Positions 1 through 64,000 of a stretch of 64,000 nt of DNA are shown piece after piece. The position numbers and the translations under genes were made by a program. Within the stretch, counting starts at the first letter, position 1, and every line of letters begins with the position of its first letter. The notes beneath the pieces are model-generated. The model ran no database searches and was not told the origin of the DNA. It saw only the letters and a program-made list of their open reading frames with translations. The stretch comes from Deltaproteobacteria bacterium (GTDB lineage: Bacteria; Myxococcota_A; Polyangia; Haliangiales; Haliangiaceae), in contig JANXOM010000072.1 in NCBI GenBank assembly GCA_025353585.1, positions 1-64,000 of the forward strand, written 5' to 3'.

Positions 1-129
1 CGCGCTCGTGGCCCGCGCGACGGCGCGCTCGATCGCGGCCGCGAGGCGCCCGGCGTCCACCTCGGGGAGCTCGTGCTGGACGCTCCGGACGAGCACCTCC
101 AGTGACCCGAACGGCGTCTGTCCCCGCAC
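1..129 (-). CDS. N-terminal fragment of an unknown protein running off the left edge (VRGQTPFGSLEVLVRSVQHELPEVDAGRLAAAIERAVARATSA...)
   Basis: Open minus-strand frame from a GTG at 129 to the window edge; codon pattern looks coding; product unknown. Confidence 0.35.
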   Translation of the reverse strand, partial: MRGQTPFGSLEVLVRSVQHELPEVDAGRLAAAIERAVARATSA

Positions 130-145
130 CCCTCTACGGTACGCG

Positions 146-2434
146 TTATTTCGATCCGCTGGCCGTCCAGGCCGCAAAGTAGCCGCACTCCTTGAGCACC
201 TCTTTATAGTAGCGAGTGCTCGCGTAGCTCTTGAGGACCGCGTACCAGGTGTGCGGGACGACGTCCGGGTCGGGCCCGTTGACGGCCTGGTCGGTGGGGG
301 CCGGCGCGCTCGTCAGGTTGCGATCGCGCTCGCACTTCGCGGCGAGGAACGCGGCCTTCGCCTTCAGCTCGCGGTCCTTGGTCAGGTCGTAGGCGCGCTT
401 GTACCAGCGCTCGGCGGGGCGCGTGTCGAACGTCTGCTCGTGCGACTCGTCCGTCAGCGCGCGCGCGTTGCCGTACCAGGTCGCGTTGTAGAGCCCGTTG
501 CCGAGCTCGAGCGACGCCGCGGCGGCCGCCTCACCCGTGCCGTTCGCCGTCTTCGCGAGCGTCGCCATGCGATTCGCGATGCTCGCGGGCGTCCACGCCG
601 CGTTGACGTACGTTTCGTGATCGCAGTCGTGGCAGTCGTTGATGTGAATGACGAACGGGTCGGTGTGCAGCGGGGCCGCGCGGAGCTTGAGCGCGTCGAA
701 GCCCTTGAGCGCGGCGGCGAAGTCGCCGTCGAGGAGGTTCCGCAGCGCGAGGTCTCGCTGCAGTTGCTCCTTGGTGATCGTGGTGTGCACGACGAACTTG
801 TCGAAGTCGGTCGCCGTCACGCCGAGGCGCGCGATCATCTCCTTGATGAACGCCGCCTCGGTCCACTTCGACCTGTCGTACGGGTTGGCGGTGGGGCGGC
901 TCGAGTACTCGTCGAGCGGGACGAGCGTGTTCGGATCGAGCATCTCCGCGTCGACGAGCTTGCCGGCGGCGAGGTACGCCTTCGCGAGCCGGCCGCGGAC
1001 CTCTTCGTGCACGGCCTCCTGGCGGTCGTAGCTCTTCGTCGCCTCGACCGCGAGCATCAGCTTCGCGAGCTCGTCCTCGTGGGCCGGGTTGATCTTCCAG
1101 TCGAAGACGAGCGCGAGCGCCAGGCTCGCCTTGCCCTGCGCCACCACGCGCGGGTCGCCCGGACGGGCGGCGAGGGCCTTCTGGATGTGGGCGCGGGCCG
1201 CGGCCACGTCCCCCCGGCGGGCCGCGATGTGCCCGATGACGAGCTCCATGACCCACGGCTGGTCGGTCCCCGGGGCCGCGGCGAGCGTCGTGGCGAGCTG
1301 CTCGAGCGTCTTGTAGGCGGCCTTCGCGGCCGCGAGCTGCGCGGGCTCGACTTTCTGGCCGTACAAGCCGACGCTCGAGCTCGCGCTCTCGATCCGCGCG
1401 AGCTCGCGGACGACGAGCAGCGACGCGAGGTTCGACTTCGGATCGAGCTTGATGATCTCGCGGACGGCCGCGAGCGGGTCGGCCTTGATGCCGACGAGCC
1501 GCCATAGCGCCGTCTTGTCGCGGGTGGTCGTCGCGAGCGCGAGCGCCTTCTTCCAGTCGCCGTCCTCCATCGGCTGGAAGTCGCGCATCGCGTAACCGGC
1601 GAGCGCCGGATCATCGGCGGCGATCCGCGCGAGCTCGACGTTCGCCCGGGCCCGCTTGTCGTCGTGCCGCAGCGCGCCCGCGTAGTAATACCGCGCGCGA
1701 AACGCGAGGTCCTGCGAGGGCGCGAGGAGCGTCGGCGCGCTCGTGTCGAACTGCTTCTCGACGGCGGCATACTCGCGGCGATAGAACGTGACGCGCAGGA
1801 TCTGGAACGCGTAGCGCTGGCGCAGGAACGCGTCGGCGGCGGGGACGGCGGCGAGGCCCGCCTTCGCGGCCGCGAGCAGCTCGGGCGCGGGGAGCGGCGC
1901 GACCTTCGGTTGCCCGGACTCGGCGTAGCCGCCATCGAAGCTGTCGACCTCCTCGACGCGGCGCGCGAGCTGCACGAACGCGACGGCCGCGCGGAGCTTG
2001 TCCACCGGCGCGCTCTTGCTCCAGATCGAAGTCTTCTCCATGCCCGCGGGGACGGTCTTGGCCTTACCCGCGAGCCGCGCCGCGACCGCGTCCAGATCGG
2101 CGGACTTCAGCTCGTAGAGGACGTGGGCCCAGTCGGCGTCGGTGACGGCGGGGCCGAGGTAGCCGCGCCAGTCGGCGGCGATCGCCTTGGTGAGGCACGC
2201 GTCGCAGCGGTCGCCGTAGCCCGCGACGTTGCCGTCGAAGAACAAGCCGGGCCAGGTCGCATCGCCGATCACGGCCGGGTCGAACGTCGTCTCGAGGGCG
2301 ATGGTGGGATCGCCGCCGGTGCACGCGCGCACGTCGCCATCGCGCAAGGCGGCGGACCCGGCCACGAGGACGCCCGCGGCGACAGCGAGCCTAGCGAACG
2401 GTGTCGTAGAGATGAGCGAGCGAGGCGAGGCCAT
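146..2434 (-). CDS. Hypothetical secreted/TPR-like protein, Cys-rich N-terminal region (ACTGGD..., CDACL)
   Basis: 762-aa ORF, signal-like N-terminus (RLAVAAGVLVAGSAAL), helical repeat-rich composition. Confidence 0.8.
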   Translation of the reverse strand: MASPRSLISTTPFARLAVAAGVLVAGSAALRDGDVRACTGGDPTIALETTFDPAVIGDATWPGLFFDGNVAGYGDRCDACLTKAIAADWRGYLGPAVTDADWAHVLYELKSADLDAVAARLAGKAKTVPAGMEKTSIWSKSAPVDKLRAAVAFVQLARRVEEVDSFDGGYAESGQPKVAPLPAPELLAAAKAGLAAVPAADAFLRQRYAFQILRVTFYRREYAAVEKQFDTSAPTLLAPSQDLAFRARYYYAGALRHDDKRARANVELARIAADDPALAGYAMRDFQPMEDGDWKKALALATTTRDKTALWRLVGIKADPLAAVREIIKLDPKSNLASLLVVRELARIESASSSVGLYGQKVEPAQLAAAKAAYKTLEQLATTLAAAPGTDQPWVMELVIGHIAARRGDVAAARAHIQKALAARPGDPRVVAQGKASLALALVFDWKINPAHEDELAKLMLAVEATKSYDRQEAVHEEVRGRLAKAYLAAGKLVDAEMLDPNTLVPLDEYSSRPTANPYDRSKWTEAAFIKEMIARLGVTATDFDKFVVHTTITKEQLQRDLALRNLLDGDFAAALKGFDALKLRAAPLHTDPFVIHINDCHDCDHETYVNAAWTPASIANRMATLAKTANGTGEAAAAASLELGNGLYNATWYGNARALTDESHEQTFDTRPAERWYKRAYDLTKDRELKAKAAFLAAKCERDRNLTSAPAPTDQAVNGPDPDVVPHTWYAVLKSYASTRYYKEVLKECGYFAAWTASGSK

Positions 2435-3533
2435 GATGCGCGAGGTTCCTTTCCGACAGATCGAACAGCGTGACGGTGCGAGCGGAGGTGGCGACGGGGA
2501 GCGTGGGCGCGACGAGCTCGGCCGCGGCTTGCGCCTCGGCTTCCCCTGTCACCTCGATCTTGAGCGCGTCGCCGGCACGGAGCAATGTTCCGTGCAGGAA
2601 CGTGGTCTCGGTGACGACGTAGCGATCGGGGGTGGCGTGGTCGAGGAAGGGCAGGCCGGGGAGCTCGTCGGGGTCGGTGCTCTGCAGGAGGCCGACGACG
2701 ATGCCGTCGCGCAGCTGCACGGTCCACGACCAGATCGGGAGCGCCACGTCGAGGGGAAGCGGATACGTCGGGATGCGGGCGAGGTAGCGGGAGGCGCTGG
2801 CCGCGTCGAAGATGGCGCGCGCGTCGGGATCGGCGCTGAAGTTGCCCATGTTGTAGAACATGAGCGTGCCGCGGTCGACGGGCGGGACGCCGGTGCGCTC
2901 GCGGTACTTCACCTGGTGCAGGCGGATCGTGGCCGTGAGGATGGTGCCGGCGGGCGCGGCGGCGCGCAGGCCGGCGACGAACGCGAAGTAGCCGGCCCGC
3001 GTCTGGTCGGTCCAGTCGCAATCGAGTTGCACCTCGTGCGGCGAGGCGCCGAGGGTCGCCGTCCGGTGCGCGATGCTCTCCCAGGTCGTGCGGGCCGCGG
3101 CGGCCGCGCCGGCCTCGCCGAGGTGGTCGCGGGTGAAGATGCCCTGGCGCACGAAGACGACCGGCACGACCTCGATGCCGGCGGGCACGCGGTCGCTCGC
3201 CACGAGCGGACCGGCCTCGGCGGTCCCGTGGGCCGCGTCGTCCCAGACCACGTCGAACATGCGGACATAGAGCCGCTCCACGTGCAGCTCCGCGAGCGCC
3301 GTCCGCTCTGCCGGCGACAGGGCAAACGTCGTCCGCCAGAAGTAAAAGGCGCGGTGCGAGGCCGGCCGGGCAGCGGGCGCGGGCGAGGCGCACGCGAAGA
3401 GAAGACGAACGGCCAAGCCGCCGAGGACGCCGAGCCAGAGCCACGGTCGGAGCTTGCTCGACCCTGACCTTGGCTCTGGCGTGGCGTCCTCGGCGGCTTG
3501 GCGGTCAATCCCCGCACGCGCGAACGTCCTCAC
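2391..3533 (-). CDS. Hypothetical secreted protein (possible glycosidase-like/unknown fold; ...FYFWRTTFALSPAERTALAELHVERLYVRMFDVVWDD...)
   Basis: Long ORF; candidate GTG start at 3533 overlaps the TGA stop of the upstream epimerase (GTGA); hydrophobic segment PWLWLGVLGGLAVRLLFACAS near the N-terminus. Confidence 0.7.
   Translation of the reverse strand: MRTFARAGIDRQAAEDATPEPRSGSSKLRPWLWLGVLGGLAVRLLFACASPAPAARPASHRAFYFWRTTFALSPAERTALAELHVERLYVRMFDVVWDDAAHGTAEAGPLVASDRVPAGIEVVPVVFVRQGIFTRDHLGEAGAAAAARTTWESIAHRTATLGASPHEVQLDCDWTDQTRAGYFAFVAGLRAAAPAGTILTATIRLHQVKYRERTGVPPVDRGTLMFYNMGNFSADPDARAIFDAASASRYLARIPTYPLPLDVALPIWSWTVQLRDGIVVGLLQSTDPDELPGLPFLDHATPDRYVVTETTFLHGTLLRAGDALKIEVTGEAEAQAAAELVAPTLPVATSARTVTLFDLSERNLAHHGLASLAHLYDTVR
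3412..3502. repeat. Palindromic repeat: 35-bp inverted arms (3412-3446 / 3468-3502, 32/35 matching, outer 20 bp perfect) with a 21-nt loop
   Basis: gccaagccgccgaggacgcc...ggcgtcctcggcggcttggc read directly from the sequence. Confidence 0.9.
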
Positions 3534-4535
3534 AGCATGCCGTGGGCGCGGAACCAGGTGAGCGCGTCGCGCAGAGCAGGGGCCAGCGGGCCGGGCCGGT
3601 AGCCGAGCTCGCGGGTGGCCTTGGCGTGCGTGAAGCGGAAGCGGTCGGTGAACGCGTAGCGGATCTGCGTCGAGTTGACGATCGGATCGCCGCCGAACCG
3701 CTCGACCACGTCGCCCCAGGCGCCGACCACGCGCGCCACCGGGTGCGGCACCCGGAGCCGCGGCGGGCGCGTCCCGGCCGCGTCCGCGATCGCCCGGAAC
3801 GCATCGCCGTACGTCATGTCGTGCCCGCCGAGGATGTAGCGCTCGCCCCGCGTGCCGCGCTGCCACGCCGCGATCATCCCGCGCGCCACGTCGCGCACGT
3901 CGACGAAGTTGTTGTGCCCCGGCGTCCACCCCGGGACGCGGCGGCGCACGACGTCGAGGATCAGCTTCCCCGAGCTCGGGCGCGCGTCGCGCGGGCCAAA
4001 CATGTACGTCGGGTTCACGATCACGGCGTCCAGGCGACTACGCGCGCCGCGCACCGTTTCTTCCGCCCGGTGCTTCGTGATCGCGTATGCGTCCGTGAAG
4101 CCCTCGCGGTCGAAATTCCACACCGCCGTCTCGTCACACGGGCGGCCGTCCGTCGACAGGCCGATCGCCACCACCGAGCTCGTATGGACGAGCCGCGCGA
4201 CGCCCGCCGCCACGCACGCGTCGATGACCCGGGCCGTGCCCGTCACGTTCGCCTCCGTCATCTCCGGCGTGACGGCGCGCTTGATCGTGACCATCGCCGC
4301 GCAGTGGAAGACCGCCGCGCAGCCCGCGAAGGCCGCCGCGAGCGCGTCCACCGACCCCAAATCCGCGTCCCGCCACGTGATCGGGACGTCCGCCAGGTGC
4401 GCCACGCGCGTCCCGCCGCGCCACGCGCGTCCCGCCGCGCCGCGTCGCCACGACCTCGTGCCCCGCCGCGACGAGCTCGGCCGCCAGGTTCCCGCCGAGG
4501 AGGCCGCTGGCTCCGGTGATGGCGACACGCGTCAT
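3530..4535 (-). pseudogene. NAD-dependent epimerase/dehydratase (extended SDR), frameshifted by a 19-bp tandem duplication
   Basis: N-terminus MTRVAITGASGLLGGNLAAELVAAGHEVVATRRGGTRVA is in one frame and the rest (HLADVPITWRDADLGSVDALAAAF...) in another; removing one 19-bp copy joins them (987 nt = 329 codons including stop). Confidence 0.85.
4401..4438. repeat. Perfect 2 x 19-bp tandem duplication (gccacgcgcgtcccgccgc)
   Basis: Copies at 4401-4419 and 4420-4438 are identical. Confidence 0.97.
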
Positions 4536-4641
4536 CGAGCCACGGTACACGAACAGTCTGGTGCGCCAGCGGCCCTCGCACCACTCCGTTGCCCGGTTCG
4601 GGGTTTCCCCGAGGCCGCGCGGTGAGCATCCTGGCCGCACC

Positions 4642-5340
4642 ATGATCACCGTTCGCAAGGCCACCGACCGCGGCCACGCCGACCACGGCTGGCTCGACTC
4701 TCACCACACGTTCTCGTTCGCGGACTACTACGACCCCGAGCACATGGGCTTTCGCGCGCTGCGGGTCATCAACGACGACCGCGTCGAGGGTGGCAAGGGC
4801 TTCGGCTCGCACTCGCACCGCGACATGGAGATCATCTCGTACGTCCTCGAGGGCGCGCTCGCGCACGAGGACTCGATCGGCACGGGCGCCATCATCAAGC
4901 CCGGCGACGTGCAGCGCATGAGCGCCGGCCGCGGCGTCACGCACAGCGAGTTCAACGCGTCGAAGGCCGACGGCGTGCACTTTCTCCAGATCTGGATCCA
5001 GCCGGACAAGCAGGGGATCGCGCCGGGCTACGAGCAGAAGTCGTTCTCCGACGCCGACAAGCGCGGGAAGCTCTGTCTCGTCGCGTCGCCGGGCGGCGCC
5101 GGCGGCAGCGTGGCGATCCACGCCGACGCGAAGGTCTACGCGGGCATCTTCGGCGCGGCGGACAAGGCGACCCTCGCCATCGATCCCGAGCGCTCGGCGT
5201 GGGTCCATGTCGCGCAGGGCACGGCACGCGTGAATGGCAAGGACCTCGCCGCGGGCGACGGGCTCGCGCTGACCGGCGAGGCGGCGGTCGTGATCGAGGG
5301 CGGCGACGAGGGCGAAGTCCTCGTGTTCGATCTCGCGTAG
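4642..5340 (+). CDS. Pirin family protein (bicupin)
   Basis: MITVRKATDRGHADHGWLDSHHTFSFADYYDPEHMGFRALRVINDDRV... HSHRDMEIISYVLEGALAHEDS is typical of pirin/YhhW. Confidence 0.95.
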   Translation: MITVRKATDRGHADHGWLDSHHTFSFADYYDPEHMGFRALRVINDDRVEGGKGFGSHSHRDMEIISYVLEGALAHEDSIGTGAIIKPGDVQRMSAGRGVTHSEFNASKADGVHFLQIWIQPDKQGIAPGYEQKSFSDADKRGKLCLVASPGGAGGSVAIHADAKVYAGIFGAADKATLAIDPERSAWVHVAQGTARVNGKDLAAGDGLALTGEAAVVIEGGDEGEVLVFDLA

Positions 5341-5414
5341 CGGCGGGTGGGCCGCAACGCACCGTCCTCCGTTCGCATCTCGCGCGCGGCCCGGCGCGGC
5401 ACCATCATGCGTGC

Positions 5415-6218
5415 ATGACCTCGCGCATGCCCGTGGCGTTCATCCCGCACGGCGGCGGCCCCTGGCCGTTCGTCGACATCGGCTTCCCGAACGCCGAGGA
5501 GTCGCCCGACCTCGCCGCGTACCTGAAGTCCGTCAAGGCGCTGCCCAAGACGCGGCCGACGGCGATCCTCGTGATCTCCGCGCACTGGGAAGAGGCCGTC
5601 CCGACGGTGATGACGTCCGCCGCGCCGCCGCTGTTCTTCGACTACTACGGCTTTCCCAAGGCGTCCTACGAGCTGACGTGGCCGGCGCCCGGCGATCCGG
5701 CGCTCGCGGCGCGCGTCCGCGAGCTCCTCGGGGCCGCCGGCTTCGAGACGGGCGCCGACCCCGAGCGCGGCTTCGACCACGGCACGTTCGTGCCGCTCAA
5801 GGTCGCGTATCCCGACGCGGACGTGCCCGTCGTGCAGCTCTCGCTCGTCGCGGGCCTCGACCCGCTGCAGCACCTCGCGCTGGGCCGGGCGCTCGCGCCG
5901 CTCCGCGACGAGGGCGTCTTCATCGTCGGTAGCGGCATGTCGTTCCACAACCTGCGCGCGTTCCGGGACCCGCGCTCGCGGCCCGTCGCCGAGACGTTCG
6001 ACGCGTGGCTGCGCGACGCCGCCACCCGCGAGCCCGCCGAGCGCGATCGCGCCCTCGCGCGCTGGGCCGACGCCCCGGCCGCGCGCCTCGCCCACCCGCG
6101 CGAGGAGCACCTGCTACCGCTCCACGTGATCGCGGGCGCTGCCGGCGACGACCGCGGCGTCCTCGCCTGGGACGGGACGTTCGCGGGCCTGCGGCTGTCG
6201 GCGTACCACTACGGATGA
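5415..6218 (+). CDS. Extradiol ring-cleavage dioxygenase, DODA/LigB-type class III
   Basis: PVAFIPHGGGPWPFVDIG...ILVISAHWEE...YDYYGFPKASYELTWPAPGDP...HGTFVPLKVAYPDADVPVVQLSL. Confidence 0.93.
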   Translation: MTSRMPVAFIPHGGGPWPFVDIGFPNAEESPDLAAYLKSVKALPKTRPTAILVISAHWEEAVPTVMTSAAPPLFFDYYGFPKASYELTWPAPGDPALAARVRELLGAAGFETGADPERGFDHGTFVPLKVAYPDADVPVVQLSLVAGLDPLQHLALGRALAPLRDEGVFIVGSGMSFHNLRAFRDPRSRPVAETFDAWLRDAATREPAERDRALARWADAPAARLAHPREEHLLPLHVIAGAAGDDRGVLAWDGTFAGLRLSAYHYG

Positions 6219-6533
6219 TCGAGGGAGCCGGCGCGCTCGGTGGCGCAGGACCTCGTAGCCCAGCGCGGCGGCGAGGAGGGTCGGCCGCAGCAGGAGCCAC
6301 CCGTCGAAGCGGAAGCCCCACTCCGGCGAGGTCCGCCCCCATACGTCGGCGATGATCGAGGCGCACACCAGCACCGCGTAGAGGCGGAGCGCCGGGATCG
6401 GTGTCGGGCGGACCTGTCGCCAGATCCCGTACGCGGTCGCGACGATCGCCAGCCCGACGAGGCCCGGCACGTGGCACACCTCGGCGCGGTACGGCGCCAG
6501 CATCGGGATCCATCCGTTACCGCACATGCACAT
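6114..6533 (-). CDS. Small hypothetical membrane protein
   Basis: Hydrophobic segments (VGLAIVATAYGIW; LYAVLVCASIIADVWG; LLLRPTLLAAALGY); 3' end overlaps the dioxygenase 3' end antisense. Confidence 0.5.
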   Translation of the reverse strand: MCMCGNGWIPMLAPYRAEVCHVPGLVGLAIVATAYGIWRQVRPTPIPALRLYAVLVCASIIADVWGRTSPEWGFRFDGWLLLRPTLLAAALGYEVLRHRARRLPRSSVVVRRQPQARERPVPGEDAAVVAGSARDHVER

Positions 6534-6749
6534 CGCCGCCGGTACTGCAGCGCGTGTGCCCGCGGTCAAGAGCGCGTTCCCACAGCGGCGCGAACTGTAG
6601 CCCGTGCCAGCGTGGCAGCCGCACACCTCGATCCCTTGCCACCGTACGCGATGCGCAGCCACGATCGGCGCGGGTTCTACCCCTCGTTCCCGATGGGCCG
6701 CATGACGCGCCTGGCGCCTGGCGCCCTGGCGGCCAATCGCTGCTCGAGC

Positions 6750-7925
6750 TTACGTGCCGAGCACGAACGCACCGCCGAGCCCGGCGCCCATCTCCTCGGG
6801 CGTGAGCTTGCCGTCGCCGTTCGTGTCGAGGGCCGCGAAGACGGCGGCCGAGCCGGCCCACTCTTCGCGCGTGATGAAGCCGTCGCCGTCGAGGTCGAAG
6901 CACTTGAAGAACTCGTGCGCGTGGGCGCCGGCCTTCGCCTTGCCCTTGTTCGCGTGATAGCGCTCGGTGAGCAGCTTCTCGAGCGCGACGATCGCCTTGC
7001 TGAAGCCGGAGATGCCCTCCTCGAGCTTCTCCTTCGCCATCTTGTCCGCCTCGTGCGCGGCGCGGAACGCGGCCTCGTCGAAGTGCAGCTTCGGGATGTC
7101 CATCGCGGCGGCCTTGCTCGGGTCGAGCTTGCGCTCGAGCTTGTCCGTCTTGGTCTGGAGATCGGCGAGCAGGTTCGGTGCGATCGTGAGCAGGTCGCAG
7201 CCGGCGAGCTCGATGATCTCGCCGAGGTTACGGAAGCTCGCGCCCATGATCTCGGTCTTGTGGCCGTGCTTCTTGTAGTAGTTGTAGATCTTCGTCACCG
7301 AGACCACGCCCGGATCCTCGGCCTGCGGGTAGCTCTCCTTGCCCTCGGCCTTCTTGTACCAGTCGAGGATCCGCCCCACGAACGGGCTGATGAGGCGGAC
7401 GCCGGCCTCGGCGCACGCGACGGCCTGATGCATCCCGAACAGCAGCGTCAGGTTGCAGTGGATGCCCTCCTTCTCGAGGATCTCCGCGGCGCGGATGCCC
7501 TCCCACGTCGACGCGAGCTTGATGAGGATGCGGTCCTTCGCGTTCGCGATGCCGCCCGCCTCGTACTGCTTGATGAGGAAGCGGCCTTTCTCGACACTGG
7601 CCGCCGTGTCGAACGACAGGCGTGCATCGACCTCGGTCGACACGCGGCCCGGCACGATGGCGAGGATACGCAGCCCGAACTCGACGGCGAGGCGATCGAG
7701 CGCGAACGCGATGGTCTTGGCGTCATCACCGCCCGCTTCCTTGGCGGCCCACGCGAGCGCGCCGTCGACGACATCGGCGTACTCGGGCATCTGCGCCGCG
7801 GCGGTGATGAGCGACGGATTCGTCGTCGCATCACGGGGTGTGAACTTCTTGATCGAATTGAGATCGCCGGTGTCACACACCGCCACCGTCATGGAGCTCA
7901 GCTGCTCGAGCAGAGATTGGGCCAT
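6750..7925 (-). CDS. tal: Transaldolase with C-terminal EF-hand pair
   Basis: [40 protein letters not shown]...; C-terminal [13 protein letters not shown] and [15 protein letters not shown] loops. Confidence 0.95.
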
Positions 7926-7942
7926 ATGGCTCGCACGATAGC

Positions 7943-9352
7943 TCAAAGCGTAGAGACGATGCGGCGATAGACCTGCAGTGTCGCGACCGGATGGCGGAGC
8001 GGGTGACTGACCCGGTAGAGCTCGCCGAACAAGTCGAAGCGAAAGCGTTTTGGCAGCGCGTTCCACAGGCGCGCGCGACCGTAGGTCAGCGCGATCGGCC
8101 CGAGCTCGCCGCGCAGCACCGCGCGCAGGTCCGACGCGTAGCACTCCATGCCGGCGAGCGTGGACGCGGCGTCGGCGCGCTCCTCGAACGCACACGCGGT
8201 CGGCGCGTAGACGAACGTGCGGCGGGCGTCCCCATCGCGCAGCACGAGCGCGAACGTCGGCTCGCGGCCGGCGGGGACGTCGCTCGCGAGCAGCGAGTGA
8301 AGTCCCCGAAACACGAGGCTACCGACCAGCGCACACGCCAGCTCTGCGAGCAGCGTCCGGAGCTCGGCGAGCTCGTCCCCGGTCACGGCGGCGCGGCCCG
8401 TCGCCGGCAGGAAGTCCGGCGGGGCGGCCGGCGCGGCGACCTTCACGCGCGAGGGCCAGGTCTCGGGAGGCGCGGTGCCGAGCCAGGGCGCGCGCGCCTC
8501 CACGCGGTCGAGCTTTCCGTGCTTCATCCACCACGTCTGCCCGGGGCGCGCGGCGTAGAACTTCTCCTTCTTGTAGACGGCCGCCATCTGCGCGCACACG
8601 GCGTCGGGGTCGACGCAGAACACGCGCTCGTTGAGCCACGCCTTGTCGCCGGCGAACGCGAACCCGCCCGCGCACATCATCATCGCGGCGGGCGTGCCCC
8701 ACGCCGTCGCGATCAGCTTGTGCCCGACGCCCATCCGCATGAAGCAGTGCTGCGTGCCCTCGTCGCGCTCGCTCAGGTAATCGGTCATGTGCGACCAGTC
8801 GAGCGCGTTGTTCGTCCACGTCACGAGGCCCGGGCGCGCGAGCCGCGAGCTCGCCCACGCGACGTGCGCCTCGGTGAGCGTGATGTCCACCATCGTGAAG
8901 AAGCTGCCGGCGCCGCCGGTGTGGCGCACGATGAACGGCAGCGTGTCCCATTCGTCGCCGCAGTTGACGCCGACGTGGTCGCCGACGCCGGGCACCAGCT
9001 CGAGATCGCCGACGACGACCGGCGTACCCGGCACGAGCGGATGCACGGTGAAGCCCATCTCCGCGAGGATGGTGCGGGCCGCCGCGGACGATCGCCCCGA
9101 CAGGTAGATCGGGACGGCGCGGTCGAGCTTCGCGAGCGACGGCAGATCGAAGTGGTCGTCGTGCTCGTGCGTGAGCGCGATGGCATCGAGCCTCGGCAGC
9201 GCGCCGAGGTCGAGCTCGCGCGGGGGATAGACGCGATAGCCGAGCGCGTGGATGTCGCCGAAGTCCTCGCGCAGCAGCGGATCGACGAGGAGGCAGCCGC
9301 GCTCCCCCTGGAACAGCCAGCCCTGGTGACCGAGGAACGTCGTGCCGAACAT
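7943..9352 (-). CDS. MBL-fold (UlaG-like) metallo-hydrolase with a C-terminal extension
   Basis: [18 protein letters not shown] metal motif; 11 bp downstream of the LanB-like remnant in the same orientation. Confidence 0.85.
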
Positions 9353-9362
9353 CGGCGGCAGT

Positions 9363-10700
9363 CTACCGCCTGGCGCGCGCGCGGCGGGACGCGTGCAGGC
9401 GGTTCAAGAAGTCGTAGAGCACCATCTCCTGCGCGCGCTGCGAGGCGTGCAGCATCCGGTTCGCGTGCATGTGGCCCACGCTCCACGCGAGGTCGCGGAT
9501 GCGCGGCGCGAGGCGGCCGGCCTCGTCGCGCGCGCGCAGCTCGGCGACGATCGGGGCGAGGGCCTCGTCGCGGGCGGCGAGCAGCGTGAAGCCGGGCTCG
9601 AGGTCGTGCTCGGCGTCGCGCGCGGGATCGCGGGCGAACACGGCGTCGAGGTCGGCCCGCTCGCGGGTGAAGCGCTCGCCGAGCTGCGCCCATAGCGGCG
9701 TGCCGGCGCCGAGCTCCGCACCGATGCGGTCGCGGCCGTCCTTGAAGATCTGCGCGCGGATCTCGGGCGACAACCCGAGCCGCTCGAGGAGCGAGTCGAG
9801 GCCGCGCAGCGCGAGCTTCCAGCGGGCCGTCGCGCCGTCGGCGCCTTCGAGGAGCTCGAGGATGCCGAGCACGGCCTCGCTGTCGCGCCAGAACAGCTGC
9901 TCCACGAGCTCGATGCCGGCGTCGCCGCCGTAGCGCTCGGTCTCGCGGACGTAGCTATCCAGCATGACGGCCCGCGCGACGCCGAGCGCGCTCAGCGGGG
10001 CCAGCGCGCGCTCGAGCGCGGGGAGCACGCGTCCGGCGAGCGCCGCCGGATCGCCGGCGAAGCGCACGCGCACGTGCGGCTCGGGGTCGCTGTAGCGCAG
10101 GAAGAACCAGTGGCTCGCGTCGCCCGCCGCCAGCGCCGCGCGCGCCACGGGCCCGACCGCGTCGATCAGCACGCGATCGCCCGTGGCCTCGCCGCAGTAG
10201 ATCTTCGCGAATAGCCACTCGGAGCCCGGCGGGAACGTGCGGCGGACCGTGGATGCGGCCGGGGTGACCACTGCGGGCGGGGCGGCGCGGGCGCGCGTCA
10301 GCGTCAGCAGGATCTCGTTCGCGTACCCGCCCTCGGGCCCGCGAACCGGGAGCGCGTCCTCGGCCGGGAACATCTCTGTCAGCTCGAGCGCGCCGACGCC
10401 GGACGCCTCGTCGGCGAACGCGGCCGCGAGCAGCGGGTTGTCGAGATCGATCGGGAGCTCGTTGTCGTACGCCGCGATGACAAACATCCGCGGCAGCCGA
10501 TGCGCCGCGCGGACCGCCGCGACGGCCCCGAGCACGCCGGGCTGCTTCGTCGCGTCCTTGTTCGCCGCGCGGACCGCCGTCGTGAGGGCGGCGAGCTCCG
10601 CCCGCTCGAGCCGCCCGCGGTACGCCGAGGTCGCCGACACAAACCCCGCCGACACCGCTCGTTCCGTGCGGCGCGAGCGCGGGCTGCGAGCGACGGGGCG
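9363..10700 (-). pseudogene. 5'-truncated LanB-type lantibiotic dehydratase / thiopeptide-type (SpaB_C-like) protein; upstream limit approximate
   Basis: NELPIDLDNPLL... (end of the LanB N-domain) and FPPGSEWLFAKIYCGEATGDRVLIDAVGPVAR...HWFFLRYSDPEPHVRVRF...DSYVRETERYGG (Lant_dehydr_C type); most of the usual large N-domain is absent. Confidence 0.75.
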
Positions 10701-10775
10701 AGAGGCCGCGCAGGCGGTAGTTGGGGCCGTCGTGAGCCGCGGATCCTCTCGCGGCCGAGACGATGCCGGACCACG

Positions 10776-11291
10776 CTCGGGCGCGGCCTCACGAGCCGAC
10801 TCGTGCACCGGTTGCGCGAGGAGCTCGGCATCACCTACAGCATCGGCGCGACCGCGGACTGGCGCGTCGACAGCGGCGGCCTGTTCGGGATCGCGACGGC
10901 GATCCAGAGCAAGGCGACCGGCACCGGCGTCGGCGAGATCCTGAAGATTGTCGACGGAATGAGCGCCGCCGACCTGACGTCCGCCGAGCTCGACGCCGCC
11001 AAGCAGCACCTGACCCGCGCGCTCCCCGCGCAGTTCGCCACGAACGCCGGCGTCGCGAACGCGTTCGCCCAGCTCGCCCTCTACGGCCTCGGCGATGACT
11101 GGTATGCGCGCTACGCCGACAACGTGCGCAAGGTGACCGCTCGCGACGTGCGCGCGGCGGCGAAGCTCGTGCCGGCGAGCAAGCTGGTCGTGGCGGTCGT
11201 CGGAGACCTCGCCAAGATCCGCCCCGACCTCGACAAACTGGGCCTCGGCGATCCCGAGCTGTTCGACTTATTTGGTCTGCCCGTCAAGTAA
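10776..11291 (+). pseudogene. C-terminal fragment of an M16 (pitrilysin-like) peptidase; upstream limit approximate
   Basis: LGRGLTSRLVHRLREELGITYSIGATADWRVDSGGLFGIATAIQ is a mid-C-domain M16 motif; no HxxEH catalytic domain in frame upstream. Confidence 0.75.
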
Positions 11292-11294
11292 CGC

Positions 11295-12359
11295 GTGCTA
11301 GCCTGGTCCGACGTGAAGACCATCGGGGTCGATCTCTGGGACGGCCAGGTCCGCGGCAACGGCCGCAACGTCGCCACGATCATGCGCCCCGCTCAGCGCG
11401 TGCCGACCGCGCCGCGCGAGTCGGCGCGCGAGCTGTTCGTCCGCGGCTACGCCAAGCTCGCGCACCAGGCTCGCGGCGTCGAGGAGCCGGGGCTCGCCAT
11501 CCTCGCCGTCGACGAGAGCACCGGGCGCCCGGCCGGCATGGTGAAGCTCGTCGCGCGGGTCGGGCGGCCGGTCGCCGCGATCGTCGGGCGCCACGATCAC
11601 TGCGATCTGTTCCTGCAGGGCAGCGAGCGCCTCGCGCTCCGCCAGCTCGCGGTCGTCCTCGATCCCGTCACGAGCTGGAAGCGCGGCGACACGGCCGTGC
11701 GCTACCGCGTGATGGATCTGCGCACGCACGACGGCATGCTCGACGAGGAGGGTCGCACCTTGCGCGGCCTGCGCGCCGAGGGCCCGGCCGTGCTGCGCTG
11801 CGGCGGCTACACGCTGTTCATCACGCAGCTCGGCGATCCGAGCGACTACCCGGAGCGCGCGAGCGACGCGTGGCAAATGCTGCCGGAGCGCGTGTACTTC
11901 GACGAGCTCGCCCTCTCGGCGGACGGCTCGCTGCCGTCGTTTCGCATGCCGAACCACCGCGAAACCCGGCAGAGCGTCATCATCCGCACGCAGGGGCCGC
12001 GCGACACGCACCACGGCATCGAGCGGGCCGGCGCCACCGACGAGGTCGCCGGGAAGCTCGAGATCATCGGGCCGAACCGCCGCGCGCTGTTCACGATCGG
12101 CCAGAGCGCGCTCCGGGACGGCGTCCTGATCGGCCGCTACGACCGCTGCGACGCAGCGTCGGCGATCGACGACGGCTCGATGTCCCGGGTCCACGCGCTG
12201 CTGGTGCACGAGGACGACCGCCTGCTGGCGATCGACACGGCGAGCTGCAACGGCACGCGGATCGTCGGCGCCGAGAAGCAGCGGGTCAACGTGCTCGAGC
12301 CGGGCTGCGAGATCGGTCTCGGCAAGCACACGATCGCGCGCTGGCGCTGGCTGTCGTAG
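11295..12359 (+). CDS. FHA-domain protein (C-terminal canonical FHA, possible degenerate N-terminal FHA)
   Basis: GVLIGRYDRCDAASAIDDGSMSRVHALLVHEDDRLLAIDTASCNGTRI. Confidence 0.88.
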   Translation: MLAWSDVKTIGVDLWDGQVRGNGRNVATIMRPAQRVPTAPRESARELFVRGYAKLAHQARGVEEPGLAILAVDESTGRPAGMVKLVARVGRPVAAIVGRHDHCDLFLQGSERLALRQLAVVLDPVTSWKRGDTAVRYRVMDLRTHDGMLDEEGRTLRGLRAEGPAVLRCGGYTLFITQLGDPSDYPERASDAWQMLPERVYFDELALSADGSLPSFRMPNHRETRQSVIIRTQGPRDTHHGIERAGATDEVAGKLEIIGPNRRALFTIGQSALRDGVLIGRYDRCDAASAIDDGSMSRVHALLVHEDDRLLAIDTASCNGTRIVGAEKQRVNVLEPGCEIGLGKHTIARWRWLS

Positions 12360-12369
12360 TCTTCGCGCG

Positions 12370-13275
12370 GTGAGGTTCGCGCTGGTCGTTCTTGTCGCGG
12401 CGCTCGGCGTGGCCGGCTGCGGCTCGGCCCAGCACCCGGGCACCACGGACGACGACGACGAGGTGCGCGCCGACAACGCGCCGTTCGGCGGCCCGGGGAA
12501 CGCGGCGAAGAAGTTCGTCCCGACCTCGTTCGCGGCCAAGGTCACGGGCGCGGGGCGGCCGGTCATCTTCATCGCCGGCCTCGGGTGCCCGGGGGACGTC
12601 TGGGACGAGACCGTCGCGCACCTCGGGCCGGGCGTCGAGGCGCACGTGCTCACGCTCTCCGGCTTCGCCGGTCGGCCGCGCATCGACAAGCCGCTCGGCA
12701 AGACCGTGCGCAAGGAGCTCGTCCGCTACATCCGCGCGCGCGGGCTCGAGGCGCCGATCATCGTCGGCCACAGCTTCGGCGGGTTCATCGCGTACTGGGT
12801 CGCGGAGTCGGCGCCGAAGCGCGTCGGCGGGGTCATCGTCGTCGACGCCGGGCTCGCCCTGTCGGACACCGACCCGGACACCGCGGAGCAGCTGCGCAAG
12901 CTCTGGACGCAGGCCGACGACGACCAGTTCACCCAGCAGGTGCGCGACGTGTTCTCGGGAATGGCGACCGACCCGAAGCGCATGGCGCACACCGTCGACG
13001 CCGTCGCGAAGTCCGACCGGTTCGCGATGGGGGACGCGATCTACGAGAACTCGACGACGGATCTGCGCGCGAAGGTGGCGCGGATCACGGCGCCGCTGCT
13101 CGTGGTGCTCGCGGACGGCGGGCAGCAGCAGCAGATCCGCGCGCAGGTCGACGTGATTCCGGATCACAAGGTCGTCGTGCTCCCGCACACGAAACACTTC
13201 GTCATGTTCGACGACCCGGCGGGCTTCTTTCACACCGTCGACGCGTTCCTCTCTGCCCACCCTGCGCCGCGATAG
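12370..13275 (+). CDS. Alpha/beta hydrolase, probable lipoprotein
   Basis: VVLVAALGVAGCGS lipobox; PVIFIAGLGCPGDVWDETV...IIVGHSFGGFIAYW nucleophile elbow. Confidence 0.92.
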   Translation: MRFALVVLVAALGVAGCGSAQHPGTTDDDDEVRADNAPFGGPGNAAKKFVPTSFAAKVTGAGRPVIFIAGLGCPGDVWDETVAHLGPGVEAHVLTLSGFAGRPRIDKPLGKTVRKELVRYIRARGLEAPIIVGHSFGGFIAYWVAESAPKRVGGVIVVDAGLALSDTDPDTAEQLRKLWTQADDDQFTQQVRDVFSGMATDPKRMAHTVDAVAKSDRFAMGDAIYENSTTDLRAKVARITAPLLVVLADGGQQQQIRAQVDVIPDHKVVVLPHTKHFVMFDDPAGFFHTVDAFLSAHPAPR

Positions 13276-13292
13276 CGGTAAAGTTCGCCTCG

Positions 13293-16200
13293 GTGGCGGC
13301 GCCTCCTTCTGACAGCAACGAGCGAGCCACGCGGCTCGGGCGGCCGAAACACGCCTCGGCCCTGGCGAAGCCGTCGTCGTCACTCGACAACGCCGAGACC
13401 GTCGACGCGGCGGGGATCGTGGCCGACGCGCCGGTCTCCGAGCTGCCGTACGGCGGCATGATCGGCCGCTACCTCGTGCTCTCCGTGCTCGGGCGCGGCG
13501 GCATGGGCGTGGTCTACGCGGCGTACGATCCGGTGCTCGACCGCAAGATCGCGGTGAAGCTCCTGCGCTACGTGCTCGCCGACGGTGAGAGCGAGGGCCG
13601 CGCGCGGATGCAGCGCGAGGCGCAGGCGCTCGGGCGGCTGAATCACCCGAACGTGATCACGGTGCACGACGTCGGCGAGCACCAAGGCTCGATGTACATC
13701 GCGATGGAGATCGTCGAGGGCGGCACGCTGCGCGACTGGCAGGACGACAAGTCGTGGCGCGAGATCGTCGAGGCGTACCTGTCCGCCGCGCGCGGGGTGG
13801 CGGCGGCGCACGCGGCGAGCCTCGTCCACCGCGATCTGAAGCCCGAGAACGTGCTGATGGGCCACGACGGCCGTGTTCGCGTCACGGACTTCGGCCTCGC
13901 CCGCCTCGGCGCGCTGCCCCAGCCCGCGGACCCGCGCCAGCACCTGTTGTCGCCGACCGCGTCGGTCTCCGGCAGCCTGACCATCGCGGGCGCGGTGATG
14001 GGCACGCCGTTCTACATGGCGCCCGAGCAGATCGATGGCGGCGTCGTGGATGCGCGCAGCGATCAGTTCTCGCTCTGCATCGCGCTGTGGGAGGCGCTGT
14101 ATCGCCAGCAGCCGTTCCCGGGGACGATGCTCGCGCTGCGGAGCGCGGCGATGAAGGCCGAGCCCCCCGTGCCGCCGGCCAAGACACAGGTGCCCCGCGC
14201 GATCGGCCGGGCCCTGGTGCGCGGGCTGGCCGGCGAGCCAGATGCGCGCTGGCCGACCCTCGATGACCTCGCGGCCGAGCTGCGCCGGTCGGCCCAGCGG
14301 GGGGGCTCGCGGCGCGCGGCCTTCGCCATCGGGCTCGCCCTCGTGGCCGCGCTCGCCCTCGTGTTCGCGCTCGGACATCGCGCCGGCGCCGGCACCGAGA
14401 CGGATTGCGCCTCGGCGGCCAAGCCGGCCGAGTCCTTGTGGACGCCGGAGGTGCGCGCCGACATCGCCCGCGGCTTCGCGGAGACCGGCGCGCCGTTCGC
14501 CGCCGCGGCGGCCGCCTCGCTGGATCGCGGGATCACGACGTGGCGCGCACACTGGCAAGGCGATGCGGTGGCGAGCTGCGCGGCGACCCGGGCCGGCGCG
14601 CAGAGCGACGCGATGCTCGATCTCCGGACCGCGTGCCTCGAGCGGCGACGCATCGAGATGGCGACGTTCGTGGCGGCCCTCGGCCACGCCGACCGCGCCC
14701 TCGTCGCGCGCGCACCGGAGATGGCGTTGCCCGATCTCGACACCTGCGCGGACACGGCGGCCCTCGGCGGGGTCGTTCCCGCGCCACGCGATCCGGCGGT
14801 CCACGTCGCGCAGCAGCGCGTCGAGACCCGGCTCGACGCGCTCGAGCGCGAGTCGCTGCACGGGTTCTCCCTGCCGCGCGCGCATTCGGCCATCGTGGAT
14901 GCAACGCTGGCCGTCATCGACGCCACGGCGGTCGGCTGGGCCCCGCTCCTCGCGCGCGCGCGCCGCGATCTGGCCGAGGTGCAGCACCAGCTGGGCGCGG
15001 GCAAGGACGCGCGGGCCACGCTGATGGCGGCCGCGGCGGCGTCGGAAGCGGCGATGGATCTCGACGGGCTCGTCGATGCCGAGCTGCAGCTGATCGACAA
15101 CGAGACGCGGCTGACCTCGGACTTCGAGCTCGCGGAGGGGTGGGGCATGCTCGCGGCCGGCGCCCTCGAGCGGCTCGGCCCGCGTGTCGATAAGGAGATG
15201 CGGCTCGCGCGCGAGCGTGGCTATGCGCTCCAGCGCGCCGGTCACCCGCGGCGTGGAACGGCGCAGTTCAAGGCCGCGCTGGCCCTCGCGCGGAGCCGGG
15301 GCACGCCGCTCGAGCTCATGACGATCCTCAACGAGCTCGCGGGCGCCGAGGGCGAGGCGGGGTTGCCCGAGGAGTCCATCGCGCACGCGAACGAGGCGCT
15401 CGCGATCGCGAAGGTCGAGCTCGGCGATCACCACCCGATCGTCGCGGCCATCGAGCACGATCTCGGCGCGGCGGCGATCCGCGAGGGCCACGCGGCGGAC
15501 GCGGTCTCGCACCTGCAGCGCGCGCTGGCGCTGCGGCAGGAGCTCCTCGGCGCGGACTCGCTCCCCGCGGCGATGACCGAGGAGACGCTCGGCATCGCGG
15601 AGCTCGCGCTCGATCAGATCGACGCGTCGACCCAGCATACGACCGAGGCGCTCGCGACGCTCGAGGCCCGCCTCGGTCCGGATCATCCGGACGTGGCGAA
15701 CGCGCTCAACGACGTCGGCGGCGCGTATCACCGCGCGGGGCTCTACGAGCGGGCCCTCGCGAACTGCCAGCGCACGCTCGCGATGCGCGAACGCGTGCTC
15801 GGACCGAATCATCCCGACGTCGGACAGAGCCTCGTCAACATGGCCATCGAGGCCAAGGCGCTCGATCGCTGGGACGTCGTGTTCCCCGCGTACGACCGCG
15901 CGATCCCGATCTTCGAGAAGGCGTACGGCACGGACAGCGCCGACGTCGGCCTCGTCTATCTCAACCACGCCGAGGCGCTGCGCGTGCACGGCGATCTGGA
16001 CACCGCCGGTGCCGAGTACAAGCGCGCGCAGGCCGCGCTCGTGAAGTCCCTCGGCGAGGACACGCCGCTCCTCGCGCACATCTGGAACGGCACGGGGCAG
16101 CTCGCGCTCGCCCGCGGCAATCTCGACGACGCGCGGCCGCTCCTGGAACGCGCGGTGACGATCCGCGAGAAGGACGCGGGCGACGCCATCGCGCTCGCCG

Positions 16201-16355
16201 AGAGCCGGTTCGCGCTGGCCCGGGCGCTGCCGGCTGCCGCGCATGCGCGCGCCGCGACGCTCGCGCGGCAGGCGCTCGTCGCGTATCGCACCGGCGGCAA
16301 GCCGTTCGATCCGCAGCGGGCTGGCGTCGACGCGTGGCTCGCCGCGCACCCGTGA
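13293..16355 (+). CDS. Ser/Thr protein kinase with C-terminal TPR array
   Basis: YLVLSVLGRGGMGVVYAAYDPVLDRKIAVKLL...HRDLKPENVLMG...DFGLARLG...APEQ; TM segment about 14320-14380 nt; TPR repeats (ALAIAKVELGDHHP...; ALANCQRTLAMRERVLGPNHPDV). Confidence 0.95.
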   Translation: MAAPPSDSNERATRLGRPKHASALAKPSSSLDNAETVDAAGIVADAPVSELPYGGMIGRYLVLSVLGRGGMGVVYAAYDPVLDRKIAVKLLRYVLADGESEGRARMQREAQALGRLNHPNVITVHDVGEHQGSMYIAMEIVEGGTLRDWQDDKSWREIVEAYLSAARGVAAAHAASLVHRDLKPENVLMGHDGRVRVTDFGLARLGALPQPADPRQHLLSPTASVSGSLTIAGAVMGTPFYMAPEQIDGGVVDARSDQFSLCIALWEALYRQQPFPGTMLALRSAAMKAEPPVPPAKTQVPRAIGRALVRGLAGEPDARWPTLDDLAAELRRSAQRGGSRRAAFAIGLALVAALALVFALGHRAGAGTETDCASAAKPAESLWTPEVRADIARGFAETGAPFAAAAAASLDRGITTWRAHWQGDAVASCAATRAGAQSDAMLDLRTACLERRRIEMATFVAALGHADRALVARAPEMALPDLDTCADTAALGGVVPAPRDPAVHVAQQRVETRLDALERESLHGFSLPRAHSAIVDATLAVIDATAVGWAPLLARARRDLAEVQHQLGAGKDARATLMAAAAASEAAMDLDGLVDAELQLIDNETRLTSDFELAEGWGMLAAGALERLGPRVDKEMRLARERGYALQRAGHPRRGTAQFKAALALARSRGTPLELMTILNELAGAEGEAGLPEESIAHANEALAIAKVELGDHHPIVAAIEHDLGAAAIREGHAADAVSHLQRALALRQELLGADSLPAAMTEETLGIAELALDQIDASTQHTTEALATLEARLGPDHPDVANALNDVGGAYHRAGLYERALANCQRTLAMRERVLGPNHPDVGQSLVNMAIEAKALDRWDVVFPAYDRAIPIFEKAYGTDSADVGLVYLNHAEALRVHGDLDTAGAEYKRAQAALVKSLGEDTPLLAHIWNGTGQLALARGNLDDARPLLERAVTIREKDAGDAIALAESRFALARALPAAAHARAATLARQALVAYRTGGKPFDPQRAGVDAWLAAHP

Positions 16356-16366
16356 CCACACCGTCC

Positions 16367-17170
16367 ATGGCAACCATCGAGCTCAACGGCACGCGGCTGT
16401 ATTACGAGGACACCGGCCCGGGCTCGACCGGCGAGACCATGGCGTTCTCGCACGGGCTCCTCTGGAGCACCGAGCTCTTCGCGCCGCAGATCGCCGCGCT
16501 GCGCGGGCGCTATCGCTGCATCGCGTGGGATCACCGCGGGCAAGGGCGGAGCGCCGCCGATCACCGGCACTCGATCGGGATCGAGCTCGTCGCGCAGGAC
16601 GCGACGCTCCTCCTCGAGCAGCTCGTCGACGGCCCGGTGCACCTCGCCGGGCTCTCCATGGGCGGCTTCGTCGCGATGCGGATCGCGGCGCGCCGACCGG
16701 AGCTCGTGCGCTCGCTCCTGCTCATGGAGACGTCCGCCGAGCCCGAGCCGATCGCGAACGCGCCGAAATACCGCCTGCTCGCCGCGGTCTCGCGGTGGGT
16801 CGGCATGCGAATCGTGGCGGACCGCGTGGCCGCGATCATGTTCGGGAAGACGCTCCTGTCGGACGCAGCGCGTCGCGCCGAGCTCGCGGGTTACGTCGCG
16901 ATCCTGACGCGGCGGCGCGATATCTGGCGCGCCACGCACGGCGTCATCGATCGCGCCGGGGTGGAGAACGAGCTCGGGCGCATCACGGCGCCGACGCTGG
17001 TCGTCGTCGGGGACGAGGACGTAGCGACGGTCCCGGCGAAGGCCGCACGCATCGTGGCGGGCATCGCGGGCGCGCGGCTCGTCACCATCGCGGGCGCGGG
17101 GCATTCCTCGACGGTCGAGCAGCCCGCCGCGGTCACGGCGGCGCTCGCGTCTTTTCTCGCCTCGCTTTGA
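16367..17170 (+). CDS. Alpha/beta hydrolase (3-oxoadipate enol-lactonase-like)
   Basis: MATIELNGTRLYYEDTGPGS...HGLLWSTELF...LAGLSMGGFVAMRIAARRPELVRSL...AGAGHSS. Confidence 0.92.
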   Translation: MATIELNGTRLYYEDTGPGSTGETMAFSHGLLWSTELFAPQIAALRGRYRCIAWDHRGQGRSAADHRHSIGIELVAQDATLLLEQLVDGPVHLAGLSMGGFVAMRIAARRPELVRSLLLMETSAEPEPIANAPKYRLLAAVSRWVGMRIVADRVAAIMFGKTLLSDAARRAELAGYVAILTRRRDIWRATHGVIDRAGVENELGRITAPTLVVVGDEDVATVPAKAARIVAGIAGARLVTIAGAGHSSTVEQPAAVTAALASFLASL

Positions 17171-17305
17171 CGGGGCGACGGTGAGATCGACGGGCCTCTC
17201 GGACGCGTGTTGCTCGCGCCGCCCGGTTATCATCTGGTCGGCGCTGACCGTCGGGTGCGGCTCACGCACGACGCGCCTCGCCACCACTGCCGCCCCTCGA
17301 TCGAC

Positions 17306-18931
17306 GTGCTCCACGAATCCACCGCTCTCGCGTACCCGCCGCGCGTCCTCATCATCGATGACAGCGCGCCGTATCGCTCGGCGCTCGCCGCCGCGCTCGC
17401 GGAGGCGGGCTACGAGGTCGACACGGCCGTGTGCGGCGTCGAGGGCCTCCGCGCGGCGGCCTCGCATCGCCCGGCGCTGATGATCGTCGATGGCGTGATG
17501 CCGGACATGGACGGCGTGACGCTGATCCGCCGCGTGCGCCTGGACCCGGCGCTGCGCACCACGCCGTGCGTGCTCCTCACCGGGTCGGACAGCACGGACG
17601 CCGAGCTCCGCGCTCTCGACGCCGGCGCCGATGCGTTCGTGCGCAAGGAGTCCGACCTCGACGTCGTGATCGCGCGCGTCGCGGCGGTCCTGCGCGCGGC
17701 CCCCGAGGAGCGGGCGAGCGAGGCGGCCGAGTCGAGCAAGCCGCGCCGGCTGCTCGCGGTCGACGACGATCGCGGCTACCTCGAGGTGCTCGCCGATGCG
17801 CTCGGCGCGCTGGGCTATGACGTCGTGCTCGCGCTCTCGGGCGCCGAGGCCATCGATGTCCTCGCGCGCGAAGACATCGACTGCATCCTCCTCGACCGGT
17901 CCATGCCCGGCCTGTCGGGCCTCGAGACGTGTCGCCGCATCAAGGCGGCCCCGGTCGTGCGCGACATCCCGCTCGTGATGCTGACCGGGACCACCGGCCG
18001 CGACTCCACGATCGAGGCCCTCGATGCGGGCGCCGACGACTTCCTCATCAAGACCGCCGAGCTCTCTGTCCTCACGGCGCGCATCCACGCGCAACTCCGG
18101 CGCAAGCAGTTCGAGGACGAGCATCGCCGGGTCCGCGAGCGGCTCCTGCGCAGCGAGATGGCCGCGGCTGAGGAGCGCGCCGCCCGGGAAGCCGCCGAGG
18201 CGCGCGCCGCGTTCGCCGAGGAGGTCGCCTCTGCCGCCCGCGAGCTCGAGGCCGCGAACCGCGAGCTCGAGTCGTTCAGCTATTCGGTGTCGCATGACCT
18301 GCGCGCGCCGCTGCGCACGATCACCGCGTTCACCCAGGCGATCGCCGAGGATCTCGATGACAAGCTCGACGAACAATCCCGTGACCACCTGCGTCGCGTG
18401 CTCGGCGCGACCTCGCGGATGTCCGATCTCATCGACGCGCTGCTCGAGCTCGCGCGGATCCACCGCCAGCCGATCGCGCGGCGTCGGGTCGATGTTTCGG
18501 CGATCGCCGTCTCCATCCTCGAGGAGCTGCATCGCCGCGACCCCGCCCGTCACGTCACCGTCACCGTCGCGCCTGGTCTCGCGGCGACCGGGGACGAGCG
18601 CCTTGTCCGCATCTTGCTCGACAACCTCCTCGGCAACGCGTGGAAGTTCACGGCCAAGCGTCCTCACGCACATCTCACCGTGGGGCGCGGGGCCCCCGCG
18701 GCGGGCGTCGCGTCGTTCTTCGTGCGCGACGATGGCATCGGCTTCGAGATGGCCCGGGCCGAGCGCCTCTTCGCCGCGTTTCAGCGGCTGCACACCGCCA
18801 CGGAGTACCAGGGCACGGGCATCGGGCTCGCGACCGTGAGGCGAATCGCCGAGCGCCATGGCGGTCGCGTGTGGGCAGAAGCGTCGCCCGAGCAAGGCGC
18901 GACCTTCTACTTCACCCTCGCTGCACAGTGA
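17306..18931 (+). CDS. Hybrid sensor histidine kinase (REC-REC-HisKA-HATPase)
   Basis: VLIIDDSAPYRSAL...LLAVDDDRGYLEV... then SYSVSHDLRAPLRTI and HATPase motifs. Confidence 0.93.
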   Translation: MLHESTALAYPPRVLIIDDSAPYRSALAAALAEAGYEVDTAVCGVEGLRAAASHRPALMIVDGVMPDMDGVTLIRRVRLDPALRTTPCVLLTGSDSTDAELRALDAGADAFVRKESDLDVVIARVAAVLRAAPEERASEAAESSKPRRLLAVDDDRGYLEVLADALGALGYDVVLALSGAEAIDVLAREDIDCILLDRSMPGLSGLETCRRIKAAPVVRDIPLVMLTGTTGRDSTIEALDAGADDFLIKTAELSVLTARIHAQLRRKQFEDEHRRVRERLLRSEMAAAEERAAREAAEARAAFAEEVASAARELEAANRELESFSYSVSHDLRAPLRTITAFTQAIAEDLDDKLDEQSRDHLRRVLGATSRMSDLIDALLELARIHRQPIARRRVDVSAIAVSILEELHRRDPARHVTVTVAPGLAATGDERLVRILLDNLLGNAWKFTAKRPHAHLTVGRGAPAAGVASFFVRDDGIGFEMARAERLFAAFQRLHTATEYQGTGIGLATVRRIAERHGGRVWAEASPEQGATFYFTLAAQ

Positions 18932-18954
18932 GCTAACGTGGCGGAGGGGGGGGC

Positions 18955-21302
<2,348 letters not shown>

Positions 21303-21303
<1 letters not shown>

Positions 21304-21683
21304 TGGGCGCGCCGATCCTCGTCGTCGACGACAACGCGACCAACCTCAAGCTGATCGCGTACCTCGTGCGCGCGCATGGCTACGACGTGCACACGGCCGC
21401 CGATGCGGAGGCCGCGCTCGCCGAGGTCGCGACGTTCAAGCCGCGCCTCGTCCTCATGGACCTGCAGCTCCCGGGCATCGACGGGCTGGAGCTCACGCGC
21501 CGGCTCAAGGCGGATCCCGCGACGCGCAGCATCGTCATCATCGCCGTGACGGCGTACGCGATGAAGGGCGACCAGGACCGCGCGCGCGAGGCGGGCTGCG
21601 ACGACTACGTCACCAAGCCGATCGATACGCGGGCGCTGCCGGCGCTGATCGCGCAGCACCTGGCGCGGACGGAGCCGCCGTGA
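21303..21683 (+). CDS. Single-domain response regulator (CheY/DivK-like)
   Basis: PILVVDDNATNLKLIAYLVRAHGYDVHTAADAEAALAE...LVLMDLQLPGIDGLEL...KPIDTRAL; ATGA overlap with the preceding gene. Confidence 0.96.
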
Positions 21684-24619
21684 CCGAGGACTCCCTGCTG
21701 CGTCCGGAGACCGCGACCATCATGGTCGTCGACGACAACACCGCGACGCGCCGCATGGTCCGTAACGCGCTCCAGCGCAACGGCCACCACGTCGTGGAGG
21801 CGCCGGACGGCCGGACCGCGCGCGCGCTGATCCAGAGCGAGCACCCGCGCGTCGTCATCCAGGACCTGATGCTGCCCGACGCGGACGGCTTCGAGCTCGT
21901 CGGCGAGCTGCGCAGCCTCGCGGTGGGCGACGTGTCGATCCTCGCGTTCAGCGGGTTCGCCTCGAAGCTCGACGAGGCGCGCGTGTCCACGGTCGGCTTC
22001 GACGACATCATCTCGAAGCCGATCGCGCCGTCGCGGCTCGTGCCGATCGTCGAGTCGCACTTGCCCTCGCGCGTCCCGACCTCGGATCGCTTCGGCGTCG
22101 GGCGGCGCGTGGTCATCGCCGATGACGATCCGCTGCAGCGCAAGCTCGCCGCGTTCCGCCTGCAGCGCTACGGCTTCGACGTGGAGACCGTGCCGAACGG
22201 CGCGGCCGCGCTCGCGGCGGTCCGGCGCCGGCGGCCGGACATCATCGTGTCCGACGTGATGATGCCGGAGCTGGACGGCTTCGGCCTCGCGATGGCGCTG
22301 CGCGCGGAGGGCTCGCTGGCGGAGCTGCCGCTCCTGCTCGTGACGTCGAGCTACGTCGAGCCGTCGGACCGCGAGCTGGCGCGACGTGCCGGCGCGAACG
22401 ACCTCGTGCTGCGCACGCCGGAGCTCGGCGAGCTCGTGACGGTGCTCCGGGAAGCGATCGCCGGGAAGCGTGGGAAGCGGCCGCTCGCGGACATGTCGAT
22501 CGCGGAACTCGAGGCGGAGCGCAACCGCCGCGTGTTCCGTCAGCTCGATAAGCAGGTGAAGCTGAACACCGAGCTCGCGAAGCGCGCGACCTCGCTCGCG
22601 TCCGAGCTCGCGGTCCTGACCGGCATCTCGGAGGCGGTGCTCAAGCATCGCGACATCGCGGTGTCGCTCGACGAGGCTCTCGCCGCATGCTTCGACGCCG
22701 GCGGCGTGCCCGTCGGCGCGCTGTACCTGCTCGAGCCCGGCGGTGCGATGCGCGTGCGGCCCGTGGGCAGCGATGTCGCCTGGACCGCGCTCGATCTTCG
22801 TGGCTTCTTCGGTCACGAGGACCTCCTGCGCCAGGTGCTCGAGCGCAAGCGCCCGCTGTTCATTCCGTCGCCGGACGTGGCCGCCCCGACGAGCGCGGCG
22901 CTCCTCGCGGCGTGTGCGGGGACGGGGATCCTCGTCATCCCGTTGCACCACCTCGACCTGCCGCTGGGCGCCCTGATGATGGTGGCGCGCAGCCGCGAGC
23001 TCGATCGCGAGGCGTGGCGCGCCTTCGCCGGCGGCGTCGGGACGCAGCTCTCGCAGGTCCTCGCGCTGTCGCGCGCGTTCCAGGAGCGCGAGGACGCGGA
23101 GGCCCGGTCGGCCGGGCAAGCGGCGCTGCTCGAGGCGATCTTCCAGAGCGCGCCGGACTTCGTGTTCCACATGGCGCTCGACGGCACGATCCAGTACGCC
23201 AACCGCAGCATCCGCGGGTTGACGCCGGCGCAGCTCTTCGGGAAGCGGTGGGCGGACCTCGTCGGGCCCGAGGATCGGGTCTCGGTCACGGCCGCGCTGG
23301 CCAAGGTCGCGCGCGGCGAGGTCGCGGAGTTCGAGTCGCAGTACGTGGGCGCGGATGGCGCTTCGGTCTGGTTCTCGACGCGCCTCGCGCCGGTGATGCA
23401 GGGGACAGTGGTGGTCGGCACCGTCGTGATCTCGCGCGACGTCAGCGACAAGAAGCAGTCCGAGATGCAGCTGATGCTCGCGGACCGGATGGCGTCGGTC
23501 GGCACGCTCGCCGCGGGCGTGGCCCACGAGATCAACAACCCGCTCGCGTCGGTCATCGCGAACCTCGACATGGCCGCGCAGGACGTCAGCGAGATGCAGG
23601 GGCGGGGGCAGTGGTTGCCGACAGACCTCGTCGACGAGCTGCAGGATGCGCGCGATGCGTCCGAGCGCGTGCGGCAGATCGTGCGCGACCTGAAGATCTT
23701 CTCGCGCACCGAGGTCGACTCGCGCGGCCCGGTGGACGTGAAGGCGGTGCTCGAGTCGACGCTGCGCATGGCGCACAACGAGATCCGGCATCGCGCGCGC
23801 GTGGTGCGCACGTACACGAACGTGCCGGACGTATACGCGAACGAGTCGCGGCTCGGGCAGGTCTTCTTGAACCTGATCGTCAACGCCGTGCACGCGATCC
23901 CCGAGGGCGACTACGAGCACAACGAGGTGCGCGTGGGGACATCGGTCGACGCGAAGGGCCAGATCGTGGTGACGATCCGCGACACGGGCGCGGGCATCCC
24001 GGTGGAGGTCCGACCGCGGCTCTTCACGCCGTTCTTCACGACGAAGCCGGTCGGCGTCGGCACGGGGCTCGGGCTGGCGATCTCGCACAAGATCATCTCG
24101 TCCCTCGACGGCACGATCACGTTCGAGAGCGAGCTCGGCAAGGGCACCGAGTTCCGGATCACGCTGCCGGCTGCGGTCGCCGCGCCCGACGGGGGCCGCC
24201 GCCGCATGGGGCCGAGCATCCCGCCGCCGCGCTCGCGCGACCTGCGCCGCGGCCGCATCCTGGTCATCGACGACGAGGAGGCGCTGACGCACACGGTGCA
24301 GCGCTACCTGACGCAGACGCACGACGTGGTAGCGATGACGAGCTCGCGCGCGGCGCTGGACCTGCTCGAGAGCGGCGACCGCTTCGACGTGATCCTGTGC
24401 GACCTGATGATGCCGCAGGTCACCGGCATGGAGGTCCACGCGGCGATCCACCGGCTCGACCCGGCGCAGGCCGCGCGCGTGGTCTTCCTGACCGGCGGCG
24501 CGTTCACCGCCTCGGCCCAGGACTTCCTCGACGCCTCGCCGAACCCGCGCCTCGAGAAGCCCTTCGACCTGCGCGTCCTCGGCGACCTCGTCGACTCCCT
24601 CATCCGCGGGACGGTGTAA
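21680..24619 (+). CDS. Hybrid sensor histidine kinase (REC-REC-GAF-PAS-HisKA-HATPase-REC)
   Basis: IMVVDDNTATRRMVRN...VVIADDDPLQRKL...GVAHEINNPLASVIANLDMAA...GTGLGLAISHKI...ILVIDDEEALTHTV; GTGA overlap. Confidence 0.95.
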   Translation: MTEDSLLRPETATIMVVDDNTATRRMVRNALQRNGHHVVEAPDGRTARALIQSEHPRVVIQDLMLPDADGFELVGELRSLAVGDVSILAFSGFASKLDEARVSTVGFDDIISKPIAPSRLVPIVESHLPSRVPTSDRFGVGRRVVIADDDPLQRKLAAFRLQRYGFDVETVPNGAAALAAVRRRRPDIIVSDVMMPELDGFGLAMALRAEGSLAELPLLLVTSSYVEPSDRELARRAGANDLVLRTPELGELVTVLREAIAGKRGKRPLADMSIAELEAERNRRVFRQLDKQVKLNTELAKRATSLASELAVLTGISEAVLKHRDIAVSLDEALAACFDAGGVPVGALYLLEPGGAMRVRPVGSDVAWTALDLRGFFGHEDLLRQVLERKRPLFIPSPDVAAPTSAALLAACAGTGILVIPLHHLDLPLGALMMVARSRELDREAWRAFAGGVGTQLSQVLALSRAFQEREDAEARSAGQAALLEAIFQSAPDFVFHMALDGTIQYANRSIRGLTPAQLFGKRWADLVGPEDRVSVTAALAKVARGEVAEFESQYVGADGASVWFSTRLAPVMQGTVVVGTVVISRDVSDKKQSEMQLMLADRMASVGTLAAGVAHEINNPLASVIANLDMAAQDVSEMQGRGQWLPTDLVDELQDARDASERVRQIVRDLKIFSRTEVDSRGPVDVKAVLESTLRMAHNEIRHRARVVRTYTNVPDVYANESRLGQVFLNLIVNAVHAIPEGDYEHNEVRVGTSVDAKGQIVVTIRDTGAGIPVEVRPRLFTPFFTTKPVGVGTGLGLAISHKIISSLDGTITFESELGKGTEFRITLPAAVAAPDGGRRRMGPSIPPPRSRDLRRGRILVIDDEEALTHTVQRYLTQTHDVVAMTSSRAALDLLESGDRFDVILCDLMMPQVTGMEVHAAIHRLDPAQAARVVFLTGGAFTASAQDFLDASPNPRLEKPFDLRVLGDLVDSLIRGTV

Positions 24620-24695
24620 GACTTGTCAGCCCGGCCCCGCGAGGAAGTCTTGTTGTTTCGGTGAGTTAACCGGGGACGGTGCAAGACTTGTCAGC
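24608..24695. repeat. 23-bp direct repeat GGGACGGTG(T/C)AAGACTTGTCAGC x2, 65 bp apart, with an intervening inverted AAGTCTTG
   Basis: Copies at 24608-24630 and 24673-24695 (1 mismatch); AAGTCTTG at 24645-24652 is the reverse complement of CAAGACTT at 24682-24689. Confidence 0.85.
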
Positions 24696-24746
24696 TCGGC
24701 GCGGAAAGCACGCAACCGCGGCGAACACCGACCGATACGCGCGGCC

Positions 24747-26273
24747 ATGTCCATGACCCCCTCGTTTCGCTATCGTGCGCGCATGGCGCGTTGGTGGCGT
24801 AATTCCCTCCTCCTTCTCCTCTCGGTCACCGCCGCGGCGTGCGGCACCAAGAGCAACCCCGCGGCGACCTGCAGCGAAAATGGCGAGTGCAGCGACCCGA
24901 GCTTCCCGTTCTGCGATGTGGACGGCACGATCAGCGGCGACGCTGGGTCGTGTATCGCCGTCGTCTGCAAGACCGGCCAGATTGGCGGCTGCAATTCAGA
25001 TGGCAACGCGCTGGTGTGCAACGCCGATGGGACAACCTTCGATACCGAGTCATGTCCGGCTGGATGCGACGCTCACGCCGGTTGCCTCGCATGCAAGCCG
25101 AACGAATCTGCGTGCGTTGGCACGACGCTCAGCACGTGCGGCCCCGATGGGACCGTGGCGTCCACCGTCGAATGTCAGTTTGCTTGCAGCGCTGACGGCG
25201 AGAGGTGCACGAGCATGGTTCCGTCGAACGGTCTGTTGCCCTACCTGGACGCGGTTGTCCTGCCGCCAGATGTGGATCTCGAAAATGGCAGCTTCAATGT
25301 CGACACCGGCTCGTTCTTTCCAGCGAGCGGGAACGGCGTCGTGTATCCGATTGTGGATGGCCCAGCGCCGGCGGGCGGCGTGCCGGTCCGGGTTCTTGTC
25401 GTCCATGACCTGACATTGAACAACGTGAGCATTTCGATCGATGGGTTGCGGCCGGCCGGAGCGCTTGCAGTCATGGCGACGGGGAACGTCAATATCAACG
25501 GACGCAACGTCGTCTCTGGGTCGATCACCGCAGCGGGATGTGACGCCGGCAGTGGTGGTACTTCGACGGACGCAAAGCATCACGCCGGCGGGGGCGGTGG
25601 GGGCGGGTTTGCGACGAGCGGCGGCGCGGGGGGGAGCGTCACATCCCTGGCCTCCGGTGGGTCAGCAGGAAACTCCGGTGGGACCGCCGAGCTCATACCG
25701 CTTCGGGGTGGCTGCCCGGGTGGCAGTACTCAATTCGGACCAGGCGGTGGTGGCGGTGCGGCGTTCCAGATCAGCAGCTTCGGCACGATCACGTTGCATG
25801 GAACGCTTGTTGCCGACGGATCACATCCAAGCTCGCCGGTCACTGGAGACACCGGAATCTTTTCTAACCGTGGCATCGGCGTTGGTGGTGGCGCCGGCGG
25901 CGCAGTTCTCCTCGAGGCGCCCACAGTCGTTATTGACAACCCCGGCATCTTGCTGACCCGCGGTGCGGGCGGGACCTCACGTGATTTCTATCCAGCGGAG
26001 CCGTCCGACAGCCTACCGTTCCAGTCCGGTGGTGCTTGTGTAGTGAATGATGGAAGCTGCGGTGTTGGCGGCGACGGCGCATCGCCAACTGCCAGTGGTC
26101 ACGCGGGCCAAACCCTCACCTTCGATATCAATGATAGCCGGCAGTACGCCGCGGGGGGCGGCGGGGGTGGCGATGGCAGGATCCGGATCAACACGCTCGA
26201 TGGGATGTTCACGCGCGGCAACAACTCGATCATCGCGGGAAGCGTGACGACCGGAAAAGTCATCTTGCAGTAG
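24747..26273 (+). CDS. Cys-rich/Gly-rich extracellular lipoprotein
   Basis: LLLLLSVTAAACGTKSNPAATCSENGECSDPSFPFCDVDG... then GGGGGGGFATSGGAGGS; lipobox. Confidence 0.85.
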   Translation: MSMTPSFRYRARMARWWRNSLLLLLSVTAAACGTKSNPAATCSENGECSDPSFPFCDVDGTISGDAGSCIAVVCKTGQIGGCNSDGNALVCNADGTTFDTESCPAGCDAHAGCLACKPNESACVGTTLSTCGPDGTVASTVECQFACSADGERCTSMVPSNGLLPYLDAVVLPPDVDLENGSFNVDTGSFFPASGNGVVYPIVDGPAPAGGVPVRVLVVHDLTLNNVSISIDGLRPAGALAVMATGNVNINGRNVVSGSITAAGCDAGSGGTSTDAKHHAGGGGGGGFATSGGAGGSVTSLASGGSAGNSGGTAELIPLRGGCPGGSTQFGPGGGGGAAFQISSFGTITLHGTLVADGSHPSSPVTGDTGIFSNRGIGVGGGAGGAVLLEAPTVVIDNPGILLTRGAGGTSRDFYPAEPSDSLPFQSGGACVVNDGSCGVGGDGASPTASGHAGQTLTFDINDSRQYAAGGGGGGDGRIRINTLDGMFTRGNNSIIAGSVTTGKVILQ

Positions 26274-26341
26274 GGCTCGGAACGCGTGGCTGCAAGCGCG
26301 TCGCCGCCAACTCGATCGTCCGCGGCGGCCCGTACGAGAAA

Positions 26342-26372
26342 CGCCCCGCTTCGCCATTGCGAAGTCGGGGCG
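26342..26372. terminator. Hairpin between convergent genes, possible bidirectional terminator
   Basis: cgccccgcttcg...cgaagtcggggcg stem between stop codons of convergent ORFs. Confidence 0.5.
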
Positions 26373-26403
26373 CCTCGTTACGGCCGCTACGAGTTCGATT
26401 CGA

Positions 26404-27255
26404 TCAGAACGGCGTGGCCGAATACGGGAACGTCGCCAGCGGCTCCGGGTGGCCCTGCTGCGTGTTCTTCGGGTCTGGCGCCGTCGCGTTGTCGACGTTC
26501 TTCGACGCGGTCTTCGAGTACTGCACGCCATCGCTGATCAGCGCTTGGAGCTGAAGGACCGTCGGGTCGACACCACTGCCACCATCGAGCGGGGCCCGCG
26601 CGTCGAGTCCTCCAATGAGGTAGCGGTACGTCACGTCGATGGTGTCATCCTTCAGGCCGCGGCCACCGCAGAGCAGCGGCGCGGAGGTCAAATCGCCACA
26701 TGGGATGCCGTAGTTGCTGGCGGCGATGCTGGTGTCGATTCGCATCACATCGGGCTCGAACTGGCCGAACACCTTGTCGGCGTATGCCTGCGCCCCCGAG
26801 CCGGCGGCTGCGGTGATCTTGCCATCGCTTCCGATGACTCCCGCCTTGCCGACTGCGCCGCACTTTAGGCCGGCCGGCTTGAAGCCGGTATCTGCTGTGA
26901 AGCCAGCCTCGCCGTCGATGACGCAGGTTCCGAGATAGATAGCCTTTAGAACCGTCTTGCCTTCACCCACAACAGCGTTCAGCGTCGTCGAGTCGACTCC
27001 CGCGAAGGTCGGCGCGGTGGCGTTGTATCCGTTCATGAACGCGTTGGTAATTAGAAGTGCTTCGTTGACGGCGGGCCGAGCAAGCTGCTCGACCTGGTGG
27101 AATGCCACTGGTTGTGGGCTCCCATCGATCCCCGAGCCGGAGCCTGAGCCGGAGCCTCCGCCGTCGACCTTGGCGGTGTCATCGCCGCAGGCACCAGCCG
27201 AGAGAAGAGCGATCGCAGCCGCACCGCGCAGAATGTTCATCTTGATGTTCTTCAT
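26404..27255 (-). CDS. DUF4331-like lipoprotein
   Basis: LLSAGACGDDTAKVDGGGSGSGSGSG lipobox/linker; VEQLARPAVNEALLITNAFMNGYNATAP resembles the DUF4331 C-terminal part. Confidence 0.75.
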   Translation of the reverse strand: MKNIKMNILRGAAAIALLSAGACGDDTAKVDGGGSGSGSGSGIDGSPQPVAFHQVEQLARPAVNEALLITNAFMNGYNATAPTFAGVDSTTLNAVVGEGKTVLKAIYLGTCVIDGEAGFTADTGFKPAGLKCGAVGKAGVIGSDGKITAAAGSGAQAYADKVFGQFEPDVMRIDTSIAASNYGIPCGDLTSAPLLCGGRGLKDDTIDVTYRYLIGGLDARAPLDGGSGVDPTVLQLQALISDGVQYSKTASKNVDNATAPDPKNTQQGHPEPLATFPYSATPF

Positions 27256-27269
27256 GGTGGTGATTCCCT

Positions 27270-28103
27270 TCACTCCGCCACGGAGATGGTGGACCAGGTG
27301 TCGAGGACCGTGCTGCCGAGCTGGGCCGGCTTGACCTCGAGCACGATGGCAAGGACATTCAGGTTCTTCGTGAAGTCTGGGGCGCAGCTCGGGGGATTCC
27401 AAAGATTGATTCCGTCATTGTCGGGAACGTTCCCCGAACCTTCAGCGAAAAAGCCGTCTCCGCGGCAGTTTGGCGGAAACTGCGCGAGCGCACTTGCATC
27501 GACGTTGCCGCCCGCTCCACCGAAGAACAACTGCGCGAGCCAGGCGCGGACCTGGAAGAAGCGGATGACGTCAAAGTGAAACGCGTCGGCGCGCGTACCG
27601 ATGAACCAGCGAACATCGAGTCCGGCTACCGTGCCGGTGTTGATCTTCAGATTGGTGCCGCCAGCCTTCGAATCCGGGTAGTTCGTCGTGGAGCCGCTGA
27701 GCGTGCCGGCGACCGTACCGTTCTTGAGAAGCGTGAGGGTCACCGTCTGCGCTCCCGTCGCATCGGGCGTCCCTGCTTCATAGCGAAAGACGAAGTCATC
27801 GCTGGCCGTCGGGGTCGCGGTCTTCGACGCGACCTTGCTGACGTGCTGCTCGTAACGAGCAGCGGTGCTGAGGAAGTACTGCTTGCCCGGCAACGACCGC
27901 GGGTTGAAGTACGTCGTTATTACCGTGTTCGCGGCCGCGTCGGGCTCGTTGAACGTGAAGTGATCCGTCAGGTTCAGCGCACGCGACTTGAGGTCCGTGT
28001 CGCCGTCGTCGTGATCCGACGCGTACGACATCGACCCGTACGTCGCCAGCGCGCCGGCTAGCGCCACCGGCAAAGCAGCCAAGACTAGTTTTCTCATCTT
28101 CAT
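27270..28103 (-). CDS. DUF4331-like secreted protein
   Basis: ASDHDDGDTDLKSRALNLTDHFTFNEPDA...LVLSTAARYEQ-type beta-rich protein; signal peptide; 14 bp from next gene. Confidence 0.75.
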   Translation of the reverse strand: MKMRKLVLAALPVALAGALATYGSMSYASDHDDGDTDLKSRALNLTDHFTFNEPDAAANTVITTYFNPRSLPGKQYFLSTAARYEQHVSKVASKTATPTASDDFVFRYEAGTPDATGAQTVTLTLLKNGTVAGTLSGSTTNYPDSKAGGTNLKINTGTVAGLDVRWFIGTRADAFHFDVIRFFQVRAWLAQLFFGGAGGNVDASALAQFPPNCRGDGFFAEGSGNVPDNDGINLWNPPSCAPDFTKNLNVLAIVLEVKPAQLGSTVLDTWSTISVAE

Positions 28104-28264
28104 CTTTGAAATCTCCCCCGTGATGGAAGTAACGGCCTCTCACACCGACGTCGGTGCGCAGCCTCCTGACCCATCATACGAGGAAGGATCACACCCGGAT
28201 CAAATCGGACTCGAAAAAGGATCCCGATTGCTCGCCGTTCCGTACTGACGCGGAGGCGCACAGC

Positions 28265-29656
28265 ATGGTCATGTTCAAAGAAGTGGAGATCCGGTCCTGG
28301 TCGAGGCTGCTGGCGTGCGCCGCAGGTGGATTTTTCCTCGGTGCGCTCATCGTCGGTGTCGTCCTGCTGCGCGGGCGCACAGTGGGCGGAAACGCTCCTG
28401 CGGCACGGGCGCTCACCACCCTCGCAGGTCCGGATCTCTCGCCCGATCCGGCCGTCGTCCACTACAAGTTCGCCATCACTCAGGCCGCCACCGATCGCGC
28501 CGACATGGCGAGCACGATCGCGGCCCTCGAAGCCCGCATCAAGCAGTTCGGCAAGTCTCCGTACGACTACAACGAGGTCGCCGAGCAGTACCTCCGGCGC
28601 GCGCAGGAAGACGGCGACAAGGCCGATTACGACGCGGCCGAGAAGGCCGCGACGGCCTCGCTCGCGATCATCCGCAACCCGAACGCGGGTCTCCTCACGC
28701 TCGCGAAGGTCCTCAGCGCGCGCCACGACTTTCGCGAGGCCATCGCGCTCGCGAACGAGCAGCTTGCCCAGAAGAAGTCGGCCGGCGCCTACGGGATCAT
28801 CGCCACCGCGGAGCTCGCGCTCGGCGAGCTGCCGCAAGCGATGGACGCCGCGAACACCGCGCTCGTCATGAAGCCCGACACCGGCAACTACATGATGCGG
28901 GCGCTCGTGCTCGAGGCGCAGGGCCGCGACGCCGAGGCCGCGTTCGACTTCGCGCGCGCGGCCGCCGTCGAGTCGTACGGCGACGCCCCGGGCTCGGCGC
29001 ACCTCCGCGCGCTGTGGGGCCGCTTCCTGCTCCGCCGCGGCGACTACGCCGGCGCGCAGCTCGTGCTCGCGGAGGCGCTGCGCATCGTCCCCGAGTTCCC
29101 GCTCGCCACCGCGCAAGAGGCCGAGCTCGCGCTGCGCATGGGCCACGCGAAGGAGGCGGCGGCGGAGTTCGAGACGGCGTTCGTCGCGTCGCGGCAGGTG
29201 AGGTACCTCATCGACCAGGCGCGCGCGCAGGAGCTCGCCGGGGACAAGCCGGGCGCGGACAGCCTGCGCGATCAGGTCGAGACGATCGTCCGCGGCGAGC
29301 TCGACGAGGGCGGGCTCGGCCACCGGCTCGATCTCGTGGAGGTGCTCGTCGATCGCAACGCGAAGATCAGCGAAGCGATCGCCCTCGCGCAGGACGAAGT
29401 GACGCGCCGGCCGAGCGTGATGTCGCGCTTCCAGCTCGCGCGCGCGCTGGCCCGCAGCGGCGACACGGGCGCGGCGATGACGCAGGTGCAGGCCGCGCTC
29501 GCGACGGGCGCGCACGAGGCCGAGCTGTACGAGCTCGCGGCGCGCCTCGAGCGCCAGAAGGGCGGTGGCCCGCGCGCGGCGATGTACGAGCGCGAGGCCG
29601 ACCGCTACGACCCGGGCCGGTCCGGCTGGCGCGCGCTCGGCATGGACGGCAAGTGA
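28265..29656 (+). CDS. TPR protein, membrane-anchored
   Basis: One N-terminal TM (LLACAAGGFFLGALIVGVVLL) followed by TPR-like repeats. Confidence 0.88.
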   Translation: MVMFKEVEIRSWSRLLACAAGGFFLGALIVGVVLLRGRTVGGNAPAARALTTLAGPDLSPDPAVVHYKFAITQAATDRADMASTIAALEARIKQFGKSPYDYNEVAEQYLRRAQEDGDKADYDAAEKAATASLAIIRNPNAGLLTLAKVLSARHDFREAIALANEQLAQKKSAGAYGIIATAELALGELPQAMDAANTALVMKPDTGNYMMRALVLEAQGRDAEAAFDFARAAAVESYGDAPGSAHLRALWGRFLLRRGDYAGAQLVLAEALRIVPEFPLATAQEAELALRMGHAKEAAAEFETAFVASRQVRYLIDQARAQELAGDKPGADSLRDQVETIVRGELDEGGLGHRLDLVEVLVDRNAKISEAIALAQDEVTRRPSVMSRFQLARALARSGDTGAAMTQVQAALATGAHEAELYELAARLERQKGGGPRAAMYEREADRYDPGRSGWRALGMDGK

Positions 29657-30753
29657 TGCGGGCGCTCGTCGCCGCGATCGCGCTCCTCGTCGCGCTTGGC
29701 ACCACGCACCCCGCGGCCGCCCACCCCATGGACGTCGGCTATCTCCGCATCGACCTCGACGGCAGCGCCGCCCGCATCAAGCTCGACATCGACGTCAAGC
29801 TCGCCGCGCTCCTGCTCGGCACCGACGAGCACACCATGGACGACGCCACGCTGCGCGCGCGCACCGCCGAGCTGGCGACGGCCACGTATCGTGCGGCCGC
29901 CGTGACGAGCGGCGAGGCGGCGTGCACGTGGACCACCACGGTCGCCGAGCTGCACGGGCGCACGGTCAGCCTCGCCGATCGCGCGGAGTGTCCGTCCGCG
30001 ATCCGGACGTTGCACTGGGCCGTGCCGTTCGCGGCGCGGGCGCCCTCGACATTCAAGCTCCTCGTGAAGGCGCACGGCGCGGGCGGCGAGCAGGCGTCGA
30101 TCGTGGATCGCGACAAGCCGACCATCGAGGTGACGGGCGGCGCGCCGGCATCGGTCGGGTTCGGCGACTTCGTGTGGACGGGCGTGTCGCACATCGGCGC
30201 GGTGCCGTCCGAGTGGCGCGATGCGGACGGCGGGCTGAAGCTGCCGGACGGCATCGACCACATCATGTTCGTGCTCGCGCTCCTGCTCGCGGGCGGCTCG
30301 ATCCGGCAGCTCGCCGGGATCACGACGGGGTTCACGATCGGGCACTCGATCACGCTGGCGCTCTCGACGCTCGACGTGGTGCGGCCGCCCGCGATCATCA
30401 TCGAGCCTCTGATCGCGCTGTCGATCGCGGTCGTGGCGGCGGAGGCGCTGAGCGGGAAGCTGCCGAAGTATCGCTGGAAGGTGGCGACGTTCTTCGGGCT
30501 CATCCACGGGTTCGGCTTCGCGCGGGCGCTGCAGGACTTCGATCTTTCGAAGGTGAACACCGTGGAGGCGCTGTTCGGGTACAACCTCGGCGTCGAGCTC
30601 GGGCAGCTGACGATCATCCTGCTGTTCGCGCCGCTGGTGCTGCTGGCCCATCGCAACCCGCGGACGCGGTTCGTGGTGGTGAAGATCGCGCCGGCGCTGA
30701 TCCTGGTGTGCGGCCTCTACTGGTTCGTGCAGCGGATCCTCGTTCACGCGTGA
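29656..30753 (+). CDS. HupE/UreJ family membrane protein
   Basis: DGIDHIMFVLALLLAGG...GFTIGHSITLALSTL...FFGLIHGFGFARAL...YNLGVELGQLTIIL. Confidence 0.9.
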   Translation: MRALVAAIALLVALGTTHPAAAHPMDVGYLRIDLDGSAARIKLDIDVKLAALLLGTDEHTMDDATLRARTAELATATYRAAAVTSGEAACTWTTTVAELHGRTVSLADRAECPSAIRTLHWAVPFAARAPSTFKLLVKAHGAGGEQASIVDRDKPTIEVTGGAPASVGFGDFVWTGVSHIGAVPSEWRDADGGLKLPDGIDHIMFVLALLLAGGSIRQLAGITTGFTIGHSITLALSTLDVVRPPAIIIEPLIALSIAVVAAEALSGKLPKYRWKVATFFGLIHGFGFARALQDFDLSKVNTVEALFGYNLGVELGQLTIILLFAPLVLLAHRNPRTRFVVVKIAPALILVCGLYWFVQRILVHA

Positions 30754-30779
30754 GCGCGTAAGCTCGGGCGCGATGGCGG

Positions 30780-31880
30780 TTACACCGTCCCTCGCTGGTA
30801 GGCCCAGAGGAGGGCCAGGAGCGCGACGGCGCCGGAGCCGCCCCAGAGGAGGGCCTGGTAGGCGGCGGTGCGTCGCAACGCGTAGAGGACCGGGAGCGCC
30901 AGGAGCACGATCGCGGCCTGGCCGAGCTCGACGCCCAGGTTGAAGCCGAGGAGGGCGCCGACGAGCTCGTGGGAGGGCAGGCCGAGGTCCACGAGGACGG
31001 AGGAGAAGCCAAAGCCGTGGAGCAGGCCCAGCGTGAACGCGACGGCCCAGCGGGCGTCGAGCGCGCGGACGAGGTTGTTCGCGGCGGCGGCGAAGACGGA
31101 GAGCGCGATGGCGACCTCCACGAAGCGCGAGGGCAGCTGCACGAGGCCGATCGCGGCGATCACCAGCGTGATCGAGTGGGCCAGCGTGAACGCGGTCACC
31201 ACCTCGAAGACCTCGATCACCACGTCGCGCAGCGAGTCGGCGGCGACCCAGCGCTGCGTGCGGCGCTGGTAGACGGCGGGCAGGATCAGGCAGAGCAGGA
31301 ACAAGATGTGGTCGGTGCCGCTCCAGATGTGGAGCACGCCATCGGTGACGAACGCCGCGAAGGACGTGCGCGCGCCGAGAGCGGCCGTGACCGGAGTCGC
31401 GTCGCGCGCGATCAGGGTCTGCGTGGCGCCGCGCGCCGCGAGGTGGATGAGGCCCTGGTGCTGCGGATCGAGATCGAACAGCAGGCTGTACGCGATCGTC
31501 AGCGCGCGCGGCTCGGTCGGGCACGTCGCGGTGAACGGCTGGGCCCAGTAGGTGCCGTCGGAGAGATCGACGAGCGCGGCCGGCGCGGCGACGCGCGGGC
31601 AGGGCGCGCCATCGGCGGCGAGGGCCAGGTGCGCCGCGACGTAGGCGGCGATGCGGGGCTCGGCCGCGCGGACCTCGCCCCAGGTGAGCGCGCCATCGCC
31701 GTCGCCGTCGAACGCCAGCGCTGCGTCGAGATCCACGAGCGCGATGTCCACGCGCCCGCGCACGCGGTCGCCGTCGAGCGCCAGGTGCACGTGGGCGTCG
31801 CTCAGCTTGTGCGCCGCCGCGAGCCGCGGCGCGCAAAGCACGCCCAGCGCCACGGCCAGCGCGAGCACGACGCGGGTCAC
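30780..31880 (-). CDS. HupE/UreJ family membrane protein (second copy)
   Basis: GTDHILFLLCLILPAV...AFTLAHSITLVIAAIGL...TLGLLHGFGFSSVLVDLGL...FNLGVELGQAAIVL. Confidence 0.9.
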   Translation of the reverse strand: MTRVVLALAVALGVLCAPRLAAAHKLSDAHVHLALDGDRVRGRVDIALVDLDAALAFDGDGDGALTWGEVRAAEPRIAAYVAAHLALAADGAPCPRVAAPAALVDLSDGTYWAQPFTATCPTEPRALTIAYSLLFDLDPQHQGLIHLAARGATQTLIARDATPVTAALGARTSFAAFVTDGVLHIWSGTDHILFLLCLILPAVYQRRTQRWVAADSLRDVVIEVFEVVTAFTLAHSITLVIAAIGLVQLPSRFVEVAIALSVFAAAANNLVRALDARWAVAFTLGLLHGFGFSSVLVDLGLPSHELVGALLGFNLGVELGQAAIVLLALPVLYALRRTAAYQALLWGGSGAVALLALLWAYQRGTV

Positions 31881-32890
31881 GGCACCGCTCCGAGCGCCCG
31901 GTCGAGCGGCGCGTCGACCACGTGGTTCGCGGCGCGCCACGCGCGGACCGGCGCTGCCGCCGCCGCATCCCGCGCCTCCGACGCCGCCTCCGCGAGCATG
32001 CGCGCGCTCGCCAGCGTGGGCTCGGCCATCCAGGCCGCCGCCGCGAGCTTCACCGCGCGCGCCGCGTCGCCATCGATCGCGAGCGCGAAGCGCGCCTCGT
32101 CACGCGCGGGTAGTCGCCCCTCGCGCACGTGCCCGGCCAGCGCCTCCGCATCCGCCGCCCCGGACCGCTTCGCCGCGAGCGCCCGCCTCAGCACGAGCGC
32201 GGGCGCGTCGTGGCCCGCGAGCACCGTCTCCAGCCCGGCCCCATCGCCGGTCGCGAGCTCGACGTCGGCCAGCGCCGCGCGCACCGCGTCGTCCGCTGGA
32301 TCGAGCGCGAGCGCGGTCGCGAGGTGCGCGCGCGCCGCTGCCGTGTCGTCGGACTGCACCGCCAGCGCGCCGAGCGTCGCCTCGGCCCACGCCCGCAGCC
32401 CCGGATCCGCCGCGCCGCTCGCCGCGAGCACCGCCCCGAGCGCCGCGGTGGCCTCTCTCGGGTGCGCCAGCCCGTCGAGCGGCGCCACGCAAGTCGCGCC
32501 CACGAGCGCAGGAGCGACCCGCGCGACGGCCGTGCAGCTCTCGCGCGCCGCCGCGTAGTCTGCGCGAGTCGTGGCCGCCACCGCCCGCGCGAGGTGCGCG
32601 CGCGCGTCGTCGGGTCGCCGGGTGACGAGCGCATCGAGCTCTCGACGAGCTGTCACCCAATCGCGCTGCGCCGTCGCCTGCAGCGCGCGCGCGCGGATCG
32701 CCTCGACGTCTGTCGTCGGCGGCCCACCGCGCCGCGCCACATGGGCCACGACCGTGGACGGATCGCCGGGCACGTACGTCGCCGCGGCGTCGATCGCGCG
32801 CTCCGGGGCGACGAGCGCGGCCGCCGTCAGCGCCGCCGCGAGCCCGAGCCCGCCGAGCGCGAAGACGACGAGCTTACGCCGGCGGACCAC
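31877..32890 (-). CDS. TPR-like membrane-anchored protein
   Basis: MVRRRKLVVFALGGLGLAAALTAAALVAP TM; helical repeats; overlaps the HupE/UreJ start. Confidence 0.82.
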   Translation of the reverse strand: MVRRRKLVVFALGGLGLAAALTAAALVAPERAIDAAATYVPGDPSTVVAHVARRGGPPTTDVEAIRARALQATAQRDWVTARRELDALVTRRPDDARAHLARAVAATTRADYAAARESCTAVARVAPALVGATCVAPLDGLAHPREATAALGAVLAASGAADPGLRAWAEATLGALAVQSDDTAAARAHLATALALDPADDAVRAALADVELATGDGAGLETVLAGHDAPALVLRRALAAKRSGAADAEALAGHVREGRLPARDEARFALAIDGDAARAVKLAAAAWMAEPTLASARMLAEAASEARDAAAAAPVRAWRAANHVVDAPLDRALGAVP

Positions 32891-32925
32891 GCCGCGAGGT
32901 TACCAGCGCGCGCCACGGCCATGGC

Positions 32926-33393
32926 TCACGCCGCGTCGGGGCCGTCGTCCTTGGTCGTGTGCTCGCGCATCGCCAGGACAGGGCACGGCGCCGTCCGGAC
33001 GATCGTCTCCGCCACGCTGCCCATCAGCAGCCGGGAGAGGCCGCGCCGGCCGTGCGTCGACATCACGATGAGATCACAACGCAGCTCGGTCGCGGTCTGG
33101 TTGATGACGTCGCGCGCATCGCCGACGCGCAGGAGCGCCGGCCCGAACGTCGCCATCCCCGCGTGCGCGGCCACGATCTTGTCGAGGGCCGCCTGGTTCT
33201 CGTGGACGACGCCATCGATCACCGAGCTCGAGAGGGCCACGCCGAGCTCGGGGACCCCCATCGTAGGGATGCCGATGACGTTCAGCAGGTGCACGGTTGC
33301 GCCCAGCTTGGACGCGAGCTCGCAGGCGTAATCCAGTGCCTCTTCAGCACCTTCGCCGAGATCTGTCGGGACCAGGATGTTCTTGGGCAGCAT
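32926..33393 (-). CDS. Universal stress protein (UspA family)
   Basis: MLPKNILVPTDLGEGAEEALDYACELASKLGATVHLLNV...DLIVMSTHGRRGLSRLLMGSVAETIVRTAPCPVLAMR. Confidence 0.97.
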   Translation of the reverse strand: MLPKNILVPTDLGEGAEEALDYACELASKLGATVHLLNVIGIPTMGVPELGVALSSSVIDGVVHENQAALDKIVAAHAGMATFGPALLRVGDARDVINQTATELRCDLIVMSTHGRRGLSRLLMGSVAETIVRTAPCPVLAMREHTTKDDGPDAA

Positions 33394-33500
33394 GGAACCT
33401 CCGCTCGTAATCTCATCTTCACGAAGCGCGCCATTGGGTTACGGCCGTGCCGAGGCAGACTGCCCCAATGATCGGGGTTGCGGTAGAACCTCACGATCCC

Positions 33501-36349
<2,849 letters not shown>

Positions 36350-36401
36350 CTCCGCCCCGGCGGCCGCGAGCAGCGCGCGGTGATGGGCGGCGGGTCGATG
36401 C

Positions 36402-37220
36402 CTACGGGGTGTTGCCCGTCAGGCTCGGCAGCTCCTCGAGGTTCGGCACGAGGATGATCTCGATGCGACGGTTCTGCTCGCGGTCCTTCTCGTTGTCGTT
36501 CTTCGCGACCGGGTCGAACTCGCCGTAGCCGGCGGCGGCGAGCGCGGTCGCCGGGAACGCCTGGGTGATCATGAACTGCACGACGCTGTTCGCGCGCGCC
36601 GTCGACAGGTACCAGTTGTTCGGAAACTGGGCCGTCTTGATCGGCTGGTTGTCGGTGTGCCCGGCGACGAGGAAGCGGCGGTCCTTGAACTGCAGCAAGA
36701 TCTTCACGACCTCGGTCAGCGCCGCCTTGCCATCCTTCGATAGATCCGCCGAGCCGCTCGGGAACAAGATCCCCGACGGCAGCTTGAGCGTCATCTGGCC
36801 ATTGCGGAAGACGACCTGCAGCTTGCCGGTGTCGACGAGCGCGCGGAACTTGTCCTGCAGGGCCTTGTAGGCCGCGATCCGCTTCTCGGCGAGGTCGCGC
36901 TGGCGGCGCAGCTCGGCGAGCTCCTGCTGGCTGGCCGCCTGCTCGCCCTTCACCTTGCCGAGCTCGGCTTCCTTGTTCTTCGCCGTCGCGTCCAGCGACC
37001 CGTACTTCGCCTGGAGGTCGGCGATGGTGTCGCCGAGCGTCTTCTCCTGCGCCTCGGCGTCGGTCAGCTTCTTCGCGGTGTCCGTCTGCTTCTGCTCGGC
37101 GGCCGCGAGGTCGGTCGAGAGCTGCTTGTTCTTTGCGAGCGCCGCGTCGTACTTCGACTGGCGAACGAGACAACCGGAGGAGGCGAGGCTCAAGGCCAGG
37201 AGGGCGATACGAACGCACAT
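36402..37220 (-). CDS. OmpA-family peptidoglycan-binding lipoprotein with coiled coil
   Basis: LASSGCLVRQSKYDAALAKNKQL lipobox + coiled coil; FLVAGHTDNQPIKTAQFPNNWYLSTARANSVVQFMI. Confidence 0.95.
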   Translation of the reverse strand: MCVRIALLALSLASSGCLVRQSKYDAALAKNKQLSTDLAAAEQKQTDTAKKLTDAEAQEKTLGDTIADLQAKYGSLDATAKNKEAELGKVKGEQAASQQELAELRRQRDLAEKRIAAYKALQDKFRALVDTGKLQVVFRNGQMTLKLPSGILFPSGSADLSKDGKAALTEVVKILLQFKDRRFLVAGHTDNQPIKTAQFPNNWYLSTARANSVVQFMITQAFPATALAAAGYGEFDPVAKNDNEKDREQNRRIEIILVPNLEELPSLTGNTP

Positions 37221-37242
37221 GCGGCGCAGCTAACCACACTTC

Positions 37243-37749
37243 TCAGCGCGTCGCGTAGTAGCGGCGCTGCAGGGCGATCATCGCGTCGCGCACGAGCGTC
37301 CGGGCCTGGTTGCTGTCCGCGAGCTCGAGCTTCGTCGCGACGTCCTCGAGGGAGCCGCCGCCCGCGAACACCGCGAGCACGTCGGAGTAGCCACCGCGGA
37401 CGCGGCACGCGCCCTTCGTCTTGAGGCGCCAGTCGGCGGGCGAGGTCCCCTGCGTCGTGTCCCAGACGCGCGCGACCGCGTCGAGGTGGCGGTCGGCCGG
37501 GATCACGTACTCGGTCGCCGAGCTCACCGTCGTCGCGCGCGGCCACAGGACGAAGTGCTCGCCTTCGGCGTCGGCCCAGCCGCGCCGCATGTCGCCGGCG
37601 GTCGCGGAGCTCACCGTGAGCACGTCGCCGGCGCGCACGACGTCGGCGCCGTCGCAGGCGTAGTGAAGCGGCGTGGTCGGCGCCACAGGGCGAGCCGCGC
37701 AACCGGAGGTGGCGGCCGAGAGGACGACGAGGAGGAGTGCGTTGCGCAT
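37243..37749 (-). CDS. Hypothetical lipoprotein
   Basis: MRNALLLVVLSAATSGCAARP lipobox; 168 aa. Confidence 0.78.
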   Translation of the reverse strand: MRNALLLVVLSAATSGCAARPVAPTTPLHYACDGADVVRAGDVLTVSSATAGDMRRGWADAEGEHFVLWPRATTVSSATEYVIPADRHLDAVARVWDTTQGTSPADWRLKTKGACRVRGGYSDVLAVFAGGGSLEDVATKLELADSNQARTLVRDAMIALQRRYYATR

Positions 37750-38014
37750 GTCGAGCCGTGAAGCAGCGATCGTGCCAGCGCCAAGTGCGGTTGATCCGTG
37801 TGGTTTGTGTGCAACTGCTGCCGAGGGCAGCAAGTCTTGCCGGCACGGCGGAGCTCGGGTCGAGGCGACGGGGCGAAAGTCGTGGGCGATGAACGTGTTC
37901 CGGTTTCCTTCTGCCCCACCCTGCCTGCCTGCCGCCCTACGCCACGCCGCCAGCGCGGCTGCCGTCCCGACCGCGGTCAGCGGTCCGCGGCGCGCGGCCC
38001 CGCGCTTCCGTTAC

Positions 38015-39758
<1,744 letters not shown>

Positions 39759-39784
<26 letters not shown>

Positions 39785-42700
39785 CGGATCCTCCGTACCG
39801 TTGCAGGGGCCGCACCACATCGTCGTCGCCGAGTCGCCACGGGACGTGCTTGTCGCGGAAGAACTGCGCGAGCTCGCGCGCAGCGATCGTGGCCTCGTGC
39901 ACATCCCAGCCCGTCACGCTGCCGTCCTCGCTCGCGAGCCAGAGCGTGTCGTCGGGCGCGAGGGCCAGCGCGCTCGCCGCGCCGTGCACCGTCCGCGTGC
40001 CGAGGAGCTTGCCCTTCGCCGCATCCCACGCGCGCGCGACGCCGTCGGTGCTCGCGGTGAACACGAGCGCGCCGTCGTGGGAGACCGTCGCCGCGACGAC
40101 CGTGCCGAGCGGGCCCTCGAGCGTCCGCGTCGGGTGCGGGGCCAGCTGGCCGCCCGTGACGTCGTACAGGGTCGCGAAGCCGTCGCCGGCGGCGACGAGC
40201 CACGTGCCGTCGGGCGCGAACGCGACCGCCATCACGGCGCCGACGTCGATGACCTGGACCGGCGGCGATTCGGTGTGCGTATTCCACGCGAGGAGGACAC
40301 CGTCGGCGCGAGTGCCGACGATGAGGTTGTCGCGGATCGCGAGGCTCGTCACGCTGCCGCCGCCGTTCGGCAGCGCACGCACCAGCGTGTGGGTCGCCAT
40401 CGACCACAGCTCCACCTCGTCGTCGGCGGCGGTGACCACCGTCTTGCCGTCGGACGAGAACGCGACCGCGTGGACCGGGAGCTTGTGCTCGCCGAACGCG
40501 GCGAGCTTCACGCCGGTCACGGGATCCCAGATGATCGCCTGAGCGTCGGCGCCGGCGGTGACGAGCGTCTTGCCGTCGGGCGCGAACGCCACGGCGAAGA
40601 CGTTGCCCATCCCGGCCGTGAGCACCTGCGCCTTGTCGCCGCGCCACAGCGTGACGCGGCTGCTGCTCATGCCCGCCGTCAGCGTGCCGTCGGGGGCGAC
40701 CGCAACGGCGTACACCGTCGACCCGGGGCCGTGCGTGACGCGCGCGCCGATCTGCGCGAGGTCCCAGATGCGCGTGGACCCGTCGCGGCTCGCGGTCACG
40801 AGGTGCTTGCCGCCCGCCGCGAACGCGACGCCGAGCACCGCGTCGGCGTGCTCGAACGAGCCCACCAGCTGACCGTTCATCGCCCACACGCGCGCGACGT
40901 GATCGCGACCCGCCGTGGCGATGCGCTCGCCGTCGGGCGAGATGACCGCGTCCACGATCGCGTCGGTGTGACCGACGAGCTGCGCGATGAGGGGGCCGCG
41001 GTCGGACGGCCGGCTGTCGCTCGGTAGCCCCCAGAGCCGCGCGACATGGTCCGCGCCTGCGGTGAGGAGCCAGTCACCTTTCGGCGTCGCCAGCGGGAGC
41101 GCCAGCTCGACCGCCCCGCCGACGGCGTAGGGCTCGAGGGCAGGCGTCCCGCGCTCGGGGTCCCAGACGCGAGCGAAGCCGTCGTCGCTCGCCGTGACGA
41201 CGCGCAGCCCATCCGGCGTCCAGCGCGCGCTGTTGACCGCCGCGCCATGACCGCGCAGGAGGCCGATCGGGATGCCGCTCGTGGCGCTCCATACGCAGGC
41301 GATCTGGTCCTCGCTCGCGGTGACCACGCGGCCGCCATCCGGCGAGAAGCGCGCGGAGGTCAAGCTGCCGGTGTGGCAGGTCGAGAGCGCGACCCGGGCG
41401 CCCGTCGCGGGATCCCAGACGCGCGCGGTGTGATCGGCGCTCGCGGTGACGAGGCGCGTCCCGTCGGGGCTCCACGCGAGGTCCGTGATGGCGTCCGTGT
41501 GCTCGGCGAGCACGACCGCCGTGCCGCCGCCGCTCGGCCAGATGCGCGTGCGACCGTCGGCGCCACCCGCCGCGAGCGAGGCGCCGCTCGGCGCGAACGC
41601 GAGGACGCGCGTCGGCCCGACCCCGCCGAACCGCGCGCGCGGGTACCCGTCCGCGGTCCACGTCCGCACCTCGTCGGTCCCCGCCGTCGCGATCAGCGCG
41701 CCGTCGTCGCTCGTGGCGACCGCGACCCCGCGCGTGCTCGAGGGCAGCCGCGCGATCTCCGCTGCGAACGGTCGCATCGCCTCCGCCAGCAGGAAGCCGC
41801 GCGCCCCGCCGGTGACGCCGTCCGCCAGCGCACCCGCGAGGTAGCCCAGCGCCGGCCCGGCGCGTCCCGCGAGCAGCTCGGCGCGCGCGCGCTCCTCGAG
41901 CAACGCGATCAGCCGGCTCGCCGACGTCCGCGTCTGCTGCTCGGCGCGCTGCTGCGCGACCTCGGCGCGGTCGCGCTCGGTCACGATCCGCTCGACGCTG
42001 ATGATCGAGGTCGCCGAGAGCGCGACGAGCGCGATCGACGCCACGCTCACCACCACGCGGTACTGCCGCAGCCAGCGCCGGACGAGCTGCGTCGGGGTGT
42101 ACCGCCGCGCGGCCACGAGCTGCCCGGTCTCGAAGCGCTTGAGATCGGTCGCGAGCTCGCCCGCGTCCGCGTAGCGGTCCTCGGGCGCGCGCGCCATCGC
42201 CTTCTCGACGATCGCGACGAGATCGGCCGGCGCATCGGGCTCGCGGTCGCGGATCGCCACCGGCGCCGCGGTGCGCACGAGCTCGAGCACCTCGGGCGAG
42301 CGCTTCGCGGTGTAGGGCGGCGCGCCGACGAGCACGTGATAGAGGAGGGCGCCGAGGGCGTAGACGTCCGCGCGCTGGTCGACCGCTTCACCGCGCGCCT
42401 GCTCCGGCGGCATGTACGCGGGCGTCCCGACCACGCTGCCGGACGCGGTCTCGCCCGGATCCGACAGGATCGGCATCGTGACCGTCTCCTTCGGATCGCT
42501 CGGGACGCCGAGATCCTTCGCGAGCCCCCAGTCGATGACGACGGTCTCGCCGAACGCGCCGATGAGCACGTTCGCGGGCTTCAGGTCGCGATGGATCACG
42601 TGCTTGCTGTGCGCGTACGCGAGCGCGTCGGCGACGGCGGTGACGTTGCGCAGGAGATCCGCGCGCGCCTCGAGCGACGGGCGCTCGGCGACGACCTTGT

Positions 42701-43115
42701 CGAGGGAGCGCCCGGCGACCTGCGTCATCGCGAAGAACGGCTCGCCGCCCGGCCAGGTGCCGGCTTCATAGATATGGATGATCGACGGGTGCTGGAGGCG
42801 CGCGGTGATCCGCGCCTCGCGCTCGAAGCGTCGCGCTGCGTGGCGGTTCTTCGGGAGGAGCTCCTTGATCGCGACCGCGCGGCCGAGCCGGCGATCCCAC
42901 GCCGCGAGCACGCGGCCCATGCCGCCCTTGGCGATCTCGCGCTCGACCACGTAGTGTTCGCGGTCCACGGCGAGGAGCTCGGGGTAGTCGCGCGCGGGCG
43001 CACCTTCGGGTTTCCGCAGCTCGCTCTCGGGATCGGCAGAAGTCGGCACACCGCGCGCGACCGGCTGCAGACCGTCCATCGTCTCCACGTCCACCACGGT
43101 GGCCGCCTCTTGCAC
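39759..43115 (-). CDS. Ser/Thr protein kinase with C-terminal WD40 propeller(s)
   Basis: [32 protein letters not shown]...[12 protein letters not shown]; many H-x-SPDGxxxxTASxDxxxRxW repeats. Confidence 0.96.
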
Positions 43116-43164
43116 TCACCATGCCGGGCGAGCCCTGGCACGCCGGCCGCATAGGCGACCTCTC

Positions 43165-44304
43165 ATGTCAGGGTCCGCGTGGCTGGTGTTGGTGGCGCCG
43201 CTCGTCTTCGGCTGCGCGGAGCCGCTCGTCGAGGACAGCTTCACGCCCGAGCAGTGGGACACGCTGCGCGCGAGCTTCGCGGTGCCGGCGTACGACGTGT
43301 GCCAGGGCGTGCCGGAGCCGCGGTGCACCCAGCTCGCGGAGCTCGGGCGCGATCTGTTCAGCGAGCGGGCGCTCAGCAGCGACGGTGGCCACGTCCCCGA
43401 GCTCCCGTACCACGCGGTGTCGTGCGCCGACTGCCACGACGCCGGCGCCTACTACGTCGATACCGAATCGACGCCGACCACGACCGTGTCGACGGGTGCA
43501 TTGAAGGCGACCGGGCACAACGCGCTGCCGCTCGTGAACCTCGCGATCAAGGATGTCGTCGCGGGCGCCCGGCCCGCGTATGGCTGGACGGGCCTGGCGT
43601 CGACGGCGGACGTCGTCCTGAAGCTCGCGCTGCCGAAGGCGATGGCGAGCACCGCGGGGACGGTTCGCGAGGCGCTGCGTGACAAGCACTGGACGGCGTA
43701 CGTCGCGCTGTTCGGCGATCGCACGCTCGTGCGGAACATCCCCGCGGACGCCGCGCAGGACGCCGCGCTCCTCGCGAACCTCGCCGCCGTGTTCGACAAG
43801 TACGAGCGTCGCCTCGTCGCCGTGAACTCGCGCTTCGACCAGTTCATCGGCGGGACCGAGAGCGCGCTGACCCCGGAGGAGCGCCACGGCTTCCAGCTGT
43901 TTGCGACGACGGCGCTCTGCATCGAGTGCCACGACGGGCCGCTCCTGACCGACCTCGAATTTCACGTGACCGGGATCCGGAGCGAGAACCTGGACCACGG
44001 TCGAAACAGCATCACCGGCGACCCCGCCGACGAGGGTGCCTTCTTGACGCCGTCGCTGCGCAACGTCGGCGCGACCGGCCCGTACATGCACGCGGGACAG
44101 TTCGAGCTCGTCGGTGACGTCGTCGACTTCTATCGCCGCGGTGGAGACGAGGATGGCTTCCTCGGCACGCGCGACCCGCGCATCGAGCCGATCGACATGA
44201 CCGATGCGGACCGCGACGATCTCCGGGACTTCTTGCTGACGCTGACGGGGGACGAGCCGGACTGCCACTGGGGTGGGGCGGGCTCGGGATCGGCGTGCCC
44301 GTGA
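43165..44304 (+). CDS. Diheme cytochrome c peroxidase / MauG-like lipoprotein
   Basis: Two heme motifs CADCH and CIECH; GRDLFSERALS...; FLTPSLRNVGATGPYMHAGQF. Confidence 0.93.
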   Translation: MSGSAWLVLVAPLVFGCAEPLVEDSFTPEQWDTLRASFAVPAYDVCQGVPEPRCTQLAELGRDLFSERALSSDGGHVPELPYHAVSCADCHDAGAYYVDTESTPTTTVSTGALKATGHNALPLVNLAIKDVVAGARPAYGWTGLASTADVVLKLALPKAMASTAGTVREALRDKHWTAYVALFGDRTLVRNIPADAAQDAALLANLAAVFDKYERRLVAVNSRFDQFIGGTESALTPEERHGFQLFATTALCIECHDGPLLTDLEFHVTGIRSENLDHGRNSITGDPADEGAFLTPSLRNVGATGPYMHAGQFELVGDVVDFYRRGGDEDGFLGTRDPRIEPIDMTDADRDDLRDFLLTLTGDEPDCHWGGAGSGSACP

Positions 44305-45656
44305 AGGCGCTGGGGCTGGGCCTCGGGGCGCTGCTCGCCGCCGCGCACACTGCACATGCGCAGACCCAGGACGCCGAGGCCGGCTCGGCGTCCTCGCCAC
44401 CGTCACCCGCGGCGGCGGTCGATCTGGTCGCTCTGCAGCGGCAGATCGAGGAATTGGAGCGAAAAGTAGACATACAGACGTCAAAGACCGAACAGCTCAG
44501 CGCGCTCCTCCCGCTCGCCGGCTTCATCCGCGCGTTCGTGGACGTCGGCGCGTTCTCCGTCGGCGGTAACGGCTCCGGCATCCGCTCCGACATCGGGCAT
44601 ACGTATTATCCGAAGTACGCCGGCCGCCTCGCGGGCGAGTGGGTCTTCATGGGCGACCCGCTCGCCACGGCCATCAACTCGCTCGGCGAGCCCGCCGACG
44701 CGTCCAACTCGCGCGAAGATCAGACGGACACGCTCCGCAGCGGCGGTCGCCCGTCCACGCTCGTGAACTCCGTCGGCCTCGTCCTCACCCGCGAGGTGGG
44801 CGACGGCTTCGCGCTGACCTCGCTCGTCGAGCTCCTGCCGCGGCCCGGCCACGACATCCTCGACGTCGAGCTCGCGCGGATCGAGTACCGCCCGACCACG
44901 CTCTACGACCTGACGATGTACGCCGGCAAGGTCGACTCCGTCCTCGGCGTCGAGTACCGCTCGCAGGACGCGCCCAGCCGTCTCGGCGTCGCGCCGTCGC
45001 TGATCTGCCGCTACACGTGCGGCCGCCCGCTCGGCGTCGAGGCGCGCTTCAATCGCGGCCGGCTCAGCTCCTCGGCCGCCCTGACGAACGGCGATAACTT
45101 CCAGGACCGCTTCGAGGCCCACCCGACGCTCAAGCCGGCCTCGGCGCCCAGCGCGTCGGCCCACGTCCAGTGGATGTTGCCCGTCGGTCAGGGCCTCGAG
45201 CTCGGCGCCTCCGGTGCGCTCGGCCCGCAGGATGACCAGCCGCACAACGCGATCCGGCAGTGGCACGTCGGCGTCGACGCCAAGCTCCGCGATCTCGCCG
45301 GCTTCGACGCGGCCGCGGAGTACGTCCAGGGCCACCAGCCCGGCGAGGACCTCGGCCGCCTGCCGTGCGGGACCGCGCCGTGCCTGACGTACAAGGGCGC
45401 GTATCTGCTCGTCGATCGCGTCGCGAACACGTGGCTGACGCCGTACGTGCGCGTCGACTGGCGCAGCGCCGTGCACACGAACGGCGTCGAGTTCGTCTAC
45501 GAGGCGCACACGCTGCGGGCGACCGTGGGCGCGAACCTGCGCATGTCGCGGCGGATCGTCGGCAAGGTCGAGTACACCAAGGTCCGGGAGCTCGGGCCGA
45601 CGCCGCAGTTCCCCGACGACGTCTTGACGAGCTCGCTCGTCGTGGAGACCGATTGA
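44295..45656 (+). CDS. Outer-membrane beta-barrel/porin-like protein with N-terminal coiled coil
   Basis: Signal peptide; QRQIEELERKVDIQTSKTEQL coiled coil; alternating aromatic beta-strand pattern. Confidence 0.8.
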   Translation: MPVKALGLGLGALLAAAHTAHAQTQDAEAGSASSPPSPAAAVDLVALQRQIEELERKVDIQTSKTEQLSALLPLAGFIRAFVDVGAFSVGGNGSGIRSDIGHTYYPKYAGRLAGEWVFMGDPLATAINSLGEPADASNSREDQTDTLRSGGRPSTLVNSVGLVLTREVGDGFALTSLVELLPRPGHDILDVELARIEYRPTTLYDLTMYAGKVDSVLGVEYRSQDAPSRLGVAPSLICRYTCGRPLGVEARFNRGRLSSSAALTNGDNFQDRFEAHPTLKPASAPSASAHVQWMLPVGQGLELGASGALGPQDDQPHNAIRQWHVGVDAKLRDLAGFDAAAEYVQGHQPGEDLGRLPCGTAPCLTYKGAYLLVDRVANTWLTPYVRVDWRSAVHTNGVEFVYEAHTLRATVGANLRMSRRIVGKVEYTKVRELGPTPQFPDDVLTSSLVVETD

Positions 45657-46363
45657 TGAGACCCCTCCGCATGCTCCTCCTCACCGCCGCGACGACGCTG
45701 CTGATGGGGCAGGCCCCGCCGCCGGCCCCGCCCGCGGGCGCGATCATCGCCGGCAAGGTCTTCCTCGTCGACGTCCGCACGCCCGTGCAGAGCGACGACG
45801 TCTGGGTCTACCTGCGCGTCCCGAACGCGCGGCCGAGCGCGCGCCGGGAGTGGCCGGGCCTCAAGGACCCGCGCTCGCCGTACCTCATCACGCAGGAGGG
45901 CAAGCGGTTCTCGCGCGCGTCCCTGGTGGTACCCCTCGGCGCGACGGTGACCTTCCCGAACAAGGACCTCGTGATCCACAACGTGTTCTCGCCCGACCCG
46001 TTCTTCGACCTCGGCGAGTACAGCTTCGATCGCGTCGGCAAGTCGCATCAGTTCACGACCGTCGCCGCCGCCGACATCTACTGCGACGTGCACAAGGACA
46101 TGTTCTCCAAAGTAAAATCGGTCGACACGCGCCCCGAGTGGATCGCGCACGTCGCGTCCGATGGCAGCTATCGCTTCGAGGGCATCCCGGCGGGAGCGTA
46201 CGAGGTCGTCGGCTGGGCGTCCGAGGGTAAGACCGAGGAATACTCCACCGTCGAGGTCAGCGGCACCGGCGCGTTCACGCCCCTCGAGATCCACCTGCAG
46301 AAGAACGCGCGACCCGCCACGCACCTGAACAAGCACAAGGGCAACTACGGCTACGATCGCTGA
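45656..46363 (+). CDS. Cupredoxin (amicyanin-like) domain protein, of the type often annotated 'methylamine utilization protein'
   Basis: VTFPNKDLVIHNVFS... and IYCDVHKDM give His...Cys-x2-His-x2-Met ligands; start overlaps upstream stop. Confidence 0.85.
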   Translation: MRPLRMLLLTAATTLLMGQAPPPAPPAGAIIAGKVFLVDVRTPVQSDDVWVYLRVPNARPSARREWPGLKDPRSPYLITQEGKRFSRASLVVPLGATVTFPNKDLVIHNVFSPDPFFDLGEYSFDRVGKSHQFTTVAAADIYCDVHKDMFSKVKSVDTRPEWIAHVASDGSYRFEGIPAGAYEVVGWASEGKTEEYSTVEVSGTGAFTPLEIHLQKNARPATHLNKHKGNYGYDR

Positions 46364-46411
46364 CCCGGCCGAGGGCCGCCGGCGCCGCGCACATGTGGGT
46401 GGCCACTTGCC

Positions 46412-46443
46412 GGCAACTCTTGCCGACCGCAGGCAACTCTTGC
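46412..46443. promoter_or_regulatory. Direct repeat ggcaactcttgc x2 at 20-bp spacing upstream of the DUF3455-like gene
   Basis: Identical 12-mers at 46412-46423 and 46432-46443; a degenerate third copy (ggccacttgc) at 46401-46410. Confidence 0.5.
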
Positions 46444-46502
46444 ACGGTCACCCCGCCACCGACGTGTAGGACGCTGGCCCGCCGCATGCTCTAGCGCCGG
46501 CC

Positions 46503-47126
46503 ATGACCAAGCTCCTGCTCACCGCCGCCGCCCTGACCACCTCGTTCGCCGCCACCGCGTGCGTCCAGAACGCCGGGGATGACTCCGTCGCGCCCGCCAC
46601 GTCGACCGTCGAGTCGGACGTCACGCGCGCCAGCGACTGCCCGGCCGTCACGCCGGCGACCCTCGCGCCGCCGGAGACGGCCGATCTCGCGTTCGCGCTC
46701 GACGCGCAGGGCGTGCAGAAGTACGCGTGCGTGCAGTCGACCACCGGCTACGCGTGGACGTTCGTCGCGCCGGACGCGAACCTGTTCAACCTCGACGCGC
46801 AGGGCTGGGCCGTGCACCACTTCGCGGGGCCGACCTGGCTCGCGCGCGACAGCAGCAGCGTCCTCGGCGCGAAGGTCGCGGCGAGCACGCCAGACCCCAC
46901 GGCGATCCCTTGGCTGCTCCTGAACGTCGCGAGCCACGGCGGCGCGGATGGTCGCCTCTCCGACATCACGCAGATCCAGCGCCTCTCGACCACGGGCGGC
47001 ATCGCGCCGGCCGCGGCCTGCGATGCGGACCACGTGGGCCAGCAGAGCGAGGTGCTCTACACCGCGCGTTACTTCTTCTATCGCACCGACGCCAACGCCC
47101 GTCACCGCGTGCGCTGCGGCGCCTAG
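46503..47126 (+). CDS. DUF3455-like secreted protein
   Basis: GVQKYACVQSTTGYAWTFVAPDANLFNLDAQGWAVHHFAGPTWLARDSSSVLGAKV. Confidence 0.82.
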   Translation: MTKLLLTAAALTTSFAATACVQNAGDDSVAPATSTVESDVTRASDCPAVTPATLAPPETADLAFALDAQGVQKYACVQSTTGYAWTFVAPDANLFNLDAQGWAVHHFAGPTWLARDSSSVLGAKVAASTPDPTAIPWLLLNVASHGGADGRLSDITQIQRLSTTGGIAPAAACDADHVGQQSEVLYTARYFFYRTDANARHRVRCGA

Positions 47127-47130
47127 GCGA

Positions 47131-48684
47131 CTACTCGCCGGGCTGCTCGGCGAGGTGGTACGGCGCGACCGGCGAGCTCTTGCCGTCGCCATCGACATCG
47201 ACCCAGACCGGGTTCGCCAGCGCGAACGGATAGACCTTGAAGCTCGACTCGTCGCCGATGTTCGGCGCCATCGGCCGGTCACCGTCGACGCGCACGATGA
47301 CGTAGCCGTCGCGCGCGAGGTGCGCGTGGATGGTGTCGTCGAAGCGGATGATCGTGGTCGCGGCCGGCACGTCGCGCTCGGCGAGCACCGCGCCGCCCGG
47401 CCCGAGCACCGTCACGCGCGTCACCGTGATCCACGGCGCGGCGCGGACGACGAGCTTGATGGGCACGTCGCCGCCCTTGAGCGTGACCGTCTGGCCGATA
47501 TGGCGGCCGCCGATCGTGATGTCGAGGATCGGTCCCGTCGTCAGGTAGGAGCAGCCGGCCTTCACCTGCGCCGCGACCTTTTGCACGTCGAGCTGCGCGA
47601 GCGGCCCGTCGGGCATGACGACGTAGTTCCGCGGGAAGCCGCCGAGGTTGAACGTCATGTGGTGCGAGTCGGAGTTGCCCGTCGCGGCGACGTGCAGGCC
47701 CGCATCGAGGAACGCGACCCAGTCGCCGATCACGCGGTCGAGCGTCGTGCGATCGGGGTCCTGGTAGCCGTTCAGGACCTCGATCGCGTCGAAGTCGAAC
47801 GAGAAGCCGGACTTCTTGGCCTGGCCCGTCCTCTCGTCGAGGCCGGCGAGGTGGAAGTAGCCGATGCCGCCGTTCTCGAGCCGCGGGTGGTGCACGTCGA
47901 TCAGCGCGTGGGGCGCCTTCGTGCGGACGTCGGCGAAGATCTGCCGCGCGCTGTGCCTGCCCGTCGCGGGCGCGCCGTGGCCGACCTCGGTGTCGTCGAT
48001 CGGTAGCGGGAACGCGCCGAAGTGTCCCCAGGGGAGCGAGGTGATCTCGTCGCCCGTGGCGGACGCGAGGAGGTCCCCGACCCCGAGCTCGGTGATCACC
48101 GGCCCGTAGTCGGCGACGACGTTGTGATCCGTCGAGACGAGCAGATCGACGCCATCGGCGACGAACTGGTGCACGCGGTCGCGGAGCGGGACGCGGGAGT
48201 CCATCGAGGGCGCGGCGTGCACGTGGAAATCGCCGGAGATCCAGCCGGGTGTCTCGATCACGTGGTGCAGCTTCGCGGTCATCTCGACGGAGCCGCCGGC
48301 CTTGACGACCACGCGCTCGCGCGTCGTGTCCCACTCCATGCCGTGGGAGACCCAGATGTCATAGGTGCCGGCGGCGATCCGGATCTCGGCTTCGCCGCGC
48401 AGAACGAACACGCGATCGAACGCCGCGACGCCGCCGTTCTCGTCCTTGCCGATATCGACGGTCGTGAACTGCACGCGCGGCGTGTCACCGATCGGCAGGA
48501 ACGTCAGGCGCGCGGGGATCGGCGTGTCGTTGTCATCGCGGACCGCGACGTCGATCGTACCCACGGCGTGCCGATGTACGCGCGCGTCCGCCGCGGGGAG
48601 CGCGCGAACCCCGACGACGATCGCGAGCCCGGTGCTCATCATCGCCGCGCACGCGACACGCTCTCGAACCCGCATGGAGGCCAC
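47131..48684 (-). CDS. CehA/McbA-like PHP-domain metallohydrolase
   Basis: GWISGDFHVHAAPSMDSRVPLRDRVHQFVADGVDLLVSTDHNVVADY...DSHHMTF. Confidence 0.9.
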   Translation of the reverse strand: MASMRVRERVACAAMMSTGLAIVVGVRALPAADARVHRHAVGTIDVAVRDDNDTPIPARLTFLPIGDTPRVQFTTVDIGKDENGGVAAFDRVFVLRGEAEIRIAAGTYDIWVSHGMEWDTTRERVVVKAGGSVEMTAKLHHVIETPGWISGDFHVHAAPSMDSRVPLRDRVHQFVADGVDLLVSTDHNVVADYGPVITELGVGDLLASATGDEITSLPWGHFGAFPLPIDDTEVGHGAPATGRHSARQIFADVRTKAPHALIDVHHPRLENGGIGYFHLAGLDERTGQAKKSGFSFDFDAIEVLNGYQDPDRTTLDRVIGDWVAFLDAGLHVAATGNSDSHHMTFNLGGFPRNYVVMPDGPLAQLDVQKVAAQVKAGCSYLTTGPILDITIGGRHIGQTVTLKGGDVPIKLVVRAAPWITVTRVTVLGPGGAVLAERDVPAATTIIRFDDTIHAHLARDGYVIVRVDGDRPMAPNIGDESSFKVYPFALANPVWVDVDGDGKSSPVAPYHLAEQPGE

Positions 48685-48760
48685 GGACTATGCCCGAGCA
48701 ACCCGAGTGAACGTGCGACTCCCCTCCAAAATTCAAGGTTAAAGGCACGTCGAGGCCAGG

Positions 48761-48847
48761 TGCCCCGCGGGGGGATTCCGCCCCGAGATTGGGCGCGGTA
48801 ACTGCCTGATTGATCACGAAGCCGCGCGGCATATCGGGTGCACAACG
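48761..48847 (+). promoter_or_regulatory. Paired upstream boxes: TGCCCCGCGGGGGGATTCCGCCCC and GGGTGCACAACG, 75 bp between starts
   Basis: Same boxes at identical spacing upstream of the paralogous gene (49351-49437). Confidence 0.65.
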
Positions 48848-48917
48848 TCTTCCCGTCTTCGGCGCTCGTCGAGACGTTCCAACCCTTCTCGTTCCAACAA
48901 CCTCTCAGGAGTTCGTG

Positions 48918-49196
48918 ATGCGTACCATTCTCCGCGCTGCTCTCATCCTCGGCACCCTCGCTCCGGCCGCTGCGTACGCGGACGCCCCCAAGAAGGACGC
49001 GCCGGCCGCCGGCTCGGGCGCGGGCTCGGCCGCTACCCCCGCGAAGGACGCGAAGACCCCCGTCGCGAAGGACGCGAAGACCCCGGCGAAGGACGCGAAG
49101 ACCCCGGCGAAGGACACGAAGGCTGCGGGCTCGGGCGCGGGCGCGGGCTCGGCCGCGGCGCCTGCGAAGGACGCGAAGAAGCCGGCCACGAAGTAA
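48918..49196 (+). CDS. Small secreted Lys/Ala/Pro/Asp-rich repeat protein
   Basis: MRTILRAALILGTLAPAAAYADAPKKDAPAAGSGAGSAATPAKDAKTPVAKDAKTPAKDAKTPAKDTK...; followed by a terminator-like hairpin. Confidence 0.8.
   Translation: MRTILRAALILGTLAPAAAYADAPKKDAPAAGSGAGSAATPAKDAKTPVAKDAKTPAKDAKTPAKDTKAAGSGAGAGSAAAPAKDAKKPATK
49041..49121 (+). repeat. Intragenic 21-bp tandem repeat (gcgaaggacgcgaagaccccg, encoding AKDAKTP), 3 copies plus a partial
   Basis: Copies at 49041-49061, 49065-49085, 49086-49106, partial 49107-49121. Confidence 0.9.
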
Positions 49197-49238
49197 CGCT
49201 GGCCTCCTCTCCTCGCATCACGTACGCGCGGAACGCAG

Positions 49239-49272
49239 GGCTGCTCCTTCACGGAGCAGCCTTTCGCGTTTT
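49239..49272 (+). terminator. Rho-independent terminator candidate
   Basis: ggctgctcc-ttcac-ggagcagcc followed by tttcgcgtttt. Confidence 0.8.
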
Positions 49273-49350
49273 CGGCCCGCCAAAATCCGCGACCGGCTCC
49301 AAGAATCCCGCAACTAGGCGTGGCTACTCAGGTTGCCGGTGGAGGCCGTT

Positions 49351-49437
49351 TGCCCCGCGGGGGTCTTCCGCCCCAAAAAAAGCCGAGCTAAATAGTTAAA
49401 AACGCGTCGTGCGCGACGGCACACCCGGTGCACAACG
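49351..49437 (+). promoter_or_regulatory. Paired upstream boxes: TGCCCCGCGGGGGTCTTCCGCCCC and CGGTGCACAACG, 75 bp between starts
   Basis: Match to 48761-48847. Confidence 0.65.
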
Positions 49438-49448
49438 GGTTGCTACCT

Positions 49449-49655
49449 ATGAAGACCATGATCAAGGCCGCCCTCATCCTCGCCACCCTCGCCCCGGCCG
49501 TCTCGTTCGCGGACGCCCCCAAGAAGGACGCCCCGGCGGCCGACAAGGCGCCGGCCGACAAGACCCCGGCGAAGGCGGACCCGAAGGCGCCGGCCGACAA
49601 GACCCCGGCCAAGGCCGACGCGAAGAAGGACGTCAAGGCGCCCGCGATGAAGTAG
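49449..49655 (+). CDS. Small secreted Lys/Ala/Pro/Asp-rich protein, paralog of 48918-49196
   Basis: MKTMIKAALILATLAPAVSFADAPKKDAPAADKAPADKTPAKADPK... Confidence 0.78.
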   Translation: MKTMIKAALILATLAPAVSFADAPKKDAPAADKAPADKTPAKADPKAPADKTPAKADAKKDVKAPAMK

Positions 49656-49692
49656 TTTCGGCGTAGTTGCGCGCCCTCGGCGCGACTGGCAG

Positions 49693-49730
49693 AGAGCCGC
49701 TTCCCTCGGGACGCGGCTCTTTTGCTTTTT
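49693..49730 (+). terminator. Rho-independent terminator candidate
   Basis: agagccgc-ttccctcgggac-gcggctct followed by tttgcttttt. Confidence 0.85.
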
Positions 49731-49757
49731 CGGACGGGTGCCGTGTAGCGTGCCGGC

Positions 49758-50663
49758 GTGTCTCGCTCGCTGATGGTGGTCGATGGCTTCGCGCCCCAGG
49801 CCGAGGCGTTGCGCGGCGTGTTCGACGAGCGCTTCGCGGAGCCTCGCCGAGCCCGAGGCGATCGCTTCCAGTGGGACTGGTGGCACGTGCCCGGCCAGTA
49901 CACGGCGCTGCGGACCCCGGCGTGGGAGTACTTTCCGCGGCCGCTCTATACGCAACTGCACGCGCACCTCGTCGCGTTCGGCCGCGACGTCCTCGGGTGC
50001 CACGACATCTCGCCGCCGTGGCTGTCCTGCTACATCGACGGCTGCAGCCAGCAGCTGCACGGCGATCTGCCGCACGGGCCATGGGCGTTCGTGCTGTCGC
50101 TGACGCGCTGGCGCGGGCGCGTCTTCCGCGGCGGGGAGACGCTGATGCTGCGCGACGAGGTGCTGGAGATGTGGGACCGGTTTCGTTCCGTCCGCGGCGT
50201 CGAGGAGCCGGACCTCGTGCGCGCCATCGAGCCGAAGTTCGGGCGACTCACGGTGTTCGATCCGCGCGTGCCCCACGGCGTCCGCGAGGTGACGGGCACC
50301 CGGGATCCGCGCGAGGGCCGGCTCGTCGTGCACGGCTGGTTCGTGCAGCCGCGGCCATTCGTGCGCGGCCCGCTCGCGCTGCGGGCGGTCGCGGCGCGGA
50401 TCGCGGAGCTGACCGGCGCGCTCGGCGCGTGGATCGGCGAGCTGCCGGTGGCGGGCATGATGTCCCTCGCGATCGACGTGGCGCCCGGCGGCACCGTGCG
50501 GGCGGCGCGGGTGCTGTCCGATACGACGCGCGTGGCGAGCGCGCACGAGCCGGCGCGGCGAGCCCTGGTCCGGCGGATCCGCGGCGCCGTGGCCGCCTGG
50601 CAGTTTCCGCGCGCGCGGGCCGCGAGTCGGGTCACGTTGCCGCTCGTCTTCGAGCGAGGCTGA
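49758..50663 (+). CDS. 2OG-Fe(II) oxygenase (prolyl-4-hydroxylase-like) with AgmX/PglI-like C-terminal tail
   Basis: HGDLPHGPWAFVLSLTRWRGRVFRGGETLML...VFDPRVPHGVREV...RLVVHGW (HxD...H...R); C-terminal AWQFPRARAASRVTLPLVFERG tail. Confidence 0.8.
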   Translation: MSRSLMVVDGFAPQAEALRGVFDERFAEPRRARGDRFQWDWWHVPGQYTALRTPAWEYFPRPLYTQLHAHLVAFGRDVLGCHDISPPWLSCYIDGCSQQLHGDLPHGPWAFVLSLTRWRGRVFRGGETLMLRDEVLEMWDRFRSVRGVEEPDLVRAIEPKFGRLTVFDPRVPHGVREVTGTRDPREGRLVVHGWFVQPRPFVRGPLALRAVAARIAELTGALGAWIGELPVAGMMSLAIDVAPGGTVRAARVLSDTTRVASAHEPARRALVRRIRGAVAAWQFPRARAASRVTLPLVFERG

Positions 50664-50698
50664 CCGGCCCACCCCGGGCGACCGAGCGGCGCAGGTCG

Positions 50699-51310
50699 TT
50701 ACGCGCGGATGAGGGTCATCAGCTCGGCGCTCTTCGCCGAGTCGGTCGCGTAGATGCCGCGCGCGGCCACGGTGGTGGTGATCGCGCCGCGCTTGCGCGC
50801 GCCTCGCATCCCCATGCACATGTGCTGCGCCTCGAGCACGACCGCCACGCCGCGCGGCGCGAGCTCGGCTTCGAACGCCGACGCGAGCTCGTGGCCGAGG
50901 CGCTCCTGGACCTGCGGGCGGCGCGCGAGATCATCGAGCGTGCGGGCGATCTTCGAGAGGCCGACGACGCGCTTGTCCGACGGGAGATAGGCGACGTGGG
51001 CGTGCCCCCAGAACGGGAGCAAGTGGTGCTCGCACATGCTCGAGAACTCGATGTCGCGGACGAGCACGAGGTCGCCGTGGCCCTCCTCGAACGTGCGGCG
51101 CAGGTGGACGCCAGGGTCGGCGAACAGGCCATCGGTCATCTCGACCATCGCGCGCGCCACGCGGGATGGCGTGTCGACGAGGCCTGCGCGATCCGGATCC
51201 TCACCGATCGCGATGAGGAGCTCGCGGACGGCGCGGGTGGCGCGGGCGAGATCGACCGGCGTACGAGAGGCGTGCGTGTCGGTCGGCGGAACCACCGAGA
51301 GTTCGGTCAT
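50699..51310 (-). CDS. folE: GTP cyclohydrolase I
   Basis: [52 protein letters not shown]...[17 protein letters not shown]. Confidence 0.98.
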
Positions 51311-51368
51311 CGAGTCTAAACATAGGGCGCCTCCGGGCGGCGTCAAGACAGTAAAACGTGCAAAACGT

Positions 51369-52166
51369 TCAGGGCGTCTCGTCGCCGGACAGCGGCGGCC
51401 ACGGCACGAACACGCTGGTTCGCCGCTGGTAGGCCCGGTAGGCATCGCCGCGGGAGCGGAGGGCCTGGGCCTCGGTCGCCGGGATGCCGGTGACCTTCCA
51501 GATGCTCGCGAAGATGAGCGCGGGCGCGATCCACGCGAGGTAGCCGCCGGCGAAGGCGGAGGAGTACGTCGCGTAGCCAACCCAGACGAGGGTCTCGAAG
51601 AAATAGTTGGGATGGCGCGACCAGCTCCACAGGCCGCGGGCACAGACGGCGCCGCGCGCGGCGGTGCGCTTCCAGCGGGCGAGCTGGAGATCCGCGATGG
51701 ACTCGCCGGTGAGGCCGACGAGCCAGATGGCGCCGCCGAGGACGAGGAGCCAGTCGCCGTGCACCGGCGACGACCCGAACGCAAAGACGAAGCCGAGGGC
51801 GAGGACCGCCACGAGCGCGGCTTGCGCCTGGAAGAAGATGAAGAACGAGCGGTTGGCGTGCGGCGACCACTTGCGGCGGAGCTCGGCGTAGCGGCCCTCC
51901 TCGCGGTTCGGGGCGGCGGCGCCGCGCGCGAAGAGGTAGATGGCGAGGCGGAGGCTCCAGAGGACGACCATCGCCGTGATCGGGGCGGTCAGGCGGAGCG
52001 GGTGCGACGAGAAGGAGCAGAAGGCGAGCGCGACGGCGGCGAAGGCGACGGCCCAGCCGACGTCGACGATGCCCGCGTTACGCGTGCGCAAGGAGGTCAA
52101 GAAGAGCGAGAGCTGGAGCAGCGCGGCGAGGGCCCAGGCGAGCGCGAGCAGGGCGACGGTGGACAC
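51369..52166 (-). CDS. DUF1295 / steroid 5-alpha-reductase-family membrane protein
   Basis: [15 protein letters not shown]...[24 protein letters not shown]. Confidence 0.93.
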
Positions 52167-52434
52167 GATTCGTTGGATGGTAGGGCGGGCGAGGGGGATA
52201 CTGGAATTCGAAAAGAGGACGCGAGGCGGAAGCCGGGACGGCGGAGGGCGGAACGCCGGCGGCGAAGGATCGCCGGACGGGCTGGGGCTCGAGGCTGTGA
52301 GGCTGTGAGGCGCGAGCGAAGCGGCAGCAGCTCGCGGTCGCCGCGCCGGTCGCGGCCCGCGGCTCGCGGTCCACGGCGCGCGGCAACGGCCATCGGTGGG
52401 GGAAACGCGGCCTCGGCCACGCGGGCCCGCGTCC

Positions 52435-53112
52435 CTACGTTCCCTTCTCCGCGCTCGCCGCCGCCGCGATGCCTCCGACGACGCTCAGCACGGCAAACAA
52501 CACCTGCGCCAGCATCTCCCGCAGGGCGTCCCGCGTCATGCGCGGATGGGCGCACCAGTCGATCGACGCGCCTTCCACGAACCCGATCCACCCGCGCAAC
52601 GCCGTCTCGAACCGCGGCTCCCCGCGCAACACCGGCGCGAACGGTGAACCGTCGAGGAACCGGTCCGCCAGCCGCGTCCGCACGCCCTCGACCACCCCCG
52701 CGACCTCCGGGTCCGAGCCGATCCCGCCGCGCATCAACGACACGAACGCGCGCTGGTGCAGCGTGATGTGCTCCAGGTACGCCTCCAGCCCGGCGCGCAC
52801 CCGCTCCTGCGGCGTCAGCGCGGCGGGGATGGTCGCCACCCGCTCCACCAGCTCGTCCGCGATCTCGCGGAGCCCCGCGACGTACAGGTCTCGCTTCGTC
52901 GGGAAGTAGTGATAGAGCAGCCCCTTCGAGATCTTGGCCTCGCGCGCGAGATCATCGATCGACACCTCGTCGTACGCGCGCCCGGCGAACGTCCGCCGCG
53001 CCAGCTGCAGGAGCTGCGCCCGGCGCGCGTCGTTATCGAGCCGGACGCGCGGCTTCGCGCGTGGCAACGCCTTGCGAACAGCGGCGACGATCGGTCCCCG
53101 ACGGGGTGGCAC
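52435..53112 (-). CDS. TetR/AcrR family transcriptional regulator
   Basis: RRAQLLQLARRTFAGRAYDEVSIDDLAREAKISKGLLYHYFPTKRDLYVAGLREIADEL. Confidence 0.97.
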   Translation of the reverse strand: MPPRRGPIVAAVRKALPRAKPRVRLDNDARRAQLLQLARRTFAGRAYDEVSIDDLAREAKISKGLLYHYFPTKRDLYVAGLREIADELVERVATIPAALTPQERVRAGLEAYLEHITLHQRAFVSLMRGGIGSDPEVAGVVEGVRTRLADRFLDGSPFAPVLRGEPRFETALRGWIGFVEGASIDWCAHPRMTRDALREMLAQVLFAVLSVVGGIAAAASAEKGT

Positions 53113-53123
53113 GCGTCACGAGC

Positions 53124-53154
53124 ATAGTCGATCGACTATTGACTTGTGGTCAAT
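53124..53154. promoter_or_regulatory. Candidate TetR operator: perfect 16-bp palindrome ATAGTCGATCGACTAT adjoining ATTGAC-N5-GTCAAT
   Basis: 53-bp intergenic region between divergent tetR and 53166 gene. Confidence 0.72.
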
Positions 53155-53165
53155 AGGGTCCCAGG

Positions 53166-53978
53166 ATGAAGGAGATGAGCACCATCACCCCGCGAAACCT
53201 CGCCGTCGACCTCCAGGGAGTGCCCCGCGCCTGGTTGGCGGACAACGCCGTCGCGACCGCCATCGCGAACGGCGTCAACATGCTGTTCCCCGCCGGCGAG
53301 CGCTTCTTCGTGCGCTCGGTGAAGTACTTCTCCGACGACCTCGCCGACCCCGTCCTCCGCGCCCAGGTGAAGGGCTTTTTCGGCCAGGAGGGCCGCCACG
53401 CGCGCGAGCACGATCGCTTCAACGACGTGATGCGCCAGCAGGGCTTCGAGATCGACAAGTTCCTCACCTTCTTCGAGCGCTCGATGAAGGCGATGGAAAC
53501 GGCGGTGCACCCGAAGCTTCGCCTCGCCACCACCGCCGCCGCCGAGCACTTCACGGCCATCATGGCCGAGGGCGCCTTCACCCGCGGCAACCTCGACGAC
53601 GCTGACCCGCGCATGCGCATGCTCCTAGCCTGGCACGCCGCCGAGGAGATCGAGCACAAGGCCGTCGCGTTCGATGTCCTCCAGCAAGTGGATCCGTCGT
53701 ATGCGCTGCGCGTGGCTGGCCTCGCGCTCGCCACCTCCTTCCTCGCCGGCTACTGGCTCATCGCCGCGCGCATGCTGCTCGTGCAGCAGGGCTACACCTG
53801 GCGCCGCGCGGTCGCCGAGCTGAAGAGCGTCAAGAGCGATCCCATCTTCAAGCGCGTGTTCGTCGCTGGCATCCGGTCGTACCTGCGGCGCGACTTCCAT
53901 CCGAACGACCACGACCAGAGCACGCTGGCCGAGACCTGGTTCGCCGAGCGCGGCCTCGCGATGCCAGAGGCGGCGTAG
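53166..53978 (+). CDS. Metal-dependent hydrolase (PF10118-like)
   Basis: NMLFPAGERFFVRSVKYFSDDLADPVLRAQVKGFFGQEGRHAREHDRFN...WHAAEEIEHKAVAFDV. Confidence 0.93.
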   Translation: MKEMSTITPRNLAVDLQGVPRAWLADNAVATAIANGVNMLFPAGERFFVRSVKYFSDDLADPVLRAQVKGFFGQEGRHAREHDRFNDVMRQQGFEIDKFLTFFERSMKAMETAVHPKLRLATTAAAEHFTAIMAEGAFTRGNLDDADPRMRMLLAWHAAEEIEHKAVAFDVLQQVDPSYALRVAGLALATSFLAGYWLIAARMLLVQQGYTWRRAVAELKSVKSDPIFKRVFVAGIRSYLRRDFHPNDHDQSTLAETWFAERGLAMPEAA

Positions 53979-53985
53979 TTCCGCC

Positions 53986-54798
53986 ATGGGGAACGGACTC
54001 GACGGCAAGATCTGTGTCGTCACCGGCGCGGGCAGCGGCATCGGTCGCGCCACCGCCCACCTGTTCGCCGACGCCGGCGCGCTCGTGGCGCTCTGCGACA
54101 TCGACGCCGGCCGCGGCGCCGCGGTCGCCGCGGAGCTCGGCGACCGCGCCCTCCTCGCGCAGACGGTCGACGTCTCCGACCGCGAGCAGATGCGCGCCTT
54201 CGCGGCCGCCGTGCACGCCGAGGTCCCGGCGGCCGACGTCATCGTCAACAACGCCGGCGTCGCCGTCGGCGCGAGCTTCCTCGACACCAGCCTCGACGAT
54301 TGGGACTGGCTGCTCGGCGTCAACCTTCGCGGCGTGGTCCACGGCTGTCACTTCTTCCTCCCGAACATGGTGAAGCAGCGCCGCGGCTCGGTGATCAACC
54401 TCTCCAGCGTGCTCGGCGTCTTCCCCGCGCCGGGGGTGTCCGCGTACGTCGCGAGCAAGTTCGCGGTGCTCGGTATGTCGCAGAGCATGCGCGCCGAGCT
54501 CGCGCCGCATGGGGTCGGCGTCACCGCGATCTGCCCGGGCCTCATCGCGACGCAGATCGTCGCCGATGGCCGCATGCAGGGCGGCATCGGCACCCGCAAG
54601 CAGAGCGTGGCCCACGCGTTCGCCACGCGCGGCATCGCCCCCGCGAAGGTCGCGGCCGCCATCCTCGACAGCGTCCGCACGAACCCCGCCATCCGCCCGG
54701 TGGGCTACGACGGCTGGGCGCTCGCCGCGCTGCACCGGCTCGCGCCCCGGGCCACGCAACGCCTCGGCGCCGTGCTGTCCCGCCGCATGGGCGTGTAA
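53986..54798 (+). CDS. SDR family oxidoreductase
   Basis: GKICVVTGAGSGIGRATAHLFADAGALVALCDID...VNNAGVAVGASF...YVASKFAVLG. Confidence 0.96.
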   Translation: MGNGLDGKICVVTGAGSGIGRATAHLFADAGALVALCDIDAGRGAAVAAELGDRALLAQTVDVSDREQMRAFAAAVHAEVPAADVIVNNAGVAVGASFLDTSLDDWDWLLGVNLRGVVHGCHFFLPNMVKQRRGSVINLSSVLGVFPAPGVSAYVASKFAVLGMSQSMRAELAPHGVGVTAICPGLIATQIVADGRMQGGIGTRKQSVAHAFATRGIAPAKVAAAILDSVRTNPAIRPVGYDGWALAALHRLAPRATQRLGAVLSRRMGV

Positions 54799-54807
54799 CA
54801 CTCGGGC

Positions 54808-55491
54808 GTGGCCGAGCCCACACCGTCCCCCGACCTCGCGCTCGCGCAGGCCGCCGCCGCCGGCGCCGCGGCGGCTGTCGTGGCGATCGACCGCCGGCTG
54901 GCCGAGCAGGTCCGCGGCGTCGTGCGCAAGCTCGGCGAGTCCGCGAGCTTCGGCGATGACCTCGTGTCCGCGCTGCGGACGCACCTGCTCGTTCCGCGCG
55001 GCGGCGAGCCGGCGCGGATCGCCGGCTATACGGGCGCCGGGCCCCTCGACGGCTGGCTCCGCGTCACCGCCATGCGCGAGGCCGTGCGCGCGCGAAAGAA
55101 GCTCGCCGCCCATGCGACCCCGGCCGCGGCGCTCGCCGATCTCCCCGCCGACGTGGCGCCCGAGCTCGACTACCTCAAGGCGGCCTACCGCGAGCCGGTG
55201 CGCGCCGCGCTGCGCGTCGCGCTCGGCACGCTCGACGATCGCCAGCAGAGCTTGATCCGCCTCCATTACGGCGACGGCATCGGCGTCGAGCGGCTCGGCA
55301 TCATGTACCGCGTGCACTTCTCCACGATCTCGCGCTGGATCGCCGCGGCGCGCACCCAGCTGTTCGACGAGACCCGGCGGGCCGTGTCTGCCTCGCTGGG
55401 CGTCGACCCCGCCGAGTTCGCGGAGATCATGGGGCTCGTGCAGAGCCGGCTCGATCTGACGATCAGCCTGTTCGCGCGCGCGCCGGCCTGA
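54808..55491 (+). CDS. RNA polymerase sigma factor, Myxococcales-type (Sig-70_gmx1-like)
   Basis: Region 4-like DRQQSLIRLHYGDGIGVERLGIMYRVHFSTISRWIAAARTQLFDETRR; GTG start. Confidence 0.82.
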   Translation: MAEPTPSPDLALAQAAAAGAAAAVVAIDRRLAEQVRGVVRKLGESASFGDDLVSALRTHLLVPRGGEPARIAGYTGAGPLDGWLRVTAMREAVRARKKLAAHATPAAALADLPADVAPELDYLKAAYREPVRAALRVALGTLDDRQQSLIRLHYGDGIGVERLGIMYRVHFSTISRWIAAARTQLFDETRRAVSASLGVDPAEFAEIMGLVQSRLDLTISLFARAPA

Positions 55492-55589
55492 CGCGGTCCG
55501 CCGCGTCGCGATCTTTTTCTGCAAAGACGCGCGGGTCGCGACTCATGGGGTGCGGGCCGAATTTACCGGCCCCGGAAAAAGGCCCTCCC

Positions 55590-55961
55590 ATGACCCGTCT
55601 CGGTTCCTCGTCTCGCATCTCCCTGGCCGTCGCGGCCGCGCTCGCCTGTAGCGCCGGCTGCCACGCCTCGACCCAGGCGAAGTTCGTCATCCCGTCGAGC
55701 GCGCAGCTCGCCGTCAACGGCCAGCCCGTCACCGTCGGCGCGGATGGCACCGCGACCATGTCCGCGTTCGGCTGGGGCGGGGCGAGCTACACGCTCACCC
55801 GGAACGGCAAGACCGTCCGCGAGGGGAAGCTCGACACGAAGTTCCGGCCGATCTCGATCTTCTGGCCGCCGTTCGGGCTCGCGTACGTGCCGATGGGGCT
55901 CGACGACGCGAAGACCTACGACCTCACGAGATCCGACGCGAGCAGAACGTCAGGAAAGTAG
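55590..55961 (+). CDS. Small hypothetical lipoprotein
   Basis: SLAVAAALACSAGCHASTQAKFVIPSSAQLAVNGQPV; lipobox. Confidence 0.75.
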   Translation: MTRLGSSSRISLAVAAALACSAGCHASTQAKFVIPSSAQLAVNGQPVTVGADGTATMSAFGWGGASYTLTRNGKTVREGKLDTKFRPISIFWPPFGLAYVPMGLDDAKTYDLTRSDASRTSGK

Positions 55962-55963
55962 CT

Positions 55964-58585
55964 GTGCCGACCCGGCGGCCCGGGCATGCTCACGCGGTGG
56001 CGTGCCTCGACGCGGACGTGATGCTCGGGTTCGTCGAGGGCCGCCTCGATCCCGATGCGCTCGGCCGCACCGACGCGCACCTGGCGAGCTGCGCGGACTG
56101 CCGCGAGGTGATCGCGGCGCTGGCCTCCGGATCGGAGCCCGCGGCGGACCCGCCGGTCGCCGAGGGCAGCCGCGTCGGGCGCTACGTCCTCCTCGAGACC
56201 ATCGGGCGCGGCGCGATGGGCGTCGTCCACGCCGCGTGGGATCCCGAGCTCGACCGCCGGATCGCGATCAAGCTCGTCCGCGCGGAGCTCGGGGCGGATG
56301 CGGAGGTCGTGCGCCGGCGGCTCTCGCGCGAGGCGAAGGCGATCGCGAAGCTCGCGCACCCGAACGTCGTCGCGGTCCACGATGTCGGCGAGCTCGCCGA
56401 CGGCGTGTTCATCGCGATGGAGTATGTCGACGGCACCACGCTCGCCGCGTGGCGCAGCGAGCCGCGTCCGGCCGACGAGGTCATCGCCGCGTTCGCGCAG
56501 GCCGCGCGCGGGCTGGCCGCCGCCCACGCGGCCGGGCTCGTTCATCGCGACGTCAAGCCGAGCAACCTGCTCGTCGGCCGCGATGGCCGCGTGCGCGTCG
56601 GTGACTTCGGCCTCGCGCGCGGGACGGGCGAGGCCGGAGCGAACGGCGGTGCGGTCGCGGGCGACCCCGCGGGGACCGCCGCCGGCGTGCTCGCCGGCAC
56701 GCCGCTCTACATGGCGCCCGAGGCGTTCGCCGGCGCCCCGGCCGACGCGCGGAGCGACCAATATGGCTTCGCTGCGTCGCTCTACGAGGTGCTCGCGGGC
56801 GTGGCGCCGTTCGCGGGGCGCACCGTCGACGAGCTCCGACGCGCGAAGGCGAACGCGACCCTCGTGGCGCCGGCCCGGCGAGTGCCGCCGCGGATCCTCG
56901 TCGCGCTCCGCCGCGCGCTCGCCCCGGATCCCGCCGCGCGCTGGCCGGCGATGACGGCGCTCGCGGACCGGCTGGCCGCGCACGGCCACCGGCAGCGGCG
57001 CTGGGCGCTCGCGGGCGGCGTGGCCGTCGTCGTCCTGGCGGTCGGGGGGAGCGTCGCGGTGTCCGCGCGCCAGGCGGCGGACGACCCGTGCGGCGGCGGG
57101 GGCGAGCGCATCGCCGACACGTGGAGCCCGGCCCGCGCGGCCGCCGTCACCGCTGGCGCCGGCGAGCGCGCCGTGCCGACGCTCGATGCGTACGCCCGCG
57201 CCTGGATCGCCGACCACCGCCGCGTCTGCGAGGCGACCCGCATCGACGGCGAGCAGTCCGAGGCGCTGCTCGACATCCGCATGAGCTGCCTCGACGCCCG
57301 CCGACGCGCGCTCGGTGCGCTCGTCGACGTCTTCGCCACGCGCGCCGATCCGACCACGCGCCAGAACGCCGTCGCCGCGGCCGGCGCGCTCGAGCCTGTC
57401 AGTGATTGCGACGCGGTGACGCGGCTCGCGATCATCGCCGCGCCGCCGCCGCTCCAGCTCGGCGCGATCGCCGCGGCTGAGGCGCGCGTGGATACCGCGG
57501 AGGCGCTCGAGCGCGCGGGCCAGCTCGCCGACGCGCAGGCCGCGCTCGCCGAGGTCCGGGGCCAGGGCTACGCCACGCTGACGGCGCGGCTCGAGCTCCT
57601 GCGCGGCAAGCTCGCCGAGGAGCTCGGCGACCTGAAGGCGTCGGAGGTCGCGCTGCACGCGGCCGCCCAGGCCGCGGCCGAGGCGCGCGATGACGTGACG
57701 GCGGCGCGCGCGTGGACGCTGCTCGTCGGGGCGGTGGGCTACCTCGACAACCGCCCGGCCGAGGGCCTCGCGCTCGCGCAGGTCGCGGATGCAGCCGTGG
57801 CGCGGGCCGGCGCGGAGGACGCGCTCGTCGCCGAGCTCGCCAGCATGCGCGGCCTCGTGTACGACGCCCAGGGCAAGTTCCCCGCGGCCAAGGCGGCGCA
57901 CGAGCGCGCGCTCGCGATCCGCGAGCGGCTCGGCGCGGACGATCTCGAGGTCGCGCAGGTCCTCGACAACCTCGGCGCGGTGGTGCTCCAGCAAGGCCAG
58001 CTCGCCGACGCGAGCCGCATGTACACGCGCGCGCTCGCGATCCGGCGCCGGCTCCTCGGCGAGGAGCATCCGGACGTGGCCGCGTCGTGGAACTCGCTCG
58101 GCGCCGCGCAGCGCGCGCTCGGGCAGCTCGAGGACGCGCGGACGAGCTACGAGCGCGCCTCCACGCTCTTCCGCGCCGAGCTCGGTGCCGCCCACCCGAA
58201 CGTCGCGGCCGCGTTCGTCAACCTCGGGAACCTCGAGCGCGACACGCATCACCTCGACGCCGCCGAAGCTCACTTCGCCGCCGCGATCGCCATCTGGCAG
58301 AAGCTCGACGCGAAGACCTACGCCGCCGACATCGGGACGGCGACGGGCGGCCTTGGCAACGTGGCCTACGCGCGCGGCGATCGCGACCTCGCCGAGACCC
58401 GGCTCCGCGCGGCGCTCGCGCTCCTCGAAGGCGCGCTCGGCAAGGCGCACCCGCGGCTCGCGACGCAGCTCGAGAACCTGGCGACCATCGAGGACGACCG
58501 CGGCCATCACGCCGCCGCCGCCGCCCTGCGCGCCCGGGCCTCGGCGCTGCAGGCCGCCGCCAGCCCCCGACCGGCGAGGCCGTGA
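55964..58585 (+). CDS. Ser/Thr protein kinase with N-terminal anti-sigma-type zinc finger and C-terminal TPRs
   Basis: N-terminal TDAHLASCADCREVIAAL; YVLLETIGRGAMGVVHAAWDPELDRRIAIKLV...HRDVKPSNLLVG; TPR repeats. Confidence 0.94.
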   Translation: MPTRRPGHAHAVACLDADVMLGFVEGRLDPDALGRTDAHLASCADCREVIAALASGSEPAADPPVAEGSRVGRYVLLETIGRGAMGVVHAAWDPELDRRIAIKLVRAELGADAEVVRRRLSREAKAIAKLAHPNVVAVHDVGELADGVFIAMEYVDGTTLAAWRSEPRPADEVIAAFAQAARGLAAAHAAGLVHRDVKPSNLLVGRDGRVRVGDFGLARGTGEAGANGGAVAGDPAGTAAGVLAGTPLYMAPEAFAGAPADARSDQYGFAASLYEVLAGVAPFAGRTVDELRRAKANATLVAPARRVPPRILVALRRALAPDPAARWPAMTALADRLAAHGHRQRRWALAGGVAVVVLAVGGSVAVSARQAADDPCGGGGERIADTWSPARAAAVTAGAGERAVPTLDAYARAWIADHRRVCEATRIDGEQSEALLDIRMSCLDARRRALGALVDVFATRADPTTRQNAVAAAGALEPVSDCDAVTRLAIIAAPPPLQLGAIAAAEARVDTAEALERAGQLADAQAALAEVRGQGYATLTARLELLRGKLAEELGDLKASEVALHAAAQAAAEARDDVTAARAWTLLVGAVGYLDNRPAEGLALAQVADAAVARAGAEDALVAELASMRGLVYDAQGKFPAAKAAHERALAIRERLGADDLEVAQVLDNLGAVVLQQGQLADASRMYTRALAIRRRLLGEEHPDVAASWNSLGAAQRALGQLEDARTSYERASTLFRAELGAAHPNVAAAFVNLGNLERDTHHLDAAEAHFAAAIAIWQKLDAKTYAADIGTATGGLGNVAYARGDRDLAETRLRAALALLEGALGKAHPRLATQLENLATIEDDRGHHAAAAALRARASALQAAASPRPARP

Positions 58586-58658
58586 CGACGGCGTTGCGGG
58601 CGACGCGGCGCGATCGCGGGGTCGACTCGGACGAACCCTGGGGTTAAGGTCGCCGCCC

Positions 58659-59645
58659 ATGAAGCTCGCGACGCTCCGCGATGGCACCCGCGATGGCCGG
58701 CTCCTCGTCGTCCGCCGCGATGGCGAGGCCGGCACCGTGTCGCACGCGTGGCGCACCCTGCAGGCCGCGCTCGATGACTGGGAGCGCGCCGAGCCCGAGC
58801 TGCGCAAGCTGGCCGCGGCCCTCGACGGTGGCAGCATCGAGGCCACGCCGATCGATCCGATCACGCTCGCCGCGCCGCTGCCGCGCGCCTACGAGTGGGT
58901 GGATGGCTCCGCGTACCTCAACCACGTGCGCCTGGTCCGCAAGGCGCGTAACGCCGAGCCCCCGCCGACGCTCGAGACCGATCCGCTCGTCTACCAGGGC
59001 GGCTCGAGTGACCTGCTCGGCCCGCGCGACGCGATCGAGCTCGTCGATCCGGCGTGGGGCCTCGACTACGAGTCCGAGGTCGCCGTCATCCTCGGTGACA
59101 CGCCGCTCGGCACCACCGCCGCCACCGCGGGTGCGCACGTGCGGCTCGTCCTCCTCGCGAACGACTGCACGCTCCGGAACCTGGTGCCCGACGAGCTCGC
59201 GAAGAGCTTCGGGTTCTTTCAGAGCAAGCCGGCCACCGCGTTCTCGCCGTTCGCGGTCACACCCGACGAGCTCGGCGGCGCCTGGCGGGACGGCCGCCTC
59301 CACGCGCGCGTCCGCTCCACGTACAACGGCGCGCTGATCGGCGACTGCGACGCCGGCCCCGAGATGCACTTCTCCTTCTTCGATCTGATCGCGCACCTCA
59401 CGCGCACGCGACGCTTCGGCGCCGGCACCGTCGTCGGCAGCGGCACCGTCTCCAACGCCGATCGGGCGCGGGGCGTGTCGTGCCTCGCGGAGCGCCGCAT
59501 GATCGAGATCATCGAGACCGGCAAGCCCGCCACTCCGTTCATGCGCGCCGGCGATCGCATCGAGATCGACGCCGTGTTGCCCGACGGCAGCCGCCCGTTC
59601 GGTGCGATCGATCAGCGCGTCATCGCGGCCGGGAGCAACGCATGA
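58659..59645 (+). CDS. Fumarylacetoacetate hydrolase family protein
   Basis: DYESEVAVILGDTPLG...FFQSKPATAFSPFAV...GAGTVVGSGTVSN; operon with maiA/hppD/hmgA. Confidence 0.93.
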   Translation: MKLATLRDGTRDGRLLVVRRDGEAGTVSHAWRTLQAALDDWERAEPELRKLAAALDGGSIEATPIDPITLAAPLPRAYEWVDGSAYLNHVRLVRKARNAEPPPTLETDPLVYQGGSSDLLGPRDAIELVDPAWGLDYESEVAVILGDTPLGTTAATAGAHVRLVLLANDCTLRNLVPDELAKSFGFFQSKPATAFSPFAVTPDELGGAWRDGRLHARVRSTYNGALIGDCDAGPEMHFSFFDLIAHLTRTRRFGAGTVVGSGTVSNADRARGVSCLAERRMIEIIETGKPATPFMRAGDRIEIDAVLPDGSRPFGAIDQRVIAAGSNA

Positions 59646-60286
59646 AGCTCGTCCTTCACAACTACTGGCGCTCGTCCGCGTCGCAGCGCGTCCGCATCGG
59701 CCTCGGCCTCAAGGGCCTCGCGTTCGAGTACGTCGCCGTCAACATCGTCAAGCGCGACCAGTTCGCGGACGCGTACCGCGCCAAGAATCCGATGGCGCAG
59801 GTCCCGACCCTCGAGCTCACGGAGGACGACGGCACCTGCATCGCCATCACGCAGTCGCTGCCGATCCTCGAGTACCTCGACGAGCGGTTCCCGACGCCGG
59901 CGCTCCTGCCGCGCGAGCCGTACCTCCGCGCGCGCGCCCGCGGCCTCGCCGAGATCGTCAACGCCGGTATCCAGCCGCTGCAAAACCTGTCGACGACGAA
60001 CGCGGTCAAGGCGCTCGGCGGTGACCCGCCGGCGTGGGTGGGGCCGTTCATCGCGAGCGGCCTCGCCGCGTACGCCGCCGCCGCCGCCGACGTGGCCGGC
60101 GCGTTCTCCGTCGGCGATGCGCCCACGATCGCGGACTGCTGCCTCGTGCCGCAGCTCGCGTCGGCGCGTCGCTTCGCCGTCGATTACTCCCACCTCCCGC
60201 TCCTCGCGGACATCGAGGCGCGCTGCCTCGCGTTGCCCGCGTTCGCCGGGGCGGTCCCCGAAGCCCAGCCCGATGCGGTTGCCTAG
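59642..60286 (+). CDS. maiA: Maleylacetoacetate isomerase (zeta-class GST)
   Basis: MKLVLHNYWRSSASQRVRIGLGLKGLAFEYVAVNIV...NAGIQPLQNL. Confidence 0.96.
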   Translation: MKLVLHNYWRSSASQRVRIGLGLKGLAFEYVAVNIVKRDQFADAYRAKNPMAQVPTLELTEDDGTCIAITQSLPILEYLDERFPTPALLPREPYLRARARGLAEIVNAGIQPLQNLSTTNAVKALGGDPPAWVGPFIASGLAAYAAAAADVAGAFSVGDAPTIADCCLVPQLASARRFAVDYSHLPLLADIEARCLALPAFAGAVPEAQPDAVA

Positions 60287-60315
60287 GTCTCCTAGGTCTC
60301 GAAGAGGAGTCTCTG

Positions 60316-61487
<1,172 letters not shown>

Positions 61488-61488
<1 letters not shown>

Positions 61489-62675
61489 TGCTCGACCGCA
61501 TGCAGCTCGGCGAGGTGGCGCGCAAGCACCACACGCAGCTGCGCGGGCCGGCGGGCGAGCTGCGCTACGAGGAGGCGTTCACGCGCGACGGCTTCGACGG
61601 ACCGTACTCGCTCCTCTACCACCGGCGCCGGCCCCACACGGTCCGCCTCCACGCCGTCCCGCACGGCTGGAAGGCGCCGCGGCCCGCCCCGGCGGAGGTC
61701 GCCGGGCGCGCCCTGGCGAAGCGGCACTACCGCAGCGGCGAGCTCGCGACCGCACCGAGCGCCGGCGGGGCGCAGATCGACGCCCGCGTCCCGCTGCTGT
61801 TCAACGACGACATCATCATGGGCGTCGTCTTTCCGACCGTCGCCGACCCGGTGTTCATCGCCGACGGCGACGCGGACCAGCTCCTCTACATCCACCGCGG
61901 CGGCGGCACGCTGCACTCGATGCTCGGCGACGTTCACTTCGCGCAGGGCGACTACGTCTATGTCCCGCGCGGGCTGATCCATCGCTTCGCGCCGACGACC
62001 ACCACGGCGCAGCACTGGCTGTGGATGTCCCTCACCGGCGGCGTGCACGTGCCGAAGCAGTGGCGCAACGAGGTCGGCCAGCTGCGCATGGACGCGCCGT
62101 ACTCGCACCGCGACTTCAAGCGCCCCGAATGGAACGGCGACGTCGCCGACGACGGCACGCGCGATCTCGTCGTGCGCCGCGCCGGCGTGTGGCATGGCTT
62201 CCGCTACGGTGACGCGGACGCGCCGTTCGATCTCGTCGGCTGGGACGGCAGCGTCTACCCGTGGGCGTTCCCGATCCTGAACTTCCAGCCGCGCGTCAGC
62301 TCGGTGCACCTGCCGCCGACGTGGCACGGCACGTTCGCCGCGAAGGGGGCGCTCATCTGCAGCTTCGTCCCGCGGCCGCTCGACTTCGCGCCGGACGCGA
62401 TCCCGTGTCCGTACCCGCACAGCTCCACGCACTGTGACGAGTGGATCTTTTACTGCGACGGTAGCTTCACGTCGCGCAAGGGCGTCGGGCCGGGCTCGAT
62501 CTCGCACCACCCGATGGGCGTCCCGCACGGCCCGCACCCGGGCTCGTACGAGGGCTCGATCGGCGCGACGCACACGACGGAGCTCGCGGTGATGGCGGAC
62601 ACGGCCGGGCCGCTCCAGGCGACCGCCGCGGCGCTTGGCATCGAGGACGCGGCGTACCAGGACTCGTTCGTCTGA
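61488..62675 (+). CDS. hmgA: Homogentisate 1,2-dioxygenase
   Basis: YPWAFPILNFQPRVSSVHLPPTWHGTF...CPYPHSSTHCDEWIFYCDGSFTSRKGVGPGSISHHPMGVPHGPHPGSYEGSIG. Confidence 0.95.
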
Positions 62676-62682
62676 GCGCCGG

Positions 62683-63624
62683 CTAGTTATCCGCGACGAC
62701 GAAGACCCAGTGAAACCGCGTCGTCGTGCCGTGGACGCGGAGGGCGATCTTCGCGCTGACCGGGGTCGTCGTCGGCACGCTGGACGAGACGCCGGCCGCG
62801 GCGGACGCCGTGGTGATGTTGCAGCTGAAGGCGAACGCGTCGCGGCGCTCGACGACCGTGGCGGTCGTCCCGGCGGCGAAGCTGAGGGCTTGCTGCGCGA
62901 AGATGGCCCCGTCGCTCAGCTCGACGAGCGCGACCGACGACGGCGGCCCCGAGCCGCCGTAGGCCTCGCACCCGACCCCATCGGTCGCCGAGATGTCATC
63001 GGAGACGGCGGCGGTGTGGACGGAGTCCCCGGCGGTGAACGCGTCCAGCGTGATGCCAGCGCTCACCGTCTCGTGGCCTGCCGTGGCCGGGGTGATCGTC
63101 ATGTTCCGCACGGCGCCGTTGATGGACGTGCCGACCACGTCGTCGCTGTCCGCGGTCCAGCCTGCGTCCGCCGCCCAGGTCGGCGGGATGCCCGCGTGAA
63201 AGCCCTCGAAGAAGACCACGTGGTCGATCGCGCTATGCGGGTGGGGGTCGCATGCGTCACCGATGCCATCGCCGTCCGTGTCCGCGTTCGCCGCGAACAT
63301 CGGGCACGGATCGCACGCGTCTCCGACGTGATCGCCGTCCTCGTCGAGCTGCGCCGGGTTCGCGACGGCCGGGCAGTTGTCGCGGACGTCGGGCACGCCG
63401 TCGCCGTCCGTGTCGAGCGTGCTCTGGCCATCGGCCGGCGCGTCGGCCGGCGGCGCATCGGGGTCGGCGGTCCCGGGCGGCTCGCAGGCGTACCCTCCGC
63501 CGTGGAGCTGGCAGACCTGGCCCGACGGACACGGCCCGACCGGCGGCGTGCACGGCGCGCCCGGCTGGGCGTGCGGCGAGTAGCAGGCGGCCAGAAGCGC
63601 GGCGAGGAGCGCGGCCCGCATCAT
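62683..63624 (-). CDS. Lipoprotein with thrombospondin type 3-like calcium repeats and C-terminal beta domain
   Basis: [13 protein letters not shown] lipobox; [38 protein letters not shown]. Confidence 0.88.
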
Positions 63625-64000
63625 GGACTCTCGACCCACATGAGCCAGTGGAAGTGCGCGCTGATGCTCTTGGTGCGAAGGCCGACGAGGTTCGGCGTGA
63701 CGACCTGCTCCATACCGCTGACATTCGCGGTCATCCCGTTCTGCGTCACGCTACACGCCGCCTGCGGGCCGTTCTGGTTGAAGGTGAGCAGCGCCGGCTG
63801 GTTCGTGGTCCACGCAAATTGGACCCGGTTCGTGACCGTCGCGGTCTTCGTCTGGACCAGCGCGAACTCGAGTAACGTCCCGCTCACGGCGGCGATGTCG
63901 CACGCGGTGCCCGTGTCCGTTGGCGCGTCGAACGGCAGCGTGAGGCCAACGCCGCGCGCGCCCGTTCCGACCGACGGCCCCGGCGTGAGCGACGCGGTGA
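63621..64000 (-). CDS. C-terminal part of a secreted protein related to the downstream TSP3 lipoprotein (runs off the right edge)
   Basis: Open frame through 64000; ends ...[15 protein letters not shown] like [11 protein letters not shown] of the next gene; ATGA overlap with the 63624 start. Confidence 0.6.

Follow-up and report, generated by a model that had tools for sequence, protein, structure and literature searches.

We found that a dispersed, REP-like palindromic repeat, confined to one genus apart from a single borderline match and lying behind the stop codon of an NAD-dependent epimerase/dehydratase (SDR) gene, probably now supplies most of the core of the signal peptide of the following gene. 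This arrangement was found in the window, the 64,000-nucleotide stretch of DNA that was analysed as a whole, at the 5' end of a lipoprotein-type gene whose open frame passes through the entire element. Initiation at the GTG at 3533 and membrane targeting of the product are what we infer from the sequence, and the insertion would seem to have been tolerated or neutral rather than adaptive. A preliminary description of this DNA had proposed that the repeat was captured as a coding export signal; the capture itself largely stands, in that the repeat is dispersed, is absent from the orthologous genes and encodes the N-terminal part of the protein, but the lipobox LLFAC is native and not part of what was captured.

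The element core occupies positions 3405 to 3510 (no strand assigned) and was recognised by its inverted repeat, its fold and its match to a covariance model of the family, which scored 106.2 bits on the minus strand and 99.6 bits on the plus strand. An inverted-repeat search placed the left arm at 3409 to 3448 and the right arm at 3466 to 3505 (plus strand), giving arms of 40 nt each that are 36/40 (90%) complementary with 17 nt between them; the 35-bp arms described earlier (3412 to 3446 and 3468 to 3502) fall within this longer repeat. On the minus strand the fold reaches -83.5 kcal/mol, where shuffled sequences average -44.4 (z = -10.7) and none of 200 is as stable; the outer 20 pairs of the fold are unbroken, as had been reported. 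Adjoining the core at 3511 to 3520 (minus strand) is the flank CGTGCGGGG, which also occurs in several other copies (cgtgcgggg / gagcgggg) and is probably part of the element. An Rfam search with the element returned only two microRNA models, both far under their gathering scores, and these were rejected as artefacts of a long hairpin.

The 106-bp element, searched against the window's own genome (a draft of 8.0 Mb in 437 contigs, 90% complete), gave 90 matches, and a terminal-arm pattern gave 89 against 11 for its reversed control. Twenty-three aligned copies went into a covariance model, which gave 126 matches over the two strands, or about 63 places, so that the window copy belongs to a family of some 63-65 members. 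The preliminary description had named a search of the whole genome and of relatives as the check on its proposal, and the outcome is a dispersed family; a single-copy hairpin or plain terminator is ruled out by these copies across the genome. Full copies are about 95-140 bp long, with the consensus GAYTRACCGCCAAGCCGCC..GGACGCCAAGCCGGAGCCAAGG..loop..CCTTGGCTCCGGCTTGGCG..GGCGGCTTGGCGGTYARTC and a terminus reading ...GTTCGTC, and the window copy is about as far from this consensus as typical copies are (79-80%). In one copy of the same genome (L075:2021-2171; C15:3620-3770) an arm has grown into a series of GACGCCAAGGACGCCGAG units, which suggests slippage within the arm.

The covariance-model survey took in 55 related genomes, 15 from the same genus as the window's own genome and 40 from outside it. 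Matches were found in 9 of the 15 genus members, and outside the genus in only 1 of 40, at a borderline E-value; the family is genus-restricted apart from this one borderline match. Full-length copies near the window type were seen in the window's own genome only, and the terminal CCGCCAAG arm alone forms shorter units in the relatives. Elsewhere in the phylum the exact 17-base terminal motif ACCGCCAAGNCGCCNAG is patchily present, in 22 of 188 genomes and mostly with one or two copies in each. The resemblance that the preliminary description drew to dispersed palindromes of several high-GC environmental bacteria finds modest support in this.

To place the copies relative to genes, a simple codon-usage gene caller trained on the window was applied around 67 element intervals. 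Junctions with a copy were 27 convergent, 25 tandem and 5 divergent, counts that depend on the gene caller and the draft genome, compared with 20 convergent, 144 tandem and 29 divergent among background neighbouring junctions without a copy; copies are strongly over-represented between convergent genes (p = 2.7e-9 versus background junctions). Stop codon and element are separated by a narrow range of distances, for the most part 9-25 nt, and 12 gene ends have as their stop codon a TGA or TAA within the element's terminus. Because of this narrow stop distance, the convergent excess and the element-supplied stops, the family in its own genome is primarily a gene-3'-end repeat. The earlier label of a REP/MITE-like mobile repeat is kept as to the dispersed palindrome, but the repeat is primarily one of gene 3' ends and its mobility is presumed from copy number. 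The window copy conforms to this habit, with 19 nt, a distance usual for the family, between the end of its core and the stop codon of the SDR gene (3530 to 4528, minus strand); the gene caller puts the start of this SDR gene at 4405, and its start is uncertain. At the 12 gene ends mentioned above, the repeat also changes the C-termini of the adjoining genes. A terminal GAYTGA/GATTAA gives the stop at L040, L046, L048, L056, L057, L058, L061, L068, L100, L107 and L137. Nine copies overlap gene calls, only a few of these being real coding overlaps; L141 and most others were dismissed, having an ordinary start just past the element or an opposite-strand shadow frame.

The downstream gene (2391 to 3533, minus strand) encodes a lipoprotein-type envelope protein of 380 aa, with an intact body and orthologs in five relatives, and its product has no Pfam, NCBIfam or PDB match. 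A start-codon scan left the GTG at 3531 to 3533 (minus strand) as the sole plausible start, and this codon overlaps the SDR stop as GTGA (3530-3533). Read from it, the protein begins MRTFARAGIDRQAAEDATPEPRSGSSKLRPWLWLGVLGGLAVRLLFAC and is element-coded from about codon 10 down to LLFA. The segments are, in order and all on the minus strand, RQAAEDATPEP (3471 to 3503), which falls in an n-region of about 29 residues, the hydrophobic stretch PWLWLGVLGGLAV (3408 to 3446), an unfavourable Arg (3405 to 3407) at -5 from the lipobox Cys, and the native LLFAC (3390 to 3404), whose Cys is invariant among the six orthologs and lies 13-14 residues ahead of FY[FY]WRT. The in-frame reading of both arms in the preliminary description was therefore correct, and its refuting case, a true start downstream of 3412, found no support in that no usable start exists downstream of the element; it is for this reason that the element forms the N-terminal coding part. 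Every ortholog-invariant position of the body is kept and there is no frameshift, and for these reasons the gene, as judged from its sequence, does not appear visibly decayed.

Within the predicted export signal the element accounts for the n-region together with most of the h-region. The Arg at -5, placed in a core that should be free of charged residues from -5 to -10, weakens the prediction. Although Cys and LLFA are conserved in position, the best 10-residue Kyte-Doolittle mean is 2.01 compared with 2.6-3.1 in the orthologs, and the Arg would make this a poorer lipoprotein signal than theirs. The coding arm carries three third-position changes, no excess over intergenic copies, and the spread of changes over codon positions is the same; selection on the arm through synonymous changes was discarded as not significant, intergenic arms being alike. 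On its other side the gene is overlapped by a 762-aa gene without a Pfam match (146-2434), which starts inside its 3' end. The same type of overlap is seen beside the orthologs L032, L033, L034 and L036, and the gene pair looks conserved.

The five orthologs, 50-59% identical to the window protein, show what preceded the element. Their signals (MRARHGGWWTLAIALSIALVAC, MNRPDLVALALVVGLLAGC, MTRLLAAALVVAYAVGC, MRLRLTLLIALVGAIASC and MRILALLVLGMAWAC) are short and of the ordinary lipoprotein type with the same Cys, and no comparable palindrome was found upstream of any of the five; the ortholog comparison that the preliminary description called for thus returned unrelated, ordinary signal peptides and a site that lacks the element. 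A contig search for close relatives of the protein gave only remote Bacteroidota homologs (31-35% identical, also lipoprotein-like at the N-terminus), and there is therefore no same-species empty site. The protein family, whose members come from Bacteroidota as well as from the present bacterial family, is a conserved one and carries the motifs FYFWRT, DCDWT, RLHQVKYRERTGVPPV and LMFYNMG.

Of 246 frames through full-length copies, 145 (59%) are open, versus 42% for shuffled sequence, and 20 of the 145 open frames leave the element through a hydrophobic exit (a 12-residue Kyte-Doolittle mean of at least 1.6) versus 1.2% in shuffles; the hydrophobic exit is a built-in property of one arm frame. 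A screen for elements whose exit leads into a gene with no start codon after the element gave three further cases, so that the same event seems to have occurred at least three more times in the genus. The first, L059, is in the window's own genome (C41:39034-39082), where a half-element seems to provide the N-terminus MASPWRLARRLRPLGGYLLCALTAVASA/EPAK from a GTG that overlaps the upstream stop (TAGTG); the signals of its orthologs, VKLALVGLLVASVASA/EKP and VIRALAVLALSLHGGAVLA among them, are plain ones. The other two lie in the relative G008 and contain full elements. In L167 (C791) the palindrome stands between ATGAAGAA and CTGGTTCTTTCGCTGGTCGTGCTGTGCGCGTCCTGC (LVLSLVVLCASC); it brings a stop into the old frame and, at its own edge, a GTG that follows AGGAG by 8 nt, and the open frame spells LLGVLGALGG directly ahead of the native core. 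Eleven of its 12 orthologs start at an ATGA over the upstream stop with a short lipoprotein signal (e.g. MKRLVLLCALAAC) and show the site without interruption, the twelfth being cut by a contig end. In L165 (C920) ATGAGCCGCCAAG stands at the element edge and the protein reads MSRQERQERQ...SWRLTLRFCAALLAVTSC/GEE. Judged by their signals, all four would be genes of exported proteins, the window signal being the least convincing with its Arg at -5, long n-region and lower hydrophobicity. Such in-frame coding cases are a small minority of copies, and the further G008 copies showed no fusion beyond L165 and L167. In the L165 ortholog of another relative (G004 C201; L208:1020-1270) the 5' end carries a different palindromic unit (GGGGACAGAYACGACTTGCACAACTT...), present three times in the locus, from which the RQVVQVVSVP part of the signal MSWRRQVVQVVSVPMLGC seems to be read; the signal peptide of this orthologous gene may thus have taken up a repeat unrelated to the one in L165.

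These observations point to a probable course of events. The palindrome settles directly behind stop codons, and in the window it landed after that of the SDR gene, whose overlap with the next start put the element between start codon and lipobox; it is because of this overlap that the window element lies inside coding DNA. Translation from the GTG at 3533, coupled to the upstream gene, would then read the whole palindrome, one arm frame giving W-L-x-L-G-V-L-G-G-L-A-V in replacement of the ancestral core ahead of native LLFAC. As 70 of 144 tandem junctions in this genome overlap or are no more than 10 nt apart, about half are tight enough that some insertions should hit the first codons of the next gene. 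Signal peptides put up with changes to the n-region and work with any core that is hydrophobic enough, and insertions there would survive because these regions accept foreign sequence. A more far-reaching proposal, that the palindrome, with the latent hydrophobic run encoded in its arm, is a recurrent and retained donor of signal peptides and that insertions after stops overlapping the next start repeatedly rewire envelope export signals, is one we regard with considerable doubt.

A different reading of the window is that the element acts purely as a non-coding hairpin at the 3' end of the SDR gene, a REP-like transcript end or stabiliser, which has cut away the start of the next gene and damaged its 5' end, leaving an incidental frame and a protein that is not exported or not made. 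This would fit the normal post-stop position of the copy, the fact that most frames through full-length copies are open anyway, and the Arg at -5 and weaker hydrophobicity of the window signal. We nevertheless consider it possible but unlikely, given that the gene body is intact with all invariant positions kept, that the copy has diverged like typical ones and is not obviously a fresh insertion, and that there are three in-frame parallels, one with a well-placed start and a Shine-Dalgarno sequence, which speak for the use of such frames.

Alternatively the true start could be the TTG at 3414 to 3416 (minus strand) within the element, or an atypical codon, whereby the palindrome would add only a few residues (MAVRLLFAC...). 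Although this TTG is the only other in-frame start ahead of the conserved mature domain, its use would leave an 8-residue leader before the Cys, too short to act as a signal peptide, where all orthologs have 14 or more, and the GGCGG directly before it is wrongly spaced, whereas the GTG at 3533 has the stop/start overlap also found in orthologs of the parallel cases; we think this start highly improbable. Finally, that the hydrophobic N-terminus is ancestral coding sequence, palindromic by chance, has the open frame alone in its favour, and with the sequence at about 63 places, almost all intergenic, and missing from the orthologs, it can be given almost no credence.

The nearest precedent for a captured element is in Yersinia, where an RU-2/YPAL element is part of the predicted signal peptide of YPO1552 and the related proteins of other genera have unrelated signal sequences (Delihas 2007, PMC2759123; also PMC2229807). 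The present family differs from RU-2 in sequence and lineage, and here the orthologs show the ancestral signal, one relative case shows an uninterrupted site, and a recurring cause (insertion behind a stop that overlaps the next start) is visible together with several independent cases. Rickettsia palindromic elements (RPEs; Ogata 2000, as described in PMC2229807 and PMC10969869), of about 100-150 bp with long stems, are found in frame in protein genes, and by this description resemble the window element, L059, L165 and L167. However, RPEs are often inside ORFs, whereas nearly all copies here are intergenic and the coding cases all lie at the 5' ends of genes for exported proteins. The palindromes of REP/REPIN systems, which have RAYT transposases, are dispersed and for the most part extragenic, lying close to the 3' ends of genes (PMC2817692, PMC3116915, PMC8266576), a distribution that the present copies share, but their unit is 20-40 bp compared with about 95-140 bp here. 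Of the seven Y1_Tnp (IS200-type) transposase matches in the window's own genome, six exceed the Pfam cut-off; the seven candidate RAYTs are on G000 C323, C69, C30, C421, C262, C117 and C315. No clear element was found within 1.5 kb of any of the seven in this draft genome (best 13.3 bits), and no transposase was found adjacent to the element. Like MITEs the family has terminal inverted repeats, but among 41 copies the target-site duplication expected of MITEs was not found (longest flank direct match 4.93 vs 4.89 for shuffled pairings, P = 0.45). With neither a target-site duplication nor a transposase beside a clear copy, its mobility rests on copy number. The family thus resembles the RU-2, RPE and REP/RAYT systems and is REP-like, and we assign it to neither REP nor MITE because it fails at least one tested feature of each.

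As the general idea has published precedent, the gain here is in mechanism and recurrence and not in principle. The insert-free orthologs make the repeat-DNA origin of an export signal directly testable. Taken at the strength given above, the findings show a route from non-coding mobile palindromes to protein, whereby a preference for post-stop targets, in compact operons with overlapping stop and start codons, puts a repeat into the tolerant n- and h-regions of a signal peptide.
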